The position numbers and the translations under genes were made by a program. 64,000 nt of DNA from Liolophura sinensis (Eukaryota; Mollusca; Polyplacophora; Chitonida; Chitonidae): the NCBI RefSeq assembly GCF_032854445.1, contig NC_088303.1, positions 15,569,501 to 15,633,500 on the forward strand, read 5' to 3'. Within the stretch, counting starts at the first letter, position 1; every line of letters begins with the position of its first letter. The notes beneath the pieces are model-generated. The model did no database searches. It was not told where the DNA came from and saw only the letters and a list, made by a program, of their open reading frames with translations. Below, one piece after another: positions 1 to 64,000 of this stretch.

Positions 1-342
1 TTAAACTTCCTTCAACGTCCCTGTAGCTAAGCTCTATTGGACTATTTATGTACAAACATATGAATATCTATGTAAACACACTCCTAGAGAGCTAAGGGCA
101 GTGGTGAATGTTACGCCTGTATGCGTGACACACATGAAGTGTCCGTATATAATGCATAAAGAATGCTAGATGTGATGCTATGCGTATATACATCCAATTT
201 ACAGGCACTAAGTTATATCATTAAATAATATAACAGGATACTAGTATGTCATGGGTAATCTATATTCTACTTCCGGGCTATCAGGAAGTGACAAGTATAT
301 TACACTAGCAATGTTTTGTGCCTTGTTTAACTCGGTCTGACA
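1..342. other. No gene seen
   Basis: AT-rich non-coding sequence leading into the 38-bp tandem array. I see no exon, RNA gene or recognisable repeat here. Confidence 0.6.
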
Positions 343-963
343 AGGACGTGGACAGTATATGTACCGGTACATAAGAACTGGATACAAATACGTGGTGAGT
401 ATAAGTACATGAAAACTAGATACAAATACGTGGTGAGTACAGGTAGATGAAAACTAGATACACATACGTGGCGAGTATAGGTGCATGAGTGAGTGAGTGA
501 AAGTTTTAACGTCGCTTTCAACAATATTTCTATAGGTATATGAAAACTAAATACAAGTACGTGGACAGTATAGACACAGGAGAACTGGATACAAATACGT
601 GGTGAGTATAAGTACATGAAACCTAGATACAAATACGTGGACAGTATAGATACATGAGAACTGGATACAAATACATAGACAGTAAAGGCACAGGTGAACG
701 AGATACAAATATGTGGAAAGTATAGACACAGGAAAATCAGGTATAAATACGTGGACAGTATATGTACATTAGAACTGAATACATATACGTGGACAGTGAA
801 GGTACATGAAAACTAGATACACATACGTGGCGAGTATAGGCGCATGAAAACTACACACAAATGCACGGTGAGTATACGTACATGAGAACTAGATACAAAT
901 ACGTGGTGAGTATAGACACAGGAGAACGATATAAAAAAAAAGTGGACAGTATAGGTACATGAG
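343..963. repeat. 38-bp minisatellite array
   Basis: Imperfect tandem repeats with a core like GATACAAATACGTGGTGAGT followed by a GTACATGAGAACT-like half. Successive cores start at 381, 419 and 457, and again at 551 and 589, giving a 38-bp period. Units diverge by several substitutions each (GTGAGT or GACAGT after TACGTGG). The array is interrupted at about 489-530 by a SINE tail fragment. Open frames read across it on the minus strand are products of the repeat, not genes. Confidence 0.9.
489..530 (-). mobile_element. SINE tail fragment inside the 38-bp array
   Basis: The GTGAGTGAGTG run followed by TTTTAACGTCG and CAACAAT matches the left end (3' tail) of the complete SINE at 49238-49592. 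Near-identical 13-mers flank it (TATAGGTGCATGA at 476-488, TATAGGTATATGA at 531-543). They could be a target duplication or simply two units of the host array. Confidence 0.6.
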
Positions 964-3900
964 GTTCACTTACATCGTTGTTAAAGTTAAAGGGCCAGAG
1001 AGCACTTGTCTAAAATATACTTCAATCGAATGCAGGAGAGTCAAGCTTTCAAGATAGTCAAACGTATCACACTTGATTATTTTAATGAGATTTCACCGAA
1101 TAGACCGTGGAACAAAATGACAACACTTCACTCATGGCTGGTGTGAGTCGAGGCAGCCGTCTTGAGCATTTTATCCATTCAAACACGTTGCTATCAGGTT
1201 GAACGGCCTAAGCTGTGACCTAGCCTTTACCCATTCACTCTGTGAAGTGACATACTAGTATGATAACACAGAACTACTGCAAAAGACATCATTTTGAGAT
1301 CGTTTACAACGATTTAGTTAGTGTAGTTGAAGGGTCATTTCACAAAGGTTTGTATCACTTACGGGCCACCACAGACGTAAAATCACTCGATTTATAAGCG
1401 GTGTAATATTCAAGGATGACATCATAAATTATGTCAGACAGTAACATACCGTCTCGGCCCAAACCGCATTCATCTTCCCAAATACATTTCTTGTCGTTCA
1501 TTTTAGCGTTTAGTTAGGCGTTTCTAAATATCCAAATATCAGAGTCAGTGCAAAATTCATTAGGGAAGCCGAAAGTTTATGGGAATGAGAAGACGGCATC
1601 TAACCGTACAACACTTAAAATTAATTAAACGTCTTATGATATTATTTTTTCTCTTAATTTATTACAACTGAAGAATTTAAATTTTGCTTCTTCGTATTTC
1701 TCGCGTACAAGGGATGTTTTTTTTTTCTATTCTCTTTTATAAAAGACAGTAAAATTATTGAAAGGCCGCGTACAAGCCGATGTACTTTCTCTTACATCCG
1801 CGATGACTAGGTCAGCACGGCTCCCATCTTAGAAGCGGCCCCTGCAAAACTGAAGCATAAAATCCAGCAACAGTCGAATGCCTAGATCAACCTCAGTGAT
1901 TCTTGGATTTTTTTCCATTTGTTTCAGAAGTGAGCATGGATCTTGTACAACAATCCTATTACAATTATGCAAACATTTAACTTGTCAAAATCACCAACAT
2001 AACCCCTCTGGAGGCTACAACCTGAACCAGGACTACCCACGTCGTGCATCTGCATCTGCAGCTAGGCTATTGAAACACGGTCGTTGGGGTCCCTTGTAAA
2101 TAATATAGTAGGCCTGTTGTATCAATAGTTCAAGCAGTGAAACAAATATTCTTCCAGTATGTCCAGTTTCCGAGAAAGCTATTTCTCACCTGGGCCTTCA
2201 TCGCCGAAGTCCACAACTTTTATCTGTCATAGGCTACTGCTTAGGCTATTGCACGGAAAATACCTTCGACGTTAGAGAGCTAGATTAAACGTTACGTCAC
2301 TTTGCCCTCAATAAGGGAGACGTACTGAAGCTGTTTCAAGACGAAGTTTCACTAAAGTTTTACTGGGTTGAAAAAAAGCTAAAAAAAAATATTTATTGCC
2401 AGTTTAAGATACTTTAAATGGTGGTCTTTCAGTGGACATAAACATTACTTATGTGCTTTCTTTCACTTTAATCGATCAAATTTTAATTTGGAAAAGACAT
2501 TTATGCCACACCAGGTGAACTAAACAATGTCTCTAGACAACCTCTGTATATGTATCTATTTTTATGTTTGCATACATTTTGTTGCTTCGTTGGCTTGAAC
2601 GATATAAGTATGTACATAGATAGACCGAATATATAACTTGCATGGCTTAGTCCTCATAGATAGGCCTATTATATTTTTCATTTGTTCTGTAATGTGTCCA
2701 TAAAGATATTCTTGCTTATAACAAGAAAATCACTCTTTTTCTTTTTCAGAATTGATTGCCTTTTTAAAGTGCTTATTATTTTGCCTTCTTTAAATTTTAG
2801 CCTGTTTCAGTTGATTTACTTGTGAAAAAGGAACAAGAAACCATGCACATTCGTTCAGCCTTCCCTATTCACTTAATATCGCTCGATTAGTCGCAGTACA
2901 AAAATTAAAAAGACAAAAATATAAAATAATCGGAACATTTTTGCTTTTTAATAATATATGAACAAACCCCTGAAAATAAGGAGACTCCTTGGGAGTTACG
3001 CGACCGGCATGCTGGTTTAGCGAAACCGGTCTTTTTTCAGAACAGACTTTGGTACAGTTGGGCACCATTTTATCGGACACTGAACGGTGACTCCATTCAT
3101 GTCGTCGGAATATCCTTGCAATTTTTCGGACCTTCCCCGCAACAGACTGTGTTTTATTTCTGACAAAATAAAAGCACGCGTGCTCAGTGCTTTGGAACTT
3201 CCTCACTAATGACATTAGACTCGTCCTCTTGTAAAGGACGATAACACGAAAAAACCAAGTTTTGTTTTTCATCAAGAACCCTATTTAGAACTTGACATCA
3301 ACAAGTTGTCAGATCGCACTGCAGTGGCGTGACAAACTGACGGTTGTCATGGTGACCGGCATAGGTCGGGATGCTGATTCGAGAGCTTGTGGTTAACAAA
3401 AAATGTGTATAAACCTTTTCTCATAACAGGATGACGTCCAGGATTTAACCAGATTTAAATACCGGCAAACAAGTTGTTCAATTGGCCCCGGGTCACGGAC
3501 GTGCTTAATTGAGGTCTGCCTGTATAGAGTTGTGCACGATATATGGTACTGAATTATCATTAGCAGTGAACAAATAAGGCTTTAGGCAGCTATAAGCATT
3601 CCGTGCCACTGTACTTAGGCCTATTTCCTACAGTAAGTACCATGTATACTGTATCTGATCTAATGTTTAGCATATTGCAAATGGCACATTTTCCTGGATT
3701 CTGAACGATTCATCAACCTTATAGGGCTACTTGAGTCCTTTGTTAAATTTTATTAATTTAAGTTTTGGCATCACAAATATCATTTTAAGATCTTTATGTC
3801 TTTCTGAAATTCCAACTTTTCAGAAGCACAATTTTGGAGAAATAGATGGTTTACTTTATATAAGGAGTAGACCTACATACTGCCATGCTGTGTGGTTTCT

Positions 3901-3985
3901 AATGGATTAGCTTTAGGCCCATGTGACTTTGTACACAATACACAGGTCTTCTGACCACGTCATATTGTATTTTTTTGACATACAG
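964..3985. other. Non-coding stretch upstream of ninjurin A
   Basis: About 3 kb with no convincing exon. The longest open frames (1878-2099 plus, 2865-3275 minus) have no recognisable protein character and no splice-site support. The 5' untranslated exon(s) and promoter of ninjurin A probably lie here, because a splice acceptor (TTTTTTGACATACAG) ends at 3985, just before the first coding exon. I could not place the promoter. Confidence 0.5.
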
Positions 3986-3997
3986 ATCGGAAGTCAA

Positions 3998-5076
3998 ATG
4001 ATGGGAGATAAACACCACGAGCTTGCAATAGTAGAAAATTCCCGAACTGAGCGGAGAGAGGCGAAATCTGACGAAGACTCGGAAAGTGGGGAAGACGAGC
4101 ACGACACCTTAGAAACATTTCGAGAGGAGCTTGTGAGTGATTTTCGTCTTGCTCTCCTAAAAAGTATTATTTTTTGTTTTTTCGGTTCAGTGATTAAGTC
4201 AGTTGATAACACGGCCAGAAGTCATTTAATCACTGACGAATTTACCCTATATAGAGTAAGCCATATAATCCATTGTTTTATGTTGTGTGTTAGCTCTGTA
4301 GAAGAGCAGACTTTTATTTATTTTATTTATTTGAATGGTGTTTTACGCCGTACCCAAGAATATTTCACTTATACGATGGCGGCCAGCATTATGGTGGGAA
4401 GAAAGCGGGCAGAACCCGGGGGAAACCCTCGACAATCCGCATGTTGCTGACAGACCTTCCCACGAACGGCCGGAGAGGGAGCAGACTTTTAGACACAGTC
4501 TGTAAACTTAGGTAGACCGGTGATCTTCATGGCTTAATAAAGTGGATAACTGGATCCTCCCTGCAGTAAAATTTATTTATTTGATTGGCGTTTTACGCCG
4601 TACTCAAGAATATTTCACTTATATGTCGGCGGCCAGCTCAATGGTGGGAGAAAACCGAACAGGGCCCAGGTGAAACCCACGACCATCCACATGTTGCTGA
4701 CAAACCTTCCCACGTACGACTGGAGAGGAAGCCACCATGAACTGGACTTTAACTCACAGCGACCTCATTGGTGAGAGGCCCATGGATCATTACGCCGCGC
4801 TGGGGTACTCAAGACCTCACGGAGACTCTCACCGACAATTGAGTTCAATACAAATCAATACAATGACATAAATATATAAATAATCGAAGGCAAAGTAGGC
4901 TGTGCCATCAACTGATGTCATCTTGGGACTACAGTACTGGGCCCAGTTTTTCAAAAGTGTATTATGGCTTAAACCCGGTATTAACTTCTGTCCAGACTAA
5001 AATGTCATTTACTTTGTATTAGGATGAGACTGGTATTACGATTAAATCCGCTGGTAATAATTTCAAACCCTGTATA

Positions 5077-5118
<42 letters not shown>

Positions 5119-7590
5119 AGGAGACACACAGGTAGCACAACCCCCCTCTGCTGTGCATTATTTAGGTGATTTGAACACGCCAAACTATGTTTTATTTCTA
5201 TTCGAATATACTGATGTAAAATAAGAGGTCATAAGGAGGGAAAAAATAATACCGAAAACAATTGTTCTCTCCTTCGTGTTAATATGTAACGGTCTAGGCT
5301 CTGTTGTTAGAATTTTGGGCAAGTCCATGATATTGGAATGGGTGTGAAATAAATCCTTGAATCAGAGCGAGGCACATAACAGTTGTTTACCAATAAATGC
5401 ACATTTCCTGCCAGTACCTTCCCATGTCAGTTCGAGCTCTAAATTCGAACAAAACAGTTTTGCGACAAGTCAAACTGATAAAAAAAAAACTATCAGCAGT
5501 GAACGATTAATTTCGTGGAGGAACTAGTAGATTCAGTTGAAGCTGAAATGAAAGGGGCTTCCTGAAATGGTTAGCGTTGCCGAGAATTTGATGAACATGT
5601 GGGACCAATTTCAGTGGACTCAGGCCTACAACTTCTTCATCTCGGGTCATACTCTGTGTCTGGGTGACGTTAGCTTTGGGACCAGGCCACAGAGACATCT
5701 GGCGACTTTGAGGAAGCGACGGTTGACTGTAAAACACTGTTCAAAGAGCGGCGTTGCTCTTCAAACGACCTCTGTATGTAACTCCTCTGGCTGGAATCGT
5801 TCCGGTGGCCAGTTACGGACATTAGAGACCTTTAGTTAGAAGTTGCAAGTTCAACTTGTAATTTATAACTTCAAACTAGAATAGGTCAACTAATTCTAGT
5901 TTGAAGTTACACGTTACAACTTGTAACTTTTAGCTAAAGGTCTCTAATCCCATGCATTCCAAGACCAGGGTGGCTTAGAGCCGTGACTGCAATATCGCGG
6001 AAACAGTGGTTTTATGTACCGCCGAGTGAGTCCATGTCACTCTAAACCAGATATAGAACCTAGATGTTTGTTGCTTCCACCCTTTTATATATCATACACG
6101 GGATAGTATCGGCGATGGTAAATAATTCACCTTTAAACTTCCCTACCAATTATATGTAAATTCCTTTTTTCATTTGTCCTCGGAAAATGTGAGCTTAAAA
6201 TTTTGAAGAAAACAGGCGTTCTGACAGCGCGACCCGGCCCCCTATTTTATAAGCGAAATAGAACCGTCTCAGCGTCCATGACGAGGATAGATAGTGTATA
6301 GATAATCAATTTGAGCATACTTCCCTCGCCATTGCTTTTAGTGTTAAAGTTTTTGGAGGTATGTTAGAATTCATTATTACTTTAAGATCAATGGAAACTT
6401 GTTTTTGCGCACAGCTGTCACACTCTGAGGACAGCGCAGGCAACTGGACCCGGCTCCAGGTTTGAGAATGTAACGACCCAGAGGGGTTCATTTGGAAGCT
6501 GTATATAAAGACTGGAACATCGCCAACCGATTTCAAAGTCAGTTAAACATATACATTTAATGAATTCACGCGGAAAATTTAAGAAAAAAAACCTTCTTGT
6601 ATTGAACTATATTCAGCGAAAACCGTAATCATGGTGGCACACATGTAGGCTACTCCTTACAGAGCATTTAAAGCGAACGCCAGAGGGCGGTGCATGCGCT
6701 ATAAGGAGTGTGTTTGAAGAAAACCGGGCAACGCAAATGAGTCCAAGATTTGCCTCCGGACTGAAGAGTGAAATAGCACAGATTGGGTAATAGGGGGCTA
6801 CTGGCATTTTAAGTTGTTGATGCACTATAAATTTCTGCACTGCTAGTTTGCACCTAGTAAAAATATATCAGAATTTTGTCTGTTTTTGATAGAACTGAAA
6901 ACTTTTTTTCCAGTATTACTTCCTACCACCTGGAAGTTAACAAGGTAACAGAATGCTATGACTTCACATCCAGCAACCACAGCTCAAAAATGGTGGTCAT
7001 GCTTGGTCGATTTTTTATATGTTTTAGAGAAAAGTACAAGCTGCATGTGGTGTGGTATGGCATTGTACCACGCGAAAGTCGGGGCACATATATTTTTTAG
7101 GTTGAAGTTGACAAATTAACTACATAAATGATAAGGCAAATCTATGCGCTCGTGTAACATGTTGGCCTATATTGTCTCCGCCTCTCCACAGATTCCCCGG
7201 CCTGGTTTCGGACACAATCGGTACGCCACCCGGAAGACGGCTGCGCAGGGCATGATGGATGTGGCCTTGTTGCTAGCCAACGCGTCTCAGCTGAAGTCCG
7301 TCGTAGAGGTGGGGCCATCTCACAGTTACTATGTCTTTCTCTTCACAATGATAGTCCTCTCCATCTGCCTTCAGATCGTTACTGGACTCATGCTGCTCTG
7401 GGTCGGTGCCAGGGAGTCGAAATCCAAGGACGAAGACGATGTTAATGAACACACGAACCGACTGAACAATATAACTATCGCCATGGTGTTTCTCATTACC
7501 GTCGTGAACATCTTCATTACGTCATTTGGTATCGGAGACTCCGCTCATCCCTTGAAACATGCCACGGTGCCAACAGTCGGACATTTGTGA
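3998..7590 (+). CDS. Ninjurin-family membrane protein (copy A)
   Basis: Two coding exons: 3998-4132 (ATG at 3998 or 4001; acceptor ending 3985; donor GTGAGT at 4133) and 7192-7590 (acceptor CCTCTCCACAG ending 7191; TGA stop). The junction is phase 0 on both sides and gives about 177 residues. Exon 1 is a hydrophilic, very acidic tail (residues 1-45). Exon 2 carries the whole ninjurin domain: NRYATRKTAAQGMMD, then LLLANASQLKSVVE (the amphipathic region), a first hydrophobic helix at about 93-118, a charged loop, and a second helix at about 139-160 ending VNIFITSFG. These are hallmark ninjurin blocks. Vertebrate NINJ1 oligomerises in the plasma membrane and drives membrane rupture in lytic cell death; NINJ2 and fly ninjurins act in adhesion and stress. 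Which role applies here is unknown. The intron holds two SINEs, a (TA)n tract and a foldback repeat. A close paralogue lies 5.7 kb downstream. Confidence 0.9.
4317..4478 (-). mobile_element. tRNA-derived SINE (family 1), 5' truncated
   Basis: Minus orientation: the plus strand reads tail first (TTTATTTG, then TTTTACGCCGTACCCAAGAATATT, then the GGTGGGAAGAAAG block). It ends before the tRNA-like head. A perfect 13-bp target duplication, GAGCAGACTTTTA, flanks it at 4304-4316 and 4479-4491. Located in the ninjurin A intron. Confidence 0.9.
4571..4805 (-). mobile_element. tRNA-derived SINE (family 1), nearly full length
   Basis: Minus orientation. Contains the tail, the conserved central block (ACGCCGTACTCAAGAATATT, CGGCGGCCAG, GGTGGGAGAAAACC), the TTCCCACGTACG segment, and part of the tRNA-like head with the B-box region (ACTTTAACTCACAG in plus reading). 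I found no clear target duplication. Confidence 0.85.
5080..5116. repeat. (TA)n microsatellite
   Basis: Uninterrupted alternating TA of about 36 bp in the ninjurin A intron. Confidence 0.95.
5821..5948. mobile_element. Foldback / MITE-like inverted repeat
   Basis: Two arms of about 60 bp (5821-5882 and 5893-5948) are reverse complements over nearly their whole length, around a 10-base spacer (AGGTCAACTA). The ends read ATTAGAGACCTTTAG and CTAAAGGTCTCTAAT. Each arm is itself built from shorter AAGTT/AACTT-type motifs. There is no coding capacity. It lies in the ninjurin A intron and resembles a miniature foldback element; no target duplication is evident. Confidence 0.8.
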
Positions 7591-8736
7591 TAGTCCCTGA
7601 CAAAAATTTCTCAAGTACTGAAAACTGTTTTGACGAGACGCTTCCAAAGGTCATGTGTTTTTACAAAAACTTCAAAACGCGAACTCATATCCACTTGGCG
7701 TATGCTTGGCTAGTGTACTCAACAACAACAAAACAAATCTTGCAAAACGGAAATGTCATTGCGTTGACTAGACGCTTGCAAACGTCCTGTTTCAACAAAT
7801 GTTGTATTTTTTTTTCAAAAAGACGTATTTGACAGCATTTACATTTTGAAAAGACACAACTAAGGATACGCTTGTGCCGTTTAAAACTGTGACACAAATT
7901 TACACCAACTGCACTTCGATACTCAGGTGCATATTGAAATCACAGTGATTTGAATTTTTAAAATATTTCCACCATTATGCAAGAGGCGGTCAAATATGCA
8001 CGTATGTCAAAGTTTTGTAACCGTTTATTCATTTCAGGTTTTACTTACAGCATGCATGCATCAAGTAACAATCAAAGTAGCACACGTAAAACGATTCGCT
8101 TGGGATTCATGTATTTACCTTTATTCCTGATTTTGTTTTCTAGTTACGATGTGTTTTGTATTAATTCTCGTCATTTATCTGTAAGAAGATCGTTGTTGCT
8201 TCTTGCTTCATCTCTTTGTCTAGTTATCTTATGCATTTTGGGGTGAATATACTGGTGGTGTAAGACTGAAACCTAGCATACTCATACACACCAAAAACAC
8301 TTGGTTTTGAACACATGTTGAATTCTTAACAACATTTTGTGTTCTTTTCATTCAACGCTGAAATGTGTTACCCCAACACAAAAGCGTGTGTTGTACAAAT
8401 GTGAAGTACACATTTTTGTGTTATAAAATGCAAACGTGCTGAACCAAATTGAGGTGATTACTTAAATAACGTTGCTTTATGCCAAAGACTACATGTGTAT
8501 TGCAGCATCTTTTAACCCCCAGATGATGTAGTATCTATGCGTGCAAGTCATGCAACTTATAGACAATTGTTTATAGGAGTGTCTTTTAAGTATGGACACC
8601 TTTTTGTCATGTTGCTAGATACCAACATTTAAAGCATTGGATTTTTCTTTATTTAATCCAATTGATTTCTTTACATTTGATTATTTTATTTCAGCTTGTT
8701 TTGATCACTTTTTACAAATGTGCTGTATATAAACGA

Positions 8737-8742
8737 AATAAA
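8737..8742 (+). terminator. Candidate polyadenylation signal for ninjurin A
   Basis: AATAAA about 1.15 kb downstream of the ninjurin A stop, in AT-rich sequence. It would give a 3' UTR of roughly 1.2 kb. Transcript data would be needed to place the cleavage site. Confidence 0.4.
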
Positions 8743-8951
8743 CAAACTTAAACATTCCATCCCAAGACGTCAAAATATATGTAATATTGCTTGGCCTATT
8801 TTATTATTTCAATATGTTTAATTGATTTTAATCATTGTCATCCGTTATCTTGCAATGTTGTGATGTTACAAATTCACCCTTTATGCCTGTGTGGATTTGA
8901 TATACCTGACAGGGCGACATGTATATGTTGTCCAATCCGTTTTTTTTTTCA

Positions 8952-9458
8952 CGTGTGTCATAGTTCGGTTCAATCTGACCGTGTGTCATAGTTCGGTTCA
9001 ATCTGACCGTGTGTCATAGTTCGGTTCAGTCTGACCGTGTGTCATAGTTCGGTTCAATCTGACCGTGTGTCATAGTTCGGTTCAATCTGACCGTGTGTCA
9101 TAGTTCGGTTCAATCTGACCGTGTGTTATAGTTCGGTTCAATCTGACCGTGTGTCATAGTTCGGTTCAGTCTGACCGTGTGTCATAGTTCGGTTCAATCT
9201 GACCGTGTGTCATAGTTCGGTTCAATCTGACCGTGTGTCATAGTTCGGTTCAGCCTGACCGTGTGTCACAGTTCGATTCAGTCTGACCGTGTGTCATAGT
9301 TCGGTTCAATCTGACCGTGTGTCATAGTTCGGTTCAATCTGACCGTGTGTCATAGTTCGGTTCAATCTGATCGTGTGTCATAGTTCGGTTCAATCTGACC
9401 GTGTGCCATAGTTCGGTTCAATCTGACCGTGTGTCATAGTTCGGTTCAATCTGACCGA
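8952..9458. repeat. 28-bp minisatellite, about 18 copies
   Basis: Highly uniform tandem units with core GTGTGTCATAGTTCGGTTCA followed by ATCTGACC, period 28 bp. A few units have single changes (GTGTTATAG, AGTCTGACC, GCCTGACC, TGATCG). The last unit runs into GACCGAGACC. It lies just beyond the candidate end of ninjurin A. Confidence 0.95.
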
Positions 9459-12064
9459 GACCTGTATCAAGAATATGGCATTACGCAATGAATTTACTGA
9501 AGAAAAAAAATAAATCCTCCAGCAGTCGAAAGAGATGTAAAATGACACCTTGTTAGATAGGTATAGACTGTATATCTGAATATCTGCTGATACCGGTTGA
9601 TTAATATTCACATGATAATCCCATATTTGGTGCCCTGCATGGCGTTGGCCTGGAAACATAATTTGTCAGCGAGATGCGGCATGCATACAGCTCTGTTTCA
9701 CAAGGAGACATCGTTATAATGCAATCCATCTTCATTAAATCAAACCAGTATATATCACTCCGCCCGCTGCCTTCATCCGATGGCTACATGGAAGTCTACA
9801 CGTAACGACCATCATGATTATCCAATCCGATACATACTGTTCAGAAAGGATTTATGCATACAGAAAGGCGTGCCAATCAAATGCACTGTTTAGTGAAAAC
9901 ACTTAAACACATGTCAATCCAATTTGACACTTTGATCGCTCGCTCAAAGAAGTCTTTGGCATGACTTAGTTTCAGAAAATTACGTTTTTGTTCCCATTCG
10001 AATTGAAAATGCTTGTGTTATCAGAGTTTATGTGTGATCGGCCGTGAATGAGGATGTACACGCATGTTGGCCTCCGTGTGTCTTTGCTGTCAAACATTCA
10101 TGAAACAATACTAGACCTATTTGATATGGTTTTAGATAGTATATATTTAAATGTTTATACTCATCAGCAATTTATCCATCGAGTCTAGTGTATCAACTGT
10201 TTGTGCTTGTTGGATCTTGGTAGTAAACGTATAGCTATATAGCTATATGAGAAGTGCCTGATTTGATAAGGAATAAGTTTGCAATCCGACAAGCGTAGGG
10301 GTCGAACTCACGACGAAGGGATAACTGATATACACTTAGCCGAATCTTCCGTTCGTGATCGGCAGCAAACTCTGTACCGGTATCCCTCATGAATATCCGT
10401 TAACCTAGTATATATTTAACAGCCTTCAGGACCACAATGGTTTGTTTTTTTCAGCTAGAACACATGTTACCTCATTTCAATAACAATTAAAACTATAAAG
10501 GTTCCTTTGCCTGCGATGTGCAATCATTTTAAATCTGGATTAATAATCTTAAACACATATAACAATTGCCTGAGTAACAGCTCATGACGTACGTTCAGAA
10601 TTACCCTGAAGCAAAGGGCTGATATCCGATTAAGCCACAGGAGAAATGAATCATTGATTAAAATGCAACACGGATCTGATACCCCCCCCCCCCCTTTTGC
10701 GCCTCTTTGGGAATCTTAAAGATACGCCTTCACACATGCACTTCTGTGGTGACGAAGGCATACAGATTGAGTGGGCTGCAGCAGCAAGTGTGATGACAAT
10801 GCTGTTCTTCCCCGGATGTACGTTACGTTTGGATCCAAACGTGCTACCTGTGTACTGAGGATTTTAAAGGTCAGTATAACTTGGGCGGAATATTGGTATA
10901 TATTCCTACGAGGGATATATAACGGACAAACAAGCCATCGATATGCGTATATTCAGACCTATATAGGTTTAACTCTTTAGTCCTGTGAGCAGACATGGGC
11001 CCTAAACTTGGCAGACAGACACGACAGGCAGACGTCATGATATGTAATCTACACCTGTAATTAGAGGCCTTAGGTATTTAAATGAACTCACAAGTGACGC
11101 GTTAAAACAATGATGAGACCTGAGAAACATGGCAAGTCTTCGTGATAGATGAATCATCAGGGGAGAGTGTGATAGTGGCGGATACCTTGAGAGTGTATAC
11201 ATAGGGCCTACGTACATACTATACAACTATTTAGATATCTAGGTCTAATGATTCAAAGTGACGTAACCAGTGAGACGAGGCATGTCGTTATACAGGATGA
11301 CCTAGTTTGGCCATGTAGCACGTCTTTTAATTATCACCATATTAAATTTCTGTGCATTATGAATGCGGATGTGTCCTGTTACGCGTTGTATCCGCTTACA
11401 TGAAAAGTTATATGTACTCCATCGCGGATGGTAATTTGGCTCTTTTTTGTGAGGTTATAACTGTTACGTGTTATACCATGTATATATCATCCGATATGAC
11501 TGTATTCTAGCTGTAACAGCGTGTACAGAATTTACAGAAACATTTAGTTTTCTGAGTATTATGTTTATTTTTATCTATGTCCGTCATTTGTTGTTGACTT
11601 TTCAACACCATTCGACATGTAAGCCTTGTGTACTTAAACTGGCTAATTATTACTTTGCAGTTCACTTAATACCAAAATTCTGTTTATCATACCTATGTCT
11701 TCCTTGTCAGACACCCAGAGCGTTAAACGAAAGAGCGTTACATGCACGCTGTAAAATCACACTTAGTAATCCTCTTTAAAATCGCAGCAAATCGGTACTC
11801 ATTGCTGAGGTTAGTTACATTTCAGTCCGTGTACATAATTAATGAAAAACTTGTGGAGATGTGTAAAGCTATATGTTAGGACTTTGAGTACGATAGATTT
11901 TAAAGTAAACCATGGAAGCTTCCTAAATCTTGAGCGTTTATAAAACCTCTTAAATAGTATATATTAAAGTAAATCACGGAAGCTTCATACATCTTGAGCG
12001 TTTACAATACTTCTTAGAAGGTATAGACAGATGGCCTTCTTCTAAATGTAAGGACATTGTGTGC

Positions 12065-12120
<56 letters not shown>

Positions 12121-13192
12121 CAATGGTTCATATGTAGGGCCTGTATATTTTGGAACATTCGAATAGATAACACACATGTAGTCAGTAATATTTCTTTTTA
12201 GGATCCCTAGCTTTCTGAATTATCACATCATCATCATAGAGCTTGCTATTTGCTACTGGAGACAACTACCCGGATGCTTTCGGTCCACATTTACCTCAGA
12301 TGAATTACGTCCGTAACAAAACGACGTACCCAGTAACCTGAATAATGGAGTATATCAAACAATATCACTGTACGACTTCCAACGTTATCTCTGTTAAGAA
12401 ATCTGGACTCCTTTCTTGCCTCGATTATTTCTCGGCTGTTCAATCTGTAAATGGAAAGATCTGCTGAGGACTGAACCCCATTTTATACGGAAGAGTATAT
12501 CCGGGTATTTTCTATACTGTAGAGGCTACCAGTATCTGTAAATATGTCGCGGCTGGATTATAGCATACGTATTTTACTCGAATGTATAGTCATATACGTT
12601 GTTTGACGATTTCAAATAAACAATTCATTCAATATTTAGTTACTATGCATCGGGCAGAAATAAAGCATGTCACTTAATAGATATTTCAGTATGATATAAA
12701 CAGACAGGGAAGCGGGATAGAATTTTTCGGATTTATGAACTACACGTGTTATTTTTTGAGCTTTGTAAGACGCATGCTTGCCATATGACAGGAAAAGAAG
12801 AGTAAAACAGAACTGAAAAAAAAGAAGTGCCCTTACGAGTTTATCAGCAGGTGTCACTCACGGCCACTGCCTGTTTCGGTACTAGAGGTGCAAAGTTTCT
12901 TGCACTGAGGCCGATTCCCCGCCTTATCATACCAGGCCCTTTACAAGTCTGCTAGTTTCTCAACCTGTCCGTTTTCCTTCATCCAAAATACTCTTAAGAA
13001 TAAGCCGTAAAGCAACAAACAAATCAAAAGCAGTGTACAGAGTCCGCCATTTCCTTTTTTTCGCCCAGGCTGCAACCCAGTCTCCTGGTAATTACCCCCC
13101 CCCCCCTCCCTCGCCTCCCCACCCCAATTTTAACGTGACAAGCCCGTGCAAGTATGATCAACAGGTAAACAGGTAATTGTTTTCCATTGCAG
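9459..13192. other. Intergenic, no gene seen
   Basis: About 3.7 kb between the ninjurin copies. It holds a poly-C run (10682-10694), a GT/TA microsatellite (12058-12119), a second poly-C run near 13097-13108, and a duplicated phrase of about 40 bp (AGTAAACCATGGAAGCTTC near 11904 and AGTAAATCACGGAAGCTTC near 11969). No exon with splice support was found. An untranslated first exon and promoter of ninjurin B probably lie here. Confidence 0.5.
12058..12119. repeat. (GT)n(TA)n microsatellite
   Basis: A short GTGTGCGTGTGTGTG run passes directly into about 46 bp of alternating TA. Confidence 0.95.
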
Positions 13193-13266
13193 ATCCTAAA
13201 GGGTTAAAGAGTACATTCGACAAAACAGGACCACCGATTAACAAATAATTGTTTAGTCAATGGATC

Positions 13267-14616
13267 ATGGGCAGTGAAGAAGTTTGGGAAATGAAAGAAA
13301 CAGTACTGAATGACACAACACCCATGTTGAATAAAGTGTGTGAAACAGATGGCACTAGAAGAGACACTCGCGTGGCCATTTATGATGATAACACGAGAGG
13401 AGACGAGGAAAGGAGTTATGTTCCTGCTTCCGGAAATGATGTTAGGTACATCGACTGGAGCAGAAGACGAAGTTCGGCAATGTTCGATGAAAAACCTTTG
13501 TCTGTAAGTATTTTTCGCTTCCATATATACAGGATGACGAGGCAAACATCATTCATTTCCTCTATGGACAATTCTTTATGACTGAACCGGAAAATGTATT
13601 TCGATTTTTAAATTCCATTCAGCGGTTGTTAATTTACACAGCAGTTATATATGGCACCTGAAAATGTCGTTTTTGAGATGATGGGTGAGATTGCCATGTG
13701 CTGCATTCCGTTCTCCAAGATAACCGAGATAATCCAAGATGTCCGCCATCTAAATTTTCATTCATTTTGTTTACGACTTACCCATGCAGTAAACGCGATA
13801 TGCTGAAATCCAAAAACTTAAGTATATAGATTTCAAGTCTTAGCTACTCAGTTTGCTGGCGGAAAGAATCCGTTGTCTCTCGCCAGGCAACAGCATGCAT
13901 GGCCACCGTCTTCGTGTAAACCCATAGCCGACCAAGAGTTAGGATTTAAGGTAGCGAGCTTATTGGTCATTGTGTCAAAAAAATATGACATCAAAGACCA
14001 CGGAAGCATGCAGAGGAGACCTAGCTGCATGTTTTGGAAAGGAGGAGGCTGTATTTTGCGGTGCTGTGTGGTGGTAGTCTAAATTCGAATTATTACAAGC
14101 ATCACAAACACAATAAAGCGATGTTCTCACAACGGGATGGTTGGAATATTGGTGAAGTAGCGTTAAGCTGTATTATCATTCATTTATTCACATCCCCCAG
14201 TCATGCCTAGGCTAATATACTTAAGCTCAGTTTATCGTCTCTGCCGACCTTACGTATATTTCTCCACTGTTTATGCACATGTAGTATTCGTGGTCAACGG
14301 AACTGACATGCATGTAGCTAAAGACTGGCCAAGCTTCTTAAATAAATCAACCGTTGACATTAACCCTTTTAGCTATGTTTTCACCTATATCACGGCGGTC
14401 AGTTTTATGAGTGAAGACTAATTTTAAAGCATCCGATACATATAGGCGCATATCATGCCTAAAAAATTGTGGAATTTTAGGGTTTAGGTTGATATGTTGG
14501 ATACGTAGAGAGGAAATGACCAAAGTTCACTAATTTTCTTTCACAATGACTTGAAATTACGAGTGATGACGCAGAATATGCAAAAAATCAGCTTCATTAA
14601 CTATCGATTTTGAGTA

Positions 14617-14651
<35 letters not shown>

Positions 14652-15467
14652 TTTTTTTAATTTCATCTTAATTTGAGATTTTATTCAAACGTATTTCTTC
14701 ATGAACAGTTGATATATTTGGACATTGACGCTTTAATGTTCATCGATGTTGCAGAGTCAAAAAACAAGACAATAGATAAATCACACTTGACTGAAGTTCA
14801 CTGTTCAGCAGGATATGTGGTTTCCTCCTGCAATATCTGCATTTATCATTTACACCTAGGCCAAAATGTCAAAAACCGTTTACAGGAAGTTGCAATACCA
14901 AATAGTTAATATCAAACAGTTGCAATATCCATGCGTAGCAGAGCACTTCATAGATATCAAGTGATATATTCTTGAAGAAAAAAAGTGAACTATTTTCCAC
15001 TTCAGTTGAGAGAGCACGAAAGGCGGTACAATGAAAGATGGAAGATGTTCAATCACAACCGGTACGCCACTCGAAAGACAGCCGCTCAGGGAATGATGGA
15101 CATGGCGTTGATGTTAGCCAATGCCTCTCAGCTCAAGTCCGTCGTCCAGGAAGGGCGGAGCCACGAGCACTACCTCCTGCTGCTTACGCTCATCTCCACA
15201 TCCATTTGCCTGCAGATTTTCACGGGAATCATCCTCCTCGTGGTAGGAGCCCGGGAATCTCAGTGTGAGGACGATCAGCATCAGCGCAACAAGAAAACCA
15301 GCAAACTCAACAACTTCTCAATCGGCCTCGTTTTCGTCATCACCGTCACTAACATTTTCATTACGTCATTCGGGATTAACGGAAACACCTCGTCACTCAC
15401 TACTTCCGGTTTGGGGTCGGGTGAATCCCGTGATGCCGTCGGAGGGATTGGAAACGGAACCGATTAG
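13267..15467 (+). CDS. Ninjurin-family membrane protein (copy B)
   Basis: Two coding exons: 13267-13503 (ATG at 13267; donor GTAAGT at 13504) and 15006-15467 (acceptor TTTTCCACTTCAG ending 15005; TAG stop). Both sides of the junction are phase 0, giving 232 residues. An acceptor-like TTTTCCATTGCAG ends at 13192, so a spliced 5' untranslated exon is likely. The last exon carries the ninjurin domain (NRYATRKTAAQGMMD, LMLANASQLKSVVQ), two membrane helices, and the VTNIFITSFG block, then a Ser/Gly/Thr-rich tail of about 30 residues. The 79-residue first exon is unlike that of copy A: it is rich in Asp, Glu, Arg and Thr with several Tyr and no hydrophobic stretch. Intron position and phase match copy A, so the two arose by tandem duplication, with the N-terminal exon replaced or strongly diverged. 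A variant signal ATTAAA at 15528 and AATAAA at 17273 are possible 3' ends. Confidence 0.9.
14618..14648. repeat. (TA)n microsatellite
   Basis: Alternating TA of about 31 bp within the ninjurin B intron. Confidence 0.9.
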
Positions 15468-15810
15468 TAAACATAGATAGACGCCAAGTGATGAAAACAT
15501 GGTAATTGTTGTTTTGGTGTACGGCGTATTAAATTTAGATCTCATTGAGATTTTCATGACGAAGCTTGTATTACATGGAGCAAAAAGAAGCAGAGGTCTA
15601 CAGCTTACGGTTCCCGCTATATCCAGACGACGGCCACAATCAAGTGACGTTAAATTAACCATGGGGTACAAACATGCTTCCTCATTTCTACCGTGTTATT
15701 CTTCTATACATACAGTGGAATTTAGACTCAAACCATTAACATAAAAGCCAAGTCTTTGTTGATTAGAGGAAGGAGCCTATATAGATTCTTCGCAGCATTT
15801 CTATGTATAT

Positions 15811-15880
15811 ATTCATTTGACAGGTGTTTCACGCTGTGGTTAAGAATTTTTCACTTAATATGTATGATGGCGGTGAGATG
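15811..15880 (-). mobile_element. Degenerate SINE tail (family 1)
   Basis: GGTGTTTCACGCTGTGGTTA followed by AGAATTTTTCACTTAATA and a GATGGCGGTGAGATG-like block aligns with the conserved family 1 tail in reverse orientation, with many substitutions. Confidence 0.55.
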
Positions 15881-16229
15881 GCAACATGTGTATGCCATGA
15901 TCTCTGTTAGCTGTGATATGGTATAATGTAGACATTTTCTGTCCATTACACGGCATATATCAAGCGCCTAATGTCTTAGTTATTGATTGACAGGATTTCA
16001 TTCATTTCACCTTTACTGTTGTGCGAATTTACCGATAATCGTGTTTTATTTGTTGTGATAGTGCTAAATATATTTTGTTATACATGTCATCATCCCTCAT
16101 TGTCATGTTTGTTACTGATCTGTTCTGTGACCGGCAGGGTAATTAAATTACACAACTTTCGGCATATGCAGTTTTCTAGAAAATAGAAAAGTATTTCTAC
16201 ATTCCACCCGCGTTAGGATATGGCAGTAT

Positions 16230-16530
16230 CTCCGCGATGGCTTGGCCAACAGCAGGAAAGAATCACACAAGCAATGTCCGCGCTTCTATCACGTCCCCTC
16301 TATGCAATGGCTTGGTCGATGGCATAGCACTTGCAAATATCACTCAAATCATGATTGTGGTTTTATCACGTCCACTCTGCAATGGCTTGGTCAGTGGCAC
16401 AGTACTTGCAAATATCATGGATTGGCCAAAGGCCTACAGAAGTTGTAAGTATCGCCTAAATCATGATTGCGGTTCTATCACCTCCGCTTCGAAATGGCTT
16501 GGCCAATGGCATAGTACTTGTAATCATCAC
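16230..16530. repeat. Degenerate tandem repeat of about 75 bp
   Basis: The phrase ATGGCTTGG(C/T)C followed by GGCA(C/T)AG and ACTTG(C/T)AA recurs near 16235, 16305, 16379 and 16491, with TATCACGTCC-type segments between. Spacing is 70, 74 and 112 bp; the last interval includes an extra insertion. The open frame that crosses this region (16237-16821) is a by-product of the repeat. Confidence 0.7.
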
Positions 16531-17870
16531 AAACATGATTCCTCACGGTTAAATTTTAAAACTATGAGTATAATGTTACTTCTTGTGAGGAGACCATCAA
16601 ACAGAAGAGATTATGTGGGGAATCAATTCACTATACATGTTAAGATCTGCAGGAAATTCAACCTGAATTTCGTGGACAGCATCAAGAGACTATACCGGAA
16701 CTTTTTCGACAAAAGATCCATATTCGCTAATCAAATTCAAATTATTGCCTTTCAGAAAATATTCTGTTCCTCTACTACAAATATAGGGTTAGAATTATTC
16801 AAAAAATTCAAAAAGTTATAAAGCCACATTATAAAATTTACTACCGATTTTGGGCGGCAACATGCATAATATTTTGTGGAAGGTAATTATTTTGCCTATT
16901 CTAAAAAAATATCAAATATTCTAAGTTATTTGCGCTGATCAAGATTATGGGTGGTGGGGGAGGGGGGAGGCTTCCAGATAGTCTCCTTAACGAGGACACA
17001 GAAATCCAATCATGACGCGAGATTCAGTGGAAAATTCGAGACGATATTCTCTATGCCCCTGGAATCTTGAGGTCTTGAGAGAAAGGCACTTTATAGCAAC
17101 TGGTTCCTGTGGCGTAAGGGATATAAGAATATTAGAACCGCCAAAAAGTCACAAGCCAATAATTATGTGATCAAACGTTTTCAGAAAACACAGACAACAA
17201 ATGCATTTTGTTTTTTAAATTATATGTTCATGTATTGTGCCAGTCAATATTCAACTGATATGAAATGGGCGGAATAAAGGAACATTTATCTTCTTATAAA
17301 CCTCTCCATGTATTAATAACATACAAACAAAGCTACCAAAATAATCTGATGAACATCATATTATTGTAAATATTGCATCCCAGAAAAGTGTCTACATTTT
17401 AAGCAAAAACTCGTAATTTCCAACTTGCAGCAAATCTACTGTATAATGCTTCATATTTTTAAATTTTTGCAAAGCGTGTACATATTTATTATATATAAAC
17501 AAGCACAAATTGACAATAGCAATGCCCCAGTTAAAAGACAAGATGTAAAACAATTGATCGACTGAGAGACTAGACAGAGCGGCTTCTAGAGCTGCTCCTC
17601 GAACCCAACAATATCTATTAAATGACATACTTACAAAGTTATTAACATTATAATTATTACTCAATGTATACATTTTCTTTGAAGATAATCATGAGCAACA
17701 GGCACAAAACGCTGGTCATTTTTTTTTTTTTACAAAAAACAGAAGTTCACAAATGACGAACAGTATACTGATAAGTCAATGATGTTATGTTTTGATTCAC
17801 GTCTCATTTACCTTTCAATTATACGTAATGGCCTATGGATTTTAGTATGTGTATGTCAAATACGTTTTGG

Positions 17871-18027
17871 GCAATACGTGGGAACGTCTACCAGGAACCT
17901 GCGGATGGTCGTGGCTTTCCCCCAGGCTGTGCCTGGTTTCCTCCCACCGCAATTATGGCCGCCGTCGTGTAAGTAAAACATTCTTGAGTACGGCATAAAA
18001 CACCAATCAAATAAATAAATAATCAAT
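17871..18027 (+). mobile_element. tRNA-derived SINE (family 1), 5' truncated
   Basis: Plus orientation: GGATGGTCGTGG, TGGTTTCCTCCCACC, GGCCGCCGTCGTGTAAG, TTCTTGAGTACGGCATAAAA, AATCAAATAAATAAAT tail. Flanked by CAAATACGTTTTGG (17857-17870) and CAAATACGTTTGG (18028-18040), a target duplication with a one-base difference. Confidence 0.9.
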
Positions 18028-18186
18028 CAAATACGTTTGGTGCCAGTACTATTCCAGACACCTTAAACACGCAATGAACAAAAAATGTTCCCTGGATCCA
18101 ATAACACATCACTGCCACATAAATACATGTATATGATTAACAAGTGTAAGCAAAAACTAACAGACTTTCTTTAACGTTCTTCTCTT

Positions 18187-18280
18187 TCTTTATTTATTTG
18201 ATTGGTGTCTTACGCCGTACACAAAAATATTTAACTTATAAGATGGAGGTCAGTATAATAGTGGGATGAAACCAGGCCTT
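18187..18280 (-). mobile_element. tRNA-derived SINE (family 1), 3' fragment
   Basis: TTTATTTATTTGATTGGTGT, TTACGCCGTACACAAAAATA and a GGTCAGTATAATAGTGGGATG block: the tail portion in minus orientation, diverged. Confidence 0.8.
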
Positions 18281-18808
18281 CTTGTCTTTGTTACATCAGA
18301 TACATACACACATGTAATATTATCCGGTAAAATTTGCTAGGAATCTTTCAAGAACAAATGACACAACAATTTGCTACAAATTCCGCGTCTCCTTATGAAA
18401 TGGTAGAACGTACAAGTCTATCTGATAACATGTAAATTTCGCACTAGAGCGTGATTTTGCCTTGAAACATGATTTCCACTTTCATTCTCTGATGTTAGGC
18501 CGCAGTGTTTATGAACTACTGCTTTCATTGACAAGAACAAATATACTAACCCTGACATATTATAGACACGATCAAGAGGCTACACTGTTAGACCAACACG
18601 TTTTACGTGAGCAATGTTCTCTATTATATTTTTTTTAATAGAACTGTTAATTTAACAAGTGGATTATCTTCAAATCAATTGTATGATTTTAAATTTTTAT
18701 GCAAATATTAGCCATAGCCTGTATTTTCCAAGCTTTCGGTTTTCATACTATGAAAATAAATTCTATCACGGTAAATGTTCATCACACATGATTTTGATCA
18801 ACATTTCA

Positions 18809-21800
18809 TCATGATATTGCACATGACCTTGGCCTCTCACCATCTGGACTTTCATCATCAAATTCTTCATCCGTTTTCAGTTTGGGGACAGAATCCAATG
18901 TCTTCAAGCCAGGAAGTATTTCAAAAACTCTGAAAATTGTACAACTGATATACAATTTCCTGTGAAACATTGGTTTATGTACTGAACAAATATATCGTGG
19001 GCATGTCCGCATTTATACTACTTCTGCAATAATTCCCATTTGCCCCAAGATCTAAACAAATTTCAGCAAAAATTTCATTATGAAACTGAAACAACTGAAA
19101 ACTTATAATAATGACAAAACTCGATATTACAAAAACGACATCCAAATTTTTAGCGCATCGCTTGGCCTGGGATTTCCTACTTTTTGGCAGTGAGCCTGCT
19201 TTGAGTCTGCTGTTTGGCATTTGAATCTTAATACTACATCTGACTGGTTATCTCTGACCTTATTCTGAAATTTTTGACCAGCTAACATTATTTATCTCAT
19301 TATTAACATGGACTATTTCAGATCCACGTGTGACCAACAACATTATATGATGCAGACCAGACAGACTCAAATTATGACATAGCCGACAATAAATCCAATG
19401 GAAATAAACTTTGCGAATTTGATAAATATTCTTTGGAAAGAATTTAAGCTTCAAAACATAATGTGAAGAATTACCGTATTCTATCGCGATTTTCAACCGA
19501 TAAAATCGTCTTAAGTGAACCACCGGCTTGCAGTGAGTTTCATCAAAGCAAGCCTGCGGCAGACAGTTCCGGAAATACCTACAGAGGCTGGGTTGTAGTG
19601 AGCCTTTTTTAAAGTTGCAGTCCCCAGATTTTTACAGACTTTGGTTTGACATGGTCCTGCTTTCCAAATAAGGTTGTTCACAGCTGATATAGCACACCAG
19701 CTGGTTTTGATCATTCTTGCTACACAGCAGTGAAGACAATCAAAGTCAACTACAAATCCGTGAATGTTACAACAATACAACGAGGACTGGCGTATCCATC
19801 GGACGTGTCCGTCTAGCAAATCGACAGCATATTCAAGGAACAACAACAACGGCGTATACTACTACCCAACAGCTATTTAAGAGCCAATAAATATTCCGAT
19901 CCCGGTCACACGTAAGACTTTATAGATCTTTAGAGAGTTATTCGGCCGACCTCAAGAAATACTATTCTAGGCTATCCCCAGCAACTGTTTTTATTGCCGA
20001 CTACCAAGGCCAGAGACGCCCTTGGTATGAAGGCATGTGGCCTTTTCGTTTGAGGTCCGCCGAAGGTCGAATACGTTATTCGTTATATACGTTGTATAGT
20101 CATAGATTACGGTAGATTTGTAAGAGGCTGCAAGTAGCAGGTACAAGTATTTATATGTTCATGTGTCAATCACTGTGTTCAGTTAACATTTTGAGCATGT
20201 CACAGGCATAAAATTTTGACTGTAACTATAAGTAAGCATAAATTATCAAAACGTCTTTATCCTTATTTTGATATGCATATGAAATTAACAGATAAATAGT
20301 GAAAATTAGCAAGTGTGAACATTTATGTACGAACCTTTGTCGGTAATTAGCTGTGAAAGTAACAGGATTTCCATACAAGTTGAGGCTCTGCAGTGGGGTT
20401 TTCGCCAATCTATCAAGCCCTTTCAAAGTACGGATGTCATTGAAAATTACTGTGAGGGAAACAACTTGGGGCACTTTTGGAAGAAACTGAAAAGAAGAGC
20501 AACTGTATCATGGAATTTAATGCATTATAGAATTGGCATAAATTTTCACAATACTGCCAGGTAACATCACAAGTTTCTAAAAACAAATAACAGTAAAATC
20601 CAAGACACATGAAAGATGTCAAACTGTACACCTAGAAAAAGACTGAAAACTATTAAATTTTAAATGTAAAACAAATTTTAAAAAGGAATAAAATTAAACG
20701 AATGCTTCTTCTCATTTTATAAAAAGAATTAAACAATTCCATATATTACATAGAAAAAAACACTTACTGTAAAGGAGGATATGTAATTGTGATTAAGATT
20801 CAACTCTTTACATCTGAAATGAAAAATACAGAGAAATACTCAGGAGAAAAACAATAATTCATGAAATCTCTCAAGTTTGTGGGCTTGTAGTACTATTTAA
20901 AACTTTAGCCCATGACCAAAAGTGCCCAAGTTACACATTTGACCCAATTCGTAGGATTCTACTAATCTTAAAAAGATGTTTTGAGGTTTGGTTGGAAGGT
21001 GGAAAGATAACCTACTAGAAAAATGCATCAATAGTAATATTTTTAGACATTTATTTACTCTAAAAATTCACTTTTGTGGGGGATGGGCAAAAATTTTAGG
21101 TCATTTAACTTAGTCATACTGAGGAAACGAGGATACTTTTTAATTCTTGAAAAGTGGCTAAAAAGTAGAAAATGGGGCATACCTGGGAAATGACAAGGAG
21201 GCGAGGTTTGTTAATTCATTATGAGCCAGGTTTAGCTGGGTCACTCTGATCAACCGCTTCAGAATTTTCATCAGATTCTCCTTTTGGTAGGTGTGGTTCA
21301 GATCCTGATATGGTAAATTAGCAACCTGTGCACATAAAACCACAAACAGTAATAATTTTATCTGCTCACTACATGATAAGCTATTCATGTAACCTTTACT
21401 TTTGAATCTCTTTTTATGTGTACTTTTCTTCCAGAGATGAAAATTTACGGAGTGATTGAGTCACCTTCAACATCTTTCTTCACAATACCTTTCGGTTTGC
21501 TAGACTTATCAGCATACAGTAAACATTATTGGGACTTTTTTGTATACATTGTTTGAGTGTAAAAATACAAAAAGGATTGTAAAAGAATTCTTACAATTAT
21601 AATCATTTGTAACTATATTCTGGGTAATTTAACATGTAACCATTCCCATCTACCAGTACACTTGATTCATAATGCCCCATTAGTTTATATACCATAAAGT
21701 TTGATATCTGCATAATATCTTTTAGCTGATATCTTTGTACTTGACAGAACTAGAAATGTTCTCAGATAACCTCAGAGATGAATCACACAACAACACTTAC

Positions 21801-23135
21801 ACAACAAAATACCACATCTACTTCTGATCACAAATACAGGGAAATTCGATAAAATAAGTAGTTTATACCTTACCTTTTCTGCGATTATTGTTATGATAGC
21901 AACGTTTTAAACAAAATTTAGTGTTTTTCTCACCAAGGTATTTTCCCAATTTTCCAGCTGATGCTGATGTTTCAACCTCTCTTTGCCTGTTTTGTTATGG
22001 TGGATCGGTTGTCCTTCTTCATCTGTCATAGCACTGAAGCTCTTCTCCTTACTCCCTGGCCCTTCAACAAGCACACAAGTGCGCTATATCATACTATAAG
22101 CTTTTCACTGACGGCTTATCAGGAGGATCAATTTTAGATCTAAATACCAAAATAATACATGAATCTACATGTAAATAGAATTTAAAATAAAATCCAAAAT
22201 CTTTAAACATGAATTTTAATTGAAGTTTGAAGACCCCGAAATATACTGGTAAATATTGATCTGGATGCCATTAAAATAAGAATGATATTGACATTTTAGC
22301 ATTTCTAAAATAAAAAAAAACGATGAGGAACAGAAAAAGGATTTGATTTCCAGGGTTCATGACCTTTTGCATGAGTTTTGGTAGCTTGCTGTGTTAGTAG
22401 CGTGAATTTAGAACTGTATTTGTCTTTGGTCATGAAATAAAAATTTTCCTGACCTAGACTTTGTTTCTCCTGTCTCTTTAATTTTCCATTAATTTCCATA
22501 GTTTATGCATCCCAAGCATAATATGGATATTCACAACAGCTATAGTACCTTTCCTAACACGTGGTGCCTTTAACTGGTCACCATGCAGGCTGGTTGACCT
22601 TAGCTCATGCCATATTGTGTACTGGAAACGATAGGATGGAAGCTGTCAATTAAACAAAAAGTTCAGTCAGTAATGCAATTTATATCCCTATTCATTTAGG
22701 AAAATACATGAAAATATGAGATAGCAGTGTTGATATGGTTGCAGGAATAAAATAGGTGTAATATACATTGAATACACGAAAACAGAAAAAAGAAGCGCAT
22801 TAGGACTGAAGAATTCCACTATGACCTGGTGACAGTCAGCTCAAATTTATAGAAAATCTTTTCTTACAAAACAAGGCAAAAAGCACAATTTGTATCTTTT
22901 TGCAGTTTCTAACTTCTTACTGAATTTAACTACATTGTTCCAGTACCTTTATAACATAACAGATATCGTACAGAAGACTTACTTCAGGCAGGCGTTTAGG
23001 CCCTTGTTTATTGTACTGATAAGCTGACATCATAACCAATGGTATGCCACCTTCTGTCAGCTTTGATTCCTGACCCATATCATTACCCAGTTTCCCCTCA
23101 GCTCCTGTCTCATTTTCTGTTGAATTCTCCGACAT
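18809..23135 (-). CDS. Leucine-rich-repeat protein, 276 residues
   Basis: Seven exons on the minus strand, all joined by GT-AG sites with matching phase: 23135-22983, 22642-22549, 22055-21934, 21325-21183, 20813-20768, 20486-20335 and 18929-18809. They total 831 nt with one stop. Residues 1-51 are polar and acidic (ATG at 23135; an acceptor-like TTTCAG sits one base upstream, so a 5' untranslated exon is likely). Exons 2-3 hold a basic region containing YTIWHELRSTSLHGDQL, with no motif I recognise. LRRs follow: VTQLNLAHNELTNL (exon 4), CKELNLNHNYISSF (exon 5), VVSLTVIFNDIRTL and LQSLNLYGNPVTF (exon 6), then an LRR-cap-like YRQRVFEILPGLKTLD crossing into exon 7. The tail is short and acidic. 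The SDS22-like repeats plus cap resemble cilia- and cytoskeleton-associated LRR proteins (LRRC43/LRRC51 type), but orthology is not established. No signal peptide or membrane helix is seen. Confidence 0.85.
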
Positions 23136-23179
23136 TCTGAAACCATGTAATGTTATGAAAACAAAGATATGGCAGTCAG

Positions 23180-23475
23180 TCATTTTTATGGATAGAGGGG
23201 ACCAGAGTTCTCGAGGTAAAGCACTGACGTGTGGCAACTTACTGACAAACTATCCTGAATCTGATGTACATGCATGCACAACATATCATTGTGGTCTTCA
23301 AGAAATGCTAGATTGTGCAAATGGCTACAGTAAACAGGCGCCATCAACTGCTTACCTAATCCATCAATTCCATGGGCAAGTCTGGGCTTGAACTCACACT
23401 TCAGAGTCCTAGCAATTGTAAGGCAGACACCTTTATGAATCACTACTGCACAGCCACTCCTCTGAATGCCCGTAG
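23180..23475 (-). mobile_element. Probable tRNA-derived SINE, second family
   Basis: Read on the minus strand it begins with an A-box-like GTGGCTGTGCAGTAGTG, then a B-box-like GTGAGTTCAAGCCC about 60 bp later. A non-tRNA body follows, ending CTCTGGTCCCCTCTATCC and ATAAAAATGACTGCC, which loosely recalls the family 1 core. No target duplication was found. It lies upstream of the LRR start codon, probably in a 5' intron. Confidence 0.45.
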
Positions 23476-26312
23476 CATCACTGATACGTTTTACCACATA
23501 TGGAAAATCAATGATATATTTTAACATAACATATGCTCTTGCACTACCACTGAATATTAAACTCTGCTTGAATAATGATATGGCTAAAGAAGAATCACCA
23601 GGAAATACTTGTTACATTCGCACCAAAACGTTCCAAAGTCAAAACAACATTATCATGTACGGCGAAACATATCAAACAAGATTCTGGAGCAAAATAAATA
23701 TTAAACACACAGGGCAACAAATCTAGTTGCTCAGTAAAGCAGAGTTACCATAATGTAATCTGTAAGCGCTTTCATTCTCAGATGTAAATCTTGTTGATGT
23801 GTGACATTATCAATGTACGGTCTAGGTGCCAATTTTCGTCACTCGTGTTGTAATCTAACATACCAGTTTAAAAACTGAAAAACTCAAATCAGACTCAGTA
23901 CTGACAAATTACTTATGCACCAAGATGTCATAATTATAAATTTTATGAGGAAAAAACAGGGATCCTTCATCTAGAAAACTGCATAACTTACTTTTCAGAT
24001 GTCCTGTCTAGTCGTCCCTGTTGCCACTGACGCCCGTCCAGAAAACATTTACCCTTCAGAAATCCAAATACCTCTTAGGAGTATGACCTAGTTTCAGTTG
24101 GAATTATGTAATTTCGTAAATGTAAACGGTCCTACGAATTACCCATAAGTACCCTTATTTCAATTCATAAACGCACTTCGGCGAGTCACTATATTTTCCG
24201 ACGTTTTTCACCCTTATTTTTTCAAAAAACCAAAAAAACTCCATGTACGCTTCGGGTTTTATAGGATCATTAGTATTACAACTTGCATACCTACCCAAGT
24301 TTATGTCAACGAATTTTTTGCTTGTTACATGTCAGTTGAGAAACTTATGGATACCGTTAGCTGATTTTTTCTCATACATCTTAATAAGTTACCGTACCCA
24401 GTTTTACCCCTCCTGCAGATTCTACAAAAATTTGAAGTGATATCGAACGATATATATGCAGGCCTACAACCAAATTAATATGTAGGCTTAATGATCAAAA
24501 AGCAACAATTATAAAAGCGGTTTCAGTAAAGCCAAATCAAAATAATACCTTCATACGTGCATGAAGGTACATAGATATCTCCATGATTCGCGTTTTCTTT
24601 TATCGGCGGTTTATAGCACTTGACGTGTTAAGTCGATCATGCAAGCCTAAACATTTACATGCAGTTGGAAATAAGTTTGAAATCGGACTTGAGGACTTTG
24701 AACTATCATTTTGGTAGACCCACATGTTTAGCTCAAAACTGTAGTAAGAGATGCTAGTTATAAGCTAAAGTTGGATAACACCAGAGGAGCCAAGACAGTA
24801 GACTATATGCACAAGTGGTGGAGGCAAACGGTCAGATAATCGGCGAAGAGCCGGCCTGGAGCTAGCCCTTAATTGTCAAAGTATACTCAAGTTAGGGTTT
24901 TATTTTAACTTACTATATACCTATATAGCACCATGGTTTAGGCAGAATTTGGCACAAACAAAAATGTAATGATATTAACTGACAGAACAGTCTAGAACTG
25001 TTCCGCTGTGTTGTCATCGCATGTAATAAACATTCTCACTCAGTTTGTCATGATTCTCATATGTAATGATTATCACGACCCAACAAAATTCTCTGAAAAA
25101 TAACGAATCCATAGTTCAGCTGCTTTATCTGTGGGAACATGCAGCGTCAACACTTAATTACACCCGGAACCGCGGCACAGGAACACGGATGTTGTCGGCC
25201 TACAGGGACATTGCGTACGTGCAACAACATACTCGTCCGACCGCATACGTGAAGGGTGTGATATCATGATATCACAATAAAATAATGCGTTACACCGCTT
25301 CATATCAATTTAGTATGCAGAGTCATCAGTTATAAATGTATCGAGGTTACAATTTAAACTGATGCTGTTTCGATAAAATTTCATGTTTCCAACTGGAAAC
25401 AGCAAGAACAACTTCAGATAAAGATTTTATATATGATATATTTAGGTTCATACTGAGATAAACTAGGTTTGAATTTGGCCCAGTTGGGTCAAATTTCTAC
25501 TTTCCATGACTACAAACGGCAAGAAAATAGTTTTTTCAACGAGGCCATTTCATTTGAAGTCAAAGCGCTTTACTTAGGTACGGATTTCATGAATTTTATG
25601 ACATACTATATTTTATATAGTTTTTGGTGCATGAGAGACCAGATTGGACTATGGATATGGAAAAAAGCTCCCGTGGATTTCACATTTGATGTGTAAACAT
25701 AGATTGCTATATGCTGAGGTGTACGGAATGGGTTAAACTGGGAATCGAGTTTTCGATCAAATTTCTGCATTCCCTATAGCAACTGACTAGAAATAGTAAG
25801 TTTCAACGACGTTATATGTAATAGCAATATATAATAATCACTCCGTTTCACACGGGATTTTCACACACAGTTCTGTACATTTCCAGATCAAAGTTATAAA
25901 ACTTGTTCAAATCACCCATAAAAAATACATAGCCATAAAAGAGACGGTCGCGTAGTAATAACCCACCAAAAATGCACACTCGGTCAAAAATGTCAATTTT
26001 TCGTTCAAACGAGGCACTAAGTCTTTAATTTACATTGTGAAGATCAACGTTAACCAGAAAAATATTTTTACTGAAACTTTCATGAATGGATTTCTACGTG
26101 CTGTCAACGTTTCGCGTTGGTTAATGTTTGTCTTCAGATGTAAAAAATAAACTTTATAATTTTGTCATATTTTGGCAAGTTTAAAATCCTCATTACATAC
26201 CACAAGAAGACACAGTATATGTAGGCTTATAAACGTACATAATGTCTCTTCGTCGTCAAACGAAAAATTGTGAAGTACGACCTAAAGCCTCAAGCATACA
26301 TACATATATACG
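23476..26312. other. No gene seen
   Basis: AT-rich spacer between the divergent LRR and CoA-transferase genes. Open frames at 24243-24440, 25066-25269 and 25469-25696 show no domain character or splice support. Confidence 0.5.
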
Positions 26313-26420
26313 TTTATTTTATTCATTTATATGGTGTTACGCCGTACACTGCAGAATATTTCACTTAAACGACGGCGACCAGTACTACGGGAGGGAGCCG
26401 GGGAAAAACTCGGCAGAACA
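26313..26420 (-). mobile_element. tRNA-derived SINE (family 1), 3' fragment
   Basis: TTTATATGGTGTTACGCCGT, CAGAATATTTCACTT, ACGACGGCGACCAG and GGGAGCCGGGGAAAAACTC in minus orientation. It is diverged and truncated. Confidence 0.8.
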
Positions 26421-26484
26421 TACATACACACGTACATGTATACATGCATACATATGTAGAACACATGCAGTGTGCAGACCCCTA

Positions 26485-26486
<2 letters not shown>

Positions 26487-26545
<59 letters not shown>
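26487..26545. repeat. (TA)n microsatellite between two SINEs
   Basis: About 58 bp of alternating AT, lying between a minus-oriented and a plus-oriented SINE copy. Confidence 0.95.
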
Positions 26546-26553
<8 letters not shown>

Positions 26554-26562
26554 TTTTGACGA

Positions 26563-26734
26563 CATGCTGGCGTCCTCTCCGGCCATACGTGGGAAGATGT
26601 GGCAACAACGTGCGGATGGTCGTGGGTTTCCCCTGGGCTCTGCCGGGTTCCCTCCCACCATGATGCTGTCCGCCGTTGTATAAGTGAAATATTCTTGAAT
26701 ACAGCGTTAAGCACAAATCAAATAAATAAATAAA
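26563..26734 (+). mobile_element. tRNA-derived SINE (family 1), 5' truncated
   Basis: CATGCTGGCGTCCTCTCCGG through GGATGGTCGTGGGTTTCC, CTCCCACCATGATGCTG, GTGAAATATTCTTGAATAC and an AAATAAATAAAT tail. Flanked by TATTATTTTGACGA (26549-26562) and TATTACTTTGACGA (26735-26748), a 14-bp target duplication with one mismatch. Confidence 0.9.
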
Positions 26735-26748
26735 TATTACTTTGACGA

Positions 26749-28137
26749 AGAACCGTTAATAAACCGGATTTTAATTCCTAGCAGTAGGCCTACACATATA
26801 CTTGGCCCATCCCCGATGTATATAATCAATGCTTAGCATCAGAGGAGGAAACAGTGCTATAAGAATGTCTATTAAAACGTCTGTAAGACATGACCCGACT
26901 CCATCGGGAATGAAAAAACAACTATATTGGGTAGGCCTAGGGCGTGAAAAAAAGGCGAAGTGGAGGCGTATACGTAGGCCCACGTGTGTAGGCTATATCA
27001 TATTTGGGCATACGTGAAGTGCTCCATCGGCAGTTCTGCGTGAATGTCACAGCTAGAATTAATCATCATCGATCGATAAATAAATTGGGCATACGTGCAG
27101 CATTGCAGTGAATGAATACCCCACATGAACATCGATCAACCCACGAACGCGCGAATCCACATTTGCGGCAACGTGAGAGCTGGAGGACTAGTCTTAAGTT
27201 TTGGTCTTAAGAAATTAAATGTACTCTGAAGGCTATAGGCCTATATATAATATGTGTATACTGCTACTTCGGCGGTCATCTTTATAAAGGCCCCGGCGTT
27301 ATTTGATAATTTGATCTTACTTAAAAGAGGTGAGTGGAAATCAGTTAAATGTAAATACATGTATATACGGTAAGGTATAGGCCCATATATGGGTCAGGTA
27401 GGCCTATTTACAATGTATGTACAAATTAATAATATGTTCTTAACGCCCCTATTAACTTAACAATATTCAGATGTTACATTTTTGGCATATGAAAACATAT
27501 ACACTATTTGACTGGAGCTTTTATGACCTCCATGTCATGTACTTGTATCTTCCTGCATATCACGCCAGTCTTCCTGTCAACATCTTTTTAGTGCTGCCTC
27601 AGTGTACAAACGCCATGCCGTTCGAAGATGCTGAGAAGACAAGCCCTTTCAATTTTTCAGTTCAAATTTCCGTTCTATCTTCATTAAGAGAGCAACATTA
27701 AGGACAAGTAACTCCGGAGTCAATCTCCTCCGGCTAGACGTAATCAGTGTTGTAGCTATTATCTTATATTATCTTATCATTAAATATTTTTGTACGAATG
27801 ATGGTAGTAAGATAAAGGCCTAGGCCTATGTCGATTGAAAATTTTGGCGGTTTGATGAAAAACGCGTGCAATAATACAAGTCATTGGGATTTACTGTTCG
27901 ACCCGTTTAAAAATGCAGATATATAGGCTGTACGAAAAATTTCCTCAAACAAATGTTTTACAAAGATAAGCCACATTTTGGAATAGATATAGCCTGGGCC
28001 GGCGTCAAGTTTACATAGATGTCAGGACAGTGCTGCAGAGGTTTGAAAGCCAGTCATACACAGATCCTATCGCTGCGAGAAGTGTGTGACCTCCAGTCCG
28101 GTGAAGGTGATCAGCTGTAAGCAGGCGGTACATCACC
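26749..28137. other. Upstream region of the CoA-transferase gene
   Basis: No exon or repeat recognised. The promoter must lie here or in an unseen 5' exon. I see no convincing TATA box just upstream of the ATG at 28138. Confidence 0.4.
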
Positions 28138-31100
28138 ATGGCTTTACGTTCCGTGGCTAGGGTTACTGGCCTCTTGGAAAGGCATGTTCCCTTAATCACA
28201 GCCAACAGACAATTTTATCTGTATTCACCTGAGCCATTCCACCCTCTCGTTGACTGCACCCCTCGATGGACGTCGTCAGAGGATGCCGTGAAAGTGGTCG
28301 AGTCAGGTAGGTTATTACTAGTTAGACACGGAAAATGACCACCCAGTAATTACAGGGTAATTTGACATGACAGTTCAGATAATAACATTCTCCTGAAGCC
28401 GCCCAAAATGCCGTTCTCGATGAAGGTGGCAAAAATTGGGGGGAGTTGTAAGGACTAGGGTTATATAATTTACGTGTAGCCCCAGATGGCAACTTTAACC
28501 CCTTTCTTTATATTGGAGTTCATGCTGGCTTCCTCTCCGGCCGTAAGTGGGAAGGTCTGGCTAAAACCAGCGGATGGTCGTGGGTTTCCCCCGGGCTCTG
28601 CCCGGTTTCCACCCATCATAATGTTGGCCGCCGTCGTATGAGTGAAATATTTTTGAGTAAAGTGTAAAGTACCAATGAAAATAAATAAAATTCTTTATAT
28701 TGGACTGACGAAGTATCGCAGTCACAGGGGGAACAATAGGTACACCATATACCAATTTACGCCATGTCCGATAAGTCCTTTCCAAACAATGGCTGCAGTC
28801 CAAAAGCAGTGTCAACTTTGATTCTTACCGCTCAACTCGCCCGCACATGCAACACCTCACATATATTCCACTTGGTAAGGACACACGAGACCCAATTTCA
28901 GCTCACAGTTATGGCTAAAGCAGCCATTTTACCGTTACCACAGTTATGGGCCTTGAAAAAGTTATTGTTCCCATATGGCGAATAGGTGAAACCTGAAAGA
29001 TGTGTCGTGAATACGGGGCTGGTGTGCCATTACCGATTGGCAAATGCCTGGGATGTTGTGCGCACGGTCAAGCTGAGAGGGAAGAGTCAAAGTTGACACC
29101 ACTTTGGAACTGCAGTCATTGTTTGGAGAGGACTTAATCGGTGGATGGTTTGCCATTGGTTCCCCCTGTGGCTACAATACTTTGCCAGCCTAGTATAAAG
29201 AGAGGATTTGAAGTATTGCTTATACCAATACACCACTGGAGTTGATGTATTAGAATGTTGTTTTTAGACGCCTTTAAGATGGATGAACATGGTAAGGGTT
29301 GAATGCACATGTGGGTGTGTCACATGGTTTTGTCCCATGAACTACATCTGAAAAGGGTCTCCTCCATATTTGGATAACCTAATTCAGCGAAGGAGGAATG
29401 AATTGATGTAAGTAGTGATGTAGAAACTTAAACGTAAATATAACCCTAGTCTTTACAACAGCCAGATATGGGCTTTGTGGTCGCGTGTTTGAATCTAGCT
29501 TCAAAAGTTCAGAAGTAAGTTGCACGTTTACAACGTAGGTTTATCTGACACTGTCATGCAGTGTCACTGAGAAATGTCTGCGTGGAACCTGACTGGTAAA
29601 GGGTGGAGGTTTAAATTTCAATCAACCTATACAGTGCTGAAGTAGGCCTATAGAGGGATTGCACATGACGTCGTCACTTTGGCAGAACAGTAGCCAGGTA
29701 GCCATATTGGAGTCCTGTTAACATGAGCTGCTATAGCCACAGTACTCCAATATGGCTACGAGAAGTAGGTCATGCAATCCTTCTATACAGTTTCACTTGA
29801 ACTAAGGGTAGCCATATTAGTCTATCTGGCAACAAAAATGAAAAAGCAACGATGTTAGCACCTTATAGAGGTTAATGTTCCAAAACACAGGCCTTCAGTG
29901 TAGGAGAAACTCTGATCACATAAATGAAATAATGAATGAATAAATCATTAAGTTTAGCTATAAAATCCTGACCATGGTTGAGAGATGCTTATTTATTATT
30001 TATGTAAAGGTGAAATGTCAGGATTTCCTTCACTGATAAATGGGATATTTCAGTCGGTTTGATATCACTTTTTTCATCACCATGACATTTTAATATTTCA
30101 CACCCAGGCGTGAAAAACCATAATCTGTTTGTGGATTCCCACGACTAAAAACACTGCTTAAACTTGTTCAAATACACAAAATCATGACATTGTCAAAATG
30201 TAAATTACAAACAGAACATTGCACACTGAGTCTGAATATCGAAACTATTTTTCAATTGAGAGGTGAGAGTGATAACCCATTAGACACAAAGCTGATAACA
30301 GATTGTTAATGGTAAAACCAAAAAGACTTTCCTGTCTTTTGTCCGATAAGAACGCATCAGTTAAAGAACTTTTATGAGCAAACTTATGTTGCAAATGAAA
30401 ATGATATAATGAATCCATCAGACCATATTATTTGTCATGAAACTGTTTGTTGTGCATCAATTTGTTTATTTCTCTAGGCAACAGGGTGTTTATTCATAGT
30501 GCCGCAGCCACGCCGTTGAAGCTGGTCGACGCAATGGTGGAGTATGGCATCAAGGAGAAACTCAAGGATGTAGAATGTATCCACATTCACACAGAGGGTC
30601 CAGCATCTTATAACAAACCAGAGTGTGACGGTAAATATCCACATTCACACAGAGGGACCAGCATCTTATAACAAACCAGAGTGTGACGGTAAATATCCAC
30701 ATTCACACAGAGGGTCCAGCATCTTATAACAAACCAGAGTGTGACGGTAAATATCCACATTCACACAGAGGGACCAGCATCTTATAACAAACCAGAGTGT
30801 GACGGTAAATATCCACATTCACACAGAGGGTCCAGCATCTTATAACAAAACAGAGTGTGACGGTAAATATCCACATTCACACAGAGGGACCAGCATCTTA
30901 TAACAAAACAGAGTGTGACAGTAGATATCCACATTCACACAGAGGGACCAGCATCTTATAACAAAACAGAGTGTGACAGTAGATATCCACATTCACACAG
31001 AGGGTCCAGCATCTTATAACAAACCACAGTGTGACGGTAAATATCCACATTCACACAGAGGGACCAGCATCTTATAACAAAACAGAGTGTGATGGTAAAT

Positions 31101-34100
31101 ATCCACGTTCACACAGAGGGACCAGCATCTTATAACAAAACAGAGTGTGATGGTAAATATCCACATTCACACAGAGGGACCAGCATCTTATAACAAAACA
31201 GAGTGTGACAGTAGATATCCACATTCACACAGAGGGTCCAGCATCTTATAACAAAACAGAGTGTGACAGTAGATATCCACATTCACACAGAGGGACCAGC
31301 ATCTTATAACAAACCAGAGTGTGACAGTAGATATCCACATTCACACAGAGGGACCAGCATCTTATAACAAAACAGAGTGTGACAGTAGATATCCACATTC
31401 ACACAGAGGGTCCAGCATCTTATAACAAACCACAGTGTGACGGTAAATATCCACATTCACACAGAGGGACCAGCATCTTATAACAAACCAGAGTGTGACG
31501 GTAAATATCCACATTCACACAGAGGGACCAGCATCTTATAACAAAACAGAGTGTGACAGTAGATATCCACATTCACACAGAGGGACCAGCATCTTATAAC
31601 AAAACAGAGTGTGACAGTAGATATCCACATTCACACAGAGGGACCAGCATCTTATAACAAAACAGAGTGTGACAGTAGATATCCACATTCACACAGAGGG
31701 TCCAGCATCTTATAACAAACCAGAGTGTGACGGTAAATATCCACATTCACACAGAGGGTCCAGCATCTTATAACAAACCAGAGTGTGACGGTAAATATCC
31801 ACATTCACACAGAGGGACCAGCATCTTATAACAAACCAGAGTGTGACAGTAGATATCCACATTCACACAGAGGGTCCAGCATCTTATAACAAACCAGAGT
31901 GTGACGGTAAATATCCACATTCACACAGAGGGACCAGCATCTTATAACAAACCAGAGTGTGACGGTAAATATCCACATTCACACAGAGGGACCAGCATCT
32001 TATAACAAACCAGAGTGTGACAGTAGATATCCACATTCACACAGAGGGACCAGCATCTTATAACAAAACAGAGTGTGACAGTAGATATCCACATTCACAC
32101 AGAGGGTCCAGCATCTTATAACAAACCAGAGTGTGACGGTAAATATCCACATTCACACAGAGGGACCAGCATCTTATAACAAACCAGAGTGTGACGGTAA
32201 ATATCCACATTCACACAGAGGGACCAGCATCTTATAACAAAACAGATTGTGACAGTAAATATCCACATTCACACAGAGGGTCCAGCATCTTATAACAAAC
32301 CAGAGTGTGACGGTAAATATCCACATTCACACAGAGGGACCAGCATCTTATAACAAACCAGAGTGTGAGGGTAAATATCCACATTCACACAGAGGGTCCA
32401 GCATCTTATAACAAACCAGAGTGTGACAGTAAATATCCACATTCACACAGAGGGACCAGCATCTTATAACAAACCAGAGTGTGACAGTAAATATCCACAT
32501 TCACACAGAGGGTCCAGCATCTTATAACAAACCAGAGTGTGATGGTAAATATCCACATTCACACAGAGGGACCAGCATCTTATAACAAAACAGAGTGTGA
32601 CAGTAGATATCCACATTCACACAGAGGGTCCAGCATCTTATAACAAAACAGAGTGTGACGGTAAATATCCACATTCACACAGAGGGTCCAGCATCTTATA
32701 ACAAAACAGAGTGTGACAGTAGATATCCACATTCACACAGAGGGACCAGCATCTTATAACAAACCAGAGTGTGACGGTAAATATCCACATTCACACAGAG
32801 GGTCCAGCATCTTATAACAAACCAGAGTGTGACGGTAAATATCCACATTCACACAGAGGGACCAGCATCTTATAACAAACCAGAGTGTGACGGTAAATAT
32901 CCACATTCACACAGAGGGACCAGCATCTTATAACAAACCAGAGTGTGACGGTAAATATCCACATTCACACAGAGGGACCAGCATCTTATAACAAACCAGA
33001 GTGTGACGGTAAATATCCACATTCACACAGAGGGACCAGCATCTTATAACAAACCAGAGTGTGACGGTAAATATCCACATTCACACAGAGGGTCCAGCAT
33101 CTTATAACAAAACAGAGTGTGACGGTAAATATCCACATTCACACAGAGGGACCAGCATCTTATAACAAACCAGAGTGTGACGGTAAATATCCACATTCAC
33201 ACAAAGGGACCAGCTTCTTATAACAAACCAGAGTGTGACGGTAAATATCCACGTTCACACAGAGGGACCAGCATTTTATAACAAACCAGAGTGTGACGGT
33301 AAATATCCACATTCACACAGAGGGACCAGCATCTTATAACAAACCAGAGTGTGACAGTAGATATCCACGTTCACACAGAGGGACCAGCATCTTATAACAA
33401 ACCAGAGTGTGACGGTAAATATCCACATTCACACAGAGGGTCCAGCATCTTATAACAAAACAGAGTGTGACGGTAAATATCCACATTCACACAGAGGGAC
33501 CAGCATCTTATAACAAACCAGAGTGTGACGGTAAATATCCACATTCACACAGAGGGTCCAGCATCTTATAACAAAACAGAGTGTGACGGTAAATATCCAC
33601 ATTCACACAGAGGGACCAGCATCTTATAACAAACCAGAGTGTGACGGTAAATATCCACATTCACACAGAGGGACCAGCATCTTATAACAAACCAGAGTGT
33701 GACAGTAGATATCCATATTCACACAGAGGGACCAGCATCTTATAACAAACCAGAGTGTGACGGTAAATATCCACATTCACACAGAGGGACCAGCATCTTA
33801 TAACAAAACAGAGTGTGACAGTAGATATCCACATTCACACAGAGGGACCAGCATTTTATATCAGACCAGAGTGCGATGGTAAATATCCACATTCACACAG
33901 AGGGACCAGCATCTTATAACAAAACAGAGTGTGACAGTAGATATCCATATTCACACAGAGGGACCAGCATCTTATAACAAACCAGAGTGTGACGGTAAAT
34001 ATCCACATTCACACAGAGGGACCAGCATCTTATAACAAACCAGAGTGTGACGGTAAATATCCACATTCACACAGAGGGACCAGCATCTTATAACAAACCA

Positions 34101-37100
34101 GAGTGTGACGGTAAATATCCACATTCACACAGAGGGACCAGCATCTTATAACAAACCAGAGTGTGACGGTAAATATCCACATTCACACAGAGGGTCCAGC
34201 ATCTTATAACAAAACAGAGTGTGACGGTAAATATCCACATTCACACAGAGGGACCAGCATCTTATAACAAACCAGAGTGTGACGGTAAATATCCACATTC
34301 ACACAGAGGGACCAGCATCTTATAACAAACCAGAGTGTGACAGTAGATATCCATATTCACACAGAGGGACCAGCATCTTATAACAAACCAGAGTGTGACA
34401 GTAGATATCCACATTCACACAGAGGGACCAGCATCTTATAACAAAACAGAGTGTGACAGTAGATATCCACATTCACACAGAGGGACCAGCATCTTATAAC
34501 AAACCAGAGTGCGATGGTAAATATCCACATTCACACAGAGGGTCCAGCATCTTATAACAAACCAGAGTGTGACGGTAAATATCCACATTCACACAGAGGG
34601 ACCAGCATCTTATAACAAACCAGAGTGTGACGGTAAATATCCACATTCACACAGAGGGTCCAGCATCTTATAACAAAACAGAGTGTGACGGTAAATATCC
34701 ACATTCACACAGAGGGTCCAGCATCTTATAACAAAACAGAGTGTGACAGTAGATATCCACATTCACACAGAGGGTCCAGCATCTTATAACAAACCAGAGT
34801 GTGACGGTAAATATCCACATTCACACAGAGGGTCCAGCATCTTATAACAAACCAGAGTGTGACGGTAGATATCCACATTCACACAGAGGGACCAGCATCT
34901 TATAACAAACCAGAGTGTGACAGTAGATATCCACATTCACACAGAGGGACCAGCTTCTTATAACAAACCAGAGTGTGACGGTAAATATCCACATTCACAC
35001 AGAGGGACCAGCATCTTATAACAAAACAGAGTGCGACGGTAAATATTCACGTTCACACAGAGGGACCAGCATCTTATAACAAACCAGAGTGTGACAGTAG
35101 ATATCCACATTCACACAGAGGAACCATGATCTTATAACAAACCAGAGTGTGACGGTAAATATCCACATTCACACAGAGGGACCAGCATCTTATAACAAAA
35201 CAGATTGTGACAGTAAATATCCACATTCACACAGAGGGACCAGCATCTTATAACAAACCAGAGTGTGACAGTAAATATCCACATTCACACAGAGGGACCA
35301 TGATCTTATAACAAACCAGAGTGTGACGGTAAATATCCACGTTCACACAGAGGGACCAGCATTTTATAACAAAACAGAGTGTGACAGTAGATATCCACAT
35401 TCACACAGAGGGACCAGCATCTTGTAACAAAACAGAGTGTGACGGTAAATATCCACATTCACACAGAGGGACCAGCATCTTATAACAAACCAGAATGTGA
35501 CAGTAAATATCCACATTCACACAGAGGAACCATGATCTTATAACAAACCAGAGTGTGACGGTAAATATCCACATTCACACAGAGGGACCAGCATCTTATA
35601 ACAAACCAGAGTGTGACGGTAAATATCCACATTCACACAGAGGGACCATGATAAGTAGATAGGTGTTTTGAGGTTTGTGGGCAAGGTAAGCTGATATCCT
35701 ACTCAGAAAGTATGTTTCAACTAAAGTAATATTTTATAACACTTGTTTGCCCCTGAAAGAGAAAATTTTGAAGCAAGATTTTAGGTCATTTACTGTAAAC
35801 AAATGGAGGTATGTAGGACCTCAAGTGAAAAATCTACATTCACACTGAGGGAACAGCATCTACACTAATAACATGGCTTTAAAAATAGTTGGCCTTGAAG
35901 TGGGGGGCGGGGGGAGTGAAGGAAAAGAAGAGGTATCCATCTTATAAAACACACAGTGAAAGTATTGTGTATTGAAAGTATGTTAGTATGATTCTAACCG
36001 CTTCATTTTACAAAAAAAAAAATTGTATGTGACTGATATGGGTAGCATTGAATTATGTGTATTGTTTTTTGGGGAAGGGGGGGGGGAGGTTGTCACTTTC
36101 ATTTTCAGTTCTTGTCCACAGTATATAACTATATTCTTCTGCTTTAATTTCAGGTATTTTCCGGAGTAGTTCCTTATTTACTGGAGCAAACTGCCGAGCG
36201 GCTATAAATAGTGGCAGAGCAGACTACACTCCCATATTTCTGGGTGAAATCCCACTGCTCTTCCGAAGGAAGATTCTGAATTTGGATGTTGCCCTCATCT
36301 CAGTCAGTCCACCAGACAAACATGGCTTCTGTACGCTTGGACCCAGTGTAGATTGTACTCGAGCAGCCATACAAAATGCAAAGTACATCATCGGTGAGTG
36401 TGTGGTTAGTACTCACTAGTTACCTCCCTTAGATTAACAGACTCTCAGCATGTTCGGTACAGCAATTGAGTGCAGTCAGATGCAAATCCCTTATCTTTGA
36501 ACCAGGTCTGAATTTAAGTCACATTTTGGAAATCAAATGGAGAAAAATCTACTTTTCATGAACTGAGCAAGACCTTTCCAATCAATACCCATAAACCTGA
36601 CTGCAGTCATATAGTGAAGCTAAAGAACTTCTTCCAAATCAAATTGATAAATAAATGAAAAGGCCCTATATAGTGAAATATTGTTTGACGTACCATTTAT
36701 ATCGATTAACATTCATTCATTTTCGTGAAGCATGCTACTATACATATGCTAATAGAAAATTGTAATTAAGATTTTGATACTGGTGTAGACAGTTTGTAAC
36801 TTCTGTATGCTGCCCATTCAATTACAACTTTTACATATGCGTGTATATTAAGACATTTCTGTCTACCAACTTTATAATTCTCTAATCAAGGGTTACATGT
36901 ATTAATTAGTACTTTTCAGGATATTACATGTAGATCATATATGTACTTTTGACATTATTATGAGATTTGACTCGATGGACAGAGGCCTCTGTGGCTCAGT
37001 TGGTAAGCGCACTAGCGCAGCGTAATGACCCAGGAGCCTCTCACCAATGAGCTGAGTTCAAGTCCAGCTCATGCTGGCTTCCTCTCTGGCCGTAAGTGGG

Positions 37101-40100
37101 AAGGTCTGCCAGCACCTTCGGATGGTCTTGGGTTTCTGCTCGGTTTCTTCCCACCATAATGCTGGCAGCTGTCGTCTAAGTGAAATATTCTTGAGTACGG
37201 CATAAAGCACCAATCAAATGAATAAATAAATTGAATCGATAGACAGATTTGAGGCATATCCTTATGTACATGTATGCATTTTGACCTGTAAATGTATGAA
37301 CTCCAGCAAATTGATAATATTGTCCATGAATATTCTTGTGCAGTGGTAGCTATTATTATCAAAAACTTTTTTTATTTTATTTCAAATTTTATTCACTTCT
37401 TGAAATGAACTAATTTATGTGTTCCCTGTTGCAGGTTTGGTCAACCAGAAGATGCCAAGGACGTTTGGGGATGGAGTCATCCACAGTTCACATTTTGATG
37501 CGATGGTGGAAGAGGATTTGCCTCTTTATGAGTTAAAAACACACAAGCCAAGCCCTGCAGAAAAGGCTATTGGTCAGTTGATTGCAGACAACCTTGTTCA
37601 GGATGGGGCTACTTTACAGATGGGTGAGTGTAAATTTTGTAGGATTACTAGTTCATACTGAAAGCAGTTCCCTGGCTTACTAGAGGCAAACTCTTGACAC
37701 TATCGTGACAACTTACGCTTGGGCCTTAATGTATCTAACCCTCTTTTAAAAATATGTAAAATGTATTTATTTGGTTTGTTGGTGTTTTAGGTCCTCCTTA
37801 AGAATATTACTCTGACCTAAGACAGTATTATAATATGGTGGGAGGAAAGTGGGCAGAGCTCAGGGGAAACTCAAGGCCATTTGCAGGTTCCTAAATATGT
37901 AAAAAAAAAAACTTTAATTCATCACAGGTTGAAAGAGAGATTGTCATTAGGATATGTAAATTCAAGTAGCAAGAGACAACCTATCAATTTTGTGAACATT
38001 ACCATCTCTACAGGTATTGGCAGTATACCTGATGCTGTCCTGTCTGCTCTCAAGACCCACCGTGACCTTGGCATTCATTCTGAGATGGTGAGCGATGGAA
38101 TCATTGACCTTGTGGATTGTGGTGCTGTGACAAATGCCCGTAAGGTCATCCAGACTGGCAAGATCGTCACTGGCTTTGCAATTGGGACTGAAAGACTGTA
38201 CAAATTTTTGGATGACAATCCATTTATAGGTGAGTTTTGGAATGTTTGAGATGATTTATATACTTTCTTATTTTACAGATCTGATGAATGTTGTGAACTT
38301 TTTTCACTGTCCATAGTTTTTCTACTTAGCATTTATTTTTATATGCCCCACCTTAGGCAAAGCATATTGTTACAGCGATTTTGTCCATCTGTACGTCTGT
38401 ATTTGTGTCGGGGCTATAATTGCAATTGTTTTCCACATAGTTTTAATTTTTGGCGTATACATAGATATACAGTCACGGCTCACATTTGTCCATTTTCACT
38501 TTTGCCATGGTAACCAGGTTTTCCTTACATATACTAAATAAATAGAAATGATTTCTTTTTCCAGGCTACAACTCCAATTGTTTTCCGCAGAAAGTTTTCA
38601 TTTTTGTCAGACACATTTGTCATGTGGTTGTCATGGTAACCACGTACCTATCATCAACACCTATGAAGATTCCCATCAGGGGTTATATTCACTGCAGTGC
38701 TGTTGGTATTCTTTTATACATTTCAAACAAATGCATTTGTTGGGGCATATGTTGTGTTCACCTGAACTCTTCGTCATAAATTCCAGTGTGTTGAACAATC
38801 TCTTTGAGAAGTTATAAACTGAGTATTCCAACCTATAATTTATGCGGCAACAACAACATCATTGAGAATGTGTCAACATGTAGTCTTTCCAGTTCTTTGA
38901 AAACTTTTGACTGTATGAAGAGACCACAGTCCCAGTTTACAATGGAGGTAGTTGCAAACTGTGTCTGGCATAAATTACATGACAATGTATGGTGTAGAGA
39001 TATGTCACCATGGTAAATGCACTTGGCGTACTGCATTGTAAAACAGGGCCCTGGTGTTTTCACATCCTTTGGGCTCTCTTATTAGTTTTCACCTGTACAC
39101 AGCAGATGTTATTTCACTTGTGCACAACAGACGTAATTTCACTTGAAAGGACAGAGCAAGGAAACGGGACTGCTTGGCCTGGTATCAGTAAAGTGTGACT
39201 AGGTGGGGTGTCATATCTAGTGTCTTTGGCATGATTCTTTAGTGGTGGCAGTACTTTGGTGGCATGGATATGCCCTACTACAAGAAGACACTGTATATGT
39301 ACACACAATTAATGACTCCCCGGCATACATACATACATGTACATACATACGTTTACCCTGGATTCTACGATGCACAGTTCAGAAGGCCACCAGCACCACT
39401 GTGGACCTGTTCTGGTGTGGGACATTATTTCATTTTGATGAGACTACATCAAAACACATGTACACATCATCACTGGGGTAAATGTATACCCAGGGTGCGG
39501 TTGTTTGAAACTGTTTCAAGACTTATTACCAAACTGAACTTTAAGCCAAGTCTTCAATTTTGTACTTAGCCCAAAAATAATTGTGTAACTGAATATTAAA
39601 TATGTACTAAATCTGCTGCTTTTATACTCTGACTTTGAACAGCTATATTGGCTGCAGAGTTGGGCTAAAATCTTAAATATAAAACTTAACTTAATTGACT
39701 TAATACAAGTATTAGCTAATACACTTTCAAACAACTGGGCCCTGTATCTGCAGTAAATGGACATAGGGACATTTATGTGTTATTTTCTGTATACATGATT
39801 ATCTATATGCACTGACTTTGGACAGGTTCCTACATTTATCTCTCTGTCAGATGGTTAGCCCATGATTCAGAAACCTCTCAAGGTCACTGTGAGGTCATGT
39901 CAACTTCAGACATGTTAGACATGCTTCCTCTCCGGTCAAACATAGGAAACTCCAGCAACTTGGGGATGATCGTGGCTTTCCACTGGGCTCTTCCCAGTTT
40001 CCTCTAACCATAATGCTGGCTGCCATTGTATAAGTGAAATGTTCTTGAGTGCGGTGTAAAACACCAGTGAAATAAATATATAAAATGAAGAAAAATAAAA

Positions 40101-43052
40101 GTCTTGTTTCTAACATTACAGCCCTCGCATGTATGTACACCAGAGTAGTTAATTTAAGGAAGTGTGTTGCAGTTGATCTCTTTGGTGTGTGCATTAAAGA
40201 AAAAAAGAGTCATGTTTAAAGACTTAAGAAGTCTTTAAACATGACTTTAAACATTAAAAATAATCAGATGAAGGAGGTTAAGTTTATGCATGAAGTTCTT
40301 GATTTTTTCTGCACTGTCATTAGTATGTTTCTGTAATTCTGTATTAGCCACTCAATGGCCTTCTCTTATGCATATCACTATCCATTATTATTTTTTCTCT
40401 GGACAGTATTTATGTCTGAAGTAAACACAATCAGTCTATCTATATAACTCCTGAATGAGATGTAACTAAGATTTATTACAACAAAAAACACACATTCCAT
40501 ATTTCACCAAAAATGTAATAATATTGAAATACACTTAATTTGTCACCAAACTGCTAGGGAACATGTACTGTGATCACAAACCCATCCCGTGCTTGTATTA
40601 ATTGCATTCTGTTTTTCTGTTACAGTTATGTGTGATATTGCTTTCACCAACTCAACAGCCATCATTTGTCAGAATCCTAAAGTCACTGCCATAAACTCCT
40701 GTATAGAAGTGGACCTGACAGGACAAGTTGTATCAGACTCTATTGGAACAAGAATTTATTCTGGTTAGTGGATATAAGTATATTCCCTGTATTTTATCTC
40801 TTATTTTTTGTGAGCTTTTAATCCCAGTGGCCATTTTAAGGAAATCTGATATGCTGGGAAATAAGAATTTCATGAAATTTATCTCAAAAGATATTGTATC
40901 TCTTGCTAAAAATTAAATTATTTCCTGTCAAAACATGTGTACAGATTTTCCTGGTTTTGTACAGTTTTGAGAAGTACACGTATTAAGGTCATTGATGAAA
41001 GTGGTGAAAACTGAGTCATGCATGTTTTTGTACAACTCTGATGTTTTACTCATGTCCTTCTAGTTTCATCCACACTTAAAGCTGGTCATCATCTTATATA
41101 TGAGCACAAATATGCTAAAGTGTTATTTTATACTGATGTCTATTATGTATGGGATCCACTTGTTTTCTGTTTCAGTGGTCAGTTTAACGCTTAAAGTCAT
41201 AGCATGCAAAGTTTGGAGTCAATCCTTTACTTTTGAATATAAAAAAATATGTTATATATGTTCACAAGTGCTATCTTTACAGAGGGGATTTGTAACATGC
41301 CAGGTGTCACCATGTACAATGGTCGGTGTTAGTTTTAAATAAATCTCAAGAGAATAATTTAAAGAAAATTGGGGCATTAAAATCATCTAAATGTAAAAAT
41401 AAATGTACTTTTAAAGTTTACCCTTGCATATGTTAGTTTTGTTCGTCAAAAGCAAAGTTAATCTTCAGGATATTTGTTTATCGCCCAGTGCAAGCCATCA
41501 GGAGATCCAGTATCATTGTTTCATGTTGGAAGCAGGTTTATTTAAAATATGAACTCAATTTGTATGTGGCATTGATTTATAATGAATTTATTATCATTTC
41601 AAAAGAAGCCTTAAAGTGTCTGTCAAAATATAACATACCCAAGACAGCAGCCTATTTATACCTCCTGTGCTTCTCAGGCAAAGCTTTATTTATGAATGTC
41701 ATGATCACTGACTTATCTTTTGCTGTATATTTTATGAACAGTATGTGTTCTTGCTGTTATTTGTTCAGTAATATATATTGTCCTCTCATTGTGACATCTC
41801 TGTCACTGTTTAAGCTCCAGTGGAATGTTAATCATCACTGAAATGACATAATACATTCCACTACAGACTTCTGTCAGTATTCCAATAAATTAATCTTTAC
41901 ATGTGTCCTCTGTTAAACACCTTGCAATTATTTAACTAGAAGTTGAGGTTTTCCCACTGTACAGGTATGTAAATATACATGTAACTGATGATTAAGGTGT
42001 CTGACCCTCACTCTTTTTATTTGCATTAGGGGTGGGAGGTCAGATTGACTTTGTCCGCGGGGCGGCACTCAGTCTGGATGGCCTAGGGAAGCCTGTACTA
42101 GCCATGCCATCTACCACCAACAAAGGAGAGTCAAAGATAGTTCCATTCATCAAAGAAGGTAACCTCCAGTGTATTACGAGAATTATTCTCATGCAGAAAA
42201 ATGAAGTGAGCATCAGGAGAAAGGCCATTGAAAACTCTCTCTGTAATTGTGTGTGACATTTTAGCTGAATCATATGTATGCTGTCAAATATTACATTCTG
42301 TAAGGTGGCCTTTTTTTCTTTATATTCAGAATTTTTAGAGAACATTATTTAAGTAATCGTTTACTCATTTGTAATAAGAGCAGTTCTATTAACCAAAGCT
42401 ATATTCAGGGAAAAAGATTTTGTGACGTCAGAGTACCTAAACACAATTAAGCTATGCGGTTCATGAAGCCCAAACAATACAAACATTGAATGTATTTAAC
42501 TCTCTTCAGTGAAATATAAGAAAGTAAATGAAAGTATTTTTGCACAGTCTTCCATCTGATGAACCTTACTTTATCTGTCAGTTTAATACTACAGGTACAT
42601 GTATACATATGATATTTGCATGAATGTCGTCATGTATTTTGAAAATAACTTTCTATGATGTGGATATATACAGGTATGTTTTATCAAGAGTATTTAAGGA
42701 CATTGATTGTTGTGAGGTGTACACTGAAGATAATTCCACAGAATTACACATACATGTATTCTTCAGGAGTGTTCATCCAAAGGAAAAAAATAAATAAATA
42801 AATTAAAAAAATGAATAAAGTTGAAGAAGTAGTTGTTTTACAAATATGGTTTTATTCTTGGTGACAGGTGCTGGTGTTGTGACAACGAGAGCCCATGTCC
42901 ACTACATAGTCACGGAGCACGGCATCGCCTATTTATTCGGAAAGAATCTCAGGCAGCGAGCATACGAGCTGATCAAGATAGCTCATCCTGATCACCGGGA
43001 AAGTCTAGAGAAAGCTGCATTTAACAGGCTCAAATGTATGCCTTCACCTTAA
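28138..43052 (+). CDS. Acetyl-CoA hydrolase / 4-hydroxybutyrate CoA-transferase family enzyme, mitochondrial
   Basis: Eight exons: 28138-28306, 30478-30630, 36154-36393, 37435-37623, 38014-38229, 40626-40763, 42030-42158 and 42868-43052. They total 1419 nt and 472 residues, with GT-AG at every junction. All seven introns are phase 1 and every internal exon is a multiple of three. Residues 1-30 are rich in Arg and hydrophobics without acids, as in a mitochondrial targeting peptide. The N-terminal half carries VFIHSAAATP, the HIHTEGPASY block and ISVSPPDKHGFCTLGPSVD. The C-terminal half carries GIGSIPDAV, then GIHSEMVSDG, whose Glu (about residue 274) corresponds to the glutamate that forms the covalent CoA-thioester in this family. 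VGGQIDFVRGA, STTNKGESKIVP and VHYIVTEHGIAYLFGK follow. Family members move CoA between acetate/butyrate-type acids. The exact acyl substrates cannot be read from sequence. Intron 2 is mostly a 58-bp satellite copied from the end of exon 2. Confidence 0.95.
28518..28690 (+). mobile_element. tRNA-derived SINE (family 1), 5' truncated
   Basis: Lies in intron 1 of the CoA-transferase gene. Shows TTCCTCTCCGGCCGTAAGTG, GGATGGTCGTGGGTTTCCCC, GTTTCCACCCATCATAATG, and an ATAAATAAAA tail. A perfect 14-bp target duplication, TTCTTTATATTGGA, sits at 28504-28517 and 28691-28704. Confidence 0.95.
29648..29788. mobile_element. Imperfect foldback element
   Basis: Nested inverted repeats. Outer arms are CTATAGAGGGATTGCACATG (from 29648) and its near complement ending at 29788 (GTCATGCAATCC, TTCTATAC). 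Inner arms are a perfect 16-bp pair, GTAGCCATATTGGAGT (29698-29713) and ACTCCAATATGGCTAC (29744-29759). Non-coding, in intron 1 of the CoA-transferase gene. Probably a miniature inverted-repeat element. Confidence 0.65.
30578..35652 (+). repeat. 58-bp satellite derived from an exon end and its splice donor, about 87 copies
   Basis: The unit reads GTAAATATCCACATTCACAC, AGAGGGACCAGCATCTTATA, then ACAAACCAGAGTGTGACG (58 bp; starts at 30631, 30689 and so on). The first copy is the last 53 bp of coding exon 2 (codons for IHIHTEGPASYNKPECD) plus the authentic 5' splice site at 30631. The array therefore repeats exon end plus donor about 87 times inside intron 2. Common variants are GGGTCCAGC/GGGACCAGC, AAACCAG/AAAACAG and GACGGTAAAT/GACAGTAGAT. 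Because 58 is not a multiple of three, and an in-frame TAA appears one unit past the true donor (30669-30671), only the first donor gives the full protein. Confidence 0.97.
35828..35870 (+). repeat. Detached, diverged satellite unit
   Basis: AAATCTACATTCACACTGAG followed by GGAACAGCATCTACACTAAT aligns with the 58-bp unit over about 43 bp with several mismatches. It lies about 175 bp beyond the array. It is likely an old unit left outside the homogenised block. Confidence 0.7.
36984..37230 (+). mobile_element. Full-length tRNA-derived SINE (family 1), reference copy
   Basis: Intact architecture of about 247 bp. The tRNA-like head has an A box TGGCTCAGTTGG (36992-37003) and a B box GAGTTCAAGTCC (37054-37065). 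A conserved core follows (GGATGGTCTTGGGTTTC, TTCTTCCCACCATAATGCTG, GTGAAATATTCTTGAGTACG) and the tail is AATGAATAAATAAA. A 17-bp target duplication with two mismatches, TTGACTCGATGGACAGA (36967-36983) and TTGAATCGATAGACAGA (37231-37247), bounds it. Lies in intron 3 of the CoA-transferase gene. The core may belong to the MetaSINE/Deu-like group of widespread metazoan SINEs, which I cannot verify here. Confidence 0.95.
37763..37887 (-). mobile_element. Diverged SINE fragment (family 1)
   Basis: GTTTTAGGTCCTCCTTAAGA, ATATGGTGGGAGGAAAGTGG and GCAGAGCTCAGGGGAAACTC match the family tail and core in minus orientation. In intron 4 of the CoA-transferase gene. Confidence 0.75.
38341..38750. mobile_element. 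MITE-like element with ATATGCCCCA ends
   Basis: Begins ATATGCCCCA (38341) and ends TGGGGCATAT (38750), a perfect 10-bp terminal inverted repeat around 390 bp of non-coding DNA. The interior contains two related phrases, TTTGCCATGGTAACCAGG and TTGTCATGGTAACCACG. A TA dinucleotide precedes the left end. Located in intron 5 of the CoA-transferase gene. Confidence 0.65.
39918..40086 (+). mobile_element. tRNA-derived SINE (family 1), 5' truncated
   Basis: CTTCCTCTCCGGTCAAACAT, GATGATCGTGGCTTTCC, CAGTTTCCTCTAACCATAAT, GTGAAATGTTCTTGAGTGCG and a GTGAAATAAATATATAAA tail. In intron 5 of the CoA-transferase gene. Confidence 0.85.
40208..40246. repeat. Perfect 18-bp hairpin
   Basis: AGTCATGTTTAAAGACTT (40208-40225), a 3-base spacer AAG, then AAGTCTTTAAACATGACT (40229-40246). 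The arms are exact reverse complements. In intron 5 of the CoA-transferase gene; no flanking duplication seen. Confidence 0.9.
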
Positions 43053-44665
43053 GCTCATGATGTTATAATGGAGGATCAGGTGTGGCAGAGACACTTCAGT
43101 ATGCATGGAAAGTAAGGAAGTGCAGAATGTGGTAGTAGATTGTCAGCCGTAAATAGTATCTGCTTGAAGAATTCCGTGTCTTCAGCAAATCATGGGGAAA
43201 TATATATGTACTGGGGTTTGAGGGATTGAGTCTCTTTTAATTTAAATATTTTAATGCTATTAGAGATCAGTAGATTTTAATGAAAAGATTAGATGTAGCA
43301 CCAAAAAAAAATCACATTAATGTATGCATAAATTTACGTTCATTTTTAAGCTTTATACTTTTATTGTTTTCCCATACTATTTAATACTAATTATTTCACC
43401 TCAATATCGTCTTGTAATCTGTTATGCCGGTGTGGATTTTTACAGTTAGTATGTGTACAAGTGATTTTTTACATGTATCTTATTGGGGCTTATATTTTTG
43501 TTTAAAACATCTTCGCATGTAAATAATAATATTGTATGTCATGAAGTAGTTTAAATAGGTGAATGTTTTCACTTTTCTGATGAAGGCAAAGTGATAAGCT
43601 GATTGAGCATGTTCAAAAACCTATGGTTCTGTTTTAAAGTGCTATCTTACTTGATCTTATTAGGATTGTTGTAGGGTGTAAACCGTACTGGTATATTATA
43701 AATCAAATTTACTGCTGTTGTTGTGCTAAATTTCCAGGCAGAAATGCCTTATTTTGTGATATTGTGTAGTAAAGTAAGGTTGATGTTAAAGTGCATGCTA
43801 AATTATATTATGAACTGACACACTATAGAGATGCAGTTGTTTCAGGGACATGAGACATGCTTTAATTAATAACAAGTACAAACAGTTCCAATGTTTCTAG
43901 AATTACATGCCAGAAAAAAAATAGCCTTAGAGTTCGTGTGTTTGTTTCTTTGAGATTTTTTCAGGGGCACACTGGCATATGTTCCAGCAGGTGTTGTGTT
44001 GTAGTGTTAAACTAGATATCAACACAGCCAAGTCATATAATATTAAAACAGCACCTTTGGTACTGTATCGATTGCATATTTCACTGTTGTAATAACTGTA
44101 TTAATATTTTGCCTATTTTCTGCAAATTTTCAAGTGAAGCAAATGTTGAAGTGATATAGCTCAGGAGCCTGTGTATTTGGTATGCAGTCCTCCTAACGAT
44201 CATTTATGTACTTGTACCTCTCAATCATGCAAGGATGTGATATCGAAATAACAAGGACCAAGAACAGTTTTGTTTCTTTGAATTCATTAATCAAAGCACT
44301 TAGGAATACCCTGATGACTTCATGAAAGATAATGGGTACATTCTTCTCGGCAAATAGAAACCCAGCCATACAGTAGCATGTGTGCCTCACCCATGTAGCT
44401 TTGTGCAACTAGCTTCAGGAGGTTTTGTCCACCAACAAATTTTCGGGCTAGCCTGTTGTTTTTTTTTTGTCACTGGTGACGTCCAAATTTCATGTAAGCC
44501 AAATCAAAACTAGATTGGCAGACAGGAAAAACTGTGCTGTGATTGTATACCTCTTAGTCTGTGTTGACTCCGGATGTTTCTCAGTTAAATTCAGTCATTG
44601 CAGTTTGGCAAAACCCTTAGAGGGCTCTACACGGGAGGGTTCACCAACTGACAGAAAGTCTTGAA

Positions 44666-44671
44666 AATAAA
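44666..44671 (+). terminator. Candidate polyadenylation signal
   Basis: AATAAA about 1.6 kb past the CoA-transferase stop codon. Variant signals (ATTAAA) occur nearer, so this is only a candidate. Confidence 0.3.
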
Positions 44672-44703
44672 ACGCCTGCAATTGATTTTTATCTGTCAGC
44701 CTT

Positions 44704-45070
44704 TTCCTGGTGAGCTTTCTCTTAAATTAAACGTGATTGTAAAGGCTTACTGTTTACGCTTATTAATTAGTAGAATCTTTGTGAACTTTGTCTGATATAA
44801 AACTTGGCTGTAAGTGCTTGAAGAAGCTTACGGCTAAGGCTTACCTGTTATCCGTATCATTGAGAGCTTTCCCATAAACGAAACACTTAATTGCAAATGC
44901 CTGGAAAGGTGTACTGTTGATGCTTGTACATAACCTCTGTATAACTTTCTCTGAAGTGAAATTCGTGATTGTACACGTTTAAGACCGCATACTGTTGATG
45001 CTTAAATATTAACACAATCTGTGTGAACTTTTCATGAAATGGGTGATGTGATTGTACTCATCAAATTAAT
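44704..45070. repeat. Degenerate tandem repeat of about 80 bp
   Basis: The phrase TGTGAACTTT(C/G)TC(T)GA, then a GTGATTGTA-like segment, then TACTGTTGATGCTT, recurs near 44707, 44781, 44862, 44941 and 45021, at intervals of 74-81 bp with heavy divergence. Confidence 0.6.
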
Positions 45071-47084
45071 AAGACCTGCTAATTAAATCCCAATCCAAAA
45101 ACTCTTTCTCGGTGTTATCACCGTTTTACCCACATACTGTCTGTTGCTGTTTTCTTACAAGGCATGAAACTGTGAGACGCAAGTTGCATTTGATTCAAAG
45201 ATTTTATGCGTCTTATAGAGGCCTGAACTAAGCACAGTCACGTGGTGTAGGCCTATATACGCCTTTATAGTTTCGTTTTCACTGTAAGGAAACTTTAGAA
45301 AACGGTTGTCCTAAATTATATTTATGGAAAGAATATTTTTTGTCTCGTTATTCTTTTTTTAGTTTATGGAGTAGGTGTAATTCGCTGTGAGCAAACTTGA
45401 GGAACTGCTTTCTTAAAGTTGACGTACCAGAAGTTCATTCTTAATTTATGTTTCTGAGATATATTTTTTCCTGGTTTTTCTTCAAATTGTACCATTGTTT
45501 CTAAAGATGTTGTTATTGTTAAGGAAAGCGTCGAAATCGAAATACGGATTTGTTAGAATAACTCTTTTTGTCTTCTAAAAACGCTGGACGTTTTGTTTTA
45601 CAACACAGCGGAATGCTTAAGATGATTTGTCTTTCTGTTATTTTCGTATATGTGATTACCTTTTGTTTTGACCTTTGTGTGCACACTTTTGTTTGTGTTT
45701 TTGATTTCTGGAGTAGGCCTATTCCATTGTGGTTAGAGGTAAATCCATCTTACAGATTTACGTCATACTGTCGTTGTAGGCTACGTATACCATCAGCTTA
45801 TAAACGTTGTTATTCACATTACATGTATTTTTGTAAAATCCAATAACCGGTAACTAACTTAGGATTTGAAGAAAAATTACCGTGTATTTTTAACTTGTAT
45901 ACGCAAAATATGATTACACAAGAAAGCTGAAAGATCAGCGTTGGCCATCACACTATAAATACGGTGTTAGTGTGTTTATTTATGTTGTTCAGTGAAAAAT
46001 TGTTGCTCTGTTCAGATGATTATTTTGTGAAGTTTGATCCCAGACGAATGGCAAGAAGACATTTTTACATCAGGCATGACTTCATGTGACAATTACGCAT
46101 GCGCAGCAAAGCGACACAAATATGTGTAATGCTTTACTCTGGATACAGAACCCTGGTGTTAAGTGGTGCATAAGTGACATTTACGTGGCATATAAGACAA
46201 ACCTGCATGTGACAAGTGGACACCACGGCGAACTGGGAAGAACCGAAATATAAACAAACAGAAATGCGAATGTAAAAATGAAATGAGAATTTAAATATTT
46301 CAGCTAGTGGGCACAAAATGTCTATGTAGTCAACAAAAATGCATAAGCCGAACTTGTATCAGACTGGCCATTTCCGGTAATTTCTTTTTTCACTTTAAGT
46401 CTTACTTATTACATCTGTTTCAATTAATTGTTTCGGATGCGATTTGGAAGTAACGAGTGTATAATTTGTGTTAGACCCATGTTTGATTTTCCAACTTGGG
46501 TATTGAAGCTTGGGAGACAACATACAGGTTTGACTGTATTTGTATGCCCCCTAAAACCTACACCAGATGTGTGCTGCTATTATTATCTTAATATGTACAT
46601 GGTGTTTAAATTTACAGTCGAAACTTTATGCAACTGCGGTCAGGTTTTACAGGTGTGAAAGTGCCCGTGGCAGCCACTGCGACCTTGGCACTTGACAAGT
46701 CGCTGAGGAACTTGCCCACGTTGACGTATGCACGTGTGCACATATTGGTGGAAGGTTTTTAACGAACCAACTGCAATTAATGCACAGCTAAGTTGCATCT
46801 AGGCTAAGGCCATCTAGGAAGGTGTGGTTTGTTTCCTAATTAGACCCTATAAATTCATCATGTGTGTACGGAGTGAAGCATCATGTAATGGCAGAATCTT
46901 TCCGGCCTAAAATTATTCGGACCTAAGCGGTATGATCTGTTGTTCATCCCTGCCTTTGTGATGACGATTTGTGTCCGTACTGATTACGTAATACTCCTGT
47001 ATTACAACGATGTATGATAACGATGGTCAGTCCAGCTGAGACTCCATTGTGCGGGAAAAGCTACCCCATTGTGTGAGTAATCTG

Positions 47085-47190
47085 ATGTGTTCCCCCGGTT
47101 TCCTTACACCTTAATGCTGGCGTCGTCGTATAGGTGAAATATTCTGGAGTACGGCGTGAAACGTCACTCAAAGAAATAAATAAATACACA
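47085..47190 (+). mobile_element. tRNA-derived SINE (family 1), 3' fragment
   Basis: CCCCCGGTTTCCTTACACCT, AATGCTGGCGTCGTCGTATA, GTGAAATATTCTGGAGTACG and an AAGAAATAAATAAATA tail. Confidence 0.8.
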
Positions 47191-47707
47191 TTCTCCATTT
47201 TCTTGCCACGTGCGCTGTACAGTGAAAACAGACTGTATGTACGTGTAAGACAGATGTAGCAGAAAGTACCAAATATCTAAATAGCTGTAACTGTAATTTA
47301 TGTATCTATATGAACCTCTGTCTGAAATTACAGCATTATTATTATTATGATCAAATTGACTGATAAATTGAACTTCCGGAAACCTCCTTTACCTAGACAC
47401 TTGTAAATGCACGGCTCACTTTTCTGATGTTGTCAACTCTAGGTGTTTAAAGACCACCGCAATTTGCATTTAACTGTCATATGATTACTTAGGTTGCATT
47501 TATTTCATAATAACCTATTGTATATATTTAAATCCCGATATTTTGAAAGCTTAGATTAAGCTAATAAGTAAACTTGTATTAGTATTTTCCAAATTTATTA
47601 TGTCATAATGTTGCTCAATAAAGTATACCAACTCAAAATGTTATGCCAGTACTTTTGAGATTGTCTTATTCACTTTAAAATATTCCCGGTAGAACTGGGA
47701 ACATGTA

Positions 47708-47950
47708 CGGCCTTCAGTAATTGCCAAGCCGAGGGCTTAGCGCGGCGCAAAGACCCAAGGACCTCCCACCAATGCGGTCGCTGTGAGCTTCCTCTCCGGC
47801 CGTACGTGGAACGGTCTTCCGGAAACCTTCGAATGGTCGTGGGTTTCCCGTGGCCCCTACCCCATTTTCTCCCACCATAATGCTGGCCGCCGTCGTATAG
47901 GTGAAATATGCGTTAGTACAGCGTAAAACATCAATCAAATTAATTATTAT
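47708..47950 (+). mobile_element. tRNA-derived SINE (family 1), nearly full length
   Basis: A degraded head (GCCAAGCCGAGGGCTTAGCG, CAAAGACCCAAGGACCTCCC) continues into GGCCGTACGTGG, GAATGGTCGTGGGTTTCC, CACCATAATGCTGGCCGCCG and a CATCAATCAAATTAATTATT tail. Confidence 0.85.
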
Positions 47951-48041
47951 TATTATTAACTGCTTGATTGATTATTTGAACTTCTGGAAACCTGTCTCCT
48001 TTATCCAGACGCTTATAATTTCACCGCAATTTGCATTTAAC

Positions 48042-48213
48042 TGTTAGCGCGCCAGCGCTTCGCAACGACCCAGCCACAACCCCCCCCAATGCGGTCGCGG
48101 TGAGTTCAAGACTGGGGTTTCCTGTGGATGGTTATGAGTTTCCTCCGGTTTCCTCCCAACATTATGCTGTCCTCCGTCGTGTAAGTGAAATATTCTGGAG
48201 TACGGCGTGCTTC
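48042..48213 (+). mobile_element. tRNA-derived SINE (family 1), internally shortened
   Basis: Head remnants (GTTAGCGCGCCAGCG, GTGAGTTCAAGAC B box) lead straight to GTGGATGGTTATGAG, TCCTCCGGTTTCCTCCCA and GTGAAATATTCTGGAGTACG. The segment between the B box and the core is missing about 40 bp relative to 36984-37230. Confidence 0.8.
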
Positions 48214-49113
48214 ACTGTTGCCACTGTGTAAGTGTTCTTGTGGTGATGGCCTCCTGGTGGTGGCGTGGACGTATGTTAGCCTGATAGCTCAGCGGAGTAT
48301 TGACAGATGCCTTGTGTTAGCCTACTTCATTGTTGCCACTTTCCGAGCGTTCTTCTCGTGATGCCACTTCCTGAGCGCTCTTTTCGTGTGTGGGTTTGGT
48401 GTTTTAGTGTTTTACGCCGTACTCAAGAATATTTCAATTATACGACGGCGGCCAGCATTATGGTGGGAGGAAACCGGGCAGAGCACGGGAAAAACCCACG
48501 ACTATCCGCAGGTTGTTGACAGACCTTCCCACTTTCGGCCGGAGAGGAAGCCGGCATGAGCTGAACTTGAACTCACCGCATTGGTGAGAGGCTTCTGGGT
48601 CATTACACTGTGCTAGCGCGCTAACCGACTGAGCCACGGAGGCCCCTTCGTTCTTTTCGTGATGGTGATGTGGTGCGTATGGGCTATGTGCGTGGAGTGG
48701 TGTCCCAACCCTGTAAAGTGCCGGTGTTGGCATGTTGCCACTTCCTGAGGGCTCTTGTCGTGATGGTGATATTGTGCTTGGAGTGGTGTCCAAACCCTGT
48801 CGGATGCCCTGTGTTGACATGTTGTCATTTCCTGAGGGCTCTTGTGGTGATGGCGATATTGTGCTTGGAGTGGTGTCCCAACCCTGTCGGGTGCCCTGTG
48901 TTGACATGTTGTCACTTCCTGAGGGCCCTTGTCGTGATGGCGATATTGTGCATATTTGTGCGAGGAGTGGTGTGCCAACCCTGTCAGATGCCTTCTGTTG
49001 GCATGTTGTCACTTTCTGTGGGCTCTTATCGTGATGGCGATATTGTGCATATTTGTGCGTGGAGTGGTGTGCCAACCCTGTCAGGTGCCCTGTGTTGGCA
49101 TGTTGTTAGCCAT
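48214..49113. repeat. 86-97-bp tandem repeat array, split by a SINE
   Basis: Units contain GGAGTGGTGTCC(C)AACCCTG, TGCCCTGTGTTGACATGTTG, TCACTTCCTGAGGGC and TCTTGTCGTGATGGCGATAT. Unit starts at 48694, 48780, 48867, 48964 and 49061 give spacings of 86, 87, 97 and 97; the longer form adds GTGCATATTTGTGC. Weaker unit fragments occur at 48214-48402, before the inserted SINE. The 205-residue minus-strand open frame here (48458-49075) is an artefact of the repeat. Confidence 0.85.
48403..48646 (-). mobile_element. Full-length tRNA-derived SINE (family 1)
   Basis: Minus orientation. Tail (GTTTTACGCCGTACTCAAGA), core (GGTGGGAGGAAACCGGGCAG), TTCCCACTTTCGGCCGGAG, then head with B box (ACTTGAACTCACCG) and A box (CTAACCGACTGAGCCACGG). 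It sits inside the 86-97-bp array. CGCTCTTTTCGTG (48376-48388) and CGTTCTTTTCGTG (48649-48661) flank it as a likely target duplication. Confidence 0.92.
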
Positions 49114-49237
49114 TATTGGTTCACATTGACACAGCAGTATATTTGCTTCTGTGTAGTTAGAATCCGTGTCCAAAATGACACCGTTTTGAAGCGAATTCCC
49201 AGATTATTTAGACTAGAATCCAATTGGCCATCTTTGA

Positions 49238-49592
49238 GTGAGTGAGTGAGTGCTTGGGGTTTAACGTCGTACTCAACAATTTTTCAGTCATATGACGACG
49301 AAGGAATCATTAGGGTGCATGTACGTGTAATGTTCCTCCTTGGTGCAGGACGGATTTCCACCGCTCTTTTATTTAGTGCTGCTTCACTGAGACGACTTAC
49401 TGAAGGCAAGTAAGCCGAGCCATTATACTGATACAGGTCAACCAGTCGTTGCACTATCCCCTTCATACTGAACGCCAAGCGAGGAAGTTACAACTTCCTC
49501 TTTTAAAGTCTTAGGTGTGACCCGATCAAGGATTGATCCTGGATCTACCGGTCCCGAAGCGGACGCTCTACCAACTGTGCTATCCGGGCCGG
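49238..49592 (-). mobile_element. tRNA-derived SINE, a further family, complete
   Basis: About 355 bp in minus orientation. On the minus strand the head reads GGCCCGGATAGCACAGTTGG (A box) then GATCCAGGATCAATCC (B box). The body includes an ACTTCCTCGCTTGGCG segment, and the tail reads CGTCATATGACTG, GTACGACGTTAAACC and a CACTCACTCACTCA run. A perfect 13-bp target duplication, TGGCCATCTTTGA, sits at 49225-49237 and 49593-49605. The tail fragment at 489-530 belongs to the same family. Confidence 0.92.
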
Positions 49593-49952
49593 TGGCCATC
49601 TTTGACGTCACCTGCTCAGTCGTACCCAGGCAACAGATTTTCTGTTAAAATTAACAGATGATTTGATTGAGTGTACGTCTTTAATTATATTCCGAAGAAT
49701 CTCCTTCCACCATTAGGTTTTGCATTCTATTAAAAGCACTTTAGATTAGTATTTTTTTTTTTGGAAACAGAATAAATACAGCTTAATTACATCAAAATAT
49801 GATTGAGAGCTGACAGTTTGAATTTGAAAGAAAAACTCGAACTGCCTGAATTTTCACGGCTTCCAAGCAGTCTTGCCCCATTTTTTTTTTAGCTTGGTGG
49901 CGCCATCTGCCTCCGCCCGGTCTTATCATTACAACTTTTTATTTCAAAATTT

Positions 49953-50130
49953 GCCTTACGAGGGAGGACTCTCACTAACCTGCTGATGGTCGTTTTTCTG
50001 GGCACAGCCCGGTTCCCACCACCCATAAGGCCGGTCGCCGTCGTGTGATTGAAATATCACCAATGAATAAATAAATCAATGAAATAAAATGAAATAAAAT
50101 AAATAATAAATAATATTTAATAATAATAAA
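49953..50130 (+). mobile_element. tRNA-derived SINE (family 1), 5' truncated
   Basis: GCTGATGGTCGTTTTTCTGG, AGCCCGGTTCCCACCACCCA, GGTCGCCGTCGTGTGATTGA, then an expanded AAATAAAATGAAATAAA tail. A perfect 13-bp target duplication, TATTTCAAAATTT, sits at 49940-49952 and 50131-50143. The insertion ends three bases before the LTR at 50147. Confidence 0.9.
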
Positions 50131-50146
50131 TATTTCAAAATTTTTA

Positions 50147-50364
50147 TGTAACCTAGGTTCTGGTTTGCAAAACTGGTAGTTTGGAATACACGGTCACCGA
50201 CAACCCTACAGGACACGGGGATGTGGTTAAAATCTGTTCCTAAAGAGCAAGCAGACGCGATCAGGGCATAAAGTCAATCAGACAGTGGGTCTCTCGTCTG
50301 TTACCACATGTATCTCCACATACCGGGGAGCAGGACACTGGTCATCAAGTGCACCCGGGTTACA
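50147..50364 (-). repeat. 3' LTR
   Basis: 218 bp with 7-bp inverted ends, TGTAACC and GGTTACA, which contain the canonical TG...CA. Roughly 85-90% identical by eye to 59349-59571. That copy has an extra duplicated ACAACCCTACAGGACACGGG. Confidence 0.85.
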
Positions 50365-50376
50365 CTCCCCCTGTCC
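50365..50376 (-). promoter_or_regulatory. Polypurine tract of the retrotransposon
   Basis: On the minus strand GGACAGGGGGAG lies directly 5' of the LTR, the expected place for the second-strand primer in an LTR retrotransposon. Confidence 0.7.
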
Positions 50377-50395
50377 AAATCTGCTACGTAACTGA

Positions 50396-51200
50396 TCAGG
50401 GGACATTCCAAGTTACAAAGTCCTGTTTCAGTTTGGTGAACATTCCTTGGCGAGGATGAGGAATAGACCAAATCATTCCGTGATAGCGGCTTCTCCCAGG
50501 CGATCGTAGGTCAACGTCCGTGGAGGAACGAGGGAGTACAGATTCTGTAGTTGTTTCCGGGTCACTTTTGGTTTCTCCGATGGCAGATGGGGTATCTGGC
50601 GGTTTAGAGCCTTCTTTTTGCTGTGAAGTCTCACTATCCAAGCTCAAACAGCCAGTGTGACCTGTCTTGTCATCTGGAGTAGGCTGTTGCAAGTCATCTT
50701 GAGTCTCAAAAGACTTTTGTGATGGTACGAATTCTGGCACAGAAGGATCTAATGTTGATGAACTACAGGATTCCCTATCAGTCGCAGGGGCTGGCGAGAG
50801 GGGCACTTGGCATGGGGCCAACTAGGATATCCTCTGGGAATGACAAATGCAATCCAAAGCCACGTTCAGATTCGTCGTCTGCCGAAGATCCAGATTTTTC
50901 CCGTCTGACACTCTGACGTGTCCGACATTTGAACATTTGGGGGCGGGTCTCGGACGGGAATTTCCTTGCAAAAGTAGCCAATTGAAGCCAAATGTTCCTG
51001 TGAAGGGTACGAGCGGGACCATCCTTGTTTTCAGGCTGGACTTAAGGTGTTGAAATCCAGATATCTGCCAACTTGTGCTTTCCCTGCAAGCCAAAATTCT
51101 CATGAATACTCGATCATTCTTCTCTACAACAGCACCTCTTACCTTTCTATTATATTTCGTCTTGGTGTCTCCAGATTTCCCAGATCTTTCAGTAGCCAAC
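50396..51200 (-). pseudogene. Retrotransposon pol, C-terminal tail
   Basis: Two overlapping open frames (50396-50821 and 50822-51199) in different frames. The upstream one has a basic chromatin-tether-like stretch (TKTKYNRKVRGAVVEKNDRV). The last frame is Ser/Pro/Thr-rich and ends in a basic RSPGRSRYHG-type motif, 24 bp or so before the polypurine tract. At least one frameshift separates them from the integrase core. Confidence 0.6.
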
Positions 51201-51220
51201 TTGTAAGTTCAGTTAGTTGT

Positions 51221-51996
51221 TCACGCGGTTGACCAAACATACTCAGAGTGTTTCACGTTAGAGATGGTTTTGTTGGACGAAACTTCAAAGGCCAAGTCTA
51301 ACGGTAGTCTGGTTTCTCTTCCAAGCATAAAGTAATACGGCGAAAAGCTTGTGCTGTCATTCTCCCAGCAGTTGTAGGCATGAACTAAAGATGCAACATG
51401 GTTGCTCCAACGCTGTTTCTTCTCTCCCTCAAGAGTTCCAAGCATGTTCAGTAATGTTCGGTTGAATCTTTCACGCTGCGGATCACCCAGCGGGTGGTAT
51501 GGGGTGGTGCGTGATTTGAGAACTCGCCAACATTTCTGTTAATTCTTTTATGACTTTACTTTCAAAACCTCGCCTTGATCCAAATGTAATCGTTCTGGCA
51601 AACCATAATGGACACAGAACCGCTCCCAAAGAGTCTTGGCTACTGTGCAGGCTGTTTGGTCTTTAGTCGGGATGGCTTGAGCGTATGAGGTGTAACGATG
51701 CGTCATCACTAAGATGTCTTGAAGTTTCCACTATCCGGCTCAAGGGAAAGAAAATCCCTATATACCAATTCCAACGATGAGGTTTTGATGTTCACAAGTG
51801 GAGCTGGTACCTTTGGCAAAGTTTTTCTGCCGATGTACCCAGGGCATAGCTTCACCCAGTTTACAATATCTGTGGACATTTTCGGCCAGTAAAAGCTGGC
51901 TCGGACGAGTTGGAAAGTTTTTTCGACTCCCATGTGTCCTGCATTGCCGTGCAACCCACGCAAGGCAGCTACTCTTGAACCCTCAGGCAACACCAA
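51221..51996 (-). pseudogene. Retrotransposon integrase, broken
   Basis: N-terminal zinc-binding segment is recognisable (LHGNAGHMGVEKTF, FYWPKMSTDI, WVKLC), then the first catalytic Asp in YRDFLSLEPDSG. Further along, in other frames, LHLDQGE (second Asp) and a TPYHPLGDPQRERFNRTLL block (catalytic Glu) can be read, followed by NHVASLVHAYNCWENDST and MLGRETRLPLDL. Stops and frame changes lie between 51446 and 51709, so no functional integrase is encoded. Family assignment rests on domain order and these motifs. Confidence 0.75.
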
Positions 51997-52401
51997 CTGA
52001 ACCGGTCAGTGGGGTCATTACAATTTGCCCTTCTATACAGGATGCCATCCCTCAAGCAGAGTCTGTCAAGTTGACGTATCAAGATTTGAGCTCTGGTGGA
52101 CAAGGTAGAGTAGAAGTTGATCTTGTACCAGTTTCAACCATCCGTACGAGTTCTCGGATGGACTGATCATTTGTTTGATGTTGTCTCCAATCAACACTTG
52201 GCCTCTCCCAGGAGCTGCGAAGTCTTCAGGTATAGCATCTGTATTTGTTGACATACATTGTACAAACGCTGGCTTCTCTGTCTAAAATTCATTGAGATGG
52301 CTTTCATAACTTCTTTAGGACACACCTGAGATTCTTCTCGTGTGAGATGCAATCAGGTGCATTTCGGCACGGTCTTCTTGAAAGAGGATCAGCATCGGTG
52401 T

Positions 52402-52761
52402 TTATCCGGGTTTATAGTAGACACTGAGATTAAAATCAGGCAATGCACCAAGCCACCTGTGACCAGTGGCGTCAAGCTTAGCAGTCATCAACGCGTAAGT
52501 CAAGGGGTTGTTGTCAGTGTAAACCTTGACGTCTTTGGCCATGTACAAATACCCTCCGAACTGATCTGTTACACTCCACTTCAGGGCCCAAAATTCACGT
52601 TTACGTGCAGGATAGTTTTTCACGGACTTTGAAAGGCCTCTACTTGCATATGCCACCTGTCGCAGGTTTCCGTCATGATCTTGACACAAGACACCCCCTA
52701 GACCATCCCTGCTTGCATCAACATGGACGGCAAAAGATTTCTTCATGTCAACGAAAACCAA
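52402..52761 (-). pseudogene. Retrotransposon RNase H domain
   Basis: An open frame of about 119 codons with the RNase H pattern: FAVHVDASRDGLGGVLCQ (first Asp), RKREFWALKWSV (Glu region), VYTDNNPLTYAL (second Asp), ending in FNLSVYYKPG. This domain normally follows reverse transcriptase. Here it is preceded within about 200 bp by protease sequence, so the polymerase core has been deleted. Confidence 0.8.
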
Positions 52762-52974
52762 AATTGGGGCGAAGGTAATGTGTTCTTTCAGATTTCCAAC
52801 TACGATCTGGCATTGATCTGTAGCTTTTGGAGAAAATCCCTGAGTTTGTATCAGTTATGACTGGGCAGGAGTTTGGCCTTTTTCCATCAGCAATAATCAG
52901 GGCAAGGGTCTCAAATGAATTGCCGACACCACTAAAGTCTTTGTCAAATCCAAGACTGACAAAAGCTTATCCCA

Positions 52975-53190
52975 AGTAGGGTATTTTTCCATCCCCTCCA
53001 TGCCAAGCAGTCAAATCTTGACGAGAGTTCAATTCACGGTTCAAAGTTTTGAAGAAACTTTCAACAATGGTCACCTGGGAGCCACTGTCCAACAAACAGT
53101 CTGTCCGTTTATTGTCAGTAAAGCACGTGGTTAGAAACGGATCACCAGCAAGGCCATCAGGAATGTCTGTTCCAGGAATTAGTTGGACCG
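52975..53190 (-). pseudogene. Retrotransposon aspartic protease remnant
   Basis: Minus-strand translation gives an IPGTDIPDG segment and then CLLDSGSQVTIVESF, with the DSG active-site triad of retropepsins. It continues to NSRQDLTAWHGG and then loses similarity. The adjoining family 1 SINE (53199-53457) interrupts the upstream linker to gag. Confidence 0.65.
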
Positions 53191-53198
53191 GGCTTTTG

Positions 53199-53457
53199 TT
53201 ATTTATTTATTTATTTGATTAATGTTTTACGCCGTACTCAAGAATATTTCACTTATACGACGGCGGTCAGCATTATGGTGGGAGGAAACCGGGCAGAGCA
53301 TGGGAGAAACCCCCGACCATCCGCAGGTTGCTAGAAGACCATCCCACGTACGGTCGGAGAGGAAGCTAGCATGAGCTGGACGTGAACTCACACCGACTGC
53401 ATCGGTGAGAGGCTCCTCGGTCATTAGGCTGCGCTAGTGCACTGAGCCACCGTGGTT
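53199..53457 (-). mobile_element. Full-length tRNA-derived SINE (family 1) inside the retrotransposon
   Basis: Minus orientation: tail TTATTTATTTATTTGATTAA, GTTTTACGCCGTACTCAAGA, GGTGGGAGGAAACCGGGCAG, GGTTGCTAGAAGACCATCCC, then a head with B-box region (ACGTGAACTCACAC) and TGCACTGAGCCACCG. It separates the protease from the gag end, so it inserted after the retrotransposon did. Only a short, weak target duplication is visible (TTTTGT). Confidence 0.9.
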
Positions 53458-53783
53458 TTGTATGGAGCTCTTCCCTGGTGGGCACCGGCTGACCCCTTTC
53501 CTGGTGCTCCTTCTCGTCTCCCGAGAGGATGTGACTCAGCAACGTTCAGTTTACCATTTCCAAGTTTGCATCCAAATGGGATGGCGATTCCCCATCTCTC
53601 TGACACATTACATGCTAGCGTATAAACAGTTCCTCTGTAGTCTCTGTGCTGCCAAAAGCCATCTCTAAGGCCATTAAGTAATCCTTTGGAGTCGCATCAG
53701 GCTTCTCTCGTTTTAAGTGATTGATGATATCTAGGGCTGGAGATCTTAGGGCCTCTCTGATCCTCTTCCGTTTTTCATCATCT

Positions 53784-54236
53784 GGACACAGACCCCCATT
53801 ACAACTTCCGTTTTTCAGTAGGGACGATTGTAGTTCTGTGTATTTTAGGGTGTAAAGTCTTTTTTTGCTGCCAGCCTGCCGTTTTTGGTGCACAGGTGCA
53901 TGCTTAGTATCAAAATGATGGAAATTGTCTAAGCTTTGGGCAGGTATGAGTTTTAATGGTGAAAGTTTGAAATTCTGGGCGAGAGGACACAAGGAGACAG
54001 GTGGTGATGAGGCTGCGAGTGACGTCCCCTTGGCGTTGCTAGGCACCCCTCCCAGCTGCCGGCATGGAAAGGTCCAGATTTTGACGGTCAACCTATGTCA
54101 AGATTTTTACAGCTTCTTTCTCACATGCTGGGCCAGGTATGCACCAAAACTTATTGGCCTCGGAATGTTTGGGACTGAGCTACAGCGCTAAACGTTAACA
54201 TTGTCGCTTATGGAAAACTAATGGGGGTCTGTGGCC
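53784..54236. repeat. 453-bp end module, left copy
   Basis: Starts GGACACAGACCCCCATTA and ends TAATGGGGGTCTGTGGCC, an 18-bp terminal inverted repeat with one mismatch. The mirrored open frames in it are repeated exactly in the right copy (offset 2894 bp) and show no known domain. Confidence 0.9.
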
Positions 54237-56677
54237 TGATCTGTCCACTTGTGCCAAAACATGTAATATGTCACTGTGTGCTCAGATTTCGCAGCAGCCT
54301 GATAATATTTGGTGGGTACATCTGCGATGTGGTTTGCATTGACATGGAACTTGATTGAGCAGTTTTAAAGCTTTTTAATTCTGTATTTTCTCCACATATC
54401 CATTTTGTCTAAAAATCGGCTAAAACGCTCTGTGGTCAAGGGTAGTACAGGAGTATAAACAGACTGGAACAAACACAGACAACGTTTCATTGTTCCTGGT
54501 TTTTAAAATGTCTCTTTTGGGGCTGACATTTGATAAATAATGCAGAATTTGAGTGCTGCGAGTGAAATTGGAGTATGTGGCTGATAGATAGAGTGGTGTG
54601 ATTAAGGATGGTCAGTAAGGCCTTGCATCACATATAAGGGCCCAGCCTCACACAGGTGGATAAAAACACATCAGCAGATTAATTTACTTGGCTAGAGTAG
54701 TAGAGAGGGCCAGTGTGCATTTAATTTACAAACCAAGTCAGGTTCCTCCCATGTGTGCCACCACACACTAGGTAAATGTGCTTCAAATCATCCTGCAGGT
54801 CACAAAACATTAAAAACAGGCATCTCTGCTGCAACACTGTCTGCTGTTTTGGGCATAGACTTGAAGTGGACAAGGTAAATTTTCCTCTTTAAACTTAAAA
54901 ATAAACTACTGTAGGCATGTAGTTTTCATTGCATGTGTATATTCATTCCTCTGACAAGTTACATGTGCACTCACACAGTATGTGTGGCGTTGGAACAAAA
55001 ATGATCAATTTCAAGTTTCTAGCATACATGTAAGTGTGATCTGTTGGAATATTGCCCTTGTGAAAATGAGTCTCTGCCCCACCAGGTGTGTGTTTCTCCA
55101 CCAGAACATAGTACGCTGTTCCTGCGACATCTCAAGGAGTTTTTGTTTTAGTATCTGGCCCAGTGTGGCATCCACCTCCCTGGGCAACTGGGATTTTTTT
55201 TATGTTTCCAATGTCCTCACACACAAGTTAGAAATTAGACAGCTACATATGGCTTTCACATCCTAGTTTAATACCTATTGAGCTTTCGTCTTGGTTTCCC
55301 TCTTTAGATCTTGTCTCCCAAACATAGCGTCAGTGAACTTTGCCTGGTTTATGCATATATTGAACTGGGATCTACCTAGGTGAGTGGGGTCTGCTAGCCG
55401 TTCAGCTTCCTCAAAGGCCTGACCATTCGGATGCAGTCTTCAACTCCCTTGGCCGACCTAGAATCCCCGTCATTGGTCCGGTACTACACCATGACACATA
55501 CCCCTCCAGCCCCCCCCCCCCCAACCGGGGAAACGTCACAGGTTTCTCATATATGTACGGACAGTTTGAATGTCCATTCCTCATGCCCACCCAGGAACAC
55601 CCAGTGTGGAACCTGATTACGGATGTAATTTCTCACTGATTATTTGAGGATTTCTGTGTTGTTACAGGTTAAAAAGTATAGCTTTTTCCCCTCTTCTTGG
55701 GTCCCTTCAACATGTCTTGGGAGGGTTGCCTTGCTGACTGTCTGAATGACCAATGTGCATGTACTGTGTGGCTTTATTTTTGTAAGTGGCAAATTCATAT
55801 TTCTCCCCTCTACTTATCTCTTGTAGATGCCAGTGTCACACTTTGGTGTTTGTTATGTGGAAAGTACTAATTTAGTCTGAGGCAACAACACAGGTGGTGG
55901 GATTCTTTTGCACTGTGAGTTGAGGTAAGCCAGCCAACCAATGGCAGCCATGGGGGGAGACGGGAAAGGGGGGTAGTGGGGGGGGGGGGAGTGGGTGATC
56001 TTTTAAAGGGTTTTATCATGTGAATCACTATGTAAAAGGGATACTAGTCTTTTCTTTAGCCCTATCCATGGAAACTGTGCCTATGAGCATTTCTATATCA
56101 ATTTGGATGCATATGTTTACTTTGATGGTGATCAAAATGTACTTTTCTGGAATTTTGAAACTCCGCTTTGCTGCCCACCTGTATCACTTTAAGTCAAATT
56201 TTGCACAAAGTTGCTAAAAGGTATGTCCTATATTTTGTAAGTGAATTGTCAGATAAATTACCTGTCTTTTGATATATATTTTGACACTTTTGGCTTTTAA
56301 GTATTTTCTTAACACTGCTGTAAACAAGAAAATCTACTTGAAAATCCATAATTTTCTAAATGTTTGTCAATGGAAAATGTAAAATACTTTGTCATTGGAA
56401 TTTTTTCATTTTTCTTGCAGATATACATACCAGCTTTCCAAAACATTTGACCTGGTTAAGATATTTTGAACGGTATGTGCACTACAGAGCTTTGAACTTC
56501 GTGCTTGAGGACGGACAAACAGACACATTTCCAAGATAGGGGTACCCCAAGTTAAATTCCTCCTACTCAAAAGTTTTTGCATGTATCAAGCTGTAACTTT
56601 ATGTGTGAGGTTTAGAGGTAGTAAGCATTATGTGGTGCAAAAATTATTGATTTTGAAAAAAGTTGGCTGGTGTGATA

Positions 56678-57130
56678 GGACACAGACCCCCATTACAACT
56701 TCCGTTTTTCAGTAGGGACGATTGTAGTTCTGTGTATTTTAGGGTGTAAAGTCTTTTTTTGCTGCCAGCCTGCCGTTTTTGGTGCACAGGTGCATGCTTA
56801 GTATCAAAATGATGGAAATTGTCTAAGCTTTGGGCAGGTATGAGTTTTAATGGTGAAAGTTTGAAATTCTGGGCGAGAGGACACAAGGAGACAGGTGGTG
56901 ATGAGGCTGCGAGTGACGTCCCCTTGGCGTTGCTAGGCACCCCTCCCAGCTGCCGGCATGGAAAGGTCCAGATTTTGACGGTCAACCTATGTCAAGATTT
57001 TTACAGCTTCTTTCTCACATGCTGGGCCAGGTATGCACCAAAACTTATTGGCCTCGGAATGTTTGGGACTGAGCTACAGCGCTAAACGTTAACATTGTCG
57101 CTTATGGAAAACTAATGGGGGTCTGTGGCC
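56678..57130. repeat. 453-bp end module, right copy
   Basis: Same sequence and orientation as 53784-54236. Its left flank (GTGTGATA) and the left copy's right flank (TGATCTGT) do not form target duplications with the outer flanks, so the copies did not insert independently here. Confidence 0.9.
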
Positions 57131-57519
57131 ATCTTCCAACCTTGTCCATTCGTCCCACTGACCTTTGAGTTGCACATCCCAATTCTCATACACTTCTTTG
57201 TTCTTGTACAGAGGGTTCTGCCCGGAAAGAACCGCAACTTCCTGTAACTGGCAGTGAGGGTACACTTTGTTAACAGAGTGGGTAACTCATAACTGTCGTT
57301 CTGTTGTCCTTGATGGGAGCCTGAAGGCCGTAAATGGGGGAAACTTGAACGGTCCTCAGTGTCTAGATCGCTGGCCGAAAACTTTTCGCTTACACCAAAC
57401 TTCGTATCCGCGGGCTTTACCACACTGAACATGATGTTCTCACCGTTTATTTCCAGATGGAGAGTTTCATAAGGGAATGTGTCTGCCTGTTTGTGGGTTA
57501 TAGGGTGAATCACACAGCT

Positions 57520-59327
57520 TTATCAACAAGAGCAATCCTTTTTCTGCCCCAATAGGCTTCTCTCACACTCTGCATGACCATGTGGCAAACAAAGACCTGT
57601 CCACAAAAGGAGAACACTTGGGCAAAACTGAAAGTGACACATATAAGTAAAATGTCCATGGTCAGAGGTTACATCTAAAAGGTGTGTCAAGTTTCATATA
57701 TACACATATTTAATAAGCTTCTTTATATGATGCCAATGAAAGTAGCTTACCTAAACTCTACAGCTGTTTGTAGAAAGATGCTCAGAATATCTATACATAT
57801 CGTCAAATATAATGTATTGTTTTTTGTTCTGAAATGTCCACACTAGTACTCTGCGAAGTTCACATTGTTACATGTACTTCTACAAAGGGCTGGTGCATAA
57901 CACTGCAAATTTCACAGTGAGGTACAACTGACAAGGGCTTACTGATACCAGTACTTGAAGTGAAGATCCAGTCTGCCAAAACGGTAAGCCTCACGTTGGC
58001 AGGTACGGACAGAGAGTTCAGAATCACTGGCGATCTGCATTGTGATCAACCACATAGATGGCGCTGTTATCCTTATGTACATCTATCTATCGCGTACATG
58101 GTATTTAACAACATAGATGGCGCTGGTTGCCGAGTGTAACCGTCTGTCTTGTAGACGGCTCTTATACAGACCAGCATGTCATGTGTAACATCATAGATGG
58201 CGCCTCTTATAGTATGATATCCTTATATATTAACGGGAAAAACGTAATCGTTCTTTACTTTTGAATCACAATCTGTTCGGTTTAGGTCTGTAACGCTCGT
58301 CATTTTCGAACTGTATCTAATACCACTTAACCTGGGGCTAGGGGCTGTACAGGTAGCCATGCTCATTACATCTGCATCATGCCTTTATGAACAGTTGCAA
58401 TCAAAGCGCGACTGAGATACCTTGTTTAATTGTTATTTGACCTGGAACTCATTCATGGACTACAAATTTGAACTTTGATATGGAATTCATGCCTGGAATA
58501 TCTACTGTCTGCCCGGCATCATTGAAAACTGACGACCGCTTCTCTCTTGTGTGTTATCGGCTTTATTTCCTATTTGTATAATTTCTTACATATCTTGATA
58601 CCATGGTAAGTTCAGAAATATGACCACAGTTCTTTCTGATATAAAATCCTCCTTCTTGCACCAATCAACCGTGTATCGCTGGAGGTCACTTAAAGACATG
58701 ACGAGTTCGATCTAGTGGCTTTAAAAGTTGAGAAATGTGGTTTTACACAGAAACGTAAGTTTGTACTTGTGAGTGAATGGTTCAATGTCCGAAATGTGGA
58801 TATCAATAAACTAATCTGTTGAAACTTGTTGAGATTTGTGTGTCTTTACTGTGAATGAACCCTACATAGTAGAAACTGTGAAATTTTTGGAGTGGCTTTG
58901 TTACTGTGCAAAAAAATGTATATTCCAAAAATATGAAGATGGTAATAACAAAAGAATAGTGCATATAATTCAAAACAACTGCCACGGTCTGCATATGTCG
59001 ACGACATTAAACAAAATGCACATGAACATTTAACCCATACATATATATGGTTCAGAAGTCATGAAATGAGCAAATTTGTCAAAACATCATTCAGCCAAAA
59101 AAGTAGAAATTAAGCATGGTTTTCTTTTCTTTCCTTCCACACTAATTTCACCTCTTAAAGATTGTCTTCCACACAAGGCAGACATGGGAGGAAACAGATC
59201 ATACCACAGATGACAGCCCAGTCAACACTGTTCAATCAAAGGTTTTTCCCAAATGAACTGTTTACACTGTTTTTAGTATACCCAGGTTCTCAGTAGTAGC
59301 TCTATCAAATTGAAACGGCAAATCAGT
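57520..59327. other. Retrotransposon leader or unassigned sequence
   Basis: About 1.8 kb between the gag start and the 5' LTR, long for a leader. It contains a short repeat of ACATAGATGGCGC and no recognisable coding sequence. Part of it may be an unrecognised insertion. Confidence 0.4.
58052..58205. repeat. Three spaced CATAGATGGCGC motifs
   Basis: CATAGATGGCGC recurs at about 58053, 58112 and 58192, each followed by a CTTAT-containing stretch. Spacing is 59 and 80 bp: a short degenerate tandem repeat. Confidence 0.5.
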
Positions 59328-59345
59328 ATCCTGGCAAGCTCGCCA
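59328..59345 (-). promoter_or_regulatory. Primer-binding-site-like sequence
   Basis: On the minus strand TGGCGAGCTTGCCAGGAT starts three bases after the 5' LTR. LTR retrotransposons place a TGG-starting tRNA complement here. I cannot name the tRNA. Confidence 0.5.
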
Positions 59346-59348
59346 TTT

Positions 59349-59571
59349 TGTAACCTAGGTTCTAGTTTGCGAGACTGGTAACAACCCTACAGGACACGGG
59401 ACCACCGACAACCCTACAGGACACGGGGATGTGCTTAAATCTGTTCCTAAAGAGCCACAAGACGCGATGTGGGCACAAAGTTAATCAGGCAATGGGTCTC
59501 TCATCTGTTACCATATGTATCTCCACACACCGGCGAGCAGTACATTGGTCATCAAGTGCACCCTGGTTACA
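59349..59571 (-). repeat. 5' LTR
   Basis: About 223 bp, TGTAACC to GGTTACA, homologous to 50147-50364, with an internal duplication of ACAACCCTACAGGACACGGG. Confidence 0.85.
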
Positions 59572-60484
59572 CGAAAGTAGGCCGACAGGTGAGTTATTCG
59601 GCCTACGTCTAACTTTCACAGTTTTCAGTCGATTTGAATAATTTTTTTCCAAATTTTACAGTCACATTAGATGTTGACAGGCATACATTACTGAAATTTG
59701 AAGGGAGTCGAATACGTCGTTCTGATTTCCATATATCTAGCTCCAATATGGCGGTAAGTAGGTCAGCAGTGAGTAAAGTATATTAAACTAGCATGCAGCC
59801 CAAGGGTTTTGGCAATGGGCAGTCTAAGTGAATAACAGCCGTGATTTGCATGCAGTGGTCTAGAAAAATGACAGCACGCAAGACCCAAAAAGGATTATAA
59901 TCCGAGTAAGAACAATAGGCATCCTGCTTTTATATTTACACAGGTTTACAGAGGTAGTGAGTGAGCATAGTTTGATATGTGTACATTCCTGACTGTTGTG
60001 ACTATACGGTGGTCACATGGTTGAGCCATACTGAGAGAGGGCTTATGGTTATAGCTCTACATGCTTGTATAGAGCTAGGGATTCTTTCATTTCATTTTAG
60101 TTTGAAATCTATATTACGATATATATTGTCCAACATTCCATGAGTGAATTTATTGAGGTTGTGTCAAGTTTTTAGACAGCGCTGCCCGTACGACTGAGAG
60201 ACTCTACCAGGTGTTGGTCATATGATACTCTTGAATATAATTCAGATTTAAAAAAATTAAATAATGAAAAATAACCAAAAGTTCATGGTCCAGGGACTGC
60301 ATGGAGGATGTGTTGTCTCCATCCTATAGTATAAATGAAACCTTAGGCCTGGGATGGGTACACGTAGCTTACAGGTACCCATATGGATCAAATCGGACTG
60401 TGGAGACAGGATGGGCGTTATCTCGATCACTACAACGTTGTTATCACAAACTGTCACTCTTCTCAGATGTACATCGTTTGGTTG
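59572..60484. other. No gene seen
   Basis: Non-coding sequence between the retrotransposon and a candidate promoter. Nothing recognised, except a short CTCCAATATGGCGGTAAGTA phrase that recalls the inner arm of the foldback at 29698. Confidence 0.4.
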
Positions 60485-60492
60485 TATAAATA
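60485..60492 (+). promoter_or_regulatory. Candidate TATA box
   Basis: TATAAATA about 75 bp upstream of an ATG that begins a short open exon ending in a good splice donor. Confidence 0.35.
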
Positions 60493-60566
60493 GAAAACCC
60501 GTTACTTTGGACACCTTTACTTATGATTGGATCTTGAGCAAAAGCCACTTGGGTGAAAAACCAACA

Positions 60567-60627
60567 ATGGAGAAAAAGGTCGAATTAAAGACACCTGAAT
60601 TCCACCGTCCAAACACAAAGGCGCAAG
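60567..60627 (+). CDS. Candidate first coding exon of an unknown gene
   Basis: ATG in a good context (CCAACAATGG) opens 20 codons (MEKKVELKTPEFHRPNTKAQ) plus one base, ending at CAAG|GTACGT, a strong donor. Together with the TATA box this looks like a gene start whose remaining exons lie to the right, beyond the gap or outside the window. The peptide is too short to identify. It may be chance. Confidence 0.3.
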
Positions 60628-62817
60628 GTACGTGATACACCATTACTTGACTCGTATCCTTGACATTTCAAGCACGTATACATTATATGTAGATGTATGA
60701 ATGTATATTTACAACGATGTCCAGAACGGTGTTCAGGTGCCGTATAAAGCTCTTCACACATTTATTTAATTTTGAATTCTCTCAGGTGAAGATCACATTT
60801 ATGTGTGTTTTTCAGTTATCAGTTAGTTTTTGCTGTCTTTATCGACATAATCTTGAATTCACTGTGGTCAGTTGTGTATACGACTCGGGTCCTGATCGGC
60901 AGGATTAAATATATATACTCTCGCATGGAAGTCGTTCCGGCCCAGATGATTTAGAAGTATAAAATACCGTACATAAAAAAACTGCATTTCGGTCAAGGAC
61001 AGTGGTAGCAGAGCTGTATGGGCCAGCCATCGCCTTGACTGCAATTTTACCGGAGTGGAACCTCACTATGTACTGAATCTTACTTCTGCCATAATAAAAT
61101 AAGACTCGCTTCAAGCAATGAAGCGGCGATTAAAAGAATGTTACAATGTGAAGCATAGATTTTCGACTGAAAAACAAAGACTAAATTTGGTTTGGTATAT
61201 AATATATGTGACTTATCCTGCTGTTGCAGTTAAGTTGGATAAAAGCCGTTATGTGTACACTTATCGGTCTATCAATTAAAAAATCAGTCACGTGCACTGG
61301 TCGTCAGATTGGTTGGTTGATATGTGTAAAATGATCAAAACGGCAAACCGCTAATTCAGACCACATTCAGTTGTTCTTATAAATTTATAAAACCACGATA
61401 AAGAAATGCATTCATTGCTTTAGACTTTTGTGTCTTGCTGGACTATTTTCTCCTATCCAGGTTTGGGTAGGCAGCTTCACAAAGGCCATCAAAAACTGTT
61501 CATACTTGGTTGTCTGCGATACACTTGAACCATATTTTGTTTCTGTAAAATGAAAGCATAGATTAGTTCAAAATATCTAGTGTTAAGTTTAATAACAATT
61601 TGTGGAACATAATATTCCAACGACGGCTCCTGTAAACAAGAGGGATAATAACAAAAGCATTTTTTTTGTGTATGTAACAGTGACAATGTAAATATAGTGT
61701 ATGTGTATACTGTCGTCGTTCGCATGTGGACAGTGAAACCGGCCATTACACTTTGGTAGGTCTGCAAATCAAGTGACTTGCATCCTATTCTTGTATTAAC
61801 TGAATTTACTGAATTTCAGCGACGTACTGGCTATATAGTGCGCATGCGTACTAGACAGGGCCTGTTGTATATGGTATATATTTACTAAGACTTTCGGAGA
61901 TACGATAGATATTTTTTTTCATTTTCAAGCCTTCAGGGAACTATCTAAATGTATTCAAATGCCTTCAAAATTTGGAGAGCACTGTTGTAATTATCATTGT
62001 ATTATTGTACAATCGTAATACATCGCGTATTCGTAGCATCACAAATGCTTTAGGTGTCTAGCAATTTGCTCAGTAACGCCTTAAATGTTGCGAAGGAGGT
62101 AAAATTACAAACAGCTGACATGGACTTAAATGAGAGCATGGAGTTTGATTTTTAAAACGAAATGGAACTAACTAAACATATTGGATGTATTTGCTTTTTT
62201 GATATTTTGCTAATACGGATTCATTTATTGCGATAGCGGGACTTGAACTAGCGTGAATCGTATAAATGAAACAAGCTTATACGACGCACTGGCTACTTGG
62301 TGCACATGCATACTAGATAGCGCCCCCCCCCCCCCCCCCCCGCCATTGTTGTATGTTGGTATACATGGTTGATGACGGTTGTGTTGTCTCCTGCAGTAAG
62401 AATCAGAAGAAAACCATGGCCGAGGTGAAAGCGGAATATCATGTAAATTTTGCTGGACCACAGACACCAGAGAAAAACTCGATAAAGAAATGCATTCATT
62501 TGCTTTAGACTTTTGTGTCTTTTATGTCTTCACGAGAAATGTGTCACCAGATACTAGTTATATCACCGTCGTCTCTACTTCGGTAAAACTCACTTTGCAG
62601 TAGGCCTACATACATCTTATCTGTATCATCGACCTTGTCTTAACACATCCTGCTCGATCATACTTCGTCACAGGATCACTGCGTATGTACGTCCAAATGA
62701 GATTAAACCTTCGGCGTGTCCTCTTAATTATAATCTCTCGACCTTACGGTCAACACTTTTTAACCTTGAACGAAAGCTACATATTATTTTTTCATAGAAC
62801 AGTAGCCAGCATTTTAT
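60628..62817. other. Non-coding region with duplicated segments
   Basis: Contains two dispersed pairs of related sequence: CGATAAAGAAATGCATTCAT-type (61396-61436 and 62480-62521) and an ACTGGCTA...GCATGCGTACTAGA-type pair (61819-61880 and 62280-62368). No gene was recognised. Confidence 0.5.
62323..62341. repeat. Poly-C tract
   Basis: About 19 consecutive C, likely prone to length error in assembly. Confidence 0.9.
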
Positions 62818-63017
62818 NNNNNNNNNNNNNNNNNNNNNNNNNNNNNNNNNNNNNNNNNNNNNNNNNNNNNNNNNNNNNNNNNNNNNNNNNNNNNNNNNNN
62901 NNNNNNNNNNNNNNNNNNNNNNNNNNNNNNNNNNNNNNNNNNNNNNNNNNNNNNNNNNNNNNNNNNNNNNNNNNNNNNNNNNNNNNNNNNNNNNNNNNNN
63001 NNNNNNNNNNNNNNNNN
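62818..63017. other. Assembly gap (200 N)
   Basis: Run of exactly 200 unresolved bases, the size typical of a placeholder gap, so true length is unknown. Open frames spanning it are meaningless. Confidence 1.
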
Positions 63018-63547
63018 TTGATAATCGAGGATTGCAGAGATAACGAACGCTATATTTAGCCGTGAGATTTTCATAGTAATATCGTGTTTAATAAACAAAG
63101 AGAAATATATAATCCACCCCATTTAACTCTGACTATTGCAACATTATTCAAGCACCCCTCCACCCTCCCCCCCAACCCAACCTCCAACCCACACCAACAT
63201 CACTAAAGTTTTAAGATTGAGTTCCTTGGTGTTTGGAAAGCACCTATTTGATTTTAAAACCTCGTCGACAGTTTGGGCAGCCCTTCTATGACCAGAACTA
63301 ACCAAATGAACGAGGAGATATTTCCAGTACAGTCTGTGTTAATACTTCTCAAATACACGATTGCATATCCATGTGGATCCAGAAGAAATACACTTACTAG
63401 TATAGTGTGTCCTGATAATCGCGTAAACGCGCCAGTACAGTGCATCCGTTTTGCATTCAGGCAAGCACTTGATCGGTTAGTGTACAATGTAAATTTACAT
63501 TAAAACGTGTCATTATTATACTTACACCATACACTTGACTGTTTTTT
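63018..63547. other. No gene seen
   Basis: Sequence right of the gap. A C-rich stretch (63155-63190) is present. Two overlapping short frames on opposite strands (63254-63503) have no support. Confidence 0.4.
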
Positions 63548-63680
63548 TGCTTATTTATGGGATTCTACTCAAGAATATTTCACTTACACAACTGAATGGA
63601 GGGAAACCGCTGGCACAAACCGGGGAAACCTACTATTATCCGCAGGATTCTGAAACCTTTCCATGTATGTACGACAGGAT
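63548..63680 (-). mobile_element. Diverged SINE fragment (family 1)
   Basis: TCTACTCAAGAATATTTCAC, GGAGGGAAACCGCTGGCACA, ACCGGGGAAACC and TTATCCGCAGGATTCTG match the family in minus orientation, with internal deletion. Confidence 0.75.
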
Positions 63681-63936
63681 AGGACTTGACTGTTTAAATC
63701 CATGACTAATCTGGTCCACACGAATCATTTCTTTGATCAAATGTCCAAGTTTATATAAACTGCTTATCTTATCGAAATTATAAATATTAATGCGCGTGCC
63801 TTATGTGTACATACAGTGTCCCTTTTTTAAAAATAAATATACGGTAAGACTGTAACAAGGCGAACACCATCGTTATGTATGCTTGCTTTTCGACTCGTAT
63901 ACTTAACAATTTTTCACTCAAAAATGTGTGTGCATT

Positions 63937-64000
63937 AATTTATTTCATAGGTGTTTTACGCCGCCCTCAATATTGTTTCACCTTATAAGTCAGTAATATG
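63937..64000 (-). mobile_element. SINE tail (family 1) running off the window
   Basis: TTTATTTCATAGGTGTTTTA, CGCCGCCCTCAATATTGTTT, CACCTTATAAGTCAGTAATA: minus-oriented family tail cut by the window end. Confidence 0.7.

Follow-up and report, generated by a model that had tools for sequence, protein, structure and literature searches.

A large exon/intron-boundary minisatellite in a CoA-transferase-like gene of the chiton Liolophura sinensis

Intron 2 of a predicted 4-hydroxybutyrate CoA-transferase-like gene of Liolophura sinensis begins inside a 58-bp tandem array, each full unit of which corresponds to the end of exon 2 together with the adjoining splice donor. We read the array as a largely neutral intronic minisatellite of the "mirage" type, tolerated because the first donor wins by position, and assign this reading a probability of roughly 0.75. 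Boundary repeats of this kind are known from lancelets; the array is a genuine and very large case, set apart by its size, by the lack of a full-length product from any decoy donor and by the lineage in which it occurs.

The array and its host gene

Positions are those of the window, the whole stretch of 64,000 nucleotides analyzed here. The gene and the array comprise the following features.

28138-43052, plus strand: coding gene model, open, eight exons and 472 aa, with exon boundaries placed by visual inspection, guided by GT/AG sites and homology
28138-28306, 30478-30630, 36154-36393, 37435-37623, 38014-38229, 40626-40763, 42030-42158 and 42868-43052, plus strand: the model exons
30478-30630, plus strand: exon 2, 153 nt
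36154-36393, plus strand: exon 3, preceded by the acceptor AG (36152-36153) that closes the array-bearing intron
30578-35652, plus strand: the 58-bp tandem array, 87 full units and a partial 88th, from Tandem Repeats Finder and a scripted layout
30578-30635, plus strand: unit 1, the functional copy, in which the 53 nt that end exon 2 run into the 5 nt that open intron 2 (GTAAA)

Tandem Repeats Finder returned a period of 58 with 87.4 copies, 95% matches, 0% indels and a score of 9085 over 30578-35648, and the scripted layout resolved 87 full units of a uniform 58 bp and free of indels over 30578-35623, followed by 29 nt of unit 88 that end at 35652. A sequence-only reading of this DNA had described an intronic satellite of about 87 copies; its count and its end point agree with ours, but unit 1 is mostly exonic and the intron holds 86 further units. 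Its account of the unit, as the final 53 nt of exon 2 joined to the start of intron 2, is borne out by both the layout and the exon 2 boundary. The 87 units fall into 30 sequence types, and 38 of the 58 columns are invariant across the array. Outside the array the unit does not recur in our searches: a genome-wide pattern search allowing up to 3 mismatches placed all 88 of its matches inside the array, with no match on the opposite strand and none for a reversed-pattern control, and a DNA search of the genome with the unit gave at least 48 matches, of which all 48 among those listed lie inside the array. Because the matches are confined to the array rather than spread over many loci, dispersed satellite DNA was rejected.

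Residues 43-465 of the predicted protein align to PDB 9vag (E = 7.3e-142), and the join of 30630 to 36154 is gapless at the exon 2/3 junction against solved 4-hydroxybutyrate CoA-transferases; the unit therefore includes the donor that the protein needs. When a 194-aa piece was compared with NCBIfam, the scores were 75.6 bits for TIGR03948 and 21.4 bits for TIGR03458, well short of the curated cut-off in each case, so that neither family names the substrate. Genome-wide searches with PF02550 (one match) and PF13336 (three matches) found no second locus of the family, all matches falling at this locus, although these searches caught only exons 3, 6, 7 and 8 of the present gene and can thus miss other loci. 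Within that sensitivity, rescue by a paralogue that would let this gene decay was rejected.

Donor sites and the reading frame

Three further features bear on the choice of donor.

30631-30636, plus strand: intron 2 donor GTAAAT required by the protein (donor 1; U1 duplex -5.5 kcal/mol)
30689-35623, plus strand: the 86 decoy donors, spaced 58 bp apart, with the first GT at 30689 and the last at 35619
30669-30671, plus strand: TAA in unit 2, the first in-frame stop after read-through or decoy splicing

None of the 87 units has lost the donor GT, which is unsurprising given the number of invariant columns. Six donor 9-mers occur among these units: ACGGTAAAT in 49, ACAGTAGAT in 25, ACAGTAAAT in six, ATGGTAAAT in five, and AGGGTAAAT and ACGGTAGAT in one each. 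The suggestion that the decoys stand in the same context as the true donor is therefore correct for the GT, present in all 86, and only partly so for the surrounding bases, since the 9-mer of donor 1 recurs in 48 of the 86; the G at position -1 is lost in 31 of the 87 units. By a U1 duplex proxy, none of the other donors among the seven of the model is as weak as donor 1 (-5.5 vs -6.3 to -12.3 kcal/mol). Pairing of the array sites ranges from -1.9 to -6.2 kcal/mol, the donor of unit 31 being slightly stronger than donor 1 (-6.2 vs -5.5), and strength thus does not explain the choice of donor. Nor does RNA structure appear to determine the choice: units 1-3 are unremarkable in their folding (z -0.67; matched by 45 of 200 shuffles), and a small hairpin in which the donor GT is paired (z -1.86; nine of 200 shuffles as good), folded in the first copy only, has a sequence that recurs in the other units and does not single out donor 1.

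With 1, 2, 3, 4, 5, 6, 9, 30 or 86 extra units, the nine decoy lengths tested, the first stop is the TAA at 30669-30671, ahead of the next exon in every case. As any transcript spliced at a decoy includes unit 2, where this stop lies, the result holds for all 86 decoys. Gene model, homology and frame analysis together support the conclusion that full-length protein could come from donor 1 only and from none of the decoys, and with it two claims of the earlier reading, that an exon end was amplified together with its donor and that only the first donor preserves the protein. That reading had also located the in-frame TAA correctly; what ends the decoy isoforms, however, is this common early stop and not the change of frame brought by each 58-nt unit. 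One natural transcript would thus carry 49 donors that share a 9-mer and have near-identical flanks, with protein from one of them alone, in effect a natural splice-competition experiment in which donor strength is nearly constant. Junction counts would, for this reason, directly measure the effect of position, that is, of distance to the upstream acceptor and of transcription order. The exon 2 ends made by donor 1 and by any decoy have no more than 53 nt in common, and 54 nt of a junction read on that side are enough to tell donor 1 from all decoys; RNA-seq in 150-bp paired reads is described for digestive gland, foot, gill, gonad and heart of this species (PMC11068029).

Related boundary repeats

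Lancelet "mirages" are minisatellites at exon/intron boundaries, reported from Adh3, the globins BflGb6 and BflGb9, troponin C and PGBD5 (PMC3087553; PMC3902484). The chiton array resembles them as they are described there, in consisting of minisatellite-like tandem copies of a boundary within a working gene, many of the units carrying splice signals: its units span the boundary (53 exonic and 5 intronic nt), GT is present in 87 of 87, and the host gene is open over 472 codons, aligns to PDB homologues and has an authentic junction at the edge of the array. Like the array in the chiton, the copy in BflGb9 is of a 3' exon boundary, the donor side, whereas BflGb6 copies the acceptor side (PMC3087553). 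The 87 chiton units compare with six and three in two BflGb6 haplotypes and with one duplicate in BflGb9 (PMC3087553). Boundary minisatellites thus appear to extend from a cephalochordate to a mollusc, at a unit number far above that of the BflGb6 haplotypes; in the open-licence literature that we searched for intron gain and for repeats of boundaries or donors, no molluscan case was found. A lancelet origin of the DNA itself was considered and dropped, the genome giving eight consecutive matches to a haemocyanin family of molluscs; a GFP-family search, run without a positive control, gave no match. The lancelet mirages are reported to splice normally and to be unstable in length, whereas the chiton array is known from the sequence of one assembly. 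The earlier reading had called the array unusual, which applies to its size and not to its kind, as the lancelet mirages and a donor minisatellite in human IFI6 precede it.

In IFI6 (6-16, G1P3), a minisatellite reportedly supplies multiple splice donors; its 12-nt unit is repeated about 26 times close to the end of exon 2. The chiton repeat, too, begins close to the end of an exon and provides multiple donor sequences. Two downstream repeat donors of IFI6 are reported to give isoforms, an observation that runs against an exclusive choice of the first donor. Protein isoforms of this type would take in the next exons, whereas in the chiton the unit is 58 nt and each downstream donor leads to the common stop ahead of the next exon. 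In genes of human segmental duplications, variable internal tandem repeats are described where exons meet introns, averaging 30 bp per unit and four copies (PMC2812944); there, as in the chiton, minisatellite growth over a boundary alters gene structure, but the human repeats are linked to novel introns (PMC2812944), whereas the acceptor of the chiton intron lies outside the repeat. The polyubiquitin gene UBC also has a tandem splice-site array, built of dual-specific AGGT sites that can function on either side of an intron, as donor or as acceptor, and that mark off the coding repeats (PMC10809524); the chiton array is without AGGT.

Origin and tolerance of the array

On the minisatellite reading, the 58-bp segment across the boundary, with its 53 nt of exon 2 and 5 nt of intron 2, would have been duplicated in tandem and then amplified and partly homogenized, probably via unequal exchange, to 87 units, with unit 1 kept as the true exon end since it codes for part of a conserved protein. 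Productive transcripts would splice donor 1 to exon 3, as deduced from the open gene and the failure to find a second locus. Because 48 decoys have the identical 9-mer and near-identical flanks, position must account for most of the choice: no other donor lies as close to the upstream acceptor as donor 1, whose use gives an exon of 153 nt, whereas decoys would give exons of at least 211 nt. U1 may occupy many decoys with commitment to one donor only, and a case has been reported in which two alternative donors are both occupied and one is used. Decoy transcripts would be non-productive and would probably be degraded. Classical duplicated-donor assays tend toward the intron-proximal site, the opposite of the choice of donor 1.

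A different view of the same stop is that a fraction of transcripts uses donors 2 and beyond, terminates at 30669-30671 and is degraded, so that array length sets enzyme output, possibly under regulation. One stop common to all decoys, a weak donor required by the protein and faced with 48 exact 9-mer rivals, and the reported use of downstream repeat donors in IFI6 are consistent with this; the lancelet boundary repeats, however, are reported to leave splicing undisturbed (PMC3087553; PMC3902484), the decoy variant spectrum is near neutral, the loss of the -1 G from so many units is not predicted by regulation, and the fold of the first units is ordinary. We consider such unproductive splicing unlikely, and its more specific form, in which array length would differ between individuals or tissues and tune CoA-transferase output through 86 near-identical decoys set against a weak donor, less likely still. 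Recruitment of U1 by 87 donor-like sites within 5 kb, whether as telescripting protection of the 5.5-kb intron or by retaining U1 near the weak donor 1, seems improbable, as each site pairs weakly with U1 and the AATAAA and ATTAAA signals against which it would protect are absent from 30631-35648.

That the copy number is an artefact of assembly, by expansion or collapse, is very improbable. The reads of the Liolophura sinensis assembly are given as averaging 8,347 bp at 14x (PMC11068029), few of them by our estimate probably span 5 kb and its flanks, and copy number could vary between haplotypes; the assembly was nonetheless built from HiFi reads (PMC11068029), the array contains no N (the sole N run of the window is at 62818-63017), private variants are spread along it, and with 30 unit types the longest repeated run is five units and long duplicated blocks are absent. 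Introns have been described as arising by tandem duplication that carries splice signals, and intron 2 itself might have arisen in this way from AGGT or dual-specific sites, as in polyubiquitin; this we regard as highly improbable, since AGGT occurs 0 times in 30578-35648 vs 212 times in the whole window and the intron 2 acceptor is not part of the unit but some 500 bp farther downstream.

Variation among the units accords with the neutral minisatellite reading, and from their sequences the decoys themselves look neutral. Relative to unit 1, the variant types of the exonic part comprise 14 non-synonymous and seven synonymous changes, a synonymous share of 33% vs 24% of possible changes in an informal comparison; this near-neutral spectrum carries no signal of selection on the decoys. 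Nine intronic units are identical to exonic unit 1, as expected from exchange or recent spread. Traces of unequal exchange are weak and count against the minisatellite reading: 18 of 1000 shuffles give a run of five or more units, adjacent units (lag 1) are no more similar than chance (p 0.41), and similarity is raised at lags 7 and 19 alone (p ~0.01 each, among six lags tested, both chosen after an earlier look). Higher-order repeats, for which run-length shuffles and lag analysis gave a weak signal only, were not retained.

One decayed copy lies beyond the array.

35828-35861, plus strand: decayed unit fragment, 30 of 34 bases matching, score 48 vs a maximum of 32 in 1000 shuffles

A second candidate at about 35929-35958 was rejected, its score of 24 being reached in 15 of 1000 shuffles and unrelated stretches of the window reaching 28. 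Within the array, the last 12 units are furthest from the consensus, with 2.33 changes vs 1.47-1.86 elsewhere in bins chosen by eye.

The host gene and its genomic setting

The gene carrying the array was modelled at 28138–43052 with eight exons, whose boundaries were picked by eye, guided by GT/AG sites and homology, and it encodes 472 codons with no internal stop. The modelled product matches structures of 4-hydroxybutyrate CoA-transferases (9vag, residues 43–465, E 7.3e-142), and a partial protein of exons 2–4 matches Pfam PF02550. This partial protein touches NCBIfam models with scores far below their cut-offs, and the substrate is therefore not fixed by NCBIfam. The N-terminus of the modelled protein reads as a putative mitochondrial presequence. 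The boundaries that bear on the array are as follows.

Boundaries of exons 2 and 3 in the gene model (forward strand)
30477, acceptor upstream of exon 2
30630, end of exon 2
36154, start of exon 3

The join of 30630 to 36154 is gapless in the printed alignments to homologues, and the donor at 30631 (donor 1) is therefore the one that makes the CoA-transferase-like protein. Searches of the genome (609,464,459 bases, 632 contigs) returned one match to PF02550 (exon 3 of this gene) and three to PF13336 (exons 6, 7, and 8) and revealed no second locus, the absence of which is not proved because the remaining exons of this very gene went undetected. Elsewhere, eight consecutive matches to PF14830, a haemocyanin family that we take to be molluscan, lie at G000:C8:37880506-37891931. 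The published Liolophura assembly, whose species name was changed to L. sinensis in a later correction, is described as 609,495,693 bases in 632 scaffolds from PacBio HiFi reads (mean 8,347 bp, 14x) (PMC11068029). The sole N run in the window (200 bases, 62818–63017) is probably a scaffold gap.

Layout and probable turnover of the array

Tandem Repeats Finder places a 58-bp array at 30578–35648 (87.4 copies, 95% matches, 0 indels), and a unit-by-unit layout resolves 87 complete units, every one exactly 58 bp, and 29 nt of an 88th ending at 35652, which bears out the approximately 87 copies of the sequence-only reading. Unit 1 consists of 53 nt of exon 2 followed by GTAAA. Thirty sequence types are represented among the units, whose mean pairwise difference is 4.57%, and 38 of the 58 columns are invariant.

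With up to three mismatches allowed, all 88 genome-wide matches to the unit (87 units and the truncated one) lie inside the array; the opposite strand and a reversed-pattern control gave no matches. A decayed fragment at 35828–35861 matches the unit at 30 of 34 bases (score 48, against a maximum of 32 in 1000 shuffles and 28 for the next best among 778 window stretches scanned outside the array), from which it follows that the array or a forerunner probably once extended further. Divergence from the consensus is highest in the last 12 units, at 2.33 changes versus 1.47–1.86 in three other bins, all bins having been set by eye. The sequence of the exonic copy recurs without change in nine intronic units; relative to unit 1, variants in the exonic part comprise 14 non-synonymous and seven synonymous types, a comparison by counts with the 24% of possible changes that are synonymous. 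Adjacent units are no more similar than chance, and of the six lags compared, similarity is raised only at 7 and 19 (p ~0.01), weak evidence for block-wise exchange. We infer turnover of the usual minisatellite type, in which selection has preserved the coding copy.

Donor copies and the outcome of their use

The donor GT is intact in 87/87 units, which is no evidence of selection because so many columns are invariant. The donor 9-mer ACGGTAAAT occurs in 49 units, including unit 1, followed by ACAGTAGAT (25), ACAGTAAAT (6), ATGGTAAAT (5), and two forms found once each. In duplex with the 5' end of U1, the calculated RNA energy is −5.5 kcal/mol for ACGGTAAAT and −1.9 kcal/mol for forms with A at −1. 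By this measure the intron 2 donor is the weakest of the gene model's seven (other six, −6.3 to −12.3).

The frame continued past exon 2 meets TAA at 30669–30671, inside unit 2, where the sequence-only reading had placed it. All nine decoy lengths tested terminate there, and the stop holds for all 86 downstream donor copies (decoys) because unit 2 is present in every transcript spliced from one. Only two outcomes are therefore possible, the protein from donor 1 and a truncated frame from any other donor, in agreement with the earlier claim that only the first donor leaves the protein intact. The frame change per skipped unit, also claimed, is real but not decisive, given the shared stop.

The array, the donor sequences, the open gene, and the common stop are direct observations; position would be what picks out donor 1, with splicing deduced from sequence. 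The 53 exonic nt preceding each decoy and the unit following it are nearly the same as at donor 1, which is thus set apart by the 100 nt of exon 2 upstream of the array, by its spacing from the acceptor at 30477, and by transcription order. Folding at the start of the array does not single out donor 1 by local RNA structure. A case in which two alternative donors are both occupied and one is used has been described (PMC5861446). RNA reads with at least 54 nt on the exon 2 side distinguish donor 1 from every decoy.

Comparison with known boundary repeats

Lancelet mirages, minisatellite-like tandem copies of exon/intron boundaries, are described in Adh3, globins, and troponin C, with imperfect copies in PGBD5, and reportedly leave splicing undisturbed (PMC3087553, PMC3902484). 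A minisatellite in human IFI6 is described as a source of several splice donors, and two of its downstream units are reportedly used. The chiton array shares the structural features of this kind but differs in size, in what decoy use leads to, and in lineage; its 87 units compare with six and three in the two haplotypes of the lancelet globin gene BflGb6 (PMC3087553). Literature searches restricted to open-licence papers turned up no molluscan case of a boundary or donor repeat. The sequence-only account described a real array well, but the array is an extreme member of an already known kind, and its worth is as a natural experiment on donor choice. AGGT-based intron gain and dual-specific arrays do not match the array, which contains no AGGT.

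Other repeats in the window include a compact 28-bp minisatellite off the exons of the gene model (8952–9457, 18 copies, 96% matches), an imperfect tandem repeat of 87–97 bp period (48687–49106, 2.6–4.6 copies), and a tRNA-like stretch at 36985–37200, presumably resembling a molluscan SINE.
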